This document shows, in pieces, positions 1-64,000 of a stretch of 64,000 nucleotides of DNA (position 1 is its first letter; the number at the start of each line of letters is the position of its first letter). The DNA lies in contig NZ_AOIV01000027.1 in the NCBI RefSeq assembly GCF_000337095.1, forward strand, positions 92,516-156,515, given 5' to 3'. This DNA comes from Halogeometricum pallidum JCM 14848. GTDB taxonomy: Archaea; Halobacteriota; Halobacteria; Halobacteriales; Haloferacaceae. The translations under genes and the position numbers were made by a program. The notes under the pieces were generated by a model. That model was not told the origin of the DNA and made no database searches. It was given only the letters and a program-made list of their open reading frames with translations.

Positions 1-12
1 GAATGAAATGAG

Positions 13-85
13 CGTCCTGACGGAGATTTGAACTCCGGTCCCTGGCTCCGCAAGCCAGGAGGATAGTCCACTACCCTATCAGGAC
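13..85 (-). tRNA. tRNA-Arg (anticodon GCG)
   Basis: Read on the minus strand, the acceptor arms GTCCTGA and TCAGGAC pair perfectly with a G discriminator. The anticodon stem CTGGC/GCCAG encloses the loop TTGCGGA, giving anticodon GCG (Arg CGC). The T arm reads CGGAG-TTCAAAT-CTCCG. No intron is present and CCA is not encoded, which fits the CCA-adding enzyme found nearby. Confidence 0.95.
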
Positions 86-247
86 TCACTCAAACGTAGT
101 CATCTCCCCTTGAAATCGGTTCCGATACGATGTCCTCCAGAGCCGTGTCACCTCGCCGCACGGAACGACCCCGTCTCGTCCTCCTCCATCACGAACGTCC
201 GCCGAACCCTCGGTGGCTCTAACACCGCGGAGCGCGTCGGGTGGACC

Positions 248-622
248 ATGACCGACGATACGACCGACAACGCGGACGAGGCGCCGACGGTCCGGTCTGC
301 GGCGCTCTCCGCCCTCGAAGGCAGCCCCGAAGCGGCGATAGAAACGCGCGACGACGCCGTCGTCTGCCGCGGGTGCGTTCGCGGACGGAACGGCTCCGTG
401 ATGGCCGCCCTCGACGATGCGACGTACGACTCGAAGACGGACGAACTCCGCGTCGTCGTCGCCACCGAGACGGACCCGGACGCGGGGCCGATGAGCATCC
501 AGGCCGTCGTGGACCTCGGCTACGAAGTCGCCGTCGAGTTCGCCGGCGGTCTGCCGGGGTCGGTGACGCTCGTCGAGGACGACGCCGACGGACGCCGGGA
601 GGCGCTCACCGCGTCGCTCTGA
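248..622 (+). CDS. Small acidic protein of unknown function
   Basis: This 124-residue acidic protein has no domain I can name with confidence. It starts MTDDTTDNAD and has a predicted alpha/beta body with two cysteines close together (VVCRGCVRG) and a C-terminal half rich in valine strands (IQAVVDLGYEVAVEFAGG). The frame stays open upstream to 110, but that extension has a different, less acidic composition, so the ATG at 248 is preferred. It lies between tRNA-Arg and the ssDNA-binding protein leader, on the same strand as the latter. Haloarchaeal genomes hold many such small proteins; no function is inferred. Confidence 0.65.
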   Translation: MTDDTTDNADEAPTVRSAALSALEGSPEAAIETRDDAVVCRGCVRGRNGSVMAALDDATYDSKTDELRVVVATETDPDAGPMSIQAVVDLGYEVAVEFAGGLPGSVTLVEDDADGRREALTASL

Positions 623-725
623 CCGAGGCGACGAACGTTTTTCTTGGATGAGGGGGCCAGTCTCACCGTGCCAGACCGAGACGCCGAAATCGGGGGACAG
701 CGGCCGGGTACTCCCGACAAGACAA

Positions 726-735
726 CGCTTAAGCG
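726..735 (+). promoter_or_regulatory. Palindromic TATA-like promoter element of the rpa transcript
   Basis: The 10-bp palindrome CGCTTAAGCG has its TTAA core about 27 bp upstream of the ATG at 758. This is the spacing expected for an archaeal TATA box driving a leaderless transcript that would begin with the mini-ORF. The promoter role is inferred from spacing only. Confidence 0.45.
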
Positions 736-757
736 CGGGCCTACCTTGAACCCGTGT

Positions 758-844
758 ATGATTGTGGTCGCTCCGCTCCGAGCACCGGACAGTGCCGTCC
801 GGACCGAAGCGCGTCGCCGACACCGCGACGGGGGTGCCGCGTAG
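758..844 (+). CDS. Possible 28-aa upstream ORF in the leader of the ssDNA-binding protein gene
   Basis: A short frame starting MIVVAPLRAPDS and ending GGAA runs from an ATG placed 27 bp after a TATA-like element to a TAG that directly abuts the ATG of the next gene (TAG-ATG, no gap). It is arginine-rich near its C terminus, unlike the acidic haloarchaeal proteome, so it may act by being translated rather than as a protein. A CCGGAC/GTCCGG hairpin lies inside it. Translation is not proven. Confidence 0.4.
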   Translation: MIVVAPLRAPDSAVRTEARRRHRDGGAA

Positions 845-2347
845 ATGGGTGCCATCGAGGAGGTGTACGACGACCTCGACACCGACGTGCCGTTCGAGGA
901 GTTCGAGGCCGCCGTGAACGACAAGGTCGAGCAGATGGGCGGCCTCGCCGACGACGAGACGGCGGCGATGCTCATCGCGCACGAACTCCGCGACGAGGAG
1001 GTCGAGGGCATCGCCGACATCGAACCCGGCATGGACGACGTGAAGTTCCTCGGGAAGGTGATGAGCGTCGGTGAACTCCGCACGTTCGAACGCGACGGCG
1101 AGGACGAGGACGGCCGCGTGGTCAACGTCGAAGTCGCCGACGAGACGGGCCGAATTCGCATCTCGATGTGGGACGCGATGGCCGAGGACGTCGTCGAGAA
1201 ACTCGAAGTCGGACAGGTCCTCCGCATCGCCGGCCGGCCGAAGGACGGCTACAACGGCGTCGAGGTCAACGTCGACAAGGTCGAACCCGACTCCGAGGCC
1301 GAGATAGACGTGCAGACGCAGGATAGCTACCGCGTCGAGGACCTCTCGCTCGGCCTCTCGGACGTGAATCTGAAGGGGCGCGTCCTCAGCACCGACAGCG
1401 TCCGCACGTTCTCGCGCGACGACGGTTCGGAGGGTCGCGTCGCCAACCTGACCCTAGGCGACCCGACGGGTCGCATCCGCGTGACGCTGTGGGACGAGAA
1501 GGCCGACCTCACAGAGGAGTTCGACGCCGACGTCACCGTCGAAGTCGTCGACGGTTACGTCCGCGAACGCGACGGCAGCCTCGAACTGCACGTCGGCAAC
1601 CGCGGGACGGTGGCGGAACTCGACGAGGACGTGGAGTACGTCCCCGAGACGGCCGACATCGGGTCGCTCGAACTCGACCAGACGGTCGACATCGCCGGCG
1701 GCGTCATCGAGACGGACCCCAAGCGGACGTTCGACCGCGACGACGGCTCCGAGGGGCAGGTTCGAAACGTCCGCGTGAAAGACGACACCGGCGACATCCG
1801 CGTCGCCATGTGGGGCGAGAAGGCCGACGCCGACATCGACCTCGCGGACTACGTCGTCTTCACCGACGTGGAGATACAGGACGGCTGGCAGGAGGACCTC
1901 GAAGCCTCCGCCGGGTGGCGCTCCACGGTCTCGGTGATGGACGAGGCGCCCGAGGGCGCGGCCGGCACTGGTGCCGACGCCGAGAGCGGGGGCGGCGCGC
2001 AGCAGTCGCAGTCGCGCGGCCTCGACGCCTTCGGGGACGGAAGTTCGTCCGCCGACGCCGGGTCGTCGGACGGCGACGAGGCGGGGACGAACGCGGGTGA
2101 TACGGAGGCGGACGCGGCTACCGCGGGCGCCGACGACGGCACGGCCGGCGACGCCGGAGGCGCGACCGTCGAGGAGTTCACCGGCACCGTCGTGCAGTCG
2201 GGCAGTCCGGTCGTCTTGGACGACGGGACGGAGACGCGGAGCGTCGAGACGACGGAGAGCCTCCAACTGGGCGCCGAGGTGACCGTCCGCGGGCCGGTCC
2301 GCGAGGGCCGCATCGACGCCACCGAGGTCGAGTCGGTCACGCGCTGA
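845..2347 (+). CDS. rpa: Multi-OB-fold single-stranded DNA-binding protein (replication protein A, RpaC/Rpa2 type)
   Basis: This 500-residue protein binds single-stranded DNA during replication and repair. After an N-terminal helical segment (1-60) there are three clear OB folds at roughly 62-150, 165-265 and 270-365. The second and third share the repeat RTF-x-RDDGSEG followed by RIRV/DIRV and an LW/MW-x-EKAD strand. An acidic Gly/Ala/Asp linker (about 375-435) leads to a small fourth OB-like unit at the C terminus (VEEFTGTVVQ onward). Three OB folds without a zinc finger match the haloarchaeal RpaC/Rpa2 branch rather than the operon-encoded Rpa1 or Rpa3. The histone and HdaI genes follow on the same strand, an arrangement I recall from Haloferax. 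A mini-ORF in the leader touches its start codon. Confidence 0.92.
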   Translation: MGAIEEVYDDLDTDVPFEEFEAAVNDKVEQMGGLADDETAAMLIAHELRDEEVEGIADIEPGMDDVKFLGKVMSVGELRTFERDGEDEDGRVVNVEVADETGRIRISMWDAMAEDVVEKLEVGQVLRIAGRPKDGYNGVEVNVDKVEPDSEAEIDVQTQDSYRVEDLSLGLSDVNLKGRVLSTDSVRTFSRDDGSEGRVANLTLGDPTGRIRVTLWDEKADLTEEFDADVTVEVVDGYVRERDGSLELHVGNRGTVAELDEDVEYVPETADIGSLELDQTVDIAGGVIETDPKRTFDRDDGSEGQVRNVRVKDDTGDIRVAMWGEKADADIDLADYVVFTDVEIQDGWQEDLEASAGWRSTVSVMDEAPEGAAGTGADAESGGGAQQSQSRGLDAFGDGSSSADAGSSDGDEAGTNAGDTEADAATAGADDGTAGDAGGATVEEFTGTVVQSGSPVVLDDGTETRSVETTESLQLGAEVTVRGPVREGRIDATEVESVTR

Positions 2348-2478
2348 CCGCTCACGGCTTCCCTTCCGACTCGCCCGTCCGACGTTCGACCGATCGGAGT
2401 CCCGAAAGCTCGGTCGCGCCTCGCGAGCGGACGCGCCGCCACGCCCGCCGAGAGGCGTCGAGAGCCGCTACGGAAAGG

Positions 2479-2486
2479 ATTATACG
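2479..2486 (+). promoter_or_regulatory. TATA box of the histone gene
   Basis: The sequence ATTATACG is centred about 27 bp before the histone ATG at 2510, preceded by a purine-rich GGAAAG that could serve as BRE. The spacing implies a leaderless mRNA and supports choosing ATG 2510 over the in-frame GTG at 2504. Confidence 0.6.
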
Positions 2487-2509
2487 CCGCACGCCCGGCA
2501 TATGTGGGT

Positions 2510-2941
2510 ATGAGTGTCGAGTTACCGTTCGCACCGGTCGACACGATCATCCGCCGCAACGCCGGTGACCTTCGGGTCAGCGCCGATGCCGCGGAGGAAC
2601 TCGCCCGCCGCATCCAGCGGCGCGGCTCGGAGCTCGCTATCGACGCGGCCGAACGCGCCCGCGAGGACGGCCGCAAGACCCTGATGGCGTCGGACTTCGG
2701 CGTCGAACAGGTCGTCCCGCGGAACGAACTCGAACTCCCCATCGCCCCTATCGACCGTATCGCTCGCCTCGACGTCGACGACCGCTACCGCGTCTCGATG
2801 GACGCCCGCATCGCTCTCGCGGACATCCTCGAAGACTACGCCGACAACGTCGCCGGTGCCGCGGCGAAACTCGCTCGACACGCCGACCGCCGAACGATAC
2901 AGGCGGAGGACATCGAGACGTACTTCTCCCTCTTCGAGTAG
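2510..2941 (+). CDS. hstA: Doublet archaeal histone
   Basis: This 143-residue protein contains two histone folds fused head to tail, as in halophilic archaea where one polypeptide mimics a histone dimer. Fold 1 (about 1-68) begins VELPFAPVDTIIRRNAG and ends in the DFGVEQ region. Fold 2 (about 72-143) begins LELPIAPIDRIARLD and ends RRTIQAEDIETYFSLFE. Each has the short-long-short helix pattern with an RxT/D loop near its end (GRKTLMASD, DRRTIQAED). It is highly acidic, as in Haloferax and Halobacterium, where the protein acts more like a regulator than a compacting histone. The start is the ATG 27 bp after the TATA box. It abuts the deacetylase gene with no gap. Confidence 0.93.
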   Translation: MSVELPFAPVDTIIRRNAGDLRVSADAAEELARRIQRRGSELAIDAAERAREDGRKTLMASDFGVEQVVPRNELELPIAPIDRIARLDVDDRYRVSMDARIALADILEDYADNVAGAAAKLARHADRRTIQAEDIETYFSLFE

Positions 2942-3958
<1,017 letters not shown>

Positions 3959-3976
3959 CGCTTTCTCTGACTCGGG

Positions 3977-5341
3977 CTACGGCCGCGGGTCGAAGTACCG
4001 CACGAGTTCGACGCCGAACTCCTCGGCGAGCGTTCCGACGTCTTCGCCGGCCAGCACCGCGTATCCCTCCCCCAGCGACGACTCGACGTGCGACCCGAGT
4101 CCCACCTCGAACAGCGCGTCGCTCTCTAAGAGGTCGACGGCGTCGGTGAACTCGCGTTCGCGTTCGACGGCGTAGCGGTCGCCGTCGAGGAACGGACCGT
4201 AGGCGTCGCCGTCGGCGTAGGCGTCGAAGAATCCCTCGGCGTGCTCGCGGACGTGGACCGGGGGGCCGCCGTGACGCTCGACGCTCGGGAGCGTCCGGTG
4301 GGCGAGTTCGACGAACAGGACCGCGCTGTCGGCCGCGAACGTCGCCGTCCGCACCGGGTCGAATCCCCTTCGACTCAGTTCCGACTCGACGCCCGCAATC
4401 GACTTGTACAGTTGCGGGTAGAGTTGGTCTTCGACCACGTCGGGGGCGTCGAAGACGACGGCCACCGGTTCGGTTCCGCGCCGGCGGACGTGCTCGCGAA
4501 CCTCTTCGGACGAAAGCGGGTCCGGGTCGCCGCCGAAGAACGGCGCGACGCTCGGGTCGGCGAGGAGTTCGCGCGCGTAATGTTGGAAGCGGGCGACGTT
4601 CTCCGCCGAGCAGACGGCGGCGACGTTCCGCGTCGGGTCCGTCGGGTCGACGACGACGAGGGGGTCGTCGAACGACCGCGTGCCGTGCCCTTCCGGGTCG
4701 AACTCGACGGGCGGGTGCCAGTCGGCCGCGGCCCGGAGCAGCGACTCGAACCCCCCGTGTTCGAGGACGAGCAGTTCGGTGAGGTAGCCGGAGAACCCCC
4801 GCGTCCGGAGGTCGCTCCCGTACGCGCCGATACCCTTCAGGAACCGCTTGAACACCCGGACCTCGGCGGCGAGTTCGTCGTCCAAGCGCGACTGCAGGTA
4901 GTCGTTGTGGTGCGGCGTTCGGTCGACGGCCGACCGGAGCGACGCGCCGTCATTGACGTCGAAACAGGGCACGAGATCCACGTCGAACCCCTCGAACGTC
5001 CCGGTGACGTAGGGGTGCTCGGCGTACTCCTCCCGTCCGTCGGGAAGGACGGCGTTGCCGACGGCGAGTCCGTAGCGTTCCAGCGACTCGCGGTCGGTTC
5101 CCTCGGGGAAGCGCACGAACAGGTCGATGTCCCGGTCGCCCGAGAGCCACGTCCCGCGGGCCGTCGACCCGACCTGGACGACGTCGGCCGCGACGCCCAA
5201 CTCGTCGAGCGCCTCCCCGACGCGAGCCGAGAGCGCGTCGACGGCTTCGGAGAGCGCCGACCGCTCGGCCGCGTCCGGGTCGATTCGCTCGCGAACGCGG
5301 GCGACGACGCGGGATAGCTCCTCGGAGTCCGACTCGGGCAT
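3977..5341 (-). CDS. cca: CCA tRNA nucleotidyltransferase (archaeal class I)
   Basis: This 454-residue enzyme adds CCA to tRNA 3' ends without a nucleic-acid template. The nucleotidyltransferase head (about 1-150) shows VGSTARGTWLSGDRDIDLF with the DxD metal-binding pair and a third acidic residue in FDVDLVP, as in archaeal class I enzymes related to poly(A) polymerase and CCA transferases. The PAP-like central part includes YVTGTFEGF and the tRNA-contacting RTRGFSGYLTELL segment (about 175-200). The C-terminal half is tail-like. Length matches the archaeal family (about 440-460). It converges on hdaI with a 18-bp gap, and tRNA genes without encoded CCA lie beside it. Confidence 0.95.
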   Translation of the reverse strand: MPESDSEELSRVVARVRERIDPDAAERSALSEAVDALSARVGEALDELGVAADVVQVGSTARGTWLSGDRDIDLFVRFPEGTDRESLERYGLAVGNAVLPDGREEYAEHPYVTGTFEGFDVDLVPCFDVNDGASLRSAVDRTPHHNDYLQSRLDDELAAEVRVFKRFLKGIGAYGSDLRTRGFSGYLTELLVLEHGGFESLLRAAADWHPPVEFDPEGHGTRSFDDPLVVVDPTDPTRNVAAVCSAENVARFQHYARELLADPSVAPFFGGDPDPLSSEEVREHVRRRGTEPVAVVFDAPDVVEDQLYPQLYKSIAGVESELSRRGFDPVRTATFAADSAVLFVELAHRTLPSVERHGGPPVHVREHAEGFFDAYADGDAYGPFLDGDRYAVEREREFTDAVDLLESDALFEVGLGSHVESSLGEGYAVLAGEDVGTLAEEFGVELVRYFDPRP

Positions 5342-5486
5342 GTCGCTCGCGGCTTGTTCGCCGGCGGGCGAAAGCGTGTCGGTGCGGGCCGCCTCGGACG
5401 CACGCTCACACCCCGCACCCGTCGGGTGAAAACGAAAGCCCTATCAAAGTTCCTCGGTGTACAACTGAGTGCGGACGCACGCCCGA

Positions 5487-5559
5487 GCCGTCGTAGCTCA
5501 GTTGGTAGAGCACCTCGCTGTTAACGAGGTGGTCCCAGGTTCGAGTCCTGGCGACGGCG
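5487..5559 (+). tRNA. tRNA-Asn (anticodon GTT)
   Basis: Acceptor arms GCCGTCG and CGACGGC pair fully, followed by discriminator G. The anticodon stem CCTCG/CGAGG holds the loop CTGTTAA, anticodon GTT. The T arm CCAGG-TTCGAGT-CCTGG is perfect. There is no intron and CCA is not encoded. Confidence 0.97.
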
Positions 5560-5664
5560 TCGTTTCCTCCCGAACTCGCCTCCCCCAGCGGTCGCTCCGT
5601 CGTGCGGTCGGTCGACGGCAACGACAACGCTAAAGAGGTGCCCCCGGGAAGGTGAGGACGAATC

Positions 5665-5739
5665 GGGCCCTTAGCTCAGTCTGGTTAGAGCGCTCGGCTC
5701 ATAACCGAGTGGTCGATGGTTCGAATCCGTCAGGGCCCA
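5665..5739 (+). tRNA. tRNA with CAT anticodon, most likely tRNA-Ile2 (agmatidine type), alternatively Met
   Basis: Acceptor arms GGGCCCT/AGGGCCC pair fully with A as discriminator. The anticodon stem CTCGG/CCGAG encloses CTCATAA, anticodon CAT. It lacks the three G:C pairs of an initiator tRNA anticodon stem, and it has no intron, whereas the Haloferax elongator tRNA-Met is known to have one. The body (CCTTAGCTCAG, CTCATAA) resembles bacterial and archaeal tRNA-Ile2, whose C34 is modified to read AUA. The T arm GATGG-TTCGAAT-CCGTC has a G-G and a T-adjacent irregularity, making its stem weaker than usual. The isoacceptor identity is an inference. Confidence 0.85.
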
Positions 5740-5740
5740 T
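5718..5740 (+). repeat. att-like direct repeat, copy 1 (3' end of the CAT tRNA)
   Basis: These 23 bases at the 3' end of the tRNA (GGTTCGAATCCGTCAGGGCC plus CAT) recur exactly at 5826-5848. Duplication of a tRNA 3' end is the usual footprint of tyrosine-recombinase integration. Confidence 0.8.
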
Positions 5741-5825
5741 CGATAAACCCGCGAGCGACAGCGAGCGGTGTTTCGGGTACGTTCTGACGGGTCGAACCAG
5801 GGAGCGAGCGGTAGCGAGCGACCGG

Positions 5826-5848
5826 GGTTCGAATCCGTCAGGGCCCAT
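5826..5848 (+). repeat. att-like direct repeat, copy 2
   Basis: This is an exact 23-bp copy of the 3' end of the CAT tRNA, 108 bp downstream of the first. It has no tRNA 5' half and so is not a tRNA gene. The 85 bp between the copies hold only AGCGAGCG-type short repeats and no gene. It marks the likely left edge of the accessory island that follows. Confidence 0.8.
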
Positions 5849-6003
5849 AGAAACGACGGAGGTCCCTCGAGAATCTCTATCGACCTTTCTGTGGACTTCA
5901 CTCGAAACTCGTGAGACAGTCCTCTGCAGCGTTCGGTTATAACTGAATCTCCTATCTTTGTCGTTTTCTCGTTATTCTGGCCCCGTAACAGCGGGATCTA
6001 CGA
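5849..6003. other. AT-richer gene-free stretch at the island edge
   Basis: About 155 bp between the second att-like repeat and the stop of the next minus-strand gene. Its GC is visibly lower than the flanking core. I see no gene or convincing structure, only T-rich runs that could act as the terminator of the downstream minus-strand gene. Confidence 0.5.
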
Positions 6004-6624
6004 TCAGTCTAGTCGATTGAGCCCGCCTTGCCGTTCTTGCTGCATGATACCGCCGGCGAACAGTCGGAGCTTGTCGACGAGTTCCGACCCAGTCTCGTAC
6101 GTTTCGACCCGAAGATCCCACCTCACTTTCGCTGACCGAATCATCGCGCTCGTGACGTCGTCCTCGTGAGCGAAGAGCAACCGATCGCCGTGCGTCTCCG
6201 AGAGCGCTTCGAGGATGCTCCCAGCCTCCTCTCCCACGCCGAAGTTGTGCCCAAGGAACGGCAGTACGAACGCGGTCGCGTTACTGCATTTCGTGTAGTC
6301 GATGCTCTGTGTCGCCGCGTCCACGTCGTCGGTGTCCACGTCGACGTCGAGAGCCAGAAACGCATTTATCCCGGGGTCGACACGGAGTTCTCCTTGCACC
6401 CGTCTCAGGAGTGCCTGCGCCGCGTCGATCTCGTCTTTGCTTTGGAAAAGTCGGCGTAACGGTCCCGGGAGATCTTCGACGTCGATCTCGCGTTGTTTCT
6501 CCTCGCTGAGAACGTACTCGAGGTTGAACGATTTGTACGGCCCCATTAGGTAGAAGAGAAACCGGTCGTACTTCACGCGTCCTAGCCGCTCGACGATCAG
6601 GTCGCGCGTGACCTCCACGGCCAC
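6004..6624 (-). CDS. Unknown haloarchaeal protein with nucleoside-deoxyribosyltransferase/TIR-like signatures (probably DUF7509)
   Basis: This is a 206-residue soluble protein. I believe it matches the haloarchaeal family catalogued as DUF7509, from memory. Three segments are arranged as in nucleoside 2-deoxyribosyltransferases and their TIR-like relatives: an N-terminal strand and Gly-Pro loop (FLFYLMGPYKSFN, 22-34), an Asp-led strand (SIDYTKCSNATAFVLPF, 107-123), and a Gly-rich turn with a candidate catalytic Glu before a helix (HNFGVGEEAGSILEAL, 126-141, Glu132 or Glu133). The last third (DRLLFAHEDDVTSAMIR) fits a closing strand and helix. An enzymatic role on a nucleotide such as NAD is inferred from fold resemblance only. 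It is divergently transcribed from a winged-helix regulator 85 bp away. Confidence 0.7.
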   Translation of the reverse strand: MAVEVTRDLIVERLGRVKYDRFLFYLMGPYKSFNLEYVLSEEKQREIDVEDLPGPLRRLFQSKDEIDAAQALLRRVQGELRVDPGINAFLALDVDVDTDDVDAATQSIDYTKCSNATAFVLPFLGHNFGVGEEAGSILEALSETHGDRLLFAHEDDVTSAMIRSAKVRWDLRVETYETGSELVDKLRLFAGGIMQQERQGGLNRLD

Positions 6625-6709
6625 GAGTGGCCCTGCTCACGAGGGATGTTTAAAACAGGGTATTTTTGAGAATGTTCGGCTTGAGAACCCCTAAGAGTCT
6701 CTCACCAGT

Positions 6710-7135
6710 ATGTCGCGTAAGATGGCGACGAACGACGCTCAGCGGTCCAGTGGTAGCATCCCGGATGATCCGGAAAACCTGCTCCCGGAGGAGAGCGTCC
6801 TCAGTCTCGACGAGTACCTCGCGATGCACGCTGCCGTCGGACACCGGACGAGATACGAGATTCTGTACCGACTCGTCCACAGCGGAGACATGAGCCCCAA
6901 AGAACTGGAAGAATCGATGGACGTCGACGACAGCACCCTTCATTACCACCTCAACAAGCTCGTCGACGTCGGGCTTGTCGAGAAGCACCAGCGGACCGAG
7001 CGAGGCCAAGACGGACTGTACACGTACTACCGGGCCACGGTCTTCGGCGAGGTGACGCTCACGGAGGGCGTCGACGAGTTGATCCGCGGCGAACAGGAGT
7101 TCGAGAGCCTGTACGACAGCTCCGACGAAGAGTAA
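6710..7135 (+). CDS. Winged-helix transcriptional regulator (ArsR/HTH_20-like)
   Basis: This 141-residue DNA-binding protein has a flexible N terminus (1-25), then an ArsR-type winged helix: HTRYEILYRLVHSGDMSPKEL (about 45-65), recognition helix DDSTLHYHLNKLVDVGLVEK, and wing QRTERGQDGLYTYYRATVFGE. No metal-binding cysteine motif of classical ArsR sensors is present. It is divergent from the NDT/TIR-like gene and shares an 85-bp intergenic region with it that contains TTTAAAA at the right distance to be the TATA box of the partner. Control of its own gene and that of its neighbour is likely. A second in-frame ATG lies at 6722. Confidence 0.85.
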   Translation: MSRKMATNDAQRSSGSIPDDPENLLPEESVLSLDEYLAMHAAVGHRTRYEILYRLVHSGDMSPKELEESMDVDDSTLHYHLNKLVDVGLVEKHQRTERGQDGLYTYYRATVFGEVTLTEGVDELIRGEQEFESLYDSSDEE

Positions 7136-7159
7136 CCACGGAGTGTTACAGAAGTTCAA

Positions 7160-7766
7160 GCGCAAAGCCTCGCCCTTCAGAGCGGGGATACGCGCGACAA
7201 CAGGACTACAACCGCAATCCACAGGTCGCCCGGCGTCGTACCCTACTTCAAGCCAATCGCGTAAACTCTCAATCGGAAGACACGGGGTCTCTTCCCGCTG
7301 ATACGGACGGTTCCACGCCCACCACCGGCAAACCCGGTGGGGAGTACGTGGCTGAGACTCGTTCGCCGTCCTCACACTACCCCTACCCGTCACTGGAGAC
7401 GGTCGGCAACGACCGCGCAAACGAGGGGGCGACAGCACACCAAAACACGCCCCATTCGCGGTTGCACTCCGCCCTCGTCGGCGGAGTACGGTCGATGGCA
7501 CGACCCGTGTCCGCCCACTGTCCAAAGGTGGGCGGTTGCCCGGTATTCGGACGCCTCGGTTCAGGCGGTATCGGGTACGGCACAAGTGGATACCGCGTCC
7601 ACCTCGGACGCACGAATACGCCATACCCTCGTTTCGGGGGCCGACGTGTAGCGCACGAACCCGGTACTCATCCGCCGTGGATGGGGAAGTTGCCTTCGGG
7701 GGCTTGGGAACGGCCCGACGCCCCACGGAGGAACCCTCGCGCTTCAGCGCGGGGAGGATGTCAATG
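7160..7766. mobile_element. Decayed IS200/IS605 (IS1341)-type remnants
   Basis: Two sequences here have the form of right ends of haloarchaeal IS1341-type elements. Read on the minus strand, 7196-7160 has a CCCCGCTCTGAAGGGCGAGGC hairpin-like end. Read on the plus strand, 7735-7766 has GAACCCTCGCGCTTCAGCGC followed by GGGGAGGATGTCAA. They face outward, implying two insertions or an inverted pair. Between them no intact TnpB frame is found; all frames are short and low in similarity to anything. The region accounts for the 780-bp gap between the regulator and the methyltransferase. Confidence 0.5.
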
Positions 7767-7821
7767 AGACGGCTCTATCGAAACCCTGTCCGTCAAAAGT
7801 CCGTAATCCAGAGTGCGACAG

Positions 7822-7920
7822 GATATCGTGAAGAAAGAACTGTCCGCACAACCCCGAGAACACGCAAATTGACGAATCCCGTTCCTCGTTGGTTGAGCAA
7901 ATGTACTGTCTCACGATATC
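7822..7920. repeat. 10-bp perfect inverted repeat flanking 79 bp, downstream of the methyltransferase gene
   Basis: GATATCGTGA at 7822-7831 and TCACGATATC at 7911-7920 are exact reverse complements, the right arm overlapping the stop of the minus-strand methyltransferase gene. The spacer is AT-richer than its surroundings. It could be a small decayed element or part of the gene's 3' end structure. Confidence 0.4.
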
Positions 7921-8995
7921 ACGGTCTTGCTTCGAAGACCAGACTGGTCGGCGTCTCGGCCGCGCGGCGGAAGCGTGTGAATCCGCTCTCTGTGACAACG
8001 TCACGAGTCTGCTTCTCACCTGCCTGTGCGCCAAGTCCGTAGCCGACGTCCTGGCTGAGCGAATTCGGCGTACAGGCTACCGTCGAGATCGAGTACGCCA
8101 GACGGCCAAACGGAGTGAGGTTGTCTTCGACCCGATCCTCGGCATAGGGCTCGACGATCATCCACGCACCGTCGGCGGCGAGAGTCTCCCGGATGTGGGC
8201 CGCGACGCCGACGGGATCACCCATATCGTGGAAGCAGTTGAACATCGTCACGAGGTCGTAGTCAGTTCCGTCGTACTCTGATGCGGTTGCCACCTCGAAA
8301 TCGACGCGGTCGGCGATACCAGCGGCTTCCGCCCGCTCGCGCGCGACGTCGATCGAGTCCTCGTGGTAGTCGATGCCGACGACCGTCGAGTTGGGGTACG
8401 CTTCGGCCATGCGGATCGTCGGTGCGCCGTGACCACAACCTACGTCGGCGATCCGCCCGCCCGCTTGCAGCTTTTCATCGACCCCGTCGAGTGCCTCGAC
8501 CCAGTCGAGCAGGAAGGCCCCGTAAGACGGTCCGAAGAAGCGTTCGGTGCCGTGAAACACGTCCTCGTCGTGTTCGTGCCAGCCGATGCCCTCGCCCGTT
8601 CGAAATGCTTCGCGGAGTTCGGGTTCGATCTGGGCCGCCGACGCCACCAGCTGGAACGCGCCCGGCATGAACACCGGACTCTCCTCGTTGGCCAAGACGT
8701 ACGCCTGTTCGGGGGAGAGCTCGTAGCTGTCGGTCTCGGGGTTGTAGGTGATGTACCCACCGGCAGCCTGTGAGCGCAGCCATTCGCGGACGTAGCGTTC
8801 TGCGGTATCCGTTTCCTGAGCCAACTCGGCGGACGTGAGCGCCCCGGCTTCGTCTAATGCCGCGTAGAGGCCGAGTTCGTCGCCGATGATGGCCAGCGCG
8901 GCGTGGACCGTCGCCCCGAGGTCGGTGAGCGATGTCTCCACGAGTTCGTTCAGTTTCTGTTCATCGATGGGGTCTGCTCGGGTTTCTGTTGTCAT
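7919..8995 (-). CDS. SAM-dependent methyltransferase with N-terminal winged helix (Rv2258c type)
   Basis: This 358-residue enzyme has an N-terminal winged-helix dimerisation domain (about 10-95: HAALAIIGDELGLYAALDEAGALTSAEL, RYVREWLRSQAAGGYI) followed by a Rossmann methyltransferase domain. Motif I is IADVGCGHGAPTIRMAEAYP (about 170-190), motif II VVGIDYHEDSI, and the post-motif II loop YDLVTMFNCFHDMGDP (about 245-260). This layout is that of bacterial Rv2258c-like enzymes acting on small molecules; the substrate is unknown. ATG 8995 (MTTETRADP) is preferred over an upstream in-frame ATG because the extension is non-acidic. OsmC lies 102 bp upstream on the same strand. Confidence 0.85.
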   Translation of the reverse strand: MTTETRADPIDEQKLNELVETSLTDLGATVHAALAIIGDELGLYAALDEAGALTSAELAQETDTAERYVREWLRSQAAGGYITYNPETDSYELSPEQAYVLANEESPVFMPGAFQLVASAAQIEPELREAFRTGEGIGWHEHDEDVFHGTERFFGPSYGAFLLDWVEALDGVDEKLQAGGRIADVGCGHGAPTIRMAEAYPNSTVVGIDYHEDSIDVARERAEAAGIADRVDFEVATASEYDGTDYDLVTMFNCFHDMGDPVGVAAHIRETLAADGAWMIVEPYAEDRVEDNLTPFGRLAYSISTVACTPNSLSQDVGYGLGAQAGEKQTRDVVTESGFTRFRRAAETPTSLVFEARP

Positions 8996-9097
8996 AATCT
9001 CGCGTCCGTTGTCACCTGCGGAAGGGGAACGAGCAAAGCACATACGCGACTCATTTCCGCGAAGATGCGATCCGTCTCCGCGGAGAGAGCGAGTCTG

Positions 9098-9682
9098 TCA
9101 ACGTCGGGGTTTTTCGACATTCCTCCCACCCCTTCGTTCAGAGACGACCTCGGTTTCGAGCGGGACAGCATTCGTGATGTTGTCCATCAACGGGGAGGTC
9201 GTTTCGACTCGGTCCCGTAGCTCGGCGAGTTCCTCCTCCGACGCGTCCGCGTCTATGTACGCGGTGCAGGTCACCGTGTTGTACCCGGCGCGGACGTCCT
9301 CGGAGATGCCGAGGAACCCCCGGAGATCAACCTCGCCTTCGAGTTCGAACCGGAGGCGACTGAGTTCGATACCCATGGCGGCAGCGTTTGCCGCGTAGCC
9401 GACGCTCAGACACGATCCGAGGGCGGCGAGCAGAAGCTCGACCGCGTTGGGTGCCGTTCGCTTGCCGAGGATCTGCTCTGGTTCGTCACCTTCGACGTGG
9501 AACTCCCTGGTGTGGATTCGTTCACCGGCTTGGTCGAAATCGTCGATCGCGGTCACACACTGCAGACCGTCGGTCCATTCCGTTTCTGCGCGGAACCTGA
9601 ATCGACCGGTCTCTGGGTCTTCCGTGATTGCTTCGACCGCGTGGCCGAGTTGCTCTACATTTACTCCGTGGGTGCTGGTCAT
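9098..9682 (-). CDS. OsmC-family protein lacking the second redox cysteine
   Basis: This 194-residue protein has the OsmC/Ohr two-domain fold: an N-terminal beta sheet (about 10-75), then the central helix with the first reactive cysteine in ELLLAALGSCLSVGYAANAAAMG (about 82-104), and a C-terminal half with the conserved LRFELEGEVDLRGFLG strand. In classical OsmC and Ohr a second cysteine precedes a proline (CP); here the equivalent position reads TTSPLMDN, so Ser replaces Cys. That makes classical two-Cys peroxidase chemistry unlikely, although a one-Cys or thiol-transfer role is possible. ATG 9682 is preferred over the longer frame. A 9-bp inverted repeat sits just upstream. Confidence 0.85.
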   Translation of the reverse strand: MTSTHGVNVEQLGHAVEAITEDPETGRFRFRAETEWTDGLQCVTAIDDFDQAGERIHTREFHVEGDEPEQILGKRTAPNAVELLLAALGSCLSVGYAANAAAMGIELSRLRFELEGEVDLRGFLGISEDVRAGYNTVTCTAYIDADASEEELAELRDRVETTSPLMDNITNAVPLETEVVSERRGGRNVEKPRR

Positions 9683-9697
9683 GATGTGTTCCGACTC

Positions 9698-9739
9698 CAC
9701 TAGGTGACACGACTGTGAGGACGATGTAGGCACCTAGTG
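9698..9739 (-). promoter_or_regulatory. Inverted repeat CACTAGGTG...CACCTAGTG upstream of osmC (candidate operator)
   Basis: Arms 9698-9706 and 9731-9739 are perfect reverse complements and each is itself a CAC-N3-GTG dyad. They lie 16-57 bp upstream of the osmC start on the minus strand. A related CAC-ATAG-GTG site lies just upstream of the FilR1-like regulator gene. Nothing else recognisable is present between here and 9988. Confidence 0.45.
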
Positions 9740-9988
9740 ATATGCGGGCAGCCACTGACCATCTTGCAGCCGATGAACGGGACCACCGGCTCCAAGTAGT
9801 GGACTTTCGGCTCATCGGAGGGGTGATTTCACGAGGAGCGTTTCGATAGGCCGACTGCATTTTTGGGTCGCTTCGTGGAGATAATCATCAGCACCGAGAG
9901 ACAGCGGTGTGACAATCGGATAGCCTACAGAGCGAACCTTCACACCTCGTTGACGGAGCGGGACCGTCACTGTTTGACAGGAGTCTAT

Positions 9989-10798
9989 TCACTCTACAGT
10001 CGGTTCGGGTGTAAGTGGTCGGGCCTCACGTCGGTAGGACTCGTACATCGATTCCGTCCATTCACGTGCCTCCGGGGCGTCGGTATCGAGTAACACCTGT
10101 ACCGTCCCGCTGTCAGCGTTGTAGCCGCTGATTGCGATTCGGTCGTCGAAGAGACTGAGCCCGTAAGCGGGCAAGTCCTCGTGTAATCGGACCGTGAGGT
10201 TGCCGCTCTCCAGTGCCTCGGAACAGTGCTCTTTGTACGTTGCAAGGATGTATTTCGCGACGCTTGGCGGGTCGATAATCTCCGTGTACATGCCGTCGAG
10301 GACTTGCCGACGAAACTCGTCCTTACACGGCTCAAGCAGGGCGACGCCGTACCCAACGAACCGAAACCGGTCTGTCTGTCGGAGCAGCGACACGAATCGG
10401 TTCACCGGACCGTAGGGATCGTCGGCCCTGGCGTCAGTCACGACCGCCTTCGACGCCATCTCGACGGTGAAACCGCTCGCTTCGGTTGGGAGCCACTGCC
10501 AGACGTCCCGGACAGCCTGCTCGGTTTCGAGTCGTTCGATCAACTCTTGGATTCCTGCCGCGACGAAGGCACCTAGCTGTGTGGCCTCGAACTGGTGTCC
10601 GTCCTTGCTGATCCACTGGCGGTCTTCGAATTCGCGCAACGTGCGCCCGATCGTAGAAGTCGAAGCCGCAGTCATCGTCTGAAGGTCGGCCCGGCTCTGG
10701 GGCCGCCGGACCAAGGCGGCGAGCACGGTAACGCGGTGGTCCGACCGCGCGAGGAACTCGATGTCGTCGAGCGGCGTATCCGTGGTTCGAGGTAGCAT
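9989..10798 (-). CDS. Winged-helix regulator with FilR1-like sensor domain
   Basis: This 269-residue regulator starts with a winged helix (about 5-70: LDDIEFLARSDHRVTVLAALVRRPQSRADLQ, then ASTSTIGRTLREFEDRQWIS as the recognition region). It continues into a domain of about 190 residues resembling the methanogenesis regulator FilR1 middle domain, a ligand-sensing part common in haloarchaeal HTH proteins (FRRQVLDGMYTEIIDPPSV, LHEDLPAYGLSLFDDRIAISGY). Neighbours OsmC, the methyltransferase, the permease and DoxX lie on the same strand, so it probably controls them. The ATG at 10798 is preferred; a CTATAG element sits about 25 bp upstream. An in-frame ATG at 10813 gives five more residues. Confidence 0.82.
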   Translation of the reverse strand: MLPRTTDTPLDDIEFLARSDHRVTVLAALVRRPQSRADLQTMTAASTSTIGRTLREFEDRQWISKDGHQFEATQLGAFVAAGIQELIERLETEQAVRDVWQWLPTEASGFTVEMASKAVVTDARADDPYGPVNRFVSLLRQTDRFRFVGYGVALLEPCKDEFRRQVLDGMYTEIIDPPSVAKYILATYKEHCSEALESGNLTVRLHEDLPAYGLSLFDDRIAISGYNADSGTVQVLLDTDAPEAREWTESMYESYRREARPLTPEPTVE

Positions 10799-10808
10799 GG
10801 TGAAAGTA

Positions 10809-10818
10809 CACATAGGTG
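10809..10818 (-). promoter_or_regulatory. CAC-ATAG-GTG dyad upstream of the FilR1-like regulator gene
   Basis: The dyad sits between the TATA-like CTATAG and the regulator start. It shares its CAC/GTG half-sites and TAGG core with the repeat upstream of osmC, suggesting autoregulation by the same protein. This is inferred from similarity and position. Confidence 0.35.
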
Positions 10819-10903
10819 GTCTATAGCTTTTCGGACCACCAGTAGAGGCCCCGACGATGATCTACCTGCGGATGGAGTCCGACGAGTCGGAACAGGCGGA
10901 CTC

Positions 10904-12139
10904 CTACGCGGGTTCGGGCGTACGCAGTGCCAGGATAACGCCGAGGAGGGCGACTCCGCCGCCAACAAAGAACGCCGGGTCGTACCCGACGCGGTCGATG
11001 ATGGCGCCGGCAGCGATGGGTGCAGCAAACGCGCCGAGCAGACCGACGCTCGTCAGCAGCGAGATGGCCGTCGTCCGCACCGCCGGCGGGACGAGTTCGG
11101 TGATGTACGAAAAGAGGAGTCCCGTGACGAGTTGAATCGCGAAGCCGACGACGAGTACCGCCGCGATGACGAGTTCGAGTTGCGAAACGAACACGAACGC
11201 GACGACGGCCGGTGCGGCGACGGCGAACGACGACACCACGACGGGACGACGTTTACCGCCGAAAACGCGTTCGGAGACCACGCCGCTGCTCGACCGTCCG
11301 ACTGCTCCGATCGCCGGGAACAACGCGGTCAGCAGCCCACCCGTCGCCAGCGAGATGCCGAACCCGTCGACGAGATAGCTCGGTAACCACGTGTTGACGA
11401 AGAGATACAGCGAATAGGCGAAAAAGCAGAGCACGCAGACGATCCAGACCGCCCGACTGGTGAACAACTCACGCAGTGCCGTCCGGTCCGGCGTCGCCGT
11501 CTCGATGCCGGGAACGTTGCGACGGGTCGCGAGCAAGAACAGCGTGACGCCGACGACGCCGATGACGGCGTACAGCGGGAGGATCGCGGGCCACCCGACG
11601 GCGCGTGCGACGAGCGGACTGCCGAACTGCCCGAGCGCGAACCCGACCGGTGCGCTCGCGGTGAACACGCCGACGGCGGTTGCCCGATATCTCGGTGCGA
11701 CGGCGCTGCCGACGACGTTCGCGCCCGCGTTCCAGAAGATGACGTACGCGATACCGCCGAGGACACGCGAGACGAGCAGCCAGAGGTACGCGCCGGAGGT
11801 GGCCGCATACCAGCCCCACACGCCCGCGGTGACGAGCGCGACGGTCCCGAAGAGGATCACCCGACGGACCGAAAAGCGGTCGAGAACGATACCGGTGGGG
11901 ACGCTGGTGACGACCGCGGTTGCGTACATGATGCTGACGAGCCAGCCCGCCGTACTCGCCGTGAGTCCGAGCGAGTCCTGAATCAGCGGCAGTACGCTCG
12001 CCGGCGCGATTTCGTAGGCCGCGGCCGCCGTCGAGAGCACGAACAATCCGATGAATAGAGCGAGCGTCTCGCGTCGAGAACTGCCTGCGTTGGGGTGGTC
12101 GCTCACGGTCTCTGTACTCGATTTCGGAAGCACTCTCAA
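10904..12139 (-). CDS. Major facilitator superfamily permease
   Basis: This 411-residue inner-membrane transporter has about 12 hydrophobic helices in two six-helix halves. The MFS A-like loop is GIVLDRFSVRRVILFG (about 82-98), and the second half begins near AVWIVCVLCFFAYSLYLFVN (about 230). Substrate cannot be told from sequence; it resembles nitrate/cyanate or drug-efflux type MFS members. The ATG is 63 codons upstream of the first loop, with a short polar N terminus. It lies upstream of the FilR1-like regulator on the same strand, with a 105-bp gap, and downstream of doxX. Confidence 0.85.
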   Translation of the reverse strand: MRVLPKSSTETVSDHPNAGSSRRETLALFIGLFVLSTAAAAYEIAPASVLPLIQDSLGLTASTAGWLVSIMYATAVVTSVPTGIVLDRFSVRRVILFGTVALVTAGVWGWYAATSGAYLWLLVSRVLGGIAYVIFWNAGANVVGSAVAPRYRATAVGVFTASAPVGFALGQFGSPLVARAVGWPAILPLYAVIGVVGVTLFLLATRRNVPGIETATPDRTALRELFTSRAVWIVCVLCFFAYSLYLFVNTWLPSYLVDGFGISLATGGLLTALFPAIGAVGRSSSGVVSERVFGGKRRPVVVSSFAVAAPAVVAFVFVSQLELVIAAVLVVGFAIQLVTGLLFSYITELVPPAVRTTAISLLTSVGLLGAFAAPIAAGAIIDRVGYDPAFFVGGGVALLGVILALRTPEPA

Positions 12140-12277
12140 ACCGGTTGCTATCTCGTTCTACCGACAGAAACTCGAAGACCCGGTGGTGGAGTCCACCAGG
12201 CGAGGATCGTACTGTTCCGAGAAAAGCCGGTTTACAGAGTGAATCCCGGGAGCGATTCGTCGCGAAGTCGACCTGAG

Positions 12278-12853
12278 CTACCCGAGGATGTACTCGAGGG
12301 CGGGGTAGCGCTCGAGGAGCGTCTGCCCGCCGAGATCGTAGGTCTCGAGGTATCGGTCCAGACCGAGGATGCGACCCGCGCCGAACGCGGCGACGGCGAG
12401 GAACACGAGCATGTACGCGAAGTCGCCGTTGATGAGGCCGTGGGTGATGTCCCAGTTCCCGAAGTAGAACATGAGCATCATGAGCGCGCCGAAGAACGCC
12501 GCGAGGCGGACGAACGCGCCGACCAGGAGGCCGAGGCCGATGAACAGTTCGCCCCACGGGACGGCGACGTTCGCGAACTCGACGAACCACGGGGTCGAAC
12601 CCATCCAGGCGAACAGCCCGGCTAACGGGTTGCCGTTCGTGGCCGCGACGTTGGCGAGGTAGCCGCCCGCGCTGAACGGGTCGGCGGCGACGATCTTCGT
12701 GAAACCGGAGTAGGCGAACGCGTAGCCCATCATGAGCCGGAGCGACAGGACGAACCACGCCGACAGGCTGTGGGCGCGACCGCCGACGGTGTACCCGCCG
12801 ACGGTGCTCTCGAAGGTGTTGCGAGTCTCGGGGGAGATGGCAGATGAAGTCAT
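12278..12853 (-). CDS. DoxX-family membrane protein
   Basis: This 191-residue membrane protein has four hydrophobic helices. The first holds the family signature LSLRLMMGYAFAYSGFTKI (about 36-55), later segments include WFVEFANVAVPWGELFIGLGLLVGAFVRLAAFFG (about 88-120) and a C-terminal loop GAGRILGLDRYLE. DoxX/DoxD proteins are linked to thiosulfate:quinone or thiol oxidation and, in mycobacteria, to a redox membrane complex. The company of OsmC and a methyltransferase supports a thiol or electrophile-stress role here. The C-terminal tail after helix four is longer than in the minimal family. Confidence 0.88.
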   Translation of the reverse strand: MTSSAISPETRNTFESTVGGYTVGGRAHSLSAWFVLSLRLMMGYAFAYSGFTKIVAADPFSAGGYLANVAATNGNPLAGLFAWMGSTPWFVEFANVAVPWGELFIGLGLLVGAFVRLAAFFGALMMLMFYFGNWDITHGLINGDFAYMLVFLAVAAFGAGRILGLDRYLETYDLGGQTLLERYPALEYILG

Positions 12854-12908
12854 GATGATGGCGGAAGAAAACTTCCTACTTTCACGAACGCTTCGTAACC
12901 TAATAAAG

Positions 12909-12924
12909 TAGTATGGATATACTA
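12909..12924 (-). promoter_or_regulatory. TAGTAT-GGAT-ATACTA palindrome upstream of doxX
   Basis: A perfect 6-bp inverted repeat with a 4-bp spacer lies 56-71 bp upstream of the doxX start, in the only AT-rich patch nearby. Dyads of this type bind small winged-helix regulators. No binding protein can be named. Confidence 0.4.
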
Positions 12925-13176
12925 TACCATGGCCACACGTAACTTATGAGTGGGTACAAGGGGTGGGATGGGAGCTGAAGACCCAATCGGAGGCAGTGCG
13001 ACCAGAGGGGTAGAGCGTGGCGACGACTTCTGTGTGACCGGTACTCCGGAACTCACCGCTACTGGTGAAATGCACTTTGAGGGGGTCGTCATCGCTTCGA
13101 GAGCCTGCCGTCGAGTGGAAGAAAAGGGTTGATACTGAACATATCAGAGATGATGCATGGAAAAAGAGACCTCAAA

Positions 13177-13713
13177 TCGGCGTACACCCCCGTGTTCCCC
13201 GGAGTGTGGCTCGCTATGTGGGGTGTAGCGGGTGTTTGGACGAGGATTCGGTGACAGACGATGCTCGACCGGAAACGAAAGTATTCCGAAGAGGAATTCG
13301 GTCGTTTCAGCGGCTGTCTTAGTTGTATTCGAGGGCTGGTGAATGAGGTGGGAGTCGCGTTGGAGGCAGATGGATGATCCGTACATTCGGATTCGGGCGA
13401 TACACCCCTGTTTTGAGGGGGTGTACCGGGGTTTCAGACTTCGGAGAAACGCTGGTTTACCGTGTCGACGTCGATTCGCCCTCCTCCTACAGATTCAAAT
13501 AACGGAAGTAGACCCCGTCTATCGGGTTGTCTCTGCCGTTTCGGATACATCTCGACGCCAGTCGGCGTCCGTCTCTCTGGGGTTGCGGTCCTAGTCGTTC
13601 TACACTCTTTGCACGCCCCTTTCTTCCGGGGACGGCTGTAGATGTACTCTCCCGTAGACCGTATTCAGGGCGCTCGTAGCGGTGAAACGCTCGTAGAGAG
13701 GGGTGTACGCCGA
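13177..13713. repeat. 537-bp element bounded by 14-bp inverted repeats, with five GGGGTGTA octamers
   Basis: TCGGCGTACACCCC at 13177-13190 and GGGGTGTACGCCGA at 13700-13713 are exact reverse complements. Three more GGGGTGTA octamers lie between (13220-13227 on plus, 13401-13408 on minus, 13418-13425 on plus). No coding frame and no obvious target-site duplication are present. It may be a MITE-like remnant, a replication-origin-box cluster or a regulator array. Confidence 0.6.
13401..13425. repeat. Central hairpin TACACCCC-N9-GGGGTGTA
   Basis: An 8-bp perfect stem at the middle of the larger inverted-repeat element, made from two of its five octamers facing each other. Confidence 0.6.
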
Positions 13714-13990
13714 GGTAGATGTCGAAAACTAACAGCTTTCGTTACTGACTACCTCCGTAAGAGCGCGGACGCTATCGACGACACTATCGGTCGAAGGCAC
13801 GTTCCCTTTTGACCCCAATCGCAGTTCGTCGATTGGTTAGACTGCAGTCGAACGCGATAGAGAGCAAACGGAGTTCCCGCCATCCCGAACACCGACCGGT
13901 CGGCACCGGCGACCGATTTCGGAACGCGAACTCCGCGGACAAGAACGACGTGCGCGGCCAACTCGCTTTCGCCCGCGTTTCGGACGCACG

Positions 13991-14251
13991 CTACTCCTCG
14001 GATGTCTCGTACTCGACACCCGCCTCGCTCACCCGCACCATTCCCCCCTCGTACTCGAATCCGAGTGAGATGCTGACCTCCGGATTCGAGAGGACGGCCT
14101 CGACGGCCTCGGTGTTCATCACCTCGGCGATGGGACGCAGGGCCGTCGGTTCGCAGCCCTTCGCCTCGGCGACGGTCGAGACGATCTCGTACATGATGTT
14201 CTCGATGGAAGTTCGCGGACTGGGCGTGGTTGTCGGGTGTGTGTCGGGCAT
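13991..14251 (-). CDS. Stand-alone HalOD1 output-domain protein
   Basis: This 86-residue protein is essentially one halobacterial output domain 1 (HalOD1). Features are IMYEIVSTVAEAKGCEPTAL at 19-38, the region ALRPIAEVMNTEAVEAVLSN, and the terminal beta hairpin SISLGFEYEGGMVRVSEAGVEYE. HalOD1 occurs at the end of haloarchaeal signalling proteins or alone, and its biochemical role is not settled. It is transcribed away from the ABC transporter that follows. The N-terminal 17 residues are Thr/Pro-rich and probably disordered. Confidence 0.85.
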   Translation of the reverse strand: MPDTHPTTTPSPRTSIENIMYEIVSTVAEAKGCEPTALRPIAEVMNTEAVEAVLSNPEVSISLGFEYEGGMVRVSEAGVEYETSEE

Positions 14252-14469
14252 CGGAGGGGTTCGGCGGGGCGGTTACGCCGGGGACGCGCCCTCGGGGTTA
14301 ACCTATGCGGGCTAGAGTGATAGGCGGGGGAAAGCACTTTGGGCTAACCGAGCGGTGTTTCGGGAGGACAACGTGACCGGGGTCGACCCGGCGATTATCG
14401 GCCGCTCGCCCGGGCGACCACCTCGCCGGAGTCACCGGATACTTCAGCACGCGCCCGATACGGACGGCA

Positions 14470-16404
14470 ATGCCACCGGACCACGGCGGTTTCGAACGCG
14501 TCCGCGACAACGTCGACGGCCACCCGATGGTGAGCCTCCTCGCGTACGCTCGCACGTACTGGGTCCGGCTGACGCTCGGCGTCCTCGCCGCATTTCTCAC
14601 GCGGTTCGCACGACTCGTCCCGCCCATCGTCGTCGCGGCGGCCATCGACCGGGCCATCCGACAGTCGGGGGAGGCGGGGGTACTCACCGACTTGGGCGTC
14701 CTCCCGGCGGCGCAGATAACCACGCAGGCGGCGCGGCTCGCCCTCCTCGAACGACTCGTCGCCATCGCCGTCCTCGCGTACCTCGTCCGGTCGGTGGCGC
14801 GGTTCGTCTCTCGGTATCTCCTGCAGGCGACGGCGCAGAAGGTCCAGCGTGACCTCCGAAACGACACCTACGACCACATCCAGCATCTCTCGATGTCGTT
14901 CTTCGCCGACCACCAGACCGGCGGCCTGATGTCCATTCTCAACAGCGACATCAACCGACTGGAGCAGTTCCTCAACACGGAGTTCCGCCAGCTCATCCGC
15001 GTCGTCGCCACGGTGGGCGGCATCGCGGTCGTGCTGTGGACGTACTCGCCGAAGCTCGCTTTGGTCGCCTTGGCGCCCGTGCCGATAATCGGCGTGGCGA
15101 GCGGGCGCTTTCTCACGTGGATCGAACCGCGGTACAAGTCCATCCGCGAGACGGTCGCGCGGCTGAACACCCGGCTGGAGAACAACCTCGGCGGCGCGGC
15201 GGTCATCAAGGCGTTCGACCGCTACGACTTCGAGCGCCAGCGGGTGGCACGGCAGAGCGAGGCGTACCACGACGAGAAGGTCTCCGCGCTGCGAATCCGT
15301 CGGGGATTCTTCGCGGCGCTCCGACTGCTCACCGGCGTCGTCTTCGTCATCGTGCTGTTCGTCGGCGGCACCGACATCATCACCGGCGTGCCGGGCGAGA
15401 ACGGCGCGCTGACGCTCGGCGGGTTCACGCTCTTTTTCCTCCTGCTCCGCCGTCTGTACTCGCCGATGCGCCGGGTCGGCAAGTCCGCGAACAAATACCA
15501 GCTCGCGATGTCCAGCGCCGAGCGGGTGTTCGGACTCCTCGGGCGCGACCCCGAGATAACGAGCCCGGAGTCGCCGCACCGCCCGGCGACGGTCGACGGC
15601 GACGTCGAGTTCGACTCGGTCACGTTTTCCTACGGCGACCGCGACCCCGTCCTCCGCGACGTCTCCTTGGACGTGCCCGCCGGCGACACCGTCGGCCTCG
15701 CGGGGCCGACGGGCGCGGGGAAGTCGACGCTCCTGAAACTCATCGCCCGGTTCCACGACGTCGACGGGAACGGCGCCGCCGACGGGGGCGTCCGCGTCGA
15801 CGGCGTCGACGTTCGCGACTACGACCTCCAGACGCTCCGCGACGAGATAGGCATCGTCGAGCAGGACCCGTACCTGTTCTCCGGAACGGTGGCGGAGAAC
15901 ATCGCCTACGGCGACGCCGACGCGCTGGAAGCCGAGTGGTACGGCGAGGGCGACGCCGAGGCGACCCGCGAGCGCATCGTCGCGGCGGCGGAGGCGGCGG
16001 AGGCGGAGGCCTTCGTTCGCGAACTCCCCGAGGGGTACGACACGCGCGTCGGCGAGCGGGGAGTGAAGCTCTCGGGCGGGCAGCGTCAGCGCATCGCCAT
16101 CGCCCGCGCCTTGCTCAACGACCCCGCCGTCATCATCTTCGACGAGGCCACCTCCGACGTCGACACCGAGACCGAAGAGCTCATCCAGGAGAGCCTGGAC
16201 CGACTGGTCGAAGAGCGGACCGCGTTCGTCATCGCCCACCGCCTCTCGACCATCCGAGACGCCGACCAGGTGGTCGTGCTGGAGGAGGGCGAAATCACGG
16301 AGCGAGGCACCCACGACGAACTCGTCGCCGCCGACGGGGCGTACGCCGACCTCTGGGGCCGGCAGGCCGACACGGAGGCGCCGGGGGCGACGGCGGACGA
16401 CTGA
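14470..16404 (+). CDS. ABC exporter, fused membrane and ATPase domains
   Basis: This 644-residue half-transporter has six predicted transmembrane helices within residues 20-350, the family segment SMSFFADHQTGGLMSILNSDINRLEQFLN (about 140-168), and a C-terminal ATPase domain from about 380. Walker A is GPTGAGKSTLLKL, the Q loop is IVEQDPYLFSGTVAENIAYG, the signature is LSGGQRQRIAIARALL, Walker B is VIIFDEATSDVD and the H loop is VIAHRLSTI. A short acidic insert (EAEWYGEGDAEATRERI) sits between Q loop and signature. It would act as a homodimer exporting a lipid or hydrophobic compound; the substrate is unknown. It stands alone, divergent from HalOD1. Confidence 0.93.
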   Translation: MPPDHGGFERVRDNVDGHPMVSLLAYARTYWVRLTLGVLAAFLTRFARLVPPIVVAAAIDRAIRQSGEAGVLTDLGVLPAAQITTQAARLALLERLVAIAVLAYLVRSVARFVSRYLLQATAQKVQRDLRNDTYDHIQHLSMSFFADHQTGGLMSILNSDINRLEQFLNTEFRQLIRVVATVGGIAVVLWTYSPKLALVALAPVPIIGVASGRFLTWIEPRYKSIRETVARLNTRLENNLGGAAVIKAFDRYDFERQRVARQSEAYHDEKVSALRIRRGFFAALRLLTGVVFVIVLFVGGTDIITGVPGENGALTLGGFTLFFLLLRRLYSPMRRVGKSANKYQLAMSSAERVFGLLGRDPEITSPESPHRPATVDGDVEFDSVTFSYGDRDPVLRDVSLDVPAGDTVGLAGPTGAGKSTLLKLIARFHDVDGNGAADGGVRVDGVDVRDYDLQTLRDEIGIVEQDPYLFSGTVAENIAYGDADALEAEWYGEGDAEATRERIVAAAEAAEAEAFVRELPEGYDTRVGERGVKLSGGQRQRIAIARALLNDPAVIIFDEATSDVDTETEELIQESLDRLVEERTAFVIAHRLSTIRDADQVVVLEEGEITERGTHDELVAADGAYADLWGRQADTEAPGATADD

Positions 16405-16488
16405 CCGCGCGCGACTCCCTCCACGGCGTCCGCGTCGAAAGCACTGGGTCGGTTCGGGGTGCGTTATCCTCTGTGATGCGCTTCAGAA

Positions 16489-16500
16489 ATAATTATTACA
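16489..16500 (+). promoter_or_regulatory. TATA-like AT-rich element
   Basis: The run AATAATTATTACA is centred about 27 bp upstream of ATG 16522 and is the only AT-rich patch between the two genes. It supports a leaderless transcript starting at 16522. Confidence 0.5.
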
Positions 16501-16521
16501 TATTAGAAGTGAATGTTTAAT

Positions 16522-17148
16522 ATGTCTACATGGCTCGATCCGCGGGACGACGCCGCGTGGGGCGGCGTCGCGGACGAACCGGCCCGCCCGGATCCCGTCG
16601 CGCCGACGCTCGAACGGGCGCACGCGGTCACGCTCCCCTACCGCTTCTCGGAGACGCGGACGTACTACGAGACGCTCGCCGACCTCGAAATCGACGGGCG
16701 GGCGTACACCTCCGCCGAGGTGACTGTCGTTGGTGGCGTCACGCGCGACCGGACGCTCAAGCTGCACGTTCGGGGCTATCTCTGGCAGGAAGCCGGTCCG
16801 GCTCCGAACGCGTACCGGTTCCAATCGCAGGTCACCCGCGAGGCGTCCCCGACCGAGACGGTCCCGTTCGACACGTATCACACGTGGCACCGGAGCCAGC
16901 GCGGGACCGTCACGCACGACGGCGTCGTCGCCGACTTCGTCCCGGACGAGGGAACTGAAGCGACCGAGCGCGACCACCGGGCGTTCGGCGACCTGTTCGA
17001 ACCCCTCCGCATGGCTCTCGCCGAACTCGAACTCGTTCGGAACCCGCAGTTCGCGTCGTACGTGCTGAGAGAGACCGACCGGTGGGAAGCGTACGGCGCC
17101 GTGTTCCGCTGGCACGCTAACGCGTTCAGCCGGCGCGAAGCGCTCTAA
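16522..17148 (+). CDS. Unknown protein
   Basis: A 208-residue soluble protein that I do not recognise. It has no signal peptide, no transmembrane segment and no cysteines forming a motif. The middle (about 40-110) is strand-rich: AHAVTLPYRFSETRTYYETLADLEIDG, then AEVTVVGGVTRDRTLKLHVRGYLW. A later stretch FDTYHTWHRSQRGTVTHDGVVADFVPDE has clustered His and Trp. ATG 16522 is preferred over ATG 16513 from TATA spacing. It is followed by convergent moeA. Its own promoter shows it is probably expressed singly. Confidence 0.7.
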   Translation: MSTWLDPRDDAAWGGVADEPARPDPVAPTLERAHAVTLPYRFSETRTYYETLADLEIDGRAYTSAEVTVVGGVTRDRTLKLHVRGYLWQEAGPAPNAYRFQSQVTREASPTETVPFDTYHTWHRSQRGTVTHDGVVADFVPDEGTEATERDHRAFGDLFEPLRMALAELELVRNPQFASYVLRETDRWEAYGAVFRWHANAFSRREAL

Positions 17149-17168
17149 TCCGGCGTTCCCCCGCCCAC

Positions 17169-18401
17169 TCACTCCACGGCTTCGTACGGGACCACGGCGA
17201 CGCGTTCGCCGGCCGAGAGCGCTTCCCGGGTGAGGACGACGCCGTCGGCCAGCGCGATTCGCGTGCTCGACGCGACGCGCCCCGGCGCGAACCGCTCCTC
17301 GTACAGCGAGAGCGACGAGGCGGCGTGTCCGAGGGGGGTCGCCGTCGGCGGGTCCGTCGACCCCCCTTCCCCGTCCAACGTCACCGGAATCGCGTACTCC
17401 ACGCTCCCCGTCCCGTCTCCGTCACCCCCCGGCAGGGTCACCCGCGCGGCGGACGTCGCCCCGACCGTCGGCAGTCGGTCGCGTCCGACGAAGTACGGCC
17501 GGAGGACCAGCGTCGCCGCCGTATGGGCGGCGACGGGCTTGCCCGGCAGGGCGAAGACGGGCGTCTCTCCCACTACCGCCGCGGCGACCGGTCGGCCGGG
17601 TCTGAGCGCGACGCCGCGGAACGACATCTCGTGCGCCGCGAGGACCCCGACGACGTGGTCCGCGCGGCCGACGCTCGTGCCGCCCGTCGTCAGGACGGCG
17701 TCGTGCTCCGCCGCGGCGGCTTCTATCGCCTCGCGGACGGCCGTCTCCTCGTCGGGGACGGCGTCGAGAATCTCCGCGCGGTGGCCCCACCGACCGACGA
17801 GGCCGGCGAGCATCTCCGAGTCGCGGTCCGGTTGCCGCCCCTCGTGAATCTCCGTCCCGGTGGCGAGGATACCGACGGTCCGGGGTCGCTCGGCGGTCAC
17901 GGCGTCGACGCCCACGTCTCGGAGGAGCGCGGCGTGTCGCGGTTCGAAGGTCGCACCCGCCGAGAGCAGTCGCTCGCCGGCGGCGGCCGTCGCGCCCGCC
18001 GGGTAGACGTTCGTCTCGGGCGCGAGTGACGCCCCCGACAGTCGACCGTCCTCGACCGTCGCGTCCTCGCGCATCAACACCGCGTCGGCTTCCGGGGGAA
18101 GCGGCGCGCCGGTGGCGATTTCGACGGCCTCGCCCCGCCGTATCGTCGGCGGGTCGTCCTCGGGGAACACCCTGCCCACGACGGTCAGCGGGTAGTCGTC
18201 GTCGGCCGCGAAGGCGAACCCGTCCATCGTCGCCCGGTCGTGCGAGGGCACGTCGCGCCCGGCGGCGACCGGTTCGGCGAGCGTTCGGCCGGCGGCCGCG
18301 GCGAGTTCGACTCGCTCCGTCGGCGCGTCGGCCCGCGCGGCGCGTAGTTCGAGCAGTCGTTCGACGGCGGCCGACCGCCGAATCGGTTCGGAGTCGTTCA
18401 T
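17169..18401 (-). CDS. moeA: Molybdopterin molybdenumtransferase MoeA
   Basis: This 410-residue enzyme inserts molybdate into adenylated molybdopterin, making molybdenum cofactor. MoeA signatures in order are the N-terminal RDVPSHDRATMDGFAF (about 48-63), EIATGAPLPPEADAVLMRED (about 90-110), the MogA-like core with GILATGTEI and LTTGGTSVGRADHV (about 170-250), and LPGKPVAAHTAATLVLRP. The C-terminal domain IV (about 330-410) is present. Its position next to a molybdenum hydroxylase cluster and a molybdate importer shows a dedicated cofactor supply. The related archaeal paralogues for tungsten are hard to exclude. It is divergent from coxG. Confidence 0.92.
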   Translation of the reverse strand: MNDSEPIRRSAAVERLLELRAARADAPTERVELAAAAGRTLAEPVAAGRDVPSHDRATMDGFAFAADDDYPLTVVGRVFPEDDPPTIRRGEAVEIATGAPLPPEADAVLMREDATVEDGRLSGASLAPETNVYPAGATAAAGERLLSAGATFEPRHAALLRDVGVDAVTAERPRTVGILATGTEIHEGRQPDRDSEMLAGLVGRWGHRAEILDAVPDEETAVREAIEAAAAEHDAVLTTGGTSVGRADHVVGVLAAHEMSFRGVALRPGRPVAAAVVGETPVFALPGKPVAAHTAATLVLRPYFVGRDRLPTVGATSAARVTLPGGDGDGTGSVEYAIPVTLDGEGGSTDPPTATPLGHAASSLSLYEERFAPGRVASSTRIALADGVVLTREALSAGERVAVVPYEAVE

Positions 18402-18519
18402 CGCTCCCCGCGCGTCCGCCCGGACGCGACCCGTCCGGGAGGCCGTCGCTCGTTCGCGTCGCCGTCACGTCCCCGAGTTCGGGAGTCCATATGACCTTAT
18501 ATAATCATAAGGGCAAAGC

Positions 18520-18577
18520 ATTATAAATACACGCTCGAACCGTTTTCGTGGACTATGATGACACGCGCCAAGAGGTG
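18520..18577 (+). promoter_or_regulatory. TATA box and Shine-Dalgarno of the cox operon
   Basis: ATTATAAATA at 18520-18529 would start transcription near 18550, giving a leader of about 33 nt. GAGGTG at 18572-18577 sits five bases before the coxG ATG at 18583. An RBS of this quality is uncommon in haloarchaea. A second AT-rich motif (TTATATAATC, 18498-18507) lies upstream and could serve moeA on the other strand. Confidence 0.5.
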
Positions 18578-18582
18578 GCGGT

Positions 18583-19230
18583 ATGGAGTTTAGCGGGACG
18601 TTCGAACTCGAGGGTTCGTCCGTCGAGGAGGTGTGGCTCGCTCTCTCGGATCCTGTCTTGGTCGAACAGTCGCTCCCCGGATGTCAGTTCTTGGTCGAAG
18701 TCGACGACCCGGACCCCGACTTCGACGCCCTGCGCGAGGAGACGGCCGACCGGGAGGTCGAACTGACCGGCGACCCGGAGGTCATCGCCGAACGGGCGTT
18801 CGAGGAGGAGAACCACTACGCCGCCCTCATGCAGATAAGCGTCGGACCGGTGAACCCGACGTTCGAGACGGTGGTCACCATCGACGACCGGGACTATCCG
18901 AAGATGTCCGCCGTCGGCGAGGGCTCCTCCAGTAACAGTTCCTTCGAGATGTCCTCCGGGATGACGCTCTCGGAGACGGACGGCGGCACCGCCGTCGACT
19001 GGGAGACGGAAGCCGACGTGTTCGGCAAGGTGGCGCAGATGGGTCAGCGCGTCGTCAACCCCGTGGCCAACCGCGTCGTCAAGCGGTTCTTCTCGTCGGT
19101 GGAGGATAAACTGGACGAACAGCGACTGTCCGACGCCGACGTCGAAGGCGACGGGGCGGAATCGGGCGGAACGGAGAGCGACCGCGGACTCGTCGACCGA
19201 GTGCTCGGTCGGTCGAACGACTCAGACTAG
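18583..19230 (+). CDS. coxG: CoxG-family SRPBCC protein
   Basis: This 215-residue protein has a START/SRPBCC-type domain (about 1-150) starting [18 protein letters not shown], with the family [11 protein letters not shown] segment and the C-terminal helix [26 protein letters not shown] (about 147-172). CoxG anchors CO dehydrogenase to the membrane in Oligotropha; homologues occur with many molybdenum hydroxylases. An acidic tail of about 40 residues follows the domain ([15 protein letters not shown]). It is the first gene of the operon, two bases ahead of coxS. Confidence 0.9.
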
Positions 19231-19232
19231 TC

Positions 19233-19831
19233 ATGGCAGAACACGACATCACGCTGACGGTAAACGGGACAGAACACGAACTCGAAGTCGAGTCTCGGAC
19301 GCTACTCGTCCACGCCCTGCGGGACGAACTGGGCTACACCGGGACGAACGTCGGGTGCGAGACCAGCACGTGCGGCGCGTGCACGGTCCACCTCGACGGC
19401 GACGCGGTCAAATCCTGCACGCTCTTGGCCGTCCAGGCCGACGGCGCGACGGTCGACACGGTGGAGGGCCTCGCGGACCACGGCGAGTTCCACCCCATCC
19501 AGACCGGCTTCCAGGAGGAGCACGGCCTCCAGTGCGGCTACTGCACGCCGGGGATGATGATGACCGCGACGGACCTCCTCGAAGAGAATCCCGACCCCTC
19601 CCGGGAGGAGATTCGGGAGGGCCTCGAAGGCAACCTCTGTCGCTGTACGGGCTATCAAAACATCGTCAACGCCGTCGAGAACGCCGCCGAGACGATGGGT
19701 TCTGGCGCCGTCGCCGACGGCGGTTCCGTCGAAGAACTGGCGGGTGGTGACGCGTGCGCCTCCGACCCGAACGCCGGCGCGGAGACGACCGACCGCTGCG
19801 AAGTGCGCTGGCCCGACGAGGGTGAGAGCGA

Positions 19832-19835
<4 letters not shown>
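19233..19835 (+). CDS. coxS: Molybdenum hydroxylase small subunit, two [2Fe-2S] clusters
   Basis: This 200-residue electron-transfer subunit has a plant-ferredoxin cluster motif ([16 protein letters not shown] with a fourth Cys in KSCTLL; about 45-70) and a second helical domain with [11 protein letters not shown] and [11 protein letters not shown] (about 98-145). Electrons pass from the molybdenum site to the FAD subunit through these. The last 50 residues ([10 protein letters not shown] onward) extend beyond the usual 155-165-residue subunit and contain two extra cysteines (DACASD, DRCEVRW) whose role is unknown. Overlaps coxL by four bases. Confidence 0.95.
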
Positions 19836-22302
<2,467 letters not shown>

Positions 22303-22303
<1 letters not shown>

Positions 22304-23193
22304 TGTTCCCCGACGAGTTCGACTACCACGAGGCGGAGTCGGTGTCCGAGGCGGTCGACCTGCTCGAAGCGCACGCAATGGAGGAGACGGAACTGCTGGC
22401 GGGCGGGCACAGCCTGCTCCCGGCGATGAAGACGGGGCTGTCAAGCCCCGACGTGCTCATCGACATCAGCGGCGTCGACGAACTCCGCGGCGTCTCCGTC
22501 GACGGAGATACCCTCTCCGTCGGCGCGATGACGCGCTACAGCGAGGTGCTCGACGACGACGCTGCGCACGAACACGCGCCGGCGCTGACCGCCGCCATCG
22601 AGCAACTCGGGGACCGGCAGGTCCGCAACCGCGGCACCGTCGGCGGCAACCTCTCGCACGCCGACCCGGCGTCGGACCTGCCGGGGCCGGCGCTCGTCTC
22701 GGACGCGACGCTCGTCGTCCACGGCCCGGACGGCGAACGCTCCGTGCCCGCCGAGGAGTTCTTCTTCGGCATGTACGCGACGGACATCGGTCCGAGCGAA
22801 CTGCTGGTGCGCGTGGAACTGCCGTCGGCGGACGGCGCCGTCGGGACGTACGCGAAGAAGCCGAGTCCGGCGTCGGGCTACCCGATGGTCGGCGTCTCGG
22901 CGCTCGTCGCGACGGACGGCGACGCCGTCTCCTCGGTTCGCGTCGCCGCCAACGGCGTGATGGACCACGGCGTCCGACTCGAACCGGTCGAGGACGCCCT
23001 GACGGGCGAAACGCTCGGCGACGACGCCATCGAGGCGGCCGCGAGCTACGCCGCGGACGACTTGGACGAGGCGATGATGATGGACGACCTGCAGGCCTCG
23101 GCGGCGTTCCGCGCCCAACTGCTGGAGGTGTACACGAAGCGGGCGCTTCAGGACGCGAGCGAACGCGTCTCGGCGTCCGCCGCGGCCGACTGA
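22303..23193 (+). CDS. coxM: Molybdenum hydroxylase medium subunit, FAD-binding
   Basis: This 296-residue FAD subunit passes electrons from the iron-sulfur clusters to the acceptor. The two flavin-binding loops are AGGHSLLPAMK (about 30-42) and the GTVGGNLSHADPASDLP stretch (about 107-123), as in CoxM of CO dehydrogenase. The C-terminal CO-DH flavin domain begins near YAKKPSPASGYPMVGVSAL. No iron-sulfur motif like that of 4-hydroxybenzoyl-CoA reductase is inserted. Its start overlaps the coxL stop by one base. Confidence 0.95.
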
Positions 23194-23376
23194 ACGGACG
23201 GGCCGAACCGACGCGGGCGGGACGGGGACTCTCGCGTCCTTCCCGCGGCCGCCGCGGCGACCCGCCTCCCGCGAGAAGCGTCGCCGCGGACACGCGGTCC
23301 GGCGCCGGCGCGGAGCACAGGACGAGCGACGAAGCCACTATGACGCCACGACTATGACCACCGACGAACCGACGAG

Positions 23377-24411
23377 ATGACGGACCGACCGACGACGGCG
23401 TTCGCCGACGTGACCGACGAGGAGATACGCGCGGCGTTCGAGGCGGAGGACTACGTCGCCGAGGACGACATCGTCACGACGGTGCTGTTGGCGCTCCGCC
23501 TCGGAAAACCCCTCTTAGTCGAGGGCGAACCCGGCGCGGGGAAGACGGAACTCGCCAAGGTGCTGGCCGCGCGCTTCGGCTCCGAACTCGTCAGACTCCA
23601 GTGCTACGAGGGGTTGACGGCCGAGCACGCCCTCTACGAGTGGAACTACGCGAAGCAGTTGCTCGCGGTTCAGGCCGGCGGCGCCGGTCCGGGCGGCGAG
23701 GGCGCCGACGCGACGGGCGCCGGCCTCGATACCGACGCGGGCGGCGGCGCGTCCGTCTTCACCGAGGAGTACCTGCTCGAACGCCCCCTGCTGCGGGCGC
23801 TCCGCTCCGACGCAGACCGCCCCCCGGTGCTCCTCGTCGACGAGATAGACCGCGCGGACGACGAGTTCGAGGCGCTCCTCTTGGAGGTGCTGTCGGACTT
23901 TCAGGTGTCGGTGCCGGAACTCGGCACCGTCGGGGCCGACCGTCCGCCCGTCGTCGTCGTCACCTCGAACCGCACCCGAGCGCTGAGCGACGCGCTCAAG
24001 CGGCGCTGTCTGTACCTGCACGTCGCGCCGCCGTCGTTCGAGAAGGAGACGGCCATCCTCGAGCGGAAGGTGCCCGAACTGGACGGACTGGTGGCGACCG
24101 AACTCGCGGCGATGGTCGCGCGACTCCGCGAGGAACCGCTCCGGAAGCCGCCGGGCGCGGCCGAGACCATCGACTGGGCGCGGGCCGTCGCCGCCCTCCG
24201 AGACGGGGCGAGCGACGCCGGCGCCGCCGGTGACGGTGCCGGTGCCGAGGCCGAAGACGCCGATATCGACGGCGACAGTGAACTGACGCCCGAGACGGTC
24301 CGAAACACGCTCGGCTGTCTGCTGAAGGAGGTCGAAGACGTCGAACGGGTGGACGACCGCCTGTTGGACGAACTGCTGGCGGCCGCCGAGCGAGCGAGGT
24401 CCGAAGCGTGA
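23377..24411 (+). CDS. coxD: CoxD-like MoxR-family AAA+ ATPase
   Basis: This 344-residue AAA+ ATPase has Walker A GEPGAGKTELAKVLA (about 48-62), Walker B VLLVDEIDRADDE (about 149-161), sensor 1 VVVVTSNRTRALSDALKRRC, and the C-terminal lid region from about 225. In Oligotropha CoxD helps mature the metal site of CO dehydrogenase; relatives serve as maturation chaperones for other molybdenum enzymes. A Gly/Ala/Asp-rich insert (about 98-120) and another near 285 are longer than in bacterial CoxD. It is separated from coxM by 183 bp and overlaps the next gene by four bases. Confidence 0.9.
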   Translation: MTDRPTTAFADVTDEEIRAAFEAEDYVAEDDIVTTVLLALRLGKPLLVEGEPGAGKTELAKVLAARFGSELVRLQCYEGLTAEHALYEWNYAKQLLAVQAGGAGPGGEGADATGAGLDTDAGGGASVFTEEYLLERPLLRALRSDADRPPVLLVDEIDRADDEFEALLLEVLSDFQVSVPELGTVGADRPPVVVVTSNRTRALSDALKRRCLYLHVAPPSFEKETAILERKVPELDGLVATELAAMVARLREEPLRKPPGAAETIDWARAVAALRDGASDAGAAGDGAGAEAEDADIDGDSELTPETVRNTLGCLLKEVEDVERVDDRLLDELLAAAERARSEA

Positions 24412-25802
24412 CCCGACCCGACGGCGGTTCCGACGCGGGGACGCGACTCGAGGCGGCGGTAGCCGACCACCTCCGGGCCGAACTCGTCCGGTTCGTCAGG
24501 GCGCTCCGACGGGCGGGGGCCGCCGTCCCGGCGAACGCGGCGACGACGGCCGGTCGCTCGCTGGCGGCCGTCGGCTTCGGTGACCGCGACCGCATCCGCG
24601 CGGCGCTCCGAGCCGCCCTCCTCACCGACCGCGCGGACTTCGAGACGTTCGACCGCCTGTTCGAGGAGTTCTGGCGGCGGCTCGCCGCCGGCCCCGCCGA
24701 CGGCTCCTCTCCGCTCGACGACGTTGAGGGAGCGCTCGCGCCGTTCGCCGACTCGGCCGACGAGACGGGAGACGCGGACGGAAGCGAGGCGGACGACGAC
24801 GGCGACGAGGCGGGCGGCGACCCCGCCCGCTCGCTGACCGAGTCGTTCGCCGCGGCGGTCACCGACGAGAGCCCCGACGCCGACGAGGAGGAGGCGACGG
24901 CGGCGCGGTACAGCCCCACCGGCGCGGCCGAGTCTGTCGGCGGCGGCTTCCCCCTCGACTCCGCCGACTTCGACGACGCGTTCGCCTCGCTGACGCGCGC
25001 GTTAGCCGACGTGCGGGGGCGGCGCTTCGGACCCGGCGACGACGACCCGGACGTCCGCCGCGCGCTCAGAACGAGCGTCGCTACCGGCGGTGCCGTCCTC
25101 TCGGTGCCGCGACGGGAGCGACGCCGGACGGCCGTCAGAGCGCTCCTCTTAGTCGACGTGAGCCGGTCCGTGCTGGACGCCGTCGACCGGGGGTTCCTGC
25201 TCGACTTCCTGCGCCGCGCCCGCGAGGAGTGGCGCGACAGCCGAGTGTTCTTCTTCGACGAGGACGTACGCGAGGTGACCGACGCGGTGGACGCCCCCAC
25301 CGCCTCGGCGGCGATGGACGCCCTCGACGCGGCGGAGGCGGCGTGGGGCGGCGGCACGCGCATCGGTCACTCGCTCTCGCGTCTGCGCGAGACGGCCCCC
25401 GAGTCCGTCGACCGTCACACGGTCGTCTTCGTCGTCAGCGACGGACTGGAGATGGGCGACGTGGCGGGCCTCGAACGCGAACTGTCGTGGCTGCGACGGC
25501 GCGCCGACCGGGTGCTGTGGCTGAATCCGCTGGCGACGGCGGCGGCGTACGAACCGACCGCTCGGGGGATGGCCGCCGCCCTCCCCTTCGTCGACGGCCT
25601 GTTCGCGTTCGCCGACGAACGCGACGTCCGCGAGATGGCGCGGCAACTGCGCCGGCAGGGGGCGGGCGGCCGCGTCGGCTACGAGTTCGACGCGAGGCGG
25701 GCGGAACCGGCGAAGGCGGAGCGGACGGAGACAGAGCGGACGGAGACGGACCGACGAACGACCGCGCGGCCGACGCGCGGAACGAGGACGAACGACCAAT
25801 GA
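24408..25802 (+). CDS. coxE: CoxE-like von Willebrand factor A domain protein
   Basis: This 464-residue protein pairs with the AAA+ ATPase. The N-terminal half is helical and acidic with a low-complexity segment (about 115-170). The VWA domain lies in about 245-430, with a MIDAS-like LLLVDVSRSVLDAV where the DxSxS motif reads DVSRS, and later GGGTRIGHSLSRL and VVFVVSDGLEMGD. This architecture (DUF/CoxE plus VWA) is the usual MoxR partner. A Lys/Arg/Glu/Thr-rich tail (about 440-464) ends the protein. It starts with GTG at 24408 overlapping the coxD stop, and overlaps the next gene by four bases. Confidence 0.88.
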   Translation: MTRPDGGSDAGTRLEAAVADHLRAELVRFVRALRRAGAAVPANAATTAGRSLAAVGFGDRDRIRAALRAALLTDRADFETFDRLFEEFWRRLAAGPADGSSPLDDVEGALAPFADSADETGDADGSEADDDGDEAGGDPARSLTESFAAAVTDESPDADEEEATAARYSPTGAAESVGGGFPLDSADFDDAFASLTRALADVRGRRFGPGDDDPDVRRALRTSVATGGAVLSVPRRERRRTAVRALLLVDVSRSVLDAVDRGFLLDFLRRAREEWRDSRVFFFDEDVREVTDAVDAPTASAAMDALDAAEAAWGGGTRIGHSLSRLRETAPESVDRHTVVFVVSDGLEMGDVAGLERELSWLRRRADRVLWLNPLATAAAYEPTARGMAAALPFVDGLFAFADERDVREMARQLRRQGAGGRVGYEFDARRAEPAKAERTETERTETDRRTTARPTRGTRTNDQ

Positions 25803-26989
25803 GCACGACCGACTGGAGCCTCCCCGAGACCGACGTTTTCGACCAGATACGCGCAGCGCTCGACGACGACGCGGACGCCGTCCTGGCGACCGTAATCGAC
25901 GTGGAAGGGAGCGCCTACCGCAGACCGGGCGCGAAGATGATACTCAGACCGGACGGTAGCGGCGCGGGCAGCATCACCGCCGGCTGTCTGGAGGACGAGG
26001 TGCGCGCCCTCGCGGCGGAGGTGCTGGCCGACGGCGACCCGCGCGTGGAGACGTGGGACCTCACCGGCGAGGACGACGTGTGGGGCCTCGGCGTCGGCTG
26101 TAACGGCGTGATAACCGTCCTGTTGGAACCGCTTGGAGACAGCTACCGACCGGTCGTCGAGGCCCGGACGGACGGCGCACCCATCGGCGTCGCCACCGTC
26201 GTCGGCGACGAGAGCGGGGCGGACCGCGCGCTCGGGTCCCGCGCGTACTACGACGGGAACGACTTCTCCGCGGGGGCCGCCGACGGCGCCCTCTCGGACG
26301 CCCTTGCGGAACTCGAACCCGCGATGGCGACGCTGTACGAGAGCGGGAAGGCCGAGACGGTCGCCGTCGAGACGGACGGCGGGACCGTCGAGGTGTTCCT
26401 CGAAGGCGTCCGTCCGCCGCCGGAACTCGTCGTCTTCGGGTCCGGCCCGGACGTCGCGCCCGTCGTGGAGTTGGCGAAACTCGTCGACTTCCGCGTGACC
26501 GTCGCCTCCTTCCGCGGCGGGAAGGCGGGCGCCGAGCGGTTCCCCCGCGCCGACGAGGTGGTGTCGTCCTCGCCCGCAGACGTGAGCGACCTGCGCGAGT
26601 GGGACGGGGACACCTACGCCGTCGTGATGACGCACAACTTCCTCGACGATCGAATCGCGCTCGAAGAACTGCTGGAGACGCCCGTGCCGTACGTCGGCCT
26701 GATGGGCCCGCACGACCGCTTCGAGGAGATGCGCGAGGACATGGCCGACGACGGCCGGACGCTCACCGAGGACGAACGCGAGCGGATATACACCCCCATC
26801 GGGCTGAGTCTCGGCGGCGACTCGCCGTACCAAATCGGGTACAGCATCGTCGCCGAACTGCTGGCCGTCGCGAACGACCGGACGCCGAAGCATCTCAGCC
26901 GGCGCGCCGGTCCCATTCACGACCGGGTGGACGTGGATGCGAACGCGGACACGGACGCAAACGCGGACGCTGACGCGTCGACGGAGTGA
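25799..26989 (+). CDS. XdhC/CoxF-family maturation protein
   Basis: This 396-residue protein belongs to the XdhC/CoxF/CoxI family that sulfurates or inserts the molybdenum cofactor. The N-terminal XdhC/CoxI domain (about 10-75) contains DVEGSAYRRPGAKMI and the Cys-bearing SITAGCLEDEVR. Further on, ELVVFGSGPDVAPVVELAKLVDFRVTVASF (about 210-240) begins a Rossmann domain, and the MTHNFLDDRIALEELLETPVPYVGLMGP loop (about 278-305) is typical. The start is ATG 25799 overlapping the coxE stop; the frame stays open far upstream but without support. The last 25 residues are a repeated Asp/Asn/Ala tail. Confidence 0.92.
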   Translation: MSTTDWSLPETDVFDQIRAALDDDADAVLATVIDVEGSAYRRPGAKMILRPDGSGAGSITAGCLEDEVRALAAEVLADGDPRVETWDLTGEDDVWGLGVGCNGVITVLLEPLGDSYRPVVEARTDGAPIGVATVVGDESGADRALGSRAYYDGNDFSAGAADGALSDALAELEPAMATLYESGKAETVAVETDGGTVEVFLEGVRPPPELVVFGSGPDVAPVVELAKLVDFRVTVASFRGGKAGAERFPRADEVVSSSPADVSDLREWDGDTYAVVMTHNFLDDRIALEELLETPVPYVGLMGPHDRFEEMREDMADDGRTLTEDERERIYTPIGLSLGGDSPYQIGYSIVAELLAVANDRTPKHLSRRAGPIHDRVDVDANADTDANADADASTE

Positions 26990-26998
26990 GTCCCGTCC

Positions 26999-27424
26999 TC
27001 AGGGCTCGGCGGTGAACACCTTCGCCTCGCCGCCCTCGGTGAGGCCCATCTCGACGGACGTGTCGAGGTGGTTCTGACTGGAGTGACCTTCGAGCATCCC
27101 GTACAGGTGCGCGTACAGTTCCGGGCGGCAGTAGGCCACCTTGACGCCGGCGTCGTCGCCGCGGGCGTACACCTCGTCCACGAGGGCGTCGAACGACGTG
27201 CCCGCCGGGACGGTGAAGCGCACGGGCGCGCGGAGCGTTCGCACGAGTTCGAGCGTTCGGCGCGCCTTCTCGACGTTCTTCTCGGCGGCGCGTTCGACGG
27301 CGCTCACGTTCGCGTCCGTCGTCCCCAACTGCTCGGCCACCTCCTTCTGCGTGCGGCCCTTCTCCCGGAGTTCGAGCACCTCTCGCTGGCGGTCGGTCAG
27401 TATCGTCGCCTCGGTCGCCACCAT
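26999..27424 (-). CDS. Tfx-family DNA-binding protein
   Basis: This 141-residue regulator has an N-terminal helix-turn-helix LTDRQREVLELREKGRTQKEVAEQLGTTDANVSAVERAAEKNVEKARRT (about 9-57) and a Tfx C-terminal domain (FTVPAGTSFDALVDEVYARGDDAGV, about 73-97). Tfx of Methanothermobacter binds the promoter of the molybdenum formylmethanofuran dehydrogenase operon and is thought to be molybdenum-responsive. Here it lies between a molybdenum hydroxylase operon and a molybdate importer, divergent from the latter, which fits that role. An inverted repeat lies directly before its start. Confidence 0.92.
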   Translation of the reverse strand: MVATEATILTDRQREVLELREKGRTQKEVAEQLGTTDANVSAVERAAEKNVEKARRTLELVRTLRAPVRFTVPAGTSFDALVDEVYARGDDAGVKVAYCRPELYAHLYGMLEGHSSQNHLDTSVEMGLTEGGEAKVFTAEP

Positions 27425-27429
27425 GGAAA

Positions 27430-27449
27430 CTCAAACAGAACCGTTTGAG
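27430..27449. promoter_or_regulatory. CTCAAAC-N6-GTTTGAG inverted repeat between tfx and the importer genes
   Basis: A perfect 7-bp inverted repeat starts six bases before the tfx ATG and 36 bp before the wtpA start. A third TTTGAG half-site lies at 27477-27482. It is well placed as a Tfx operator controlling both directions, by inference. Confidence 0.5.
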
Positions 27450-27484
27450 ATAGCCTTATTGGTCGAACGACTCTCTTTGAGTCC

Positions 27485-28459
27485 ATGCCTGACGCTGACT
27501 CGTCGGTCCGCCGTCGCGCCGTCCTCGCGGGCGCGGCGACGGCGATGAGCGGCCTCGCCGGTTGTACTCGTGTCCTCGGTTACACCGGCGAGGGAACGAG
27601 CGGTGCCGGCGATGAGGACGCGGCGGCCGGCGGGGCGGGCGGCGGCGGGTCGGAAGCGGTGTCGATGCTCGCGGCCGGGAGTCTGAACAACGCCCTTGAG
27701 AACGGACTCAAGCCCGCCGTCGACGCGACGGTGGAGGTGGAAGCGCACGGCTCCGCCCGCGTCGCACGCCTCGTCGCCGACGGACAGAAGGACCCCGATA
27801 TCGTCTCCGTCGCGGACGTGGCGCTGTTCGACTCGCCGCTCCGTCCCGACTGGTACACCGAGTTCGCCACGAACTCCGTCGTCGTCGCCTACAACGCCGA
27901 CACCGAAGGGGGCCGACGCGTCGCTGACGCCGGCACCGAGGGCTGGTACCGGCCGCTTCTCGCCGGGGCGGTGTCGCTCGGCCGGACCGACCCGGACCTC
28001 GACCCCCTCGGCTACCGGACACTGTTCGCCCTCGAACTCGCCACCGACCACTACGGCACCGAGGAGAACCTCCGGGAGGCGATTCCCCGGACGGACCAGA
28101 TATACCCGGAGACGCAACTCGTCAGCCAGTTCGAGACGGGGGCGATAGACGCCGCGTTCACGTACCGAAACATGGCCGTCGAACGCGGCTACGACTACGT
28201 CGAACTCCCGCCCGCGGTGGACCTGAGCGACCCCGCGCGCGCCGAGGCGTACGCGACGGCCGACTACGAACTGCCGACCGGCAAGGTGGTCGAAGGGGGA
28301 CTCATCAGCTACGGGTCGACGCTCCGGCACCACTCGCCCGCGACCCGAGCGGTGTTCGACGCGCACGTCTCCGGCGACTACCTGACCGATTTCGGGTTCG
28401 TTATCCCCGACGAGTACCCGCGGTACACCGGAGATGTTCCCGACGCCGTCGCGGATTGA
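27485..28459 (+). CDS. wtpA: Molybdate/tungstate ABC transporter substrate-binding lipoprotein (WtpA type)
   Basis: This 324-residue protein is a Tat-exported lipoprotein: SVRRRAVLAGAATAMSGLAGC ends in lipobox LAGC, followed by a Gly/Ala/Asp linker to about residue 58. The binding domain starts VSMLAAGSLNNALENGLKP and has the DPDIVSVADVALFDSPL and TDPDLDPLGYRT segments of WtpA-like oxyanion binders. Whether it prefers molybdate or tungstate cannot be read from the sequence, though the local molybdenum context suggests molybdate. The permease gene overlaps it by 26 bases. Confidence 0.87.
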   Translation: MPDADSSVRRRAVLAGAATAMSGLAGCTRVLGYTGEGTSGAGDEDAAAGGAGGGGSEAVSMLAAGSLNNALENGLKPAVDATVEVEAHGSARVARLVADGQKDPDIVSVADVALFDSPLRPDWYTEFATNSVVVAYNADTEGGRRVADAGTEGWYRPLLAGAVSLGRTDPDLDPLGYRTLFALELATDHYGTEENLREAIPRTDQIYPETQLVSQFETGAIDAAFTYRNMAVERGYDYVELPPAVDLSDPARAEAYATADYELPTGKVVEGGLISYGSTLRHHSPATRAVFDAHVSGDYLTDFGFVIPDEYPRYTGDVPDAVAD

Positions 28460-29240
28460 CGCCGCCGGCCGGTTTGACTGGCTGTCAGCCACGCTCCTCC
28501 TCGGCGCGGTGCTGCTGTGTTACTATCTCGTCCCCCTGCTGTCGCTCCTGGTCAGCCAGTCGCCCGCGGCCGTCCTCGGCCGCCTGTCCAGCCCCGCCGT
28601 CGTCTCCGCGGCGACCACGTCGCTTCTCGCCTCGACAGCGAGCGCCGCAGTCGCCACCGTCTTCGGCCTTCCCCTCGCCTACTGGCTGGCGCGGGCCGAC
28701 GGGCGTCCCGCGACGCTCGTCACCGCCGTGGTGGTTCTGCCGCTCGTCCTCCCGCCCGTCGTCAGCGGCATGGTGCTTCTCACCGTCGTCGGCCCCGGCA
28801 CCTTCCTCGGTGACCTCGGCGAGTCGGTCGGCGTCCCCCTCACCCGCTCGCTCGCCGGCGTCGTGTTGGCCCAGACGTTCGTCGCCTCGCCGTTCGTCGT
28901 CGTCACCGCCAAGTCGGCGTTCGAGGGCGTCGACCGGAGCTTAGAGCACGCCTCGCGGTCGCTCGGGAAGAGCCGCCTCTCGACGGTCCGGCGCGTGACG
29001 CTCCCGCTCGCGTGGCCGGGCGTCGTCGCCGGCATCACCCTCGCGTTCGCCCGTTCGATGGGCGAGTTCGGCGCGACCATCATGCTCGCGTACTACCCGC
29101 GGACGATGCCGGTCCAGATATGGGTCTCCTTCTCGACGCTCGGACTGGAGAACGCCTTCCCCGTCGCCGTCGTCCTCCTCGGCGTCGCCGTCGCCACGCT
29201 CGTCGCGCTGAACGCCCTCGGCACGAATCCCTTGGAGTGA
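28434..29240 (+). CDS. wtpB: Molybdate/tungstate ABC transporter permease (WtpB/ModB type)
   Basis: This 268-residue permease has five to six transmembrane helices. The EAA loop is EHASRSLGKSRLSTVRRVTLPLAWPGVVAG (about 162-193), followed by FARSMGEFGATIMLAYYPRTMP, highly characteristic of ModB/WtpB. The start ATG 28434 lies within the end of wtpA, giving MFPTPSRIDAAGRF as a short cytoplasmic N terminus. It is one base from the ATPase gene. Confidence 0.92.
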   Translation: MFPTPSRIDAAGRFDWLSATLLLGAVLLCYYLVPLLSLLVSQSPAAVLGRLSSPAVVSAATTSLLASTASAAVATVFGLPLAYWLARADGRPATLVTAVVVLPLVLPPVVSGMVLLTVVGPGTFLGDLGESVGVPLTRSLAGVVLAQTFVASPFVVVTAKSAFEGVDRSLEHASRSLGKSRLSTVRRVTLPLAWPGVVAGITLAFARSMGEFGATIMLAYYPRTMPVQIWVSFSTLGLENAFPVAVVLLGVAVATLVALNALGTNPLE

Positions 29241-29241
29241 A

Positions 29242-30324
29242 ATGTTGGAACTGACCGGACTGCGGAAGTCCTACGCCGGGTTCGCGTTCGGGCCGGCGGA
29301 CCTCGCCGTCGACTCGGAGGTGCTCTGCGTGCTCGGCCCCTCGGGGAGCGGGAAGACGACGCTGCTCTCCCTGGTCGCGGGCATCCTCTCGCCCGACGCG
29401 GGGCGTATCGCGCTCGACGGCGCGCGACTCGACGGAGTGCCGCCGGAGCGACGCCGCACGGGGCTGGTGTTTCAGGACGGCGCGCTGTTCCCCCACATGA
29501 CCGCCCGCGAGAACGTCGCCTACGCGGCGGACGACGGCGACGCCGTCGAGACACTCGCGGACCTCCTCGAGATACGCGACGCGCTGGACCGCAAGCCGGC
29601 GGCGCTCTCGGGCGGGGAGCGACAGCGCGTCGCCCTCGCTCGCACCCTCGCCGCCGACCCGGGCGCGTTGCTGTTGGACGAACCGCTGTCGAGCCTCGAC
29701 GCCCCCATCCGCAACCGCCTCCGCGACGAACTCCACGACCTGTTCGACTCGCTCGACATCCCCGTCGTCTACGTCACGCACGACCAGCGCACCGCGACGG
29801 CGCTCGGCGACCGAATCGCCATCCTTCGCGACGGAACGGTCGAGCAGGTGGGGTCGCCCGAGGACGTGCTCGACCGTCCGGACAGCGAGTTCGTCGCCCG
29901 GTTCACCGGCACCGACAACCTGTTCGACGCGACGGTGACACGGCGGGGTGAGGGAGGCGACTCCGAGGACGCCGTCGTCCGTCTTCGCGTGGGTGACCTC
30001 CGACTCCGGGCGGCGGCTTCGGCGGATTCGTCAGTTGGTGACGACGTCACGGCGTGCGTCCGCCCCTCGCGCGTCCGACTCGGATCGCCGGGCGACGCGC
30101 GCATCGGGGAAGCCGACTCCGGCGACGGCGGGAACGTCCTCAGGGGGACTGTCCGCCGGTGGTTGAACGAGGGAGACGGCTACCGGGTCGTCGTCGACCT
30201 CCGCGACGCCCCCGTTCCGCTGACGGCGCGGGCGACGCCGCACCGCTTCGAACGGGCGGGGATACGCGACGGCGCCGCCGTGGAGGCCGTCGTCCCGCCC
30301 GCGGCGATTCACCTGATTCGGTGA
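29242..30324 (+). CDS. wtpC: Molybdate/tungstate ABC transporter ATP-binding protein (WtpC/ModC type)
   Basis: This 360-residue ATPase has Walker A GPSGSGKTTLLSL (about 32-44), Q loop TGLVFQDGALFPHM, signature ALSGGERQRVALARTL, Walker B ALLLDEPLSSLD and H loop VVYVTHDQRTA. After GTDNLFDATV (about 224) comes a C-terminal TOBE/MOP-like region of about 130 residues, including DVTACVRPSRVRL. The domain layout is that of ModC/WtpC with a regulatory tail. It completes the wtpABC operon. Confidence 0.92.
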   Translation: MLELTGLRKSYAGFAFGPADLAVDSEVLCVLGPSGSGKTTLLSLVAGILSPDAGRIALDGARLDGVPPERRRTGLVFQDGALFPHMTARENVAYAADDGDAVETLADLLEIRDALDRKPAALSGGERQRVALARTLAADPGALLLDEPLSSLDAPIRNRLRDELHDLFDSLDIPVVYVTHDQRTATALGDRIAILRDGTVEQVGSPEDVLDRPDSEFVARFTGTDNLFDATVTRRGEGGDSEDAVVRLRVGDLRLRAAASADSSVGDDVTACVRPSRVRLGSPGDARIGEADSGDGGNVLRGTVRRWLNEGDGYRVVVDLRDAPVPLTARATPHRFERAGIRDGAAVEAVVPPAAIHLIR

Positions 30325-30383
30325 GGCGCCGGTCGCCGTCTCCCGGACCGACTTCTGTGAACTATCCTCTTTCGAGCGACAAA

Positions 30384-30413
30384 ATTATATCCCAACATTT
30401 TCAGTATAATTTG
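30384..30413 (+). promoter_or_regulatory. Two TATA-like elements upstream of the OFA-type permease
   Basis: ATTATAT at 30384-30390 and GTATAATT near 30404-30411 lie in an AT-rich patch. The nearer one would start transcription near 30435, with the permease GTG at 30461 and an out-of-frame ATG at 30438 between. The double element may reflect alternate start sites or an operator overlap. Confidence 0.4.
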
Positions 30414-30460
30414 GAGAACTGCCAGCAGACTTTTGAAATGACAAATTGTGACTGTAGAGC

Positions 30461-31741
30461 GTGTCTCGAACGTCGGCGGACAAGAACCGGTGGCTCATCG
30501 CGCTCTCGGCGGTCGCGATTCACCTGTCCATCGGGAGCATCTACGCGTACAGCATCTATCAGATACCCCTGAACGAGACGCAGGGGTGGGGAACCTCGAG
30601 CGTGACGCTCGCGTTCTCCATCGCCATCTTCGTGCTCGGAATCACCGCCGCCTTCCTCGGCAAGTACGTCGAGGAGTACGGCCCGCGGCTGGCCGGGTTG
30701 GCCGCGGCCGTCCTGTACGGTCTCGGGATGGTCGGCTCGGGGGTCAGCGTCCTCATCGGGAGCCTCCCGCTGTTTCTCGCCACGTTCGGCGTGGTCGGCG
30801 GGATGGGGCTCGGACTCGGCTACATCTCCCCCATCGGGACCCTCGTCGAGTGGTTCCCCGACCGCCGCGGGATGGCGACGGGCCTCGCGGTCATGGGATT
30901 CGGCGCCGGCGCGCTTCTGACCGGTCCGCTCGGGAACTATCTGATCCAGAGCGTCGGCGTCGCGACGACGTTCTTCGCCCTCGGCGTGCTGTACTTCGTC
31001 CTGATGTCGCTCGGCGCGAGTTACCTCGCGAAGCCGCCGGAGGGGTGGCTCCCGGAGGGGATGGAGGGCGAGGAGAACGCCCACGAGAAAGCCAAGAGCG
31101 CGCTGTCGGGACTGGATAACCTCACCGCGGCGCAGGCGCGCACGACGCCGCGCTTCTGGATGGTGTGGCTCATCATCTTCATCAACGTCTCCGCGGGCAT
31201 CATGCTGCTCGCGTTCGCCTCGCCCATGCTCCAACAGGTCGGCGGTGCGACGGCGACGACCGCGGCGTTCATCACCGGCTACATCGGCATCTTCAACGGC
31301 GGCGGTCGCATCTTCTGGTCGACGCTCTCCGATTACATCGGTCGGACGACCACGTACGGGGCGTTCATGGCCATTCAGATCGTCGCCTTCTTCGTGATGC
31401 CGCAGATTACCGCCGTCTGGACGCTCGCGGCGGTCATGTTCCTCGTCATCACCTGCTACGGCGGCGGATTCGCCTGTCTCCCGGCGTACCTCAGCGACCT
31501 CTTCGGCACCGACGAGGTCAGCGCGATTCACGGCTACGCCCTCACCGCGTGGGGCTTCGCCGGCGTCGCCGGCCCGCAACTCGCCTCGTTCGTCCTCGAA
31601 GCGACGGGCAACTACACCAGCGCACTGTACGTGATGAACGCCGCCCTCGTCGTCGGACTCGTCACGGTGCTCGTCCTCCGATGGCGCATCGGACGCGTCA
31701 AGTCGTCGAATCGGACGAACGAACCCACCGTGAGCGACTGA
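30461..31741 (+). CDS. OFA-type major facilitator permease (oxalate/formate antiporter family)
   Basis: This 426-residue transporter has 12 helices. Its N-terminal part (WLIALSAVAIHLSIGSIYAYSIYQIPL) and YISPIGTLVEWFPDRRGMATGLAVMGFGAGALL (about 123-155) are typical of the OFA family. Residues 195-225 form a hydrophilic central loop. Proteins of this family carry oxalate, formate, pyruvate or other monocarboxylates; the substrate is unknown. Start is GTG 30461, since stop codons in frame close to it exclude an upstream start. It follows the molybdate importer but has its own promoter region. Confidence 0.85.
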   Translation: MSRTSADKNRWLIALSAVAIHLSIGSIYAYSIYQIPLNETQGWGTSSVTLAFSIAIFVLGITAAFLGKYVEEYGPRLAGLAAAVLYGLGMVGSGVSVLIGSLPLFLATFGVVGGMGLGLGYISPIGTLVEWFPDRRGMATGLAVMGFGAGALLTGPLGNYLIQSVGVATTFFALGVLYFVLMSLGASYLAKPPEGWLPEGMEGEENAHEKAKSALSGLDNLTAAQARTTPRFWMVWLIIFINVSAGIMLLAFASPMLQQVGGATATTAAFITGYIGIFNGGGRIFWSTLSDYIGRTTTYGAFMAIQIVAFFVMPQITAVWTLAAVMFLVITCYGGGFACLPAYLSDLFGTDEVSAIHGYALTAWGFAGVAGPQLASFVLEATGNYTSALYVMNAALVVGLVTVLVLRWRIGRVKSSNRTNEPTVSD

Positions 31742-31831
31742 CCCGGCGGACCATCCGGAGCACTCGTCTCCCCTCCCGTCGGCTCCGCCCTTCATCGGTC
31801 ACGGACCGCCCGGACGAAAACGTTTTGTTGT

Positions 31832-31847
31832 TTTAGGCTAGCCTAAA
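31832..31847 (+). promoter_or_regulatory. Iron box 1, TTTAGG-CTAG-CCTAAA (SirR/DtxR-type operator)
   Basis: A perfect 16-bp palindrome matching the DtxR/IdeR core TTAGG-N-CCTAA. It sits four bases before the ATG of a mini-ORF at 31852 and about 75 bp before the next gene. A second box with the same arms and spacer occurs at 32284. Regulation by an iron-dependent SirR/Idr repressor is inferred from motif identity. Confidence 0.75.
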
Positions 31848-31851
31848 CAGC

Positions 31852-31914
31852 ATGCCCGGCGAAGCGACGGACGGAGCGGGACCGACGCGACGTTCCGAGA
31901 CGGGGCGGAGGTAG
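31852..31914 (+). CDS. Possible 20-aa mini-ORF after iron box 1
   Basis: The frame MPGEATDGAGPTRRSETGRR begins four bases after the iron box and ends eight bases before the next gene. It may be the leaderless start of this transcript. No protein evidence; it may only couple translation to the following gene. Confidence 0.25.
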   Translation: MPGEATDGAGPTRRSETGRR

Positions 31915-31921
31915 CGTCCCG

Positions 31922-32230
31922 ATGGCGGGAACGACGCTGATCGAGATACGCGAACATATCGAGGCGCTGGCGGGCGACGACGGGGAGTTCGCCGTCGTCT
32001 GCGGACGCACCGGCGAGCGGCCGATTCCGGTCGCGGGCGAGCGCTTCGAGACCCGCGCCGTCGCGCGGACCGCCGCGCGGGCGACCGAACAGTACCGCGC
32101 GGTGCTCCGCCGCTACGACCCGCAACTGCGCTTCTACGACCTCGTCGTCTGTCAGCACGTCGGCGGGGGTAGCCGGAGCCGAGCGGACGCTCGCGGCGGG
32201 CGGACGAGCCCCGGTTCCAACGCTCGGTGA
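31922..32230 (+). CDS. Small unknown protein under iron box 1 (possibly DUF7552)
   Basis: This 102-residue protein starts MAGTTLIEIREHIEALAGDDGEFAVVCGRTGERPIPVAG, and its middle RTAARATEQYRAVLRRYDPQ is helical. I recall it as a haloarchaeal small-protein family (possibly DUF7552), with no known function. The C-terminal 30 residues (GGGSRSRADARGGRTSPGSNAR) are Arg/Gly/Ser-rich and basic, unusual for a halophile. The cysteines VVCGRTG and VVCQHVGG could bind metal. The gene lies under a perfect iron box, so iron regulation is likely. Confidence 0.7.
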   Translation: MAGTTLIEIREHIEALAGDDGEFAVVCGRTGERPIPVAGERFETRAVARTAARATEQYRAVLRRYDPQLRFYDLVVCQHVGGGSRSRADARGGRTSPGSNAR

Positions 32231-32283
32231 CCGCGCTGTTCTCCCGTCCCGTCCCGCCCGACTCGAACCGCTTCCTTTTTCAC

Positions 32284-32299
32284 TTTAGGCCCACCTAAA
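32284..32299 (+). promoter_or_regulatory. Iron box 2, TTTAGG-CCCA-CCTAAA
   Basis: The same arms and spacer as iron box 1, imperfect only in the 4-bp core. It ends eight bases before the ATG of the 57-aa gene at 32308, with a T-rich TTTTTC stretch at about -27 as TATA. Overlap with the start region implies repression when iron is bound. Confidence 0.72.
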
Positions 32300-32307
32300 C
32301 ACTCGTG

Positions 32308-32481
32308 ATGAGCGTCGAACGACGACCGTCCGAGGAGAGTTCGCCGAAGTCCGAATCGGTCGCTACGCCGCAGGTGTCCGTCTGCGAGAGCCGTCCCGGC
32401 CGGTCGGTCTTCCTCGAATCGGGGAACGCCGACGGGTGGATAGCCACCGACCTGTCCGTCTCCGTGAGCGAGGAACGATGA
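32308..32481 (+). CDS. 57-aa small protein under iron box 2
   Basis: The frame MSVERRPSEESSPKSES, then VSVCESRPGRSVFLESGNADGWIATDLSVSV, is 57 residues long and overlaps the next gene by four bases (ATGA). The C-terminal half resembles a haloarchaeal small-protein family that I recall as DUF7331-like (GNADGWIATD). It has one Cys. Function unknown; the position shows co-expression with the amphi-Trp gene under iron control. Confidence 0.6.
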   Translation: MSVERRPSEESSPKSESVATPQVSVCESRPGRSVFLESGNADGWIATDLSVSVSEER

Positions 32482-32765
32482 GCGACGAGACGGACGCCGA
32501 ACGGACCGTGATTCGCTCGGGGCGCGACTTCGAGCAGGAGTTCCGCCTCGACGCGCGCGAGGCCGGGGAGTTCCTCGTCGCACTCGGCGAGCAACTCCGC
32601 GACGGCGACGAACTCACCCTCTCGACCGACGAGTGGGAGCTTCCCTTCTCCTTCGGCGAGCCCGTCGGAGTGGAGATAGACTACGAGGGCGTCGGCGAAC
32701 CCGAACTCGAAATCGAGATAGAACTGCCGGGCCGGACCGACGAGAAGGCCCCCGACGTCGACTGA
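32478..32765 (+). CDS. amphi-Trp domain protein
   Basis: This 95-residue protein contains an amphi-Trp domain (about 20-80): FEQEFRLDAREAGEFLVALGEQLRDGDELTL, the Trp pair-bearing STDEWELPFSFGEPVGVEIDYEGVGEPELEIEIELPG. The family is small, soluble and of unknown biochemical role, often near metal or stress genes. It overlaps the 57-aa gene and shares iron box 2. Start ATG 32478. Confidence 0.85.
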   Translation: MSDETDAERTVIRSGRDFEQEFRLDAREAGEFLVALGEQLRDGDELTLSTDEWELPFSFGEPVGVEIDYEGVGEPELEIEIELPGRTDEKAPDVD

Positions 32766-32819
32766 ACGCACCGATTCTTCTTCTGCCGACCGACGCGAAC
32801 CGACGCCGGGCCGTACCGC

Positions 32820-33839
32820 TCAGCGGGCGTCGGCGTCCGGGTCGTACTGTGACGACGTCTGCAAGTGGAGTCTGAGCCCGGCGGCTCCGACCACCGCGAG
32901 CAGTCCGGTCGCCCCGGTGACGGCGGCGACGCCCGTCGGCGTGAGCACGTCCACCGGTCCCTCGCCGACGAGGACGACGCCGCGCATCCCGCGGTCGCCG
33001 TAGTTCGTGCACCCGTACTTCGAGAGGCCGTCGCCGTCGAAGGCGAGGGCGAACTCGTGGCCTGTGCCGCGGACCTGCTCGCTCGCGTAGCCCACCGTGT
33101 CGTCGACCACGTCGTAGGCTCCGGCCGTGCCGACCCACTCCCAGACGACGGTCGTGCCGGGGTCTACGCGTATTGCGGCCGGTTCGAAGGCGAACTCTCC
33201 GCCGTTGCCCATCGCGCCCACCTTCACCGTCACCTCCGACTCGCCGCGGCGGTCCGCGACGCCGTCGTAGTTGTCCGTGCCGTCCAACCAGCCGTCGAAG
33301 GAGGGGTTCTCCGCGTCACCCCCTCCATCGCCGCCGGCGCCGGACCCGCCTTCGCCCCCGGGTCCGCCGGGGAGCGTCACCGCGGCGTCGCCGACGACGA
33401 GTGCACCCCGCATCCCCATCGCCGAGTGGGGCGCGCAGGCGTACGAAACGACGCCCGACTCGGGCGCCTCGGCGGAGAACGTCGCCCCCGCCTCGGAGTG
33501 GTAGTCGGACTCGAACGACCCGTCTTCGGCGACGACGTTGTGGCTACCGCCGTTGCCCGTCCACTCCCAGGTCACGGTCGTTCCGGGGTCGACGCGGACG
33601 ACGGGCGGCGAGAACCCGAAGTCGCCGCCGTTGCCCGGGGCGCCAACCTCCACGCTCACCTCCGTTTGACCGGTGGCGTCGACGACGGCGTCGGCGCCGT
33701 CGGTCTTGGCGAACCACTCGGTCAGGTCGGTCTCCTCAGCGGCGCTGACCGGACGCGCGAGGAGAGGCCCTCCGACGAGTCCGGCCCCCACCAGCGCGCC
33801 GGTACCGGCGAGCACGTCCCGTCGCGTGCAGTCGGTCAT
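32820..33839 (-). CDS. Double halocyanin, Tat-exported, second copper site degenerate
   Basis: This 339-residue secreted protein has a Tat-like signal (CTRRDVLAGTGALVGAGLVGGPLLARPVSA), two halocyanin (cupredoxin) repeats of about 110 residues and a C-terminal membrane helix (VAAVTGATGLLAVVGAAGLRL). Repeat 1 (about 40-150) has all type 1 copper ligands: His in GGSHNVV, Cys and His in YACAPHSAMGM. Repeat 2 (about 180-290) has TAGAYDVVDD, so its first His is Tyr/Ala, and YGCTNYGDRGM, keeping Cys but losing the second His. Only one copper site can be functional. A Gly-rich linker joins the repeats. It lies two bases after the multicopper oxidase on the same strand and is probably its electron donor or acceptor. 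Confidence 0.9.
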   Translation of the reverse strand: MTDCTRRDVLAGTGALVGAGLVGGPLLARPVSAAEETDLTEWFAKTDGADAVVDATGQTEVSVEVGAPGNGGDFGFSPPVVRVDPGTTVTWEWTGNGGSHNVVAEDGSFESDYHSEAGATFSAEAPESGVVSYACAPHSAMGMRGALVVGDAAVTLPGGPGGEGGSGAGGDGGGDAENPSFDGWLDGTDNYDGVADRRGESEVTVKVGAMGNGGEFAFEPAAIRVDPGTTVVWEWVGTAGAYDVVDDTVGYASEQVRGTGHEFALAFDGDGLSKYGCTNYGDRGMRGVVLVGEGPVDVLTPTGVAAVTGATGLLAVVGAAGLRLHLQTSSQYDPDADAR

Positions 33840-33841
33840 GG

Positions 33842-34993
33842 CTACGCCTCGTACCCCGCGTACGCCATCACCTGCTTGAACAGGTCGGTGTCCATGACGG
33901 GCGTGTAGACGACGGCCGAGAGCATCCCGCCGGGGTACGACGACCCGTTGCGCACGTGGTCGACTTTGTGGCAGTGAACGAGGTAGATGCCGGGGTCGGC
34001 GTCCGCCTCGAACTCGACCGTGTAGCGCTCCGCGGGCGCGACGTTCACCACGTCCTGTTCTATCTGCATCGCCTCCGGAATCGGCGACCCGTCCTTCTCG
34101 ACGACGCGGAAGCGGTGGTTGTGCACGTGCAACGGGTGCGAGTGGAACCCGCCGTTCACCCAGTGGATGCGGACCGTGTCGCCCGGGTCCACGACGACGG
34201 GCGACCCCGTCTCGGGGTGGAACGTCGCCGGCGCGGACTTGCCGTTGATGGTGAACGTGTCCATCTGTCGGTTGGTGATGTCGTAGGCTGCGTCCTCGCC
34301 CCCGTACTGCCGCGAGAGGCGAGTGTCCCACTCCTTGACGGTCATGTAGTACTCCTTGTCGGCGCGCTCGTATCCCTCGGGTTCGACCCGCAGGACGCCG
34401 TACATCCCCATGTCCATGTGCCGCGGCGTCTGGTAGTGGCAGTGGTACAGGTGCGTGCCCGCCACGTTCGCCGTGAACTCGTAGGTGTGCTTTTCGCCGG
34501 GTTCGACGGTGACGCCCGTCGTCGTCGGCACGCCGTCGTTCTCCCACGTCTTCCGCAGGCCGTGGACGTGGAACGTGTGCGGCATGTCCATCCCCGTGTT
34601 GTCGAGGGTGACGCTGAACTCCTGGCCCTCCGTGGTGCGGAGGATGGGCCCCGGGACCGAGGGGGTCCCGTCGTCGGCCTGCCACGCCCACACGACGGGG
34701 AGCGTGATGGGCCCGTTCATCGTCTCGCCGGGGTGCACGTGGTGCACCGCGTTCACCGTCTTCAGCGTCACGTGATTGTCTCGCTCTTCAAGGTCGACCA
34801 CTTCCGGGCGACCGGTCGTCGGCAGGTCGCTTGCGACCTGCGCCGCGGACCCCGCCGGGTCCACGTTCGTGACCGTCGGCGTCGAACTGGTCAGACAGCC
34901 GGCCGTGGCGGCCACGCCCGTCGATCCCGTCGCGGCGAGGAACTGTCGTCGCGAGATTCCGTCCCCGGGAGCACCGATTTCACCCTTCATCAC
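33842..34993 (-). CDS. Two-domain multicopper oxidase, Tat lipoprotein
   Basis: This 383-residue exported protein has a Tat and lipobox signal ending AATAGC (about 14-32). Cupredoxin domain 1 carries HTFHVHG (about 138-144) and YHCHYQTPRHMDMGM (about 184-200), a Cys-His-Met type 1 site together with trinuclear ligands. Domain 2 carries HSHPLHVHNHRF (about 287-298) and YLVHCHKVDHVRNG (about 344-357). The four multicopper-oxidase histidine clusters are therefore present. It could oxidise metal ions (Cu, Fe, Mn) or phenols, or reduce nitrite. The next gene is the halocyanin. A second ATG lies one codon downstream. Confidence 0.88.
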   Translation of the reverse strand: MMKGEIGAPGDGISRRQFLAATGSTGVAATAGCLTSSTPTVTNVDPAGSAAQVASDLPTTGRPEVVDLEERDNHVTLKTVNAVHHVHPGETMNGPITLPVVWAWQADDGTPSVPGPILRTTEGQEFSVTLDNTGMDMPHTFHVHGLRKTWENDGVPTTTGVTVEPGEKHTYEFTANVAGTHLYHCHYQTPRHMDMGMYGVLRVEPEGYERADKEYYMTVKEWDTRLSRQYGGEDAAYDITNRQMDTFTINGKSAPATFHPETGSPVVVDPGDTVRIHWVNGGFHSHPLHVHNHRFRVVEKDGSPIPEAMQIEQDVVNVAPAERYTVEFEADADPGIYLVHCHKVDHVRNGSSYPGGMLSAVVYTPVMDTDLFKQVMAYAGYEA

Positions 34994-35146
34994 TCTCTCG
35001 TTGTTTCGGACGGTACATATCGGATAGCGGTAACTCCCATTCGGCGAGAATACTGTCTGAGAAACTCACGCACGACTCGAACGGCGACGCCGCTCGCCGG
35101 CGTGTCGCGCGCGAAAACAGAAATCGGTCGAGAGCGGCTCGCGCCT

Positions 35147-36241
35147 TCAGGCGCTCGCGTTCGTCGGAGTCTCGGTCGCGGTTTCGGTCGCAACCTCGGT
35201 CTCGGTTGCCGTCTCGGTCTCCTCGTCCGCGTCGGGGAGACCGGCGAGCGGGTCTGGTTCGTAGAAGCGCCAGAGGCCGTCGTAGCCCTGGTAAGCGTTC
35301 TCCTCTTCCTGCTTGAACTCCTCTTGCTTCGAGAAGGGATAGTCGGCGACTTCCGCGTAGCCGCGTTCGATGAGGTCGGCGTTGAGCGTGGCGGTGTCGC
35401 CGTCGTCGACGTACACCTGGAGGGTACCGGAGTCGTCGCGACGGTCGGCGACCGAGTCGACGTAGATTCTCACCTCTCGTCCCTCGACTTCGCCGCTCAC
35501 GAAGCCGGTCGCTTTGCCGCCCCAGTCGTTCAGCCAGGCCTCGCCGCCGTCTTCGGTGGCCATGCCGAGGTAGTCGTCCTCGGAGTAGTCGCCGTCGGGG
35601 GCGTCGACGCCGACGAGGTCAACCTTTTCGAGGTGGCCGTCGGGGAACTCCACGAGGAGGCTGTCGCCGTCAGCGACCGTCGTGACCGTCACGTTCCACT
35701 CGGTCCGCTCCTCGGTCGAAGCGGTCTCGTTCGCGGACGCGGACGACGCAGTCGCCGTCTCGTCGTCGGTGGTCGGTCCGCTCTCGGACGCGTCGCCGTC
35801 CGTGTCGGCCGTCGAGGCGTCGCCGGCAGTCGAATCGTCGGTGTTCGCGTCCGATTCGTCGTCGTCCGAAGCGGAGGTGTCCGAGACGGAAGCGTCTGAA
35901 CTGGAGGAGTCCGACGAGTCGTCGTCGGCAGACGCCGCCGACTCGCCGCTCGAATCGGACGAGGTGTCGTCGCTCGACTGCGTCTCCGTTTCCGCACTGT
36001 CGTCCGTCGCCGTCTCTTCACCCGCGTCGGCCGCGGGGGCGGTGGCGGACCGGACGTCCGTCGCCGTCGCGGAGACCGCCGAGGCGGCGGCCTCTTCGCG
36101 CGTCGATTCGGCCGTCGAACTGTCCACCGATTCGTTGCTCCTCACGATATCGCCGTCGGAGGGTGCCGATTGCGTACCCGCAGCGGTGCAGCCCGCCGTG
36201 ACGAGTAGGAGGGCGACCAGGAGTGTTGCCAGCCGGGACAT
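35147..36241 (-). CDS. Nuclease-fold (SNase-like) lipoprotein with lost catalytic residues
   Basis: This 364-residue protein is a lipoprotein (LLVALLLVTAGC at about 6-17). A Ser/Asp/Thr-rich linker follows to about 180. An SNase-like OB domain spans about 182-320: VTTVADGDSLLVEF, KVDLVGVDAPDGDY and DADLIERGYAEVADYPF. The first metal Asp (DGDS) is kept, but the catalytic Arg before GxD reads Asp (VDLVGVD), the Glu after it reads Asp (APD), and the second Arg reads Thr (SGTLQVYV). Hydrolysis is therefore doubtful. A Thr/Glu/Ala tail ends the protein. ATG 36241 gives a classical lipoprotein signal; the TATA-like TTATAT lies about 27 bp upstream. The role may be binding at the cell surface. Confidence 0.85.
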   Translation of the reverse strand: MSRLATLLVALLLVTAGCTAAGTQSAPSDGDIVRSNESVDSSTAESTREEAAASAVSATATDVRSATAPAADAGEETATDDSAETETQSSDDTSSDSSGESAASADDDSSDSSSSDASVSDTSASDDDESDANTDDSTAGDASTADTDGDASESGPTTDDETATASSASANETASTEERTEWNVTVTTVADGDSLLVEFPDGHLEKVDLVGVDAPDGDYSEDDYLGMATEDGGEAWLNDWGGKATGFVSGEVEGREVRIYVDSVADRRDDSGTLQVYVDDGDTATLNADLIERGYAEVADYPFSKQEEFKQEEENAYQGYDGLWRFYEPDPLAGLPDADEETETATETEVATETATETPTNASA

Positions 36242-36860
36242 TCTGTTTGAAATCACTCCATCACAGGACATATAATTCAGCATAATTCTCCGCGGTATAA
36301 TATCGTGTCACCGTGAGTTTCTCTATTTACTACTATTTTAACCGCGGTTGTAAGCGGCTAACTCCCGCGAATACGAGTGTTAGGACGAAACTTCCGCTCG
36401 GGCGACCGGAACGGCCAGGACCGGTTGTTCGGCCCGGTCGGCAGTCCTATCCGGTCAGTGATGTTTCAGATCTCCCTCCGTGAAGGCGGGATTAACGGGT
36501 CGGGTGGAGTAGACTTCGAGCGAGTTCTCCCGACCGGATCTCCCGCCGACCGATCCGTTTGACCCCCGGTTACGAACTTCATTCCGAACTCGTTTCACTT
36601 ATTCTGTCCGTGCAGTAAGGTCACAACCAGTGGTCAAAAAAGTCGCCACGCGGCGTCGCGCGCGAAATCCGCGCGCGGCTCGAAAACGGATAGTACGAGC
36701 CGTTCGACGGCATTTTCTCAACTCTGTGTCGATTCCTCCGCGGCGCCTCCGCCGCGCGTGCGCGGACGATCACATCTCAACCGCGGACGGCGCGTCTAGG
36801 GCGTCCAGAGAGAGGTTTCGGGCGCTCCCGCCGTTTCGTTCTGTCCAACCTTGGTACGAC
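36242..36860. other. Intergenic region without a gene
   Basis: Six hundred bases between the SNase-like gene and the P19-like gene. Near 36268-36280 is the TATA box of the former on the minus strand. Between 36290 and 36360 an AT-rich stretch is flanked by CCGCGG and its repeat. Nothing else recognisable was seen; frames here are short and without bias. Confidence 0.5.
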
Positions 36861-37934
36861 CTACGTCAGTGTGACCGGCGGCATGTCGAGAAACGCCGTT
36901 TCGTAGCCCTCGTGTCGGGCGACCTGCGGGGGAACGTCGACCGTAATTTCGAGCGTCTCCGACCCGGTCAGACCGGGGGCCGGGGCGCCGTAGTGAAAGC
37001 CGAGTTCGGGGTCCAACCCCGCCGCCAGCGACCCCGAGAACGACGCGCCGCCGTCGGCGGAAGCGCCGAGCGCCATCCCCGGTATCGCCAGCCGGTTGTA
37101 CGGCGTCCGCGGCGAGACGGCGAGGTACGGGTCCTCGCCGAACCGCGCGGCCTCCACGATGGACGCGAGGAACACCGCGTCGCCCGTGCTCCCGCGTCCG
37201 AGTGCGGTGCCGGGGAGTCGCTCCGGCGCTCGACCGACCGGTATCGCCTCCATCTCCATGGGCTCCACCGCGCCGCGTTCGCCCTTCCGGTCGTCGAGCA
37301 TCCGGTAGCTGACGTCGTTCAGCGCCCGCGCGGAGAACTCGAAGCCGACGGCGCCCTCAGCGGGGGTGCCGAACTTCCCCTCGTAAGCCCCGAAGCGGTT
37401 CGCGTCGACGCCGCCGACGCTCACCGCTACGTCGTACGCGCCGTCGCCGTCCAGCGGGAAGTTCGCGCCGTAGTGGACACCCATCCGCTGTGAGAGCATC
37501 GGGTAGATGACCTCCTGGCTCACGAGTTCCCCTCCCTTCGATATCTCCAGCGAGAGGCCGGTGTTCGGAACCACGCGCCCCGTCTCGGGATCCCACACCG
37601 ACGCCATCAGGTGGACGCTGTCCGCCTCGATTATCGCCGTCTCCCTCGCGACGAACGCGCCGTCCTCCTCCTTCTCGACGACCCAGAAGCGGTGCGGGTA
37701 CGAGTACGCCACGCCCGCCCGCAGGTCGCCCACGTCGGTCGTCCCGGCCGTCTTCATCCCCTCGACGTGCGTCGGGGCGTAGACGGCGTCCGGGCGGTTC
37801 TCGACGAGGGGCGGTTCGCCGCCCGCCCCCGTCGACGCCCGCTTCGTCTCGAACAGGTCCGACCCGCCGAGACACCCGCCGACCGCGCCGGCCGTCGCGG
37901 CCCCCGCAACGGCGAGAAACCGTCGTCGTTTCAT
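36861..37934 (-). CDS. P19-like Tat lipoprotein, putative metal-binding (DUF7350-type)
   Basis: This 357-residue lipoprotein has RRRFLAVAGAATAGAVGGC as signal with lipobox GGC. Residues about 75-180 resemble the P19/Tp34 iron-transport fold: YSYPHRFWVVEKE, VHLMASVWDPETGRVVPNTGLSLEI and LSQRMGVHYGANFPLDGDGAYDVAVSV. The C-terminal half repeats a similar sandwich ending ITVDVPPQVARHEGYETAF. I recall it as the DUF7350 family. P19 proteins bind Cu and support iron uptake; the local metal genes (ZIP, multicopper oxidase) agree. Function is inferred. Confidence 0.7.
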   Translation of the reverse strand: MKRRRFLAVAGAATAGAVGGCLGGSDLFETKRASTGAGGEPPLVENRPDAVYAPTHVEGMKTAGTTDVGDLRAGVAYSYPHRFWVVEKEEDGAFVARETAIIEADSVHLMASVWDPETGRVVPNTGLSLEISKGGELVSQEVIYPMLSQRMGVHYGANFPLDGDGAYDVAVSVGGVDANRFGAYEGKFGTPAEGAVGFEFSARALNDVSYRMLDDRKGERGAVEPMEMEAIPVGRAPERLPGTALGRGSTGDAVFLASIVEAARFGEDPYLAVSPRTPYNRLAIPGMALGASADGGASFSGSLAAGLDPELGFHYGAPAPGLTGSETLEITVDVPPQVARHEGYETAFLDMPPVTLT

Positions 37935-38036
37935 ATCCGAGAGAGCGATTCAGCGCGGATACCAGTTCTGGTGCACTCTGCGAACGTTCGCGTCTTCCGG
38001 AGACAGACTCTTGTCCGTCGCTCGCCGACTCGCCGC

Positions 38037-38219
38037 ATGGACGCGCCGAATCGGTCGCATCTGGATTGGAAGGTCGCGGGGGCGGGGTTCTCGCTGCTGC
38101 CCGTCGGCGTCGGCGTGGTGACGGGGAACCCGCTGTTGGGCGTCGCCGCGGTGTGCTGTCTCCTCCTCGCCGTCGGTCTGGTGTACCCGTTCGCCACGTT
38201 CGCATCCGAGTCGGAGTGA
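38037..38219 (+). CDS. 60-aa membrane protein
   Basis: This small protein starts MDAPNRSHLDWKVAGAGFSLLPVGVGVVT and has two hydrophobic helices (about 13-32 and 35-55) around a short GNPLLG turn, and an acidic end ASESE. No homologue is recognised. It is divergent from the P19-like gene, 100 bp away. Confidence 0.65.
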   Translation: MDAPNRSHLDWKVAGAGFSLLPVGVGVVTGNPLLGVAAVCCLLLAVGLVYPFATFASESE

Positions 38220-38320
38220 CCCCGGCCGGCGAGTATCGCGTACGCGTACACGGGCGCGTCGGCACGTCCGTTCGCGGGCGTTACTCTCGGAAACGGCTGC
38301 CGAGTTCGACGCGCGCCCGG

Positions 38321-39211
38321 CTATCCGAGCACCACGTCGAGCGTTAGCATGACGGCGGCGCCGGCCATCATTCCGAGCGTCGCGAGTCGTTCGTGGCCGT
38401 GCATGTGCGTCTCGGGGATTATCTCGTCGCCGATGACGTACAGCATTCCGCCGGCGGCGAACCCCATCGCGTACGGAAGGACGGGGGCGGCGATGACGAC
38501 GGCCCACGCGCCGAGAACCGCCAGCGGTATCTCCACGGCGCCCGCGCGGATGCCGGCGACGGCGGCGTAGTACCGCCGGCCCATCCCGGCGTTGATGGCC
38601 GCGACCGAGACGGCTAACCCTTCGGGGATGTTCTGGATGCCGATGGCGAGCATGAGGGCGATGGCGTTGCTCACGTCGCCCGACCCGAATCCGACGCCGA
38701 CGGCCAGCCCCTCGGGCATGTTGTGGAGCGTGATGGCGACGGTGAACAGCAAGACGCCGAGGACGCGCGAGTCGGCGTCCCGCGCCATCTCCTCGGCCCG
38801 CTTCATCCCGCCGTCGGTCTCGGCGCGTTCGGACAACCGCCCGCTGACGAGGGGGCCGACGTACCGAACCCAGTGTTCGGCTTGGTCGAGGAGGGCGACG
38901 CCGAGGACGAACCCGACGAGCACCGGGACGATGCCGGAAAACTCGAACCCGCCGACCGCGAAGGGGCGGTACGAGGGGTCGGAGGCGAACTCGATGCCGG
39001 GCAGCAACAGACTCGTGAAACTCGCAGACAGCATCACGCCGGCGGCGACGCCCAACGCGCCGTCCAGCGCGCGTTCGGTCGGGTTCCGCCACACTAACAC
39101 CAGCATCGCCCCGAGCAGATTCATCCCGGCGATGACGACGCCGCCCGCGAGTCCCTGTATCACGGGGTTCGTTCCGACCAGGTCGACGAACGCCTGTTCT
39201 ACGGACGCCAC
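38321..39211 (-). CDS. ZIP-family metal transporter
   Basis: This 296-residue transporter has eight helices. The metal-site helix pair holds LFTVAITLHNMPEGLAVGVGF (about 155-175) and AIGIQNIPEGLAVSV (about 188-202); the HNxPEG and QNIPEG signatures belong to the GufA-type ZIP branch. A His-rich TPETHMHGHERL loop near the C terminus (about 270) may sense or guide metal. Substrates in the family are Zn, Fe and Mn. It probably works with the P19-like lipoprotein or for general metal uptake. Confidence 0.92.
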   Translation of the reverse strand: MASVEQAFVDLVGTNPVIQGLAGGVVIAGMNLLGAMLVLVWRNPTERALDGALGVAAGVMLSASFTSLLLPGIEFASDPSYRPFAVGGFEFSGIVPVLVGFVLGVALLDQAEHWVRYVGPLVSGRLSERAETDGGMKRAEEMARDADSRVLGVLLFTVAITLHNMPEGLAVGVGFGSGDVSNAIALMLAIGIQNIPEGLAVSVAAINAGMGRRYYAAVAGIRAGAVEIPLAVLGAWAVVIAAPVLPYAMGFAAGGMLYVIGDEIIPETHMHGHERLATLGMMAGAAVMLTLDVVLG

Positions 39212-39388
39212 GCTCGATATCCTCCGGAGACCGCGAAAGTAGACATACTCTATCTGTGTCTCGGAGAAACGTAAAACTGTAGCGGGTGCGACGGGACGCG
39301 GTCGGTCGGCCCTTCCTCGGGATTCGCGCCGTTCGGCCGTCAGAACGACCCCACAAGAGTTATCCTGACCGAACGTTCACTCTTCCGC

Positions 39389-39817
39389 ATGGAGCGGAAC
39401 TCGCAGAAGCGTCCGTGGCTCGCCGCCCTTCTCGGGTTGGTCACGGGCGCCGGGCACGTCTACCTCCGCCGGTGGAAACGGGCGGTCGGGTGGATCACTC
39501 TCTCGTTCGCCACGTCGCTGCTGGTCGTCGACCCGACCGCACTCCAGGCGTTCTACGAGGGGACGGGACCCGTCGAACCGGTCCTGCCGGTACTCGTCGT
39601 CGGCTTCGCCAGCCTGTTCGACGCCTACTTCCTCGCCCGCGCGCAGAACGAGGCGGCGCGTCGCACCGCCGGCGCGGACGGGACCGTCACGCACTGCCCG
39701 CACTGCGGGAAGGAACTCGACGGCGACATCGACTTCTGCCCCTGGTGTACGAGCGAACTCGACGACGTTCGGGTCGCCTCGCCCCCTGACGGCTCCAACC
39801 CGGACGCGCGCGAGTAA
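39389..39817 (+). CDS. Membrane protein with C-terminal zinc ribbon
   Basis: This 142-residue protein has three hydrophobic segments (about 10-30, 34-50 and 63-85) and a zinc ribbon THCPHCGKELDGDIDFCPWCTSEL (about 101-124) with two CxxC pairs. This layout (membrane stretch plus zinc ribbon) is frequent in haloarchaea, often tied to membrane protein quality control, but no role is established. It lies between the ZIP gene and the response regulator on the plus strand. Confidence 0.8.
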   Translation: MERNSQKRPWLAALLGLVTGAGHVYLRRWKRAVGWITLSFATSLLVVDPTALQAFYEGTGPVEPVLPVLVVGFASLFDAYFLARAQNEAARRTAGADGTVTHCPHCGKELDGDIDFCPWCTSELDDVRVASPPDGSNPDARE

Positions 39818-39875
39818 ATTTCTTCGTCTCTCTGACCTGTTTCTCTCCGGCCCTTCGACCGCATCCGTCCTCGCG

Positions 39876-40706
39876 TCACTCCCCGGCGTCGAGTCCGGCG
39901 TCGGCGGCGACGCCCTCGGGGTCTTGTAGTTCGTCGGCCAACTCGTCGCGCCGTCGCACGAGTTCCTGATAGGCGTCGATGTCCCTGTCGCCGTTGAACG
40001 CGGCGGTCTTCGCGAGCGCCGAGAGATATCGGCGGACCGTCTCCTCGCGCGGCGTCAACAGGTCCTCGACCGTCTCCGTCAGCCCCGTCGCCGTCACCGG
40101 CTTCCGAAGGTAGCGGTCGAACGGGACGGTCAGCGCCGCCTCGTCCAGTCGGTCCGACGCGAGCAGCACCACCTGGACCGACGGGTACTCCTCGGCGATG
40201 CGGCGGGCGACCCGTTCGCCGGCGACTTCGGGCATCTTTCGGTCGAGGAGCACCACGTCCACGGAGTCGTCGACCATCGCGAGCCCCTCGCTCCCGTCGT
40301 TGGCGGCGCGGACCTCGTAGCCTTCCAGCATCGACGCGTACAGTTCAGTCAGGCGCGCATCGTCGTCGACGACCAACACGACGGGCACGCCGTCGGCATG
40401 GTAACGCTCGGACCACCGGCCCAAGTCCAACAGCACCTCGGAGAGGGCGCTCCCCGCCTCGGTCGGGGCGTACTCGACGCGGAGCGGTCGCTCCTGTAGT
40501 TCGCGTCGTTCGACGACGCCGGACTCCGTGAGGTCGGCGAGCGTCTCGTTGAGTACCTTCGAGGAGACGTCCAGTCGGCGTTCGAGTTCGGAGAACCCCG
40601 CCGGCCCGTCAGCCACCAGCGAGTAGACGACGGCCGGATGCCACTTTTTCCCGACGATGGTCGCCCCGTCGAGGACGGCCCGAAGCGGCGGTTCTCGGTC
40701 GCTCAT
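39876..40706 (-). CDS. wHTH-receiver-HalX transcriptional regulator
   Basis: This 276-residue protein begins with a HxlR-type winged helix (about 5-95: AVLDGATIVGKKWHPAVVYSLVADG, FSELERRLDVSSKVLNETLADL). A receiver domain follows (about 100-215: VVLVVDDDARLTELYA, phospho-acceptor Asp in VVLLDRKMPEVAG, Lys in DRYLRKPV), then a HalX C-terminal domain (LLTPREETVRRYLSALAKTAAF). The receiver is intact. ATG 40706 is used rather than the long upstream in-frame extension, which is basic and unlike a haloarchaeal protein. HalX is usually paired with a receiver; the added HxlR domain gives a direct DNA-binding output. It lies 360 bp from the histidine kinase. Confidence 0.85.
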   Translation of the reverse strand: MSDREPPLRAVLDGATIVGKKWHPAVVYSLVADGPAGFSELERRLDVSSKVLNETLADLTESGVVERRELQERPLRVEYAPTEAGSALSEVLLDLGRWSERYHADGVPVVLVVDDDARLTELYASMLEGYEVRAANDGSEGLAMVDDSVDVVLLDRKMPEVAGERVARRIAEEYPSVQVVLLASDRLDEAALTVPFDRYLRKPVTATGLTETVEDLLTPREETVRRYLSALAKTAAFNGDRDIDAYQELVRRRDELADELQDPEGVAADAGLDAGE

Positions 40707-40836
40707 CGTCAGCCCATCTGCCAGCCCGACTGATAACGATTTCTCTCGTCGTTCGTGGTGTCGGGAAAAGCGCCGCGCGGCGGAACGTGGCGGAGGGGGG
40801 ATGGATGGGGGTGCGCCAGTGAAGGCGCGTCGCCGT

Positions 40837-40900
40837 CGCATCCACCGAAAGGGGGGGAGACACCGCGCGTTCGCGCGGTGTCGGATGAACGGTGGATGCG
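40837..40900. repeat. Nested stem-loop in the regulator-kinase intergenic region
   Basis: Outer arms CGCATCCACC (40837-40846) and GGTGGATGCG (40891-40900) are exact reverse complements. Inside lies a second perfect stem GACACCGCGCG/CGCGCGGTGTC (40859-40882). Together they make one long hairpin of about 64 nt. It may be a structured RNA, a terminator for the kinase transcript or a cruciform. Beyond it the 356-bp gap holds a TATTAAAAG element near 41011 and no gene. Confidence 0.6.
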
Positions 40901-41062
40901 AGTCCCGCCGTGTCGAACGCTCTCGTGTGCCAGACGACACAGTGACGCTTCGCAGTGGGGGTCCGTATCGGCAGGACCCGGTCGCACTGGCGACTGTCTC
41001 TACTCCCGGCTATTAAAAGACTCTTAGCTAACCCTCCGGTCGGCATCTCGCTTACCTCGAGG

Positions 41063-42178
41063 TTAGCCCGATACGCGCAGTTCGACGACGAACGCGCCGT
41101 CGTCAACTTTCACGTCTCCGCCGTAGGCGTCCACGAGTCGTTCGACGAGATACCGGTCGATGCCGGCGTCGGAGCGTTCGAGGTCGGTTCCCGTCCCGAA
41201 CGCCGGTTCCGCGCGGACGCCCTCGCCGTCCGGGTCGGCGTCCGCCACGCGGACGCGAACGGTGTCGCCGTCGCGTTCGGCCGAGACGCGAAGCGCGGGG
41301 GCGTCGCCGCGGTAGTTCGACACCGCCTCGTTCAGCAAACTCCGGAACACCGACCCGAGGAGGTGGTTGGCGGCGACGCGGCACGCCGGCACCGCGTCGA
41401 GTTCGATGGTCACTCCGGGGAACGTCTCGCGCCGCGACTGCACCGCCTTCCGAAGCGCCTCGCCGAGGTCGGTCGGTTCGACGGCGGTGGCCGCCTCGTC
41501 GGTGACGGTCGCCGCCGCGTCGCCCGCCACGTCGGTCAGTTCCAGCGTGTGCCGGCCGTTGTCGAGAATTCTGTCGAGGATGTCCTCGCCGCCCTCTGAG
41601 ACGTGGTCGCGGAGGACGTCCGCCCACCCGACGATGACGGCCATGTCGTTGCGGATGTCGTGCCGGAAGAGTCGGTCGAGCGCCTCCAACTCGGCCACCC
41701 GCTCGGTCGGGGTAAGTCTCTCGGCGGTGCGACCGGACTCGGAGACGGCCGCGCGGACGCGGCCTTCGAGCGTCGCCACCTCTCGTTCCGCGACCCCGCC
41801 TGCCCCCGTGTCCGCTCCCCCCATCGATTCATCGGTCCCGCCGTCAGATCGGTCGTCGACCTCGCCGGCGATGACGTAGTCCGCCGCGCCGGCGTGCAGG
41901 GCCTCCCGCACCGTTCGCTCGTCGCCGACGGCCGTGTACAGTACCACCGGTAGCCGCGGCGCAGCGGCGCGAACCGCTCGCACCACCTCGACCCCGTCCC
42001 CGTCGGCCAGCGCGTAGTTCGTCACGACGCAGTCGTACGCCTCGGCGTCGCGTTCGGCGGCCGTCCACCCGGCGGCCCGTTCTATCTCGAACCCGGCCCG
42101 GTCCGCGAGTCGCTCCGCCGACACCGGCGTCGGATCGTCGTCACCCTCGACGAACAGCACCCGCACCCGTCTCTCCAT
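41063..42178 (-). CDS. Histidine kinase with degenerate N-terminal receiver
   Basis: This 371-residue protein has an N-terminal receiver-like domain (about 5-115), a short linker, a HisKA region with the phospho-acceptor His in LFRHDIRNDMAV (about 165-176) and an HATPase domain with the conserved Asn in SLLNEAVSNYRGDAP (about 285), ending at about 371 with YGGDVKVDDGAFVVEL. The receiver lacks the phospho-acceptor Asp: the position reads CVVTNYALADGDG, and the Lys-bearing end reads VIAGEVDD. It therefore looks like a pseudo-receiver that could bind but not be phosphorylated. No membrane segment, so it is cytoplasmic. It may pair with the wHTH-receiver-HalX regulator on the same strand. Confidence 0.85.
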   Translation of the reverse strand: MERRVRVLFVEGDDDPTPVSAERLADRAGFEIERAAGWTAAERDAEAYDCVVTNYALADGDGVEVVRAVRAAAPRLPVVLYTAVGDERTVREALHAGAADYVIAGEVDDRSDGGTDESMGGADTGAGGVAEREVATLEGRVRAAVSESGRTAERLTPTERVAELEALDRLFRHDIRNDMAVIVGWADVLRDHVSEGGEDILDRILDNGRHTLELTDVAGDAAATVTDEAATAVEPTDLGEALRKAVQSRRETFPGVTIELDAVPACRVAANHLLGSVFRSLLNEAVSNYRGDAPALRVSAERDGDTVRVRVADADPDGEGVRAEPAFGTGTDLERSDAGIDRYLVERLVDAYGGDVKVDDGAFVVELRVSG

Positions 42179-42265
42179 ATGTCATCGATGGCGAACGAGT
42201 ACAAAAGTCTCGCGCCGTTCGTCCGCGGCGGGCGGCGGTCCGGGACTCCGCCGTTCGCCGCCGTC

Positions 42266-42694
42266 TCAGTCCCTCGCTGTGATGGCGGTGAAGTCGTCGA
42301 CGGGCATCACCGAGTAGTCGACGCTGAGAGTATCCTTCGTCGCGCGAATCCTTCCGACGAACGTGGAGATGTCCTCCAACTGTCCTTCGAGGACGAACAG
42401 TTCCATGCAGTAGTGCTCGCCGACGTGGCTGTGGAAGTTCGAGGCGACGAACCCCTCGTACTCGTGGCGCAGTTTCATCATCCGCTCTTCGACGCTGGTC
42501 GTCTCGTAGTCGAAGATGACGGTGACGACGGCCATCAGACGCCGGTCTTCGAGTCGCTTGTCCTCGAACTCCCCGAGGAGGTTCCGCGCCGCCTCGCGGA
42601 CGACTTCGCTCCGTCCCGTGTAGCCGTGTTCCTCTGCGAACGTGTCGATTCGCTCCAGCAGTTCCTCCGGCATGGAGACGCTGACAACGGTCAT
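42266..42694 (-). CDS. nikR: Nickel-responsive regulator NikR
   Basis: This 142-residue regulator has the ribbon-helix-helix N terminus [40 protein letters not shown] (1-40) and an ACT-like metal domain. The high-affinity Ni ligands of E. coli NikR have counterparts: a His in [10 protein letters not shown], and two His and a Cys in [15 protein letters not shown]. It should bind DNA as a tetramer in the presence of Ni. No nickel transporter gene (nik or cbi) is in the window. Its start is ATG 42694 with a TATA-like AATATG about 25 bp upstream. Confidence 0.88.
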
Positions 42695-42941
42695 GTATTA
42701 ACTCAACGCCGAAATCATATTAAGCTCTGTTATCGAGGCCGCACCGTTCCGACTCGCGCAGTGCCGTAACCGCGGTACCCCGGACGTTCCCGACGCTCGG
42801 GGTACGGACGATATTCGATGTTCGTCTCTGCGTATTCCTCCCCGTCGTTCGTCGTGTATTCGAACGTACGAGTTCGTTTCCTCTCGTTTCTTCGGAATTC
42901 AACGCAGAACTAAGTCCCGCGGGGGAGAATCGCCGGCCGAG

Positions 42942-43919
42942 ATGACCTCCCAAGTCGTCGCCAGCGACTACCACATGGTTCGCCCGGACATCCTCCGCGA
43001 GACGCTCAACGGCGTCGCCGAGGTGACCCTCGCGGAACTCGGTTCGACCGAACGCCTCGTCGACGCCTGCCGGCGCGTCGACGCCGACGCCGTCATCACC
43101 GACATCGCCACGCCCGTCACCGCCGAGGCCCTCGACGCACTGAACCTGTCGGCGGTCGCCCGCGCCGCCGTCGGCTTCGACAACATCGCCGTGGCGGCGG
43201 CCGAGGAACGCGGCGTCGTCGTCACGAACGTCCCCGGCTACTGCACCGACGAGGTGGCGACCCACACCGTCGCACTGCTGTTGTCGGCAGTCCGGGCCGT
43301 TCCCGAGGTGGACGAGCGCATCGGCGCGGGCGAGTGGCCGAACGCCGGTTCGGCCGGCAACGAGATACACCGCCTTGACGGGCGGACGATAGGGTTCGTC
43401 TCCTTCGGCGCCATCGCCCGTCGGACCGCCGAGATGGTCTCCGGGTTCGGCCTCGACGCGGTGACCTACGACCCGTACCTCGACTCCGACGACCTCGACG
43501 GCGCTCTCGACGTCGACCTCGTCGATTTCGAGACGCTGTTGGAGCGGTCCCACTACGTCGTCGTCAACGCGCCCGCGACCGACGAGACGCGCGGCATGTT
43601 CGACGCCGCGGCGTTCGAGCGGATGCGCGAAGACAGCGTCCTCGTCAACACCGGTCGCGGGGCCGTCGTCGACGAGGACGCCCTCGTGGACGCCCTCGAC
43701 GCCGGCGAGATAGACTGCGCGGCCCTCGACGTGTTCGAGTCCGAACCCCTCCCCTCGGCGTCGCCGCTCAGGGACCGCGCGGACGCCGTCGTCACCTCCC
43801 ACACCGCGTGGTACTCGCGGGAGGCGAGCGCCGAGGTGAACGAGACGGCCGCCGCGGACGTGCGCCGCGTGCTGACGGGTGAGACGCCGATACACGCCGT
43901 CGACCCCGACTGGGACTGA
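42942..43919 (+). CDS. D-isomer-specific 2-hydroxyacid dehydrogenase family protein
   Basis: This 325-residue dehydrogenase has the split catalytic domain with a Rossmann NAD domain (about 100-285). Catalytic residues are present: Arg in VLVNTGRGAVVDED, Glu in DVFESEPLPSASPL and His in VVTSHTAWYSREAS. The nucleotide-binding loop reads IGFVSFGAIARRTAE where the third Gly of GxGxxG is Ser/Phe-altered (GFVSFG), so coenzyme binding may differ. The SHTAWYS ending and C-terminal-binding-protein-like organisation put it in the CtBP/SerA-related group. The substrate is unknown. Start ATG 42942. Confidence 0.85.
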   Translation: MTSQVVASDYHMVRPDILRETLNGVAEVTLAELGSTERLVDACRRVDADAVITDIATPVTAEALDALNLSAVARAAVGFDNIAVAAAEERGVVVTNVPGYCTDEVATHTVALLLSAVRAVPEVDERIGAGEWPNAGSAGNEIHRLDGRTIGFVSFGAIARRTAEMVSGFGLDAVTYDPYLDSDDLDGALDVDLVDFETLLERSHYVVVNAPATDETRGMFDAAAFERMREDSVLVNTGRGAVVDEDALVDALDAGEIDCAALDVFESEPLPSASPLRDRADAVVTSHTAWYSREASAEVNETAAADVRRVLTGETPIHAVDPDWD

Positions 43920-43926
43920 GTCCCGC

Positions 43927-44619
43927 TCAGTCCCGGACGTACGTGTCGCGCACCGTCTTCGCCAACATCCCGTCGCGGTCGAAGACGATGTAGACGGCGA
44001 GGAACGGTTCGTCCAGCGGTCGCAGCACGAACACTTCGCGCGGTTGCTCGGACTCCGGCGGCACGTCGACGCTTCCCTCGCCCACGTCGACCCGGCGGAC
44101 GAGCGGTTCCAACGGCGTGACGCCGTCGCGGAACTCTTCAAACAGGTCGCGCGCGCCGGACTGCTTGGCGAAGACGTACAGCGCGCCGTTCGGGTCGCCG
44201 TCGGTGTTGCGGGTGACGCGGCCGTTCATCCCCTCGTTCTCCGCCTCCGCGACCATCCACGCCTGCTTGGCCGCCTCGAACATCCCGGTGACGCCGTCGG
44301 CGAAGGTGAACGTCGTCTCGGCGACGACCGAGACGTCCTCGAACCGCGGGTCGCCGTCGCGCCACGTCAGGTCGGCGTCGACGACGTTGCCCGCGGCGAG
44401 CGAGTCGACCGTCGCGGCGAGTTCGCCCTCGTAGCCCGTCGCGTCGACGTACGTCGGGTCGTACGACTCGTCGGGAGGCGCCGCGCCGTCCGGTCCTTCT
44501 CCGCCCGCGGTCGGGGCGTCCGCGGTCGAGGCGTCCGCGGACAGTTCCACGAGGAGGAGTTCGTCGGGGTCGCGGGGGCGTCCGAGGACGCGGTAGCGAC
44601 CCTCGGTTGTCAGATCCAT
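43927..44619 (-). CDS. Unknown haloarchaeal protein (probably DUF6663)
   Basis: This 230-residue protein starts MDLTTEGRYRVLGRPRDPDELLLVELS. A disordered Ala/Gly/Asp insert (about 28-50) precedes a body with GNVVDADLTWRDGDPRFEDVSVVAETTFTFADGV and NTDGDPNGALYVFAKQSGARDLFEEFRDG (about 130-160). The end REVFVLRPLDEPFLAVYIVFDRDGMLAKTVRDTY is strongly conserved in recalled haloarchaeal families (DUF6663, from memory). Soluble, no cofactor motif. It converges with the dehydrogenase gene seven bases away. Confidence 0.7.
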   Translation of the reverse strand: MDLTTEGRYRVLGRPRDPDELLLVELSADASTADAPTAGGEGPDGAAPPDESYDPTYVDATGYEGELAATVDSLAAGNVVDADLTWRDGDPRFEDVSVVAETTFTFADGVTGMFEAAKQAWMVAEAENEGMNGRVTRNTDGDPNGALYVFAKQSGARDLFEEFRDGVTPLEPLVRRVDVGEGSVDVPPESEQPREVFVLRPLDEPFLAVYIVFDRDGMLAKTVRDTYVRD

Positions 44620-44674
44620 GCCACCGCTTCCGGTCGAATCGAGAAAAGACGGGCGGTTTCGGCGGGGCGAGCGG

Positions 44675-45490
44675 TCACTCCGTCCCGCCCGGCGGCGCCC
44701 GCGGGCGCGTTCCCCGAACCGCCGCGCGTGCCTCGCCCTCGGTGAGGTCCCGGACCACGAGCAGTCCGTACGCGGCGACGAACACGCACGGGACGGCGAC
44801 GACGGCGGCGCCGACGACGATGCCGACGGGACCCCCGTTCAGGACGAGACCGGTGAGGAGGAGCGAGCAGGCGGCGCCGACCAACAGGTGCGCGAGTCCG
44901 TACGCCGCGTACGACCCGCCGCCGAGGGCGAGGCCGAGCGTGGTCGCTATCGCCTCGGAGAGACGTTCGTCGCGGACGACCACGACGAACGAGAGCCCGT
45001 AGGTGAGATACGAGACGACGAGGACGACGGCGAGAGCCACCGGCGGGACGACGAGCAACGGAAGCGCGGCGAACACGAGGGCCGCCCGGAGGAGGTTCGC
45101 ACCAGCGATTCGGAGGGTGAAGCGCCGGGCACTCTCGACGAACGACGGGCGCGACCCGTCGATTTGCCGCGACAGCGACCCGAGGAAGCCGGCTTCGAGC
45201 GCGGACGTGAGCAGCAGGCCGGAGAGGAACGCGACGACGAACAGGGGGACGGAGAGTGGACCGCCGAGAGGCGCGCCCCCCGCGCCGCCGGCCGGCCCGT
45301 TCGGCAGGGAGACGTACGTCCACAGGGTCGGCAGTCCCGACGGGAACGGGAACACGACACCGCCGACGCTATCGGTTTCGAGCGCGCGAGCGATTTTCGA
45401 AAAGGAGAGCACCGTCGCGGCGACGGGAACCGCGGCGAGGCGGAGCGACCCGACCGTCACCTCGGTCGCGCGGTCGTATCTGGAGGGCAC
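44675..45490 (-). CDS. Unknown membrane protein with about six helices
   Basis: This 271-residue protein is largely hydrophobic with about six membrane segments (near 12-30, 80-100, 135-165, 185-210, 220-245). A short amphipathic loop ARRFTLRIAGANLLRAALVF lies between. It resembles haloarchaeal multi-pass proteins with no assigned function (perhaps a YIF/DUF-type permease). The C terminus is basic and Pro/Arg-rich. It is followed by the DUF6663-type gene on the same strand. Confidence 0.7.
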   Translation of the reverse strand: MPSRYDRATEVTVGSLRLAAVPVAATVLSFSKIARALETDSVGGVVFPFPSGLPTLWTYVSLPNGPAGGAGGAPLGGPLSVPLFVVAFLSGLLLTSALEAGFLGSLSRQIDGSRPSFVESARRFTLRIAGANLLRAALVFAALPLLVVPPVALAVVLVVSYLTYGLSFVVVVRDERLSEAIATTLGLALGGGSYAAYGLAHLLVGAACSLLLTGLVLNGGPVGIVVGAAVVAVPCVFVAAYGLLVVRDLTEGEARAAVRGTRPRAPPGGTE

Positions 45491-45620
45491 GCAAACACGT
45501 TACTTCTGTGTCACAAATACGTGTCGCTTCGCCGCACCTCACCGACTGCGAGGGGGCGGGAGAGACCCACCGTCCGAGCGCGTCCGGACGAGCGGGTCGC
45601 GGCCGGGAGGCGTTCAGTGT

Positions 45621-47099
45621 TCAGTCGTCGCCGAGCGACTTCACCGCGCCCTTGAGACCCGCCGTCGTCTCCTCGGACTGCTTCGTGATGCGCCACCCCG
45701 TCACGCCCATGATGATGAGGATGGCGGGCGAGAGGAAGCCGAGGAAGTAGTACGGCGCGTACTGAAGCGTCGGCACGCCGAGCACCGTCGCCATGTAGAC
45801 GCCGCCGGCGTTCCACGGGACGAGTGCGCTCGTCGTCGTCCCCGACGCCTCGACCGCTCTGGAGAGGTTCCTGCTGTCGAGGCCGAAGTCGTCGTAGAGG
45901 CCGCGGAGGCTCATGCCGGGGACGACGATGCTCATGTACTGCTCGGCGGCGAGGACGTTCATCCCGAACGCCGAGAGCGCCGTGCCGACGGTCAGACCGC
46001 CGACGCTGCGGATAGACTGGCCGAGGCGGTGGGCGACGACGGCGAGGACGCCCGTCCGTTCGAGGATGCCGCCCAGCGAGAGGGCGGCGACGACGACGGT
46101 GATCGTCCACGAGGAGCCGATGAGACCGCCCGACGACAGCAGCCCGTTCACCAGTTCAACTCCCGTGTCCGCCGTCGTGCCCGACTGCGCCACCTCCATC
46201 GCGGCGACGACGCCCTCGACGGAGCGCGGTCCCTGCACGAGAATCTGCGTCGCCACGCCCGCGAACACGCCCGATGTGATGGCGGGCAGGGCGGGGTAGC
46301 CGCGGATGGCCAGCGCGAACGTCAGCACGAGGGGGGCGAACGTCAGCGGCGAGACGACGTACGCACTCGAGATGGCGGACTGTATCTCGGCGATGCGGCC
46401 CGGCGGAATCTGTCCCGTCGCGGCGAAGCCGAGGTAGGTGTACAGACCGAGCGAAATCAGCATCGCGATGCCCGTCCCGACGCGCATCGTCCGCACGTGC
46501 GTCATCAGGTCGGTGTTCGTCACGGCCGCCGCGAGGTTCGTCGTGTCCGACAGCGGCGAGACCTTGTCGCCGGTGTACGCGCCGGTCAGGACGGCGCCGG
46601 CGGTCATCGGTTCGGGGACGCCGAGGCCCGCGCCGATACCGATGAACGCGACGCCGAGGGTCCCGGCCGTCGTCCACGACGACCCGATGGCGAACGCGAC
46701 GACGGCGGCGAGAATCGTAGCCACGGGCAGGAACACTTGCGGAGTCAGGAGTTCGAGCCCGTAGTAGATGAGCGAGGGGATGGTTCCCGCGCCCGTCCAC
46801 GTCGAGATGAGCATGTAGATGACGAAGATGATGAGTATCGCCTGCATGCCCATCCGGAGGCCGTCGACGACGCCCTCGTACATCGACTCCCACGACACGC
46901 CGTACCAGTACCGACCCACGAGACCGGTGAAGGCGATTCCGAACAGCAGCGGTATCTGAGGGTCGAGGTCCAGGGCGATGGCGCCGACGCTGAGGAAGAC
47001 GAGCATTCCGGCGATGGGGACGAGGGCCTGCCCGACGGACGGGCGCACCTCCGCCGGGATATCCTCGTACGTCAGCGGCTCGAACGATAGTGTCGCCAT
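45621..47099 (-). CDS. nhaC: NhaC-type Na+/H+ antiporter
   Basis: This 492-residue antiporter has about 11-12 helices. Family marks include IGSSWTTAGTLGVAFIGIG (about 150-170), TGAYTGDKVSPLSDTTNLAAAVTNTDLMTHVRTM (about 190-225) and SSWTITVVVAALSLGGILERTG (about 320-345). These are the NhaC core: conserved TGD, DTTNL and GSSW. It keeps cytoplasmic sodium low, which matters in a halophile. Start ATG 47099 gives MATLSFEPLTYED; a longer in-frame start is open but non-acidic. Confidence 0.92.
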   Translation of the reverse strand: MATLSFEPLTYEDIPAEVRPSVGQALVPIAGMLVFLSVGAIALDLDPQIPLLFGIAFTGLVGRYWYGVSWESMYEGVVDGLRMGMQAILIIFVIYMLISTWTGAGTIPSLIYYGLELLTPQVFLPVATILAAVVAFAIGSSWTTAGTLGVAFIGIGAGLGVPEPMTAGAVLTGAYTGDKVSPLSDTTNLAAAVTNTDLMTHVRTMRVGTGIAMLISLGLYTYLGFAATGQIPPGRIAEIQSAISSAYVVSPLTFAPLVLTFALAIRGYPALPAITSGVFAGVATQILVQGPRSVEGVVAAMEVAQSGTTADTGVELVNGLLSSGGLIGSSWTITVVVAALSLGGILERTGVLAVVAHRLGQSIRSVGGLTVGTALSAFGMNVLAAEQYMSIVVPGMSLRGLYDDFGLDSRNLSRAVEASGTTTSALVPWNAGGVYMATVLGVPTLQYAPYYFLGFLSPAILIIMGVTGWRITKQSEETTAGLKGAVKSLGDD

Positions 47100-47260
47100 T
47101 ACGACGGCAGATATGCGAATGAAGCATTTGTACTCGTCGTATCTATGCCCCATAGGCATTCTTTCTCGTGGTTCCCCGTCACACGCGACCACGTATCTCA
47201 CGAGGACGACTCGCGACGACCGACGCCGTCGGCCGCCCCGGCGCGGCGCGCGTCGGTCCC

Positions 47261-48667
47261 TTACTCCAGTCGCTCCGCGGCGAGTCGGAGTAGCCCGTCG
47301 AGTATCTCCGGCGTCGTCGGGTGGTACGCCCTGTCGGGTACCTCGCGCACGTCCATCCCCTTCTCCACGACCACCTGCATCGTCTTCGCCATCACGTCGG
47401 CGTGGTAGTGTAGTCCCTGATAACCGAGGACGGTGCCGTCCGTCCCGACGACGAGCGTCGCCCGCCCCCGGGGCGCCAATTTCGTCTTGAACACGCCGTC
47501 CCGGGCCGCCTCGCGGTGAACGGCGACGTGGTCGAGACCCGCCTCCTCGGCCGACGCTTCGGAGTGACCGACGCGCGCGTACGGGTAGACGGCCGCCCCC
47601 GAGAAGACGACGTGGTGGTGGACGTTCTCGTACGCCCTCGCTCTCTCGCCTCGTTCGGCGGCGAGGACGTTCTCGGCCGCCACCTGCCCCTGCTCTTTGG
47701 CCACGTGCAGTATCGGCTCTCTCCCGTTCGCGTCGCCGACGACGTACACCCGGTCGTTCCCCCGCGTCCGCATCGTGTCCCGAACCCACTCCTCGTCGAG
47801 GTCGGGGTCGACGCCCGTCTCCGCCAGTCCGAGGCCGTCCAACGCGGGTCGACGGCCGGTGAAGCAAAACAGCGACTCGGCGTCGAGCGTATCTGACCCG
47901 TCCGGCCCGTCGACGTGCATCCGAACCCCGTCGTCGGTCCGTTCGACGCGTTTCTCGGTCGTTTCCGTGCGCACCTCCACGTCGAACTCCTCGCGGTACA
48001 GCGAGAGTATCTCGTCGCCGAAGACGGGGTCGGCCTCGTCCAACGGCCGTTCGTCGTGTTCGACCACGGTGAGGTCCACGCCCGCCTCCGCGAGGTAGGG
48101 GACGAGTTCGAGACCGACGTAACCGAACCCCATCACGACGCCGGAGTCGGGCAGGTCGGTCGCGTCCAACACGTCGGCGCTGGTGCGGTAATCGACCGAG
48201 TCGAGGCCGGGAACGTCGGGCACGTTCGGCGTCGACCCGGTGGCGACGACCACGTGGTCGGCCTCGATTTCGTCGTCGCCCACGCGGAGCGTTCGGTCGC
48301 CCGCGAACCGCGCCGTCTCGTGGCGGAACTCGACGCCGTCGATTTCGGTCATCTCCCGAACCGCCTCGCGGCGGTGCGCCGCGAAGTTCGAGATGTGTTC
48401 GTCCTTCGTCTTAACGACCGCGTCGAGGTCTATCTCCGGCGGGTCGCCGCGCAGGCGGTGGTCGTGGCGGGCCTGGTAGCGGTGTTCGGCGGCCGATAGC
48501 ACCTCTTTCGACGGCATACAGCCTCGGAGGATGCAGAGGCCGCCGCCGGGTTCGCCGTCGTCGACGAGCGTCAACCGGTCTATCTCGGAGCCGACGGCGT
48601 CGAGGAGTCCCTCGGCGGCGGCGACGCCCGCACTTCCGTAGGCGCCGACGATGACCACGTGCGTCAT
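47261..48667 (-). CDS. Flavoprotein disulfide reductase (dihydrolipoamide dehydrogenase/mercuric reductase-like)
   Basis: This 468-residue FAD enzyme starts with the dinucleotide loop VVIVGAYGSAGVAAAEGL, followed by the redox-active disulfide GGGLCILRGCMPSKEVL (about 43-58, C-x4-C), the NAD(P) loop VVMGFGYVGLELVPYLAEAG (about 175-195), the FAD end VYVVGDANG (about 285-293) and the dimer-interface His-Pro in YHPTTPEILDGLL near the C terminus. The disulfide sequence CILRGC differs from lipoamide dehydrogenase CLNVGC, so the substrate is probably a small thiol or other disulfide, as in haloarchaeal gamma-glutamylcysteine systems. Substrate unknown. Confidence 0.88.
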   Translation of the reverse strand: MTHVVIVGAYGSAGVAAAEGLLDAVGSEIDRLTLVDDGEPGGGLCILRGCMPSKEVLSAAEHRYQARHDHRLRGDPPEIDLDAVVKTKDEHISNFAAHRREAVREMTEIDGVEFRHETARFAGDRTLRVGDDEIEADHVVVATGSTPNVPDVPGLDSVDYRTSADVLDATDLPDSGVVMGFGYVGLELVPYLAEAGVDLTVVEHDERPLDEADPVFGDEILSLYREEFDVEVRTETTEKRVERTDDGVRMHVDGPDGSDTLDAESLFCFTGRRPALDGLGLAETGVDPDLDEEWVRDTMRTRGNDRVYVVGDANGREPILHVAKEQGQVAAENVLAAERGERARAYENVHHHVVFSGAAVYPYARVGHSEASAEEAGLDHVAVHREAARDGVFKTKLAPRGRATLVVGTDGTVLGYQGLHYHADVMAKTMQVVVEKGMDVREVPDRAYHPTTPEILDGLLRLAAERLE

Positions 48668-48762
48668 ATCCGATAGGAGGACCGCGGAGGAATAGTCGTT
48701 CGGGGTTCCTCAGAAATCGACCGACTGCACCGGTCGACTCTTCGCTGTGCTCTCGCCGGCGA

Positions 48763-50004
48763 CTATCGACGCCGCGCGGCGATCAGTGCGGCGCCCGCGA
48801 GGGCGAGGAGCGTCGCCGTCGCGCCGAATCCGGGCATCGAGGACGCGGTTTCGGTTCCGGTCTCGCCCTCGCTCTCGCCGTCCGCGGCCGTCGTCTCGGT
48901 GGTGGCGGCGTCGTCCGTGGTTTCAGCCGTCGTCGTCGACGACGCGTCCCCCGCCGACCGCATCGTCACGGTCCGCTCGGAGAAGTGGTTGAGCGCGACG
49001 TACACGTCCGTCGACGCGTCGGCCTCGGCGCCGCCGTCGGCGACTGCGTACGCCGGCCGGTCGCCGCCGTTCGCGGCGGTCCGGAGTTCGCTCGCGGATT
49101 CGACCCGCGCGGCCGCCTCGCCGTCGACGGTCACGTCGAGCGAGTCGCTCGCGTTCGCCGCCGCGCCGGAGACGGAGGCGAGGACGACGGCGCCCTCATC
49201 GACCGAGCGTTCGACGGCGAACGTCGCGCTCTCGGCGGAGCGTTCGGCGACGGTTACCGTCGTGTTCCCGTCGTAGCGGACGACGCTCGCGGACTCTTCG
49301 CCCGCCTCGCCGGAGAGGTAGAGTTCCGCCGTCGCCGTACCGTCGGCGATGAGTTCCTCCGCCTCGCGGTCACTCTCGGTTCGTTCCTCGCCTTCGTTGT
49401 AGGCGCGGAGGACGATACGCCCGTCCTCGCCGACGCGGGCGACGACGTCGCCGTCGTCGCTCGTCGTCACGGAGGCGTTACCGACGGCGACGAAGACGCC
49501 CGTCGCGTTCTCGCTCTCGACGACGACGCGCGAGTCGCCCTCCGCGGACGCCGTCGCGCCGTCGCTGACGTTCGCGCGGAGCACCTGCGACCCGTCGTCG
49601 CTGGCGACGACGAGGTTCCCGTTCGGCGTGTCGTGGACGCGAAGCGTCGCACCGCTCTCGGCGGTCACCGTCGCCGCCGCCTCGGCGTTCGCGGACGTGG
49701 AGAGGGAGACGGCCGACCCGGAGACGTCCGCCGCCGTCGATAGCGAGGCGCCGACGTCGGTGCCGAGGCCGCCCTCAGTCGACCCGCCCGAGTCTCCGGA
49801 CCCGGCGGATTCGACGCGGAGCGAGTCGAACACCGTCACTCCGCCGACCGTGTAGTTGGCGACGGCGTCCGCCCGCGCGTCGAACGCGACGTGCGTTCCG
49901 GCGTACGCGTCGTTCTGTTCCTGCGTCGCGGCCGCCGCCCCTGACGCGGGGACGACGGCGGCGACGACGAGCATCGCTGCGAACACTGCGACTGTGCGTT
50001 TCAT
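48763..50004 (-). CDS. PGF-CTERM surface protein
   Basis: This 413-residue secreted protein has a Sec signal (MKRTVAVFAAMLVVAAVVPASGAAAA) and a long Ser/Ala/Asp/Thr-rich body with several N-glycosylation motifs (NVSDG, NASVTT, NTTVTV). It ends with SMPGFGATATLLALAGAALIAARRR, the PGF-CTERM tripartite signal (PGF, helix, Arg tail). Archaeosortase ArtA would remove it and attach the protein to a prenyl lipid at the surface. No enzymatic domain is recognised; a surface or adhesion role is inferred. Confidence 0.85.
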   Translation of the reverse strand: MKRTVAVFAAMLVVAAVVPASGAAAATQEQNDAYAGTHVAFDARADAVANYTVGGVTVFDSLRVESAGSGDSGGSTEGGLGTDVGASLSTAADVSGSAVSLSTSANAEAAATVTAESGATLRVHDTPNGNLVVASDDGSQVLRANVSDGATASAEGDSRVVVESENATGVFVAVGNASVTTSDDGDVVARVGEDGRIVLRAYNEGEERTESDREAEELIADGTATAELYLSGEAGEESASVVRYDGNTTVTVAERSAESATFAVERSVDEGAVVLASVSGAAANASDSLDVTVDGEAAARVESASELRTAANGGDRPAYAVADGGAEADASTDVYVALNHFSERTVTMRSAGDASSTTTAETTDDAATTETTAADGESEGETGTETASSMPGFGATATLLALAGAALIAARRR

Positions 50005-50115
50005 CGTAGTCGATGCTATAGAAATTCACCGTAGAATATCTTTTGGCTTCTAATTAATTTCAAGAATAGCTATCTATCGGCGGTCGCCGCACGAAATCGG
50101 GGGCGCTGAAGGTCG

Positions 50116-51075
50116 CTACCGCGAGATATCGTCCGCGTCCTCCTCGACGACGGCGTCGACTTCCGCGGGCGTGACGACGGCCAGGTCGCCGTCGACGGTC
50201 CGCTTCAACGACGCCGCCGCCGCGCCGTAGGCCAGCGACTCGGGCACGTCGCCGCCCTGGAGTCGCTTCGTGAGGAACCCGCCGACGAACGCGTCGCCGG
50301 TGCCGATGGCGTCGAACGTCTCCGATTCGTAGACGCCCTGCTCGTACAGTTCGCCGTTGCGGTACGCGAGCGACCCCTCCTCGCTCAGCGTCACGACCAC
50401 TGTCTCTAAGTCGTACTCTGCGGCTAACTCCCGCGCGACGTTCGCCGGGTCGCCGTCGCGGCCGAGACAGGACGCGATGTCGCGTTCGGCCCCCACCAGC
50501 ACGTCGACGTTCGGGAGCAGCGACCGGTACGTCTCGCCGGCCTCCGCGGGCGTCCACAGCTTCGACCGGTAGTTCAGGTCGAACGCCGTCGTCGTGTCGG
50601 CGGCCGTCGCCGTCTCCAGCAGCGACTCCGTCGTCTCCGCCAGCGTCGGGGAGAGCGCGGGGGTGATTCCGCTGGTGTAGAACAGGCCGGCGTTCCGCAC
50701 CGCGCCGTTCGGCAGTTCGGACGGCTTCGCCGTCGTCACGGCGGCGTCAGAACGGTCGTAGATGACGTTCGTCCCGCGCGGCGACCCGCCGTGTTCGACG
50801 TAGTAGGTCCCCATCCGCGTCGCCTCGGGGTCCGCCCACGCGACGCCCGTACGCACGCCGTGGCTCCGCAGTTCCGAGACGACGCGGCGACCCAGCGGCG
50901 AGTCCGGGAGCTTCGAGAGCCAGACGGCGTCGACGCCCAGTCGGGACGCCGTGACGGCGACGTTGCTCTCCGCGCCGCCCGCGTGGACGTCCAGCGCTCG
51001 CGTCCGTTCCAACCGCTCGCCGCGGGGCGGCGAGAGGCGTAGCATCGTCTCCCCGAAGGTTACGATGTCGGTCAT
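50116..51075 (-). CDS. kdgK: 2-keto-3-deoxygluconate kinase-like sugar kinase
   Basis: This 319-residue PfkB/ribokinase-family kinase starts [23 protein letters not shown]. It has the N-terminal substrate part [16 protein letters not shown] (about 32-47) and the signature [18 protein letters not shown] (about 265-282) with the catalytic Asp. It resembles the haloarchaeal KdgK1 of the semi-phosphorylative Entner-Doudoroff route. ATG 51075 is preferred over an upstream in-frame ATG. It is 66 bp after mutL on the same strand. Confidence 0.87.
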
Positions 51076-51141
51076 ATCTCCTGCTTCAGCGACCCGGCAC
51101 ATAAGTCCGGCCGGTCCGCCGGCGACGGCGGGGGAGTCCGG

Positions 51142-53400
51142 TCACTCCGCCCGTCGCCCGCCGTGACCCGGGTAGTCCCGCTCGAATCGGTCGGCTATCT
51201 CGTCGTTGCTCAGTTCGATGACGACGGGCCGGCCGTGCGGGCAGGCGTAGGGGTTCTCGCAGTCGTCGAGCGCCGAGAGCAGGTCCACGACCGACCCCTC
51301 GGTCAGCGAGGTGTTGCCCGTCACGGACGGGTAACACGCGAGGTCCGCCAGCAGTTCGTCCGCGACGGCGTCGACCGTCTCCCGGCCGCCCGACTCCCCC
51401 TCGCTCACGAACGCGGTCAGCGCGTCGCGCAGGAGTTCGGGTCGGAGCGCCTCCGCGAACACGGCCGGGACGCTTCGCACCTCGACGGTTCGTTCGTCGG
51501 TCCGTTCGGCCCGGAATCCGACCTCCGAGAGCGCCTCGCGGTACTCCTCGAATAGCGCCGCCTCGCGCGCGGTGAGTTCCACCTCGACCGGGTCGGCCAG
51601 CGCCTGCGTCGCCACGTCGCCGGCGAGTCGCGCCCGCAGTCGCTCGTAGTTCACCCGCTCGTCGGCGGCGTGCTGGTCGACGAGGACCATCCCGTCGGCC
51701 GTCTCCGCGACGACGTAGGTGTCGTGCAGTTGACCGAGCACGCGCATCGACGGCAGCGAGTCGAACTCGGGGTTCAGCGTCGCCGCCTCTCCCGCCAGGT
51801 CGCGCTGGACCGTCGGCGCGCCGAGTCGCCGCTGGCGCTCGTCTCGGGGGCCGTCTCCGCCCGTCGCTCCCGCTTCGCTCGTCGCAGCCTCGTCGGCCGA
51901 CGCGCCCTCCAGCGACGACTGCGTCGCCTCGGCCGCCGTCGACTCGTCTTCGGTCGCCGCCGACGTCTCGGTCGCCGCTTCCGATGTCGTCGGTTCGTCC
52001 CCGGCGGACGCGCTCGGCGTTCCCGATGCGCGTTCGGGCCGCGAGCGCGTCCGACCGGCCGAGACGGACCACGCCTCGTCGTCGGTCACGTCGGTCTCTC
52101 CGCCCCCGTCGGGGAGGTCGTTTTCCACGGGTTCGACCGCTGATTCGGTCGATTCGGCTCTCTCCGCCGACTCCGTCGGTTCCGTCGGCTCGGGTTCGGC
52201 CGCTCCGACCCCGTTTCCGTCGCCGGGTTCCGTTACCCGCGACCGGTTCGGCGCGGCGTCCGACGACGGAGGCTGCGGGCTGTGTCCCTTCCCGCCGCGG
52301 GCCTCCGTCTCCGGCGACTCCGGTTCGGGCTCTACTTCCTCCGGCGCGGAGCGACCCCGCGGCGCCGACGAGCGGACCAGTCCCTGCTCCAAGAGTGCGT
52401 CCTCGACGGCCGACTCGACGGCGCGCTTGACGCCGGATTCGTCGTCGAATCTGACCTCCATCTTTCGCGGGTGCACGTTCACGTCGACCGTCTCCCGCGG
52501 CACCTCGACGAACAGGACGGCGAACGGGTAGCGGTCGGTCGCGAGTTGGCCGCCGTAGGCGTCCAGGACGGCCTCGCGGAGGACGCGCGCGGTCACGTAG
52601 CGGTCGTTGACGAACGTCGAGAGGTAATCGCGCGCGCTCCGGGTCGTCTCGGGGTGGCTGACGAGACCCGTCACCGATTCGACGGGGCCGGCGTCGGGTT
52701 CGTGGTCGACGCGGACCATCGACTCCGCGACCTCCCGCCCGTACACCGAGAGGACCGTCGACTCCAGACTGCCGCGGCCCTCGGTGGCGAACACCTCGCG
52801 GTCGTCGTGCTCCAAGGAGAGCGCCACGTCCGGGTTGGCGAGGGCGTACTGGGTCGCGACGGTGTTGACGTGGTCGAACTCCGTCGCCGTCGTCTTCAGG
52901 AACTTCCGGCGCGCCGGCGTGTTGTAGAAGAGGTCCTCGACTTCGACGACGGTGCCTTCCGGACATCCGGCGGGGCGGACGTCGGTCACCTCGCCGCCCT
53001 CGACGCGGAGTTCGGTCCCGGCGCTCTTGCCGCCGCGCGGTTTCGACCGGACGGTGAGGCGGGAGACGGCGCCGATGGTGTGCAGCGCCTCCCCGCGGAA
53101 CCCGAGCGTCCCGACGCCGGATTCGAGGTCCGAGACGTCGGAAATCTTGCTCGTGGTGTGTTCCTCGACGGCCATCTCGACGTCGTCGCGGGCCATTCCG
53201 ACGCCGTCGTCGCGGACGCGGACGCCCTCGATGCCGCCGGCGTCGACGGCGACGGAGACGCGGTCGGCGTCGGCGTCGAGACTGTTCTCGACGAGTTCCT
53301 TGACGACCGAAGCGGGTCGTTCGACCACCTCACCGGCGGCGATTTGGCGGACGGTCCGGTCGTCGAGGGCGCGTATCGTCGGTCGGCCCCCGTCGCTCAC
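51142..53400 (-). CDS. mutL: DNA mismatch repair protein MutL
   Basis: This 752-residue protein has the GHKL ATPase head (about 1-340): RQIAAGEVVERPASVVKELVENSLDADAD, DDGVGMARDD, TSKISDVSDLESGVGTLGFRGEALHTIGAVS. A long low-complexity linker (about 355-555) leads to the C-terminal dimer domain, with the endonuclease motif DQHAADERVNYE (DQHA-x2-E-x4-E). This indicates MutL with nicking activity, as in organisms lacking MutH. It starts with GTG 53400, overlapping the Nudix stop by four bases. The operon also holds mutS and kdgK. Confidence 0.95.
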   Translation of the reverse strand: MSDGGRPTIRALDDRTVRQIAAGEVVERPASVVKELVENSLDADADRVSVAVDAGGIEGVRVRDDGVGMARDDVEMAVEEHTTSKISDVSDLESGVGTLGFRGEALHTIGAVSRLTVRSKPRGGKSAGTELRVEGGEVTDVRPAGCPEGTVVEVEDLFYNTPARRKFLKTTATEFDHVNTVATQYALANPDVALSLEHDDREVFATEGRGSLESTVLSVYGREVAESMVRVDHEPDAGPVESVTGLVSHPETTRSARDYLSTFVNDRYVTARVLREAVLDAYGGQLATDRYPFAVLFVEVPRETVDVNVHPRKMEVRFDDESGVKRAVESAVEDALLEQGLVRSSAPRGRSAPEEVEPEPESPETEARGGKGHSPQPPSSDAAPNRSRVTEPGDGNGVGAAEPEPTEPTESAERAESTESAVEPVENDLPDGGGETDVTDDEAWSVSAGRTRSRPERASGTPSASAGDEPTTSEAATETSAATEDESTAAEATQSSLEGASADEAATSEAGATGGDGPRDERQRRLGAPTVQRDLAGEAATLNPEFDSLPSMRVLGQLHDTYVVAETADGMVLVDQHAADERVNYERLRARLAGDVATQALADPVEVELTAREAALFEEYREALSEVGFRAERTDERTVEVRSVPAVFAEALRPELLRDALTAFVSEGESGGRETVDAVADELLADLACYPSVTGNTSLTEGSVVDLLSALDDCENPYACPHGRPVVIELSNDEIADRFERDYPGHGGRRAE

Positions 53401-53801
53401 TCGTCGTGCACCTCCAAGGCGTTGCTCACGGCGTCGCCCTGCGGACCGCTCAACCGACGCTCCGCCTTCCGCGGCGAGAGCCACTCGTACCCGGCGTGTT
53501 CGTGGCTCAGCGACACCGTCCGCTCGGTGACGATACCGTGGTAGTAGACGCCGAAGCGCCCGTTGTCGTCGTCGTTCCGCCACGCAGTTGCGTGGACGGG
53601 ATGTCCGAGGTCCACCTCTAAGCCCGTCTCCTCCGCTATCTCGCGTTTGACGCCCTCCTTCGCATCCTCGCTAGCGCCGAGGCGGCCGCCCGGCAGTTCC
53701 CAGCCCTCGTCGCTCGTTCGCTGGACGACGAGAACGTCGCCGTTCGGAGCGAACAGCACTCCTCGAAGACTCACCGTTGCCCGGAGTGGTCTCTCAGTCA
53801 T
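53397..53801 (-). CDS. Nudix hydrolase
   Basis: This 134-residue protein has a full Nudix box, GRLGASEDAKEGVKREIAEETGLEV (about 40-63; G-x5-E-x7-REUxEExGU). It has MutT-like size with a strand-loop start (SLRGVLFAPNGDVLVVQRT) and a C-terminal HEHAGYEWLSPRKAERR. It likely cleaves oxidised or unusual nucleotides. It lies between mutS and mutL on one transcript, so a nucleotide-cleaning role beside mismatch repair is plausible. Substrate unknown. Confidence 0.92.
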   Translation of the reverse strand: MTERPLRATVSLRGVLFAPNGDVLVVQRTSDEGWELPGGRLGASEDAKEGVKREIAEETGLEVDLGHPVHATAWRNDDDNGRFGVYYHGIVTERTVSLSHEHAGYEWLSPRKAERRLSGPQGDAVSNALEVHDE

Positions 53802-53910
53802 TGTAACACAGTCGGCGTTGTCGCCCTTGTAGTTTCGCCATGATATCAGGCCGTGAGGCTGTCTGCCGGCCCCGACTATCTACTACCGACCCCACCCGCT
53901 GACCGGGCGA

Positions 53911-56634
53911 CTACTCCCGCCCGTCCAACCGCTCCTGCCACTCCTGCACGCGCCCCATCAGTTCCAGCGGCGACGTGTCGTTGACGTCCGTCCCGCGCAG
54001 TTCGTCGAGAACCGCGTCGAGTTCGGGGTCGACGGAGTCGGCAGGGTCGCCGGACCCCCCTTCCGCGCCGCCGCGAAGTGCGCCCTCCGACCCGCTGTTC
54101 GCCGCCCCGCGCGACCGCTGAACCGCGGCCGCCTCGCCGTTCTCGCCGTCGCCGCTTTCGCCCCCGCCGAACTGGCCGGAGGAGAGGTCGAACACCGCCT
54201 GCACGGGTTCGCTCCTCCCGCCGCCCTTCGCCTCGATGGCCTTCTCGGCGCGGAGTTTCGCCAGCACGTCGTCCGCGCGGGAGACGACGGGGTCGGGAAC
54301 GCCGGCGAGGTCGGCCACGTGGATGCCGTACGAGCGGTCGGTCGGTCCCTCCTGCACCGTCCGCAGGAACGTCACGTCGCCGTCTCGCTCTTCCGCGGCG
54401 ACGTGGACGTTCGCCACCCGGTCGAGGTGGTCCGCCAGCGACGTGAGTTCGTGGTAGTGCGTGGCGAACAGCGTCTTCGCCTTCACCTCGTTGTGGAGAT
54501 ACTCCGTGGCGGCCCACGCGATGGAGATACCGTCGTACGTCGCCGTCCCGCGACCCACCTCGTCGAGGATGACCAGCGAGTCCTCCGTCGCCGAGTGGAG
54601 GATGTTCGAGAGCTCCTGCATCTCCACCATGAACGTCGAACGCCCCTGCGCCAGTTCGTCCAGCGCGCCGACTCGGGTGTAGATGCCGTCGACGACGCCT
54701 ATCTCGGCCGACCGCGCGGGGACGAAGCTCCCCACCTGCGCGAGCAGGACGATGAGGGCCGCCTGCCGCATGTACGTCGACTTCCCGCTCATGTTCGGTC
54801 CGGTGACGATGAGGAAGCCGCGTTCGCTATCCATACTGAGGTCGTTCGGGACGAACTCCGTCGTCCGCTCGACGACGGGGTGGCGGCCCGCCTCGATGCG
54901 GAGCGGCCCCGATTCGACCAGCGTCGGGCGCACCCAGTCGTTGCCGGCGGCGTGCGTCGCCAGCGAGGCGAGCACGTCTATCTCGGCCAGCGCGCGCCCC
55001 ACGTCCTGCAGGAGTTCGGCCGCCTCGGCGACGCGTTCGCGCAGGTCACAGAAGAGTTCGTACTCCAACTCGCCGCGGGACTCCTCCAGCCGCAGGATGT
55101 CACGCTCTCGCTCCTCCAGTTCCTCGGTGACGAACCGCTTGGAGTTCTTCAGCGTCTTTATCTCGCGGTAGTGCTCGGGCACCTCGTCGGCCACGGACTT
55201 GCCGACCTGGATGTAGTAGCCGTCGGTCTTGTTTCGGTCGACGGTGACGTGCGAGAGGCCGTGCTCGCGCTTCTCCCGGTCGGCCAGCGTGTCTATCCAG
55301 CGTTCGGCCTCCTCGTGACTGTCGATGAGTTCGTCGAGTTCGTCGTCGTAGCCTCGTTTGAACAGGCCGCCCTGTCGCACCGTCTTCGGCGGGTCCTCCG
55401 CGAGGGCCGCCGCGAGTTCGTCGCACAGGGCCGCCGCCGCCTCGCGGTTCGGTCGGGCCACCACGTCCGCGAGGGGGGAGTCGGCCAGCGGTCCATCCTC
55501 TATCGCCTCGGCGACGGCGGGGAGCACGGCGAGGGTGTCGCGCACCGAAAGCAGGTCGTTCGCGCCCGCGCTTCCGGAGGCGGCGCGTGCGGCGAGGCGT
55601 TCGAGGTCGTAGGCGCCGTCCAGTACGTCGCGGACGCGTTCGCGCGCGAGGGCTTCCCGCGCCAGCGCCGAGACGGCGTCGAGTCGGCGTTCGAGTTCCT
55701 CCCGTCGGCGGTGCGGCCGGGTGACCCACTCGCGGAGGAGGCGCCCGCCCGGACTCGTCACCGTGTGGTCGATGGCGTCCACGAGCGTTCCCTCCGTCCC
55801 CCCGTGCATCGTCTCCGTCAGTTCGAGGTTGCGCTGCGTCGTCGCGTCGAGTTCGAGGTGGTCGCGCGTCTCGTAGGTCCGCAGGCGGGTCATCGACCGG
55901 CGGACCCCCGTGCCCGTCTCCTCGACGTACCGGAGGAGGGCGCCCGCGGCGCGGACGGCCAACTCGGAGTCGAGACCCACGCTCGAAAGCGTCTCGCGGC
56001 CGAACTGCTCGCGGACGACGTGTCTCGCCCGGCCGGGCGCGAAGGCGTCCGCCTCGAACAGCGACAGCGAGGCGTCCGTCTCCTCGCGGAGGCGGCGCAG
56101 GAACTCGTCGTCGCTCCGGACCGTCGGACCGGGGAGCAGTTCGACGGGCGCGAAGCGGTACAGCTCCGAGTGGGCCGCGTCGGCGTCGGCCGTCTCGGTG
56201 ACGAAGAACTGGCCCGTGGTCACGTCGGCGAACGCGAGGCCCACCCCGTCGCCGCCCTCCTCGGAGACGACGGCGGCGATGTAGCGCGCCTCGGCGTCGG
56301 ACGTCTCCAACAGCGTTCCCGGCGTGACGACGCGCGTTACCTTCCGGTAGTGGCCGCCGCCGTCGTCGTCGAACTGGTCGGCCACGGCCACCCGGTAGCC
56401 GCGTTCGACGAGCACCTTCAGGTACGGGGTGAGGTCGTCCACCGGCACGCCGGCCATCGGGTACGACGATCCGTGCGAGGACTTCTTCGACACCTTCAGG
56501 TCCAACTCCTCGGCCACCAACTCCGCGTCGTCGGCGAAAAATTCGTAGAAGTCGCCGCATTGCATCGTCAGGATATCCGCCTCCGTGTCGGACTTCAAAG
56601 AGAGAAACTCCCCGACGATTCCCTGCGAGGTCAT
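53911..56634 (-). CDS. mutS: DNA mismatch repair protein MutS
   Basis: This 907-residue protein is MutS1. Its mismatch-reading wedge GDFYEFFADDAELVAEELDLKVS (about 27-49, F-x-E) begins the N-terminal domain. The connector, lever and clamp regions follow (to about 570), then the ATPase domain with Walker A IVTGPNMSGKSTYMRQ (about 605-620), STFMVEMQE, and Walker B SLVILDEVGRGTATYDG, and the HTH end SYGIHVADLAGVPDPVVSRA. An acidic linker of about 60 residues (about 800-860) precedes the C-terminal helix. It begins 238 bp after the next gene's stop with a TATA-like TTTTATCG about 27 bp upstream of ATG 56634. Confidence 0.96.
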   Translation of the reverse strand: MTSQGIVGEFLSLKSDTEADILTMQCGDFYEFFADDAELVAEELDLKVSKKSSHGSSYPMAGVPVDDLTPYLKVLVERGYRVAVADQFDDDGGGHYRKVTRVVTPGTLLETSDAEARYIAAVVSEEGGDGVGLAFADVTTGQFFVTETADADAAHSELYRFAPVELLPGPTVRSDDEFLRRLREETDASLSLFEADAFAPGRARHVVREQFGRETLSSVGLDSELAVRAAGALLRYVEETGTGVRRSMTRLRTYETRDHLELDATTQRNLELTETMHGGTEGTLVDAIDHTVTSPGGRLLREWVTRPHRRREELERRLDAVSALAREALARERVRDVLDGAYDLERLAARAASGSAGANDLLSVRDTLAVLPAVAEAIEDGPLADSPLADVVARPNREAAAALCDELAAALAEDPPKTVRQGGLFKRGYDDELDELIDSHEEAERWIDTLADREKREHGLSHVTVDRNKTDGYYIQVGKSVADEVPEHYREIKTLKNSKRFVTEELEERERDILRLEESRGELEYELFCDLRERVAEAAELLQDVGRALAEIDVLASLATHAAGNDWVRPTLVESGPLRIEAGRHPVVERTTEFVPNDLSMDSERGFLIVTGPNMSGKSTYMRQAALIVLLAQVGSFVPARSAEIGVVDGIYTRVGALDELAQGRSTFMVEMQELSNILHSATEDSLVILDEVGRGTATYDGISIAWAATEYLHNEVKAKTLFATHYHELTSLADHLDRVANVHVAAEERDGDVTFLRTVQEGPTDRSYGIHVADLAGVPDPVVSRADDVLAKLRAEKAIEAKGGGRSEPVQAVFDLSSGQFGGGESGDGENGEAAAVQRSRGAANSGSEGALRGGAEGGSGDPADSVDPELDAVLDELRGTDVNDTSPLELMGRVQEWQERLDGRE

Positions 56635-56873
56635 ATCCCTCTCTCCGCGTCGCGGCCGATAAAACGCTGCGGTCTGCGGGACCCGGAGACCCTCTCGCCG
56701 ACCGAACGTTCAAGCGCGATGAGGGGGCCATCTCCGCCGTGATGTGATAGTCGCCGCGGACGGGCGCGCGGAGCGCGGCACACCTGTTCGCGGACGCGTG
56801 GTGCCGCCGTGTTCGCCACTCGCGTCAGCCGTGCGCGCCTCGCTCGTTCGAAGCGGTCCGTCAAACAGGTCGT
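56635..56873. promoter_or_regulatory. mutS upstream region
   Basis: Contains the TATA-like CGATAAAACG (minus-strand TTTTATCG) at 56659-56668, spaced about 27 bp from the mutS start. Otherwise nothing recognisable. Confidence 0.45.
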
Positions 56874-57212
56874 TTAGACGGGGTCGTCCGGGTCGTGTCG
56901 CTGCTGCATCCGCTCGGCCTCCGTGCGGTACCGCTCCCGCGTCTCGGCGTCATCGACCGCGGAGAGGCGTGCCGTCGGTACCTCTCTGGCCGCCGTGACC
57001 TCCGGTCCGGGACTGTTCCCGTAGCGGTTGAACGCCCACTCCTTCCGCAGGGCGCGTACTCCGTCCGGCGTCGCGTACACCACGACGAGGATGTTCGGCG
57101 AGTCCTCGGAGTACGTCCGTTCGACCATCCACACCCGCGTCTCCCCGCGGTCGCCGTCCGTCCGCGTCGCCTCCGACGTCGTGTCTGTCTTTGACATCGC
57201 GTCTGTTTCCAT
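56874..57212 (-). CDS. Unknown 112-aa protein
   Basis: This soluble protein starts METDAMSKTDTTSEA or MSKTD at 57197. Its middle, VWMVERTYSEDSPNILVVVYATPDGVRALRKEWAFNRYG (about 28-66), is strand-helix and the tail RYRTEAERMQQRHDP is helical. No cofactor or DNA-binding motif is seen. It lies between mutS and the transducer, on the mutS strand, and may be an independent gene. Confidence 0.65.
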   Translation of the reverse strand: METDAMSKTDTTSEATRTDGDRGETRVWMVERTYSEDSPNILVVVYATPDGVRALRKEWAFNRYGNSPGPEVTAAREVPTARLSAVDDAETRERYRTEAERMQQRHDPDDPV

Positions 57213-57396
57213 GCTGGTACGGACGCGTCCCCGGGCAATAGCCGCTGTAAGCGGTTCTCTCCCGACGAGAATCGGTCGCGTCGGTGAGAGCGACCGAGGT
57301 CGGTGGTCGTCGGGCACTCCGAAGACGTGACCGCGAAGTATCAATAATGAAAATTAGTGGGACACTCTTATCAACGTTCTGTTGGAATCGGAGATA

Positions 57397-59019
57397 ATGT
57401 CGAATTCGTTGCTCACCCGACTCTCGGACGCACTCCCGGTGGGCGGCGGTGACCCCCGCTCCGGCGGCGGAACCGCTACCGACGCCTCGGAGACGGTCGC
57501 CGGCGTCGCGCGTTCGCTGACCAGCGCACAACTGCTCGACGGTATCGGCGCCCCGACGTTCGCGCTCGACGCCGAGGGAACCGTCGTCGCGTGGAACCGT
57601 CAGATAGCGGCGCTCACCGCCGTGCCCTCGTCGGAGGCGCTCGGCTCTCGGCACGCCAGCGAGGCGTTCTACCCCGACGGCCGGCGGGCCAAGACGCTGG
57701 CGGACAAGGTGCTCGAAGCGCCGACCGACGCCGACGAGGTGTTCGGCGTGCCGGCCACGGGCGACGGCGGGTTCGAGGATTCGAGCACGATGGTGACCGG
57801 CGACGGCGTCGAACGACACATCCGGTTCGTCGCCCGCCCCGTCTTCGAGCGGGGCGAACTCGCCGCCGTGATCGAGACCATCTACGACCGCACCGACGTG
57901 GTCGCCCGCGAGCGTGCGTCGACGCGACTCGTCGACGAACTGCTCGACACCGTCGGCGCACTCGCGGACGGCGACCTGTCGGCGCGCATCGAGTTCGAGG
58001 ACGACGGCGGGCACCTCCCCGAGACGACGCTCTGCGTCGTACCGGAGTTCAACTCGATGGCCGACCGCTTCGAGCGACTGGCCGACGAGGTGGACGAGAC
58101 CGCGGTCCGCCTCGGCGAGGCCATCGAACGCGCCGCGGACGCCGCGACGCGCATCGACTCTCGCGCCACCGCCCAGGCCGAACTGCTCGATACGGGCGCC
58201 GCCGAGATGGAGGATCTCTCGGCGAGCATGGAGGAGATAGCCGCCACCTCCGACGAGGTCGCCACCTCGGCCGCGCAGGCGCAGGCGGCCGCCGAGGACG
58301 CCCGCGGGGCCGGCGAGTCCGTCCGCGCGGCGACGGACAACGTCGTCGGCATCTCCGAGGACCTGCTGGAGACGGTCTCCGAACTCGACGAACAGATGGG
58401 CACCATCGAAGAGGTCGTCGAGGTCATCGCCGAGGTGGCCGACCGGACGAACCTCCTCGCCCTGAACGCCAACATCGAGGCGGCCCGCGCCGGCGAGGCC
58501 GGTTCGGGCTTCGCCGTCGTCGCGGACGAGGTGAAGCAACTCGCCAACCAGACGCACGAGCACACCGAAGACATCGCCCGGAGTATCGCCGAGATACGCG
58601 AACAGGCCGACGAGACCGTCGACGCCTCCACGCAGTCCCACGAGCAGGTTCAGGTCGCCTCGGGTGAGATAGCGGACGTGTTGACCGCGCTCGACGAGAT
58701 AGCCGAGGCGACGAGCGCCGGCGCCGACGGCATCGCCGAAGTCGCCCGCGCGACGGACGGGCAGGCGACGAACATCGAGGAGGTGACGACGACCATCCAG
58801 AGCGCCCAGTCGCACGCCTTCGACGCCCGAGACACGTCGAACGAGGTAACCGACGCCACGGCCGACCAGACGGTGGCGCTCGGCGAACTGACCGACCGCG
58901 TCGCGCGCCTCTGCGGCGGCGACGTGGAGGCGTCGTTCGACCCCGAGGCGCGCGAGGTCAGTGAATCCGATCCCGCCCAGACCGCACGACTCGAGTCGAT
59001 TCGACCGACCGACGACTAG
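57397..59019 (+). CDS. Soluble transducer (methyl-accepting chemotaxis protein) with PAS domain
   Basis: This 540-residue protein has no transmembrane segment. An N-terminal PAS-like domain (about 45-165: [29 protein letters not shown]) is followed by a HAMP-like stretch (about 175-230) and the long antiparallel coiled-coil signalling domain. The conserved hairpin tip is [41 protein letters not shown] (about 345-385). Soluble transducers of this kind sense cytoplasmic signals and act on CheA. ATG 57397 is preferred to a TTG at 57382. No che genes are in the window. Confidence 0.9.
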
Positions 59020-59052
59020 CGACGACGGCGAGAACCGGAACCGACGAGTCGT

Positions 59053-59862
59053 CTATTCGACCGACACCGTACAGGCGTCGGTGTACTCGACACCCGCGAG
59101 GGAGTCGATGGGGTCCTCGCCGCACACCGGGCAGTCGGGGTTCCGTCGATAGGGAACCGTCTCGAACGTCATCTCCATCGCGTCGTAGAACAGGAGGCGG
59201 CCCGCGAGCGGTTCGCCCTCGCCGAGGACGAGTTTCACCGCCTCGGTCGCCTGAACACAGCCGACGGTCCCGGGGAGGACGCCGAGGACGCCCGTGGTCG
59301 CGCAGTCGGGTACGGTGCCGGGTTCGGGCGCCTCGGGGAACAGACACCGATAGCAGGGACCGTCGGGGACGAGCGTCGTCGCCTGCCCCTCGAACCGGTA
59401 GATGGCGCCGTGCGCGACGGGGATATCCCGAATCCGGCAGAAGTCGTTGACCAGAAACCGCGTCGGGAAGTTGTCCGAGGCGTCGACGACCACGTCGTAG
59501 TCGCCGAGGACGCCGACGTTCTCCTTTCGCAGTCGCGTCTCGTGGGTGTCGACGTCCACGTCGGGATTGAGGCCGCGGACGTAGTCGGCGGCGCTGTCGA
59601 CCTTCGGCCGCCCCACGTCGCTGTCGCGGTGTATCACCTGTCGCTGGAGGTTGCTCCGTTCGACGGCGTCGTCGTCGACGATTCCGAGGTGGCCGACGCC
59701 CGCCGCGGCGAGATACTCGATGGCGGGCGACCCGAGGCCGCCGGCGCCGACGACGAGCACCGAGGCGTCGAGCAATCGCTGCTGTCCCGGCGGCCCCACC
59801 TCGTCCATGATGATGTGTCTGGAGTACCGGTCCAGTTGGGTGGCGTCGAGAGAGAGACTCAT
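59053..59862 (-). CDS. ubaA: E1-like adenylyltransferase UbaA (SAMP-activating)
   Basis: This 269-residue protein is a ThiF/MoeB/E1-family enzyme. It has SRHIIMDEVGPPGQQRLLDASVLVVGAGGLGSPAIEYL (about 14-52) with the ATP loop GAGGLG, the Asp/Arg region IVDDDAVERSNLQRQVIH, the active Cys in VPDCATTGVLGVLPG (about 185-199), and two CxxC zinc pairs (CYRCLF, CPVCGE). In Haloferax UbaA activates ubiquitin-like SAMPs for protein modification and for sulfur transfer in tRNA thiolation and molybdopterin synthesis. It converges with the transducer. A rhodanese gene lies nearby. The start is ATG 59862. Confidence 0.94.
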   Translation of the reverse strand: MSLSLDATQLDRYSRHIIMDEVGPPGQQRLLDASVLVVGAGGLGSPAIEYLAAAGVGHLGIVDDDAVERSNLQRQVIHRDSDVGRPKVDSAADYVRGLNPDVDVDTHETRLRKENVGVLGDYDVVVDASDNFPTRFLVNDFCRIRDIPVAHGAIYRFEGQATTLVPDGPCYRCLFPEAPEPGTVPDCATTGVLGVLPGTVGCVQATEAVKLVLGEGEPLAGRLLFYDAMEMTFETVPYRRNPDCPVCGEDPIDSLAGVEYTDACTVSVE

Positions 59863-59992
59863 ACCGGATGTTGGTCGCTGCCGCGAATAAATCCGCGCCC
59901 GTCGGCAGGGGAATCGCGCGCTCGAACCGACGCGTTTCCCGTCCGGAAGACGACGGACAAGACTTACTACAGCCGTCTGATATGTTCCACGC

Positions 59993-61033
59993 GTGTCCCG
60001 CACACGACGAACCCTCCTCCGGACGACAGCGCTCGCTCTCGGCGGTTCGGCGCTCTCGTCGCTCGCCGGATGCCTCGGCGGGTCGACGGGTACCGCCGAG
60101 ACGGCCACCGACGACCCGACCACCGCAGCATCGACCGGTGACGGGGCCGACGGGACCGGAGACTCGTTCCGCGAGTGGCTCATCGATCCGACGAACACCC
60201 CGCTCAGAGACGGCTACGGCGTCGTCTACCACGACGTTGCGGGGATTCGCGACCGCCGCGACGCGATTCACGAGAACGCGTACGAACGGTTGCACGCCGA
60301 GATGTTCAGACCCGTTCCCGCGAGGGAACTGCTGGACCTCGGCGACGTGTCGACGACGCTCAGTCTCGACTTCGAGGCGAAGCTAGCGTTCGGGTCGTTC
60401 GACCCCGACGCGTTCGAGGAACGTCTCGCCGAGGAGTGGAACGCGCGGCCGACGCCGACCGGCCAGCCGACGACGGCGACGAGAACGCCGCCTCCGGAAC
60501 CCGAGCAGTACCGCGGATTCCGACTGTTCGGCGACCGACGCGTGTACGCCGTCTCCGAGGACGTCGTCCTCCTGGTCTCAACGATGCGCGACGGCGACTC
60601 GCTCGAACGCGCCAGAGCCATCCTCGACGCGAGACTCGACGGGGAGACCCGCTACCCCGACGGCAACGAGTACGTCGACGCGATGCTCGGTCTCGTCGAG
60701 GACACGCACGCGCTGACCTGTTACCCCGAGGCGATGGACGGGTCGACGTCGCGCGGCTTCCGGAAGGACGTCATCACGGGTGGCCTCAAGTCGTGGCTGT
60801 TCGGGTCCGAGACGACCGAGTTCACCTTCGCGTACACCTACCCCGACGCCGAGGCCGCGGGGGACTCCGATTTCGAGTCGTATCTGGAGTCGGACCGGTT
60901 CGACCCCTACGAGGGGCTGAACGTGGAGACGAACGGGAAGATGGTCTGGACCCTGGGGTCGATTCCGACCGAGGAGTTCGACTACCTCTCGCCGGGTGGT
61001 CCCGGCGACGGCGTCCACACGGAGAACGGGTAG
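59993..61033 (+). CDS. Unknown Tat-type lipoprotein
   Basis: This 346-residue secreted protein starts (GTG) RTRRTLLRTTALALGGSALSSLAGC, a Tat-like signal with lipobox LAGC, then a Thr/Ala/Asp linker to about 55. The body has LDDVSTTLSLDFEAKLAFGSFDPDAFEERLAEEW-like strand/helix features, RLFGDRRVYAVSEDVVLLVST, and THALTCYPEAMDGS with one Cys. No domain is recognised. It lies between ubaA and the rhodanese gene on the plus strand. Confidence 0.75.
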   Translation: MSRTRRTLLRTTALALGGSALSSLAGCLGGSTGTAETATDDPTTAASTGDGADGTGDSFREWLIDPTNTPLRDGYGVVYHDVAGIRDRRDAIHENAYERLHAEMFRPVPARELLDLGDVSTTLSLDFEAKLAFGSFDPDAFEERLAEEWNARPTPTGQPTTATRTPPPEPEQYRGFRLFGDRRVYAVSEDVVLLVSTMRDGDSLERARAILDARLDGETRYPDGNEYVDAMLGLVEDTHALTCYPEAMDGSTSRGFRKDVITGGLKSWLFGSETTEFTFAYTYPDAEAAGDSDFESYLESDRFDPYEGLNVETNGKMVWTLGSIPTEEFDYLSPGGPGDGVHTENG

Positions 61034-61125
61034 TCTCGCTCTCTCCCGTCGGCGTCCCCGTGAACGACCGTGAGGGAGGCTCCCGAACCGAAGACGGTTT
61101 CCGGCGTCGCCCGGCACCCGAACCC

Positions 61126-61446
61126 ATGGTGACGGAGACGACCCCCGATACGCTGGCGGCGAAACTCGAAGACGCGGATGCGGACATCACCGTCGTGGAC
61201 ATCCGTGACCCGTCCTCGTACACCGCCGAACATATCGAGGGGTCGGTGAACCTTCCGACCGACCGCCTCTCCTTGGCGAGCGTCGACTCCGAGTGGGGCG
61301 ACGACATCGTCGTCACCTGCTACATCGGACAGAGTTCCCGTCGGGTCGCGTCGATGCTCGACGCCCACCTCGACGCCGACGTGACCAGCCTCCGCGGCGG
61401 CTTCGACGCCTGGGACGGCCCCGTCGCGTCCGGACACGACGCCTGA
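61126..61446 (+). CDS. Single-domain rhodanese (sulfurtransferase)
   Basis: This 106-residue protein has the rhodanese fold: ITVVDIRDPSSYTAEHIEGSVNLP (about 18-42) and the active-site loop VVTCYIGQSSRRVA (about 63-76) with the reactive Cys, and the ending GGFDAWDGPV. It can carry a persulfide sulfur. GlpE-like in size. It may deliver sulfur to UbaA-linked SAMP pathways nearby; that is an inference. The ATG 61126 fits a strong start after the lipoprotein gene. Confidence 0.9.
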   Translation: MVTETTPDTLAAKLEDADADITVVDIRDPSSYTAEHIEGSVNLPTDRLSLASVDSEWGDDIVVTCYIGQSSRRVASMLDAHLDADVTSLRGGFDAWDGPVASGHDA

Positions 61447-61531
61447 GAGGCGCCGGACGCCGAACTCCGTTCTCGTTTCGCCTTCGAACGAGCGACCAGC
61501 GGACGCTTCGCTCGCGCCGTCGCGTCGCAAG

Positions 61532-61539
61532 AAAAAAAA
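61532..61539 (-). terminator. Poly-U terminator of the L15e gene
   Basis: On the minus strand, a run of eight T lies 28 bp after the L15e stop (61567), the usual form of an archaeal intrinsic terminator. No stem is needed in archaea. Confidence 0.7.
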
Positions 61540-61566
61540 TCGGCTCTCGGCCCGTCGCGAGGCGGC

Positions 61567-62157
61567 TTACTTGCCGCGGCGTCGACCGCTGCCGATGCTG
61601 GGTCGCGTGTGCTCGGCGCCCTTGCCGCGGGTCTTGAGACCACGGTTGGACGTGCCGGCGTTCGTCAGGCCGCGGAAGGCGCGTCCCTTGTGGTCGTCGC
61701 TGCAGATCCAGTTGAGGTCGTCGTCGTTCTGGATGGCCGCGTGTTCGGGGTCGACCATGATCACTTCGTGCCACTTCTGGGAGCCGTCCTCGCCGACCCA
61801 GTAGGAGTTGAGCACGCGCAGGTTCGGGTGCTTGCGCGAGGCGCGTTCCTCGGCGATGCGCTGGATGCTCTTGCGGCGACCGATGCGGTTGACGCCCTGC
61901 CGCTTCGAGCGACGGCCGGCCTTGTGGCGCTGTTTGCGCGCGCCGCCCTTGCGGACGGAGACGCGGGCCACGATAATGCCCTGCTTGGCCTTGTAGCCGA
62001 GTTCGCGCGCCTTGTCGAGGCGCGTCGGGTGGTCGACGCGGACGATGGCGCCCTGGTCGCGCCACTCCTGCTTTCGCTGCCACTGTAGTTCGGCGACTTT
62101 GCCGTCGCCGGGGTTCTTCCACGCGTCTTTGATGTGGGAATAGAAGCTTCGTGCCAT
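61567..62157 (-). CDS. rpl15e: 50S ribosomal protein L15e
   Basis: This 196-residue ribosomal protein starts MARSFYSHIKDAWKNPGDGKVAELQWQRKQEWRDQG. Signatures include ARELGYKAKQGIIVARVSVRKGGARKQRHKAGRRSKR (about 50-85), RKSIQRIAEERASRKHPNLRVLNSYWVGEDG and GLTNAGTSNRGLKTRGKGAEHTRPS at the end. Length and motifs match L15e. It is basic, normal for ribosomal proteins. ATG 62157 is preferred to a 17-residue in-frame extension. Confidence 0.97.
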   Translation of the reverse strand: MARSFYSHIKDAWKNPGDGKVAELQWQRKQEWRDQGAIVRVDHPTRLDKARELGYKAKQGIIVARVSVRKGGARKQRHKAGRRSKRQGVNRIGRRKSIQRIAEERASRKHPNLRVLNSYWVGEDGSQKWHEVIMVDPEHAAIQNDDDLNWICSDDHKGRAFRGLTNAGTSNRGLKTRGKGAEHTRPSIGSGRRRGK

Positions 62158-62346
62158 AGTTTCACCACGGGCGCTTGCGATTCGGAGGCGCTCTACCGTC
62201 GACCGCACTCCACATGTCGTCCCGAGTGCTCGGGTGCCCGCTGGCGTCCCGTCTGACCAGCGAGTTGCCGACTCTACCGTCGGTTCGCCTTTAACGACTT
62301 CGAATCGGTCGACGCCGTGCCGAGGCGTGACAGTGTCGGGTGGGGC

Positions 62347-62850
62347 TCAGACGTCGAACGGCGGCGGGGCGAGCAGTTCGACGTCCGACTTCGCCACGAA
62401 CGCGTCGAGGCGGGCCAATTCGTCCTCGTCCGGGCCGTCGGCGGGCACCGTCGCCTCCGAAACGCGCGTTCCCACCTCGCGGAACATCGTCTCTCCCGGC
62501 GAGACGAACAGCAGCACTCGGGTGCCGTCGGCGGCGATGCGGAAGGCGTGGGGGACGTTTCGCGGCGCGAACACGGTGTCGCCCGGTCCCGCGGACAGCA
62601 GGTCACCGTCCGCGAACAGTTCCACCGCGCCGTCGAGGACGTACCAGAGTTCGTCCGTCGACCGGTGGACGTGCAGCGGCGTCACCACCCGGTTCTCGTC
62701 GCCCCGGCGCTCGACCATCTCGAACGCCCCGCCAGCCTCCTCGCTCGTCACCTTCCGAAGTGCCAACGCGCCCAGCGCGTGGTACGCCTCGCCCTCGTCC
62801 CGCCGGCGGACGAACGTCCGCGGCCCGTCTCCGTCTCCCGTGCCAGTCAC
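62347..62850 (-). CDS. Cupin-domain protein
   Basis: This 167-residue protein has a single cupin fold with metal ligands HVHRSTDELWYVLDGAVELFADGD (His, His and Glu in order) and PHAFRIAADGTRVLLFVSPGE (third His). The first 50 residues are a strand-rich start. It resembles dioxygenase- or isomerase-type cupins or storage-like small cupins. GTG 62850 (VTGTGDGDGP) is preferred; a TTG start at 62871 adds seven residues. The gene stands alone. Substrate unknown. Confidence 0.82.
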   Translation of the reverse strand: MTGTGDGDGPRTFVRRRDEGEAYHALGALALRKVTSEEAGGAFEMVERRGDENRVVTPLHVHRSTDELWYVLDGAVELFADGDLLSAGPGDTVFAPRNVPHAFRIAADGTRVLLFVSPGETMFREVGTRVSEATVPADGPDEDELARLDAFVAKSDVELLAPPPFDV

Positions 62851-63074
62851 TCTCTTGCGATACGCGTCCAAGGGCTAAAGCGTGGTCGGATATGCGCCGA
62901 GACCAGAGCGTAGACGGGGTCGAGCGCACAGGATGACTTCGGCACGACTCCGCGACGGTGACGTTCGAGGGATTGATGCCCTCATCCTCCGGTGTGACTG
63001 AGACGTCCGGGGATCGAACCGAGAGGCCGACCGTCTCGCCCGGCGAAACGCCGTCGTTCCGGGCCGTAGCCCAC

Positions 63075-63082
63075 AGTATAAG
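63075..63082 (+). promoter_or_regulatory. TATA box of trmB
   Basis: AGTATAAG is centred about 27-29 bp before the trmB ATG (63107), again fitting a leaderless mRNA. Confidence 0.55.
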
Positions 63083-63106
63083 TGACCGTGTTCTGCATGT
63101 ATCCTC

Positions 63107-64000
63107 ATGGACGACGCGGCTCTCGTGGACCTACTCAAGCGGTTCGGCTTCTCCGACAAGGAAATCGACACCTACCTCACCATCCTCGAACTCGGCGAGG
63201 CGAAGGCGAGCACCATCGCGGACGAGGCGGACGTCTCGAAGCGCTACGTCTACAGCATCGCGGAGAAACTCGAAGGCCGCGGGTTCGTCGAGGTGAACGA
63301 CCACGCCGTGCCGACGACCATCCGCGCCCGTCCCCCGGCCGACGTGGTCGATTCGCTGTCGTCGGACCTGGACGACATGGGGCCGGCCCTCGAAGCGCGC
63401 TTTTCCCGCGCGGCCCCCCGGTCCGAGCGGTTCGAGGTGGTAAAATCGCGAGTGACCGTCATCAAGCGCGTCTCCGAACTCGTCGCCCGGGCGGAGACGG
63501 AGGTGACGCTCGGGATGCCGTACTCGCTGGTCGAGGAGGTGGCCGACGAACTCCGGGCGGCGGTCGACCGCGGCGTCCTCGTGCTGCTCATCGTCACGGG
63601 TGTCGGGCCGACCGACGAACTCGAACTCTCGGGGCTGGCGTCCGTCGCCCGGGCGTGGGAGGCGCCGATGCCGACGATGCTCACCGTCGACCAGAGCGCC
63701 GGCCTCGTCGCGCCGACGGAGATGGTCACGCGGTCGAACACCGGCGCGCAGGCCATCGTCTTCGCGCAGGAGCAACTCGGGCCGGTGCTCGTCGGGTCGT
63801 TCCTCGGCAACTACTGGCCGATGGCCGCCGAGACGTACACCTGCGAACCCGATTCCCTCCCGACGACGTACGACGATTTCCGCCACGCGGCGCTGCAGGC
63901 GACCATGCAGGTCCGGGCGGGCCGCGAGGTGGCCACCCGCGTCACCGGCCGGTCGGTCCACGTCAAGGACGGCCGGACCGAACTCGACGGCGTCGTCGTC
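63107..64000 (+). CDS. trmB: TrmB-family sugar-sensing regulator (runs off the window end)
   Basis: The first 298 residues are visible and the frame stays open to the end. The N-terminal winged helix MDDAALVDLLKRFGFSDKEIDTYLTILELGEAKASTIADEADVSKRYVYSIAEKLEGRGFVEVND (1-66) has the recognition helix SKRYVYSIAEKLEGRG. The remainder is the TrmB sensor (VVKSRVTVIKRVSELVARAETEVTLGMP, PMPTMLTVDQSAGLVAP). In Halobacterium and Haloferax TrmB is a glucose-linked regulator of glycolysis, gluconeogenesis and cofactor genes. Its TATA box lies at -27 to -29. Confidence 0.9.
   Translation, partial: MDDAALVDLLKRFGFSDKEIDTYLTILELGEAKASTIADEADVSKRYVYSIAEKLEGRGFVEVNDHAVPTTIRARPPADVVDSLSSDLDDMGPALEARFSRAAPRSERFEVVKSRVTVIKRVSELVARAETEVTLGMPYSLVEEVADELRAAVDRGVLVLLIVTGVGPTDELELSGLASVARAWEAPMPTMLTVDQSAGLVAPTEMVTRSNTGAQAIVFAQEQLGPVLVGSFLGNYWPMAAETYTCEPDSLPTTYDDFRHAALQATMQVRAGREVATRVTGRSVHVKDGRTELDGVVV

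Follow-up and report, generated by a model that had tools for sequence, protein, structure and literature searches.

Organization of the locus

The window, a stretch of 64 kb from Halogeometricum pallidum JCM 14848, harbors two putative transcription units of very small genes, each preceded by a palindrome of the form TTTAGG-N4-CCTAAA (Table 1). The arms of the two palindromes are identical, and both spacers comprise 4 nt. The initial annotation had described two palindromes with shared arms and 4-bp spacers, each within four to eight bases of an ATG, and the exact positions could be confirmed. The distances to the next ATG also agree (4 nt behind box 1 and 8 nt behind box 2), with the qualification that a mini-ORF encoding 20 aa, and not the DUF7552 gene, begins at the ATG behind box 1. 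No further match to the palindrome was found in the window, even when up to three mismatches were permitted. At this stringency about 2.4 matches are expected, while the two observed are both exact and lie only 452 bp apart. A chance origin of these two boxes is therefore far-fetched.

Table 1 Features of the region with the two palindromes (positions refer to the window)
Feature	Position	Strand	Basis
Putative BRE/TATA element of promoter 1 (CGAAAAC-GTTTTGTT)	31815..31829	+	Sequence and analogy with the aligned promoters
Putative iron box 1, TTTAGGCTAGCCTAAA	31832..31847	+	Identical 16-mer before the H. salinarum NRC-1 siderophore operon
Mini-ORF, 20 aa, product MPGEATDGAGPTRRSETGRR	31852..31914	+	Starts 4 nt after box 1, ends 7 nt before the DUF7552 start
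DUF7552 protein, 102 aa, without C-terminal DUF7551	31922..32230	+	PF24422, E=1.8e-35; alignment with congeners
Promoter 2: BRE (GAACCG) and TATA-like element (CCTTTTTC)	32265..32280	+	AACCG/CCTTTTT conserved in 23 non-redundant promoters
Putative iron box 2, TTTAGGCCCACCTAAA	32284..32299	+	Exact palindrome, conserved over species
Small DUF7331-like protein of 57 aa, product of the first cistron	32308..32481	+	PF24018, E=0.018, below cut-off; conserved partner
Amphi-Trp protein, 95 aa, second cistron	32478..32765	+	TIGR04354, PF20068; 4-nt ATGA overlap with the DUF7331-like gene

Two of the encoded proteins could be assigned by profile. The DUF7552 protein reaches 121.5 bits with PF24422 (cut-off 27), and the amphi-Trp protein passes the cut-offs of both TIGR04354 (53 bits, cut-off 31) and PF20068 (28.5 bits, cut-off 27) and has a tryptophan that is invariant in the alignment (Trp53). 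The product of the first cistron behind box 2 matches the DUF7331 profile PF24018 over most of its length, but with only 16 bits against a cut-off of 27. Because this score is below the curated cut-off, the protein is referred to as DUF7331-like. It has a conserved core, CESxPGxSVFLESGNTDGWIASD.

The box in this genome and in other haloarchaea

The full 16-mer box is present in 12 exact copies in the 4.38-Mb genome, compared to none of the reversed control pattern. The shorter pattern TTAGGN4CCTAA gave 15 sites and three reversed-control sites, and for the full box we counted 362 exact copies versus 6 controls, summed over 59 genomes of the order. Elsewhere in this genome, boxes precede the genes for four siderophore-type binding proteins (Peripla_BP_2), the start of an operon with a siderophore-type diaminobutyrate transaminase, and the gene for a SOUL heme-binding protein. 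Three proteins with the DtxR metal-binding/dimerization domain (PF02742) are encoded in the genome. In addition, an exact box is located in front of a gene for a 101-aa protein that contains only the DNA-binding domain of DtxR (PF01325; L005:1563-1868). Such a wHTH-only relative could modulate the full-length repressors. Unexpectedly, an iron-type box (L002, 1501-1514) also stands immediately before a gene whose product contains a reversibly glycosylated polypeptide (RGP) domain (L002, 1530-2702), which would add this gene to the regulon.

As outside comparison, we used pNRC200 of Halobacterium salinarum NRC-1 and a plasmid of Haloferax larsenii. In NRC-1, the operon for siderophore biosynthesis is immediately preceded by tandem boxes, and one of them is identical to box 1 of the window, spacer included. 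The siderophore operon of H. larsenii shows the same layout; the tandem boxes are 35-36 bp apart. In H. volcanii, the siderophore cluster is described as iron-regulated and induced by iron limitation (PMC7407949), and a "ferR regulon signal", attributed to Leyn and Rodionov 2015, is stated to be present at all fhu operons of this species (PMC11349517). The enrichment of the box, its siderophore-gene neighbors in this genome, its presence at the siderophore operons of NRC-1 and H. larsenii, and the iron regulation in H. volcanii jointly argue for an iron-regulon operator. The two palindromes are thus very probably binding sites of an iron sensor, and the initial reading as iron boxes gains from the fact that the same box marks siderophore genes in all three organisms compared, that is, in this genome, Halobacterium NRC-1, and H. 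larsenii.

Conservation of box 2 and the DUF7331-like/amphi-Trp dicistron

A scan for the box upstream of amphi-Trp homologues had been proposed in the initial annotation, and a lack of conservation of the boxes was named there as one outcome that would refute its reading; the boxes proved to be conserved. We examined 80 named loci of amphi-Trp orthologues. A box is present in all 35 dicistrons with a DUF7331-like partner, whereas of the 45 orthologues without this partner only 14 have a box upstream and 31 have none. A degenerate box was also considered for the latter 31 loci, but the best score was 8/12 and none was convincing. With 31 of the 80 loci lacking a box, iron control is therefore not universal among amphi-Trp orthologues. 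A phylogeny-corrected pair test of partner against box gave a median p of 0.5; this test is underpowered, with few supported pairs. Boxed pairs were found in the Haloferacaceae, Haloarculaceae, Natrialbaceae, Natronomonadaceae, and Haladaptataceae. The nearest named relative at this locus is Halogeometricum limi (L229), whose box equals that of another locus of the genus (L159). One contig labeled as a Salinivenus (Rhodothermota) MAG (L260) also carries a haloarchaeal boxed dicistron and is probably mis-binned.

Alignment of 23 non-redundant promoters revealed that the arms of the box are near-invariant (2.0 bits per position, 1.74 at the last one), while spacer and flanks vary. That the arms were kept while their surroundings diverged shows that they are under selection. 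AACCG and CCTTTTT (BRE/TATA) are found just upstream of the box, and the distance between box and ATG is 8 nt in 27 of the 35 dicistrons. This arrangement places the box between the TATA element and a leaderless start. At the background density of 2.7 boxes per Mb, the chance of finding one in a given upstream stretch of 450 bp is in the order of 0.1%, a value to be read with the reservation that related sequences are not independent. Given this conservation, which holds for both units across species, and the genome-wide enrichment, chance palindromes can be ruled out.

The box is not a general property of either protein family. None of 13 more distant amphi-Trp homologues has a box, and none was found within ~1.5 kb of 30 canonical DUF7331 loci; canonical DUF7331 members occur in 136 of 142 haloarchaeal genomes. 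The window partner, which matches the DUF7331 profile weakly, thereby differs from the box-free canonical members. These controls restrict the link to iron to a single orthologue subgroup of the amphi-Trp family. The possible iron role that had been suggested for the family is therefore narrowed to this subgroup and does not extend to the family at large.

Box 1, the mini-ORF, and DUF7552

Among 86 DUF7552 genes from 146 genomes, 57 are preceded by a box at a distance of up to 700 bp. In many cases this box directly abuts the start codon, and frequently a second box follows 34-36 bp further up. Where the box is located away from the start of DUF7552, the gap is typically taken up by a short ORF that opens 2-5 nt after the box and ends at this start. 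Such ORFs stop within 15 nt of the DUF7552 start in 17 of 23 cases, compared to 6.0 expected by shuffling (at most 12 in 2000 shuffles). At L112, L064, L077, L062, L055, and other loci, the mini-ORFs encode 7-37 aa, and the congeneric loci L157 and L158 also have the 20-aa mini-ORF of the window. As the encoded peptides differ in sequence from genus to genus, we read the mini-ORF as a leaderless entry cistron to which DUF7552 would be coupled, rather than as the gene of a functional peptide.

DUF7552-DUF7551 proteins share their N-terminal domain with the window copy, which differs from them in lacking DUF7551. At the corresponding place, the congener L157 (2209-3204) encodes a DUF7552-DUF7551 protein of 332 aa; both its DUF7551 part and the small ORF that follows in L157 and L158 are absent from the window, where the protein stops after DUF7552. 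With this part lost, the product in the window may be a remnant. The real target of box 1 would then be the full DUF7552-DUF7551 protein, the window copy would be decaying, and only box 2 would matter here. A second DUF7552-DUF7551 homologue exists at G000:C42 (L084), which has no box and would fit such a scenario. On the other hand, the DUF7552 frame, the mini-ORF, and box 1 are all intact, and boxed DUF7552 genes with a short frame occur elsewhere (e.g., L062 and L074). We regard the decay of this unit as quite conceivable, but give some preference to two working units. DUF7552 is encoded on the same strand within ~2.5 kb of amphi-Trp in seven named loci, in three of which both have their own boxes. 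This proximity links the two units.

A model for iron-dependent regulation

The region and its genome show three features of the haloarchaeal DtxR-family iron regulon: a palindromic operator in the promoter, the same operator at iron-acquisition genes of this genome, and encoded DtxR-family regulators. We infer that a protein of this family binds the box, and judging from the sequences it is highly likely that each palindrome serves as the operator of an iron-activated DtxR-family repressor, so that iron starvation would switch on both units. The candidate repressor is of the Idr/SirR/TroR/"FerR" type. With plentiful iron, a repressor dimer bound downstream of the TATA element and just ahead of the leaderless start would block transcription. 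Upon iron starvation it would leave the DNA, and two short transcripts could be made, the first consisting of the mini-ORF coupled to DUF7552 and the second of the DUF7331-like/amphi-Trp dicistron.

The opposite sign of regulation seems improbable. If the boxes were activator sites, or if the regulator activated in one condition, iron would raise expression. Some haloarchaeal DtxR proteins may indeed act positively, and the title of a Halobacterium study names interlocking positive feedback loops. But the box is located between TATA and start codon, where a block of RNA polymerase is expected, and the H. volcanii siderophore cluster is reported to be induced by low iron (PMC7407949), with the box being found at the siderophore operons of two other haloarchaea. 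Even less probable is a response to manganese through an MntR-like member of the DtxR family, since the remaining boxed genes encode siderophore-uptake binding proteins and siderophore biosynthesis, i.e., functions for ferric iron, although metal specificity differs within this family and, among the NCBIfam profiles, MntR models score best with the boxed wHTH protein (L005), each of them far short of its cut-off.

Repression by an iron-loaded DtxR-type protein would place the two units in the haloarchaeal DtxR-family iron regulon (Idr1/Idr2/SirR/TroR of Halobacterium and Haloferax; the "ferR regulon"). Here as there, a palindromic box is located at promoters of siderophore transport and biosynthesis, DtxR proteins are encoded, and tandem boxes 35-36 bp apart occur at the siderophore operon. 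In contrast, the members described here are small proteins without assigned function, and the likeness is based on promoter and gene context. In our literature search we found no paper naming amphi-Trp, DUF7331, DUF7551, or DUF7552; this search did not extend to the original regulon lists, in which members could already appear.

Predicted structure and possible function of the small proteins

The names amphi-Trp, DUF7331, DUF7551, and DUF7552 stand for families without a function, and the two boxed sets of small proteins gain a first testable role. For one amphi-Trp subgroup, the conserved iron operator supplies a condition (iron starvation), a partner (the DUF7331-like protein), and a genetic test in laboratory haloarchaea. 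Besides transport and siderophores, the haloarchaeal iron regulon would thereby also cover small proteins, which are easily overlooked by annotation and proteomics, in an arrangement of boxes that recurs in many related species.

The predicted model of the amphi-Trp protein consists of a helix and four strands (pLDDT 88). In a fold search of the PDB, no match reached E<=0.001 and the VIA-align Z did not exceed 2.2; nothing significant was obtained in a profile search of PDB sequences. The alignment does not contain any conserved Cys or His, and metal binding through these residues is therefore unlikely; the protein is not expected to be a classical metal binder. The predicted fold of DUF7551 (model of L157:2209-3204) resembles that of H-NOX/TRAPP proteins, with a best Z of 6.1 over 153 residues to guanylate cyclase, which is below the level of a safe match. 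Many H-NOX chains were found among the top matches, and a few TRAPP subunits were also listed. Cys122-His123 are near-invariant in DUF7551, but no conserved His was seen in the region that should hold the proximal heme ligand of an H-NOX protein. We take the likeness to the H-NOX/TRAPP fold only as a lead.

Tentatively, the DUF7331-like and amphi-Trp proteins could cooperate in the cytosol when iron is scarce, as a small pair with an accessory or regulatory part in the starvation response, an idea we put forward with considerable doubt. A bolder and clearly less probable version would be an unrecognized iron-sparing or iron-sensing regulatory pair, with DUF7552-DUF7551 as a third component of the same response with an H-NOX-like fold, all expressed from leaderless messages coupled through mini-ORFs. 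Separate from the two boxed units, and with no iron box nearby, the minus strand of the window (36861-37934 and 38321-39211) encodes a DUF7350 protein with a match to an Fe2+-transport domain (PF10634, E 3e-6) and, adjoining it, a membrane protein that may be a ZIP metal transporter.
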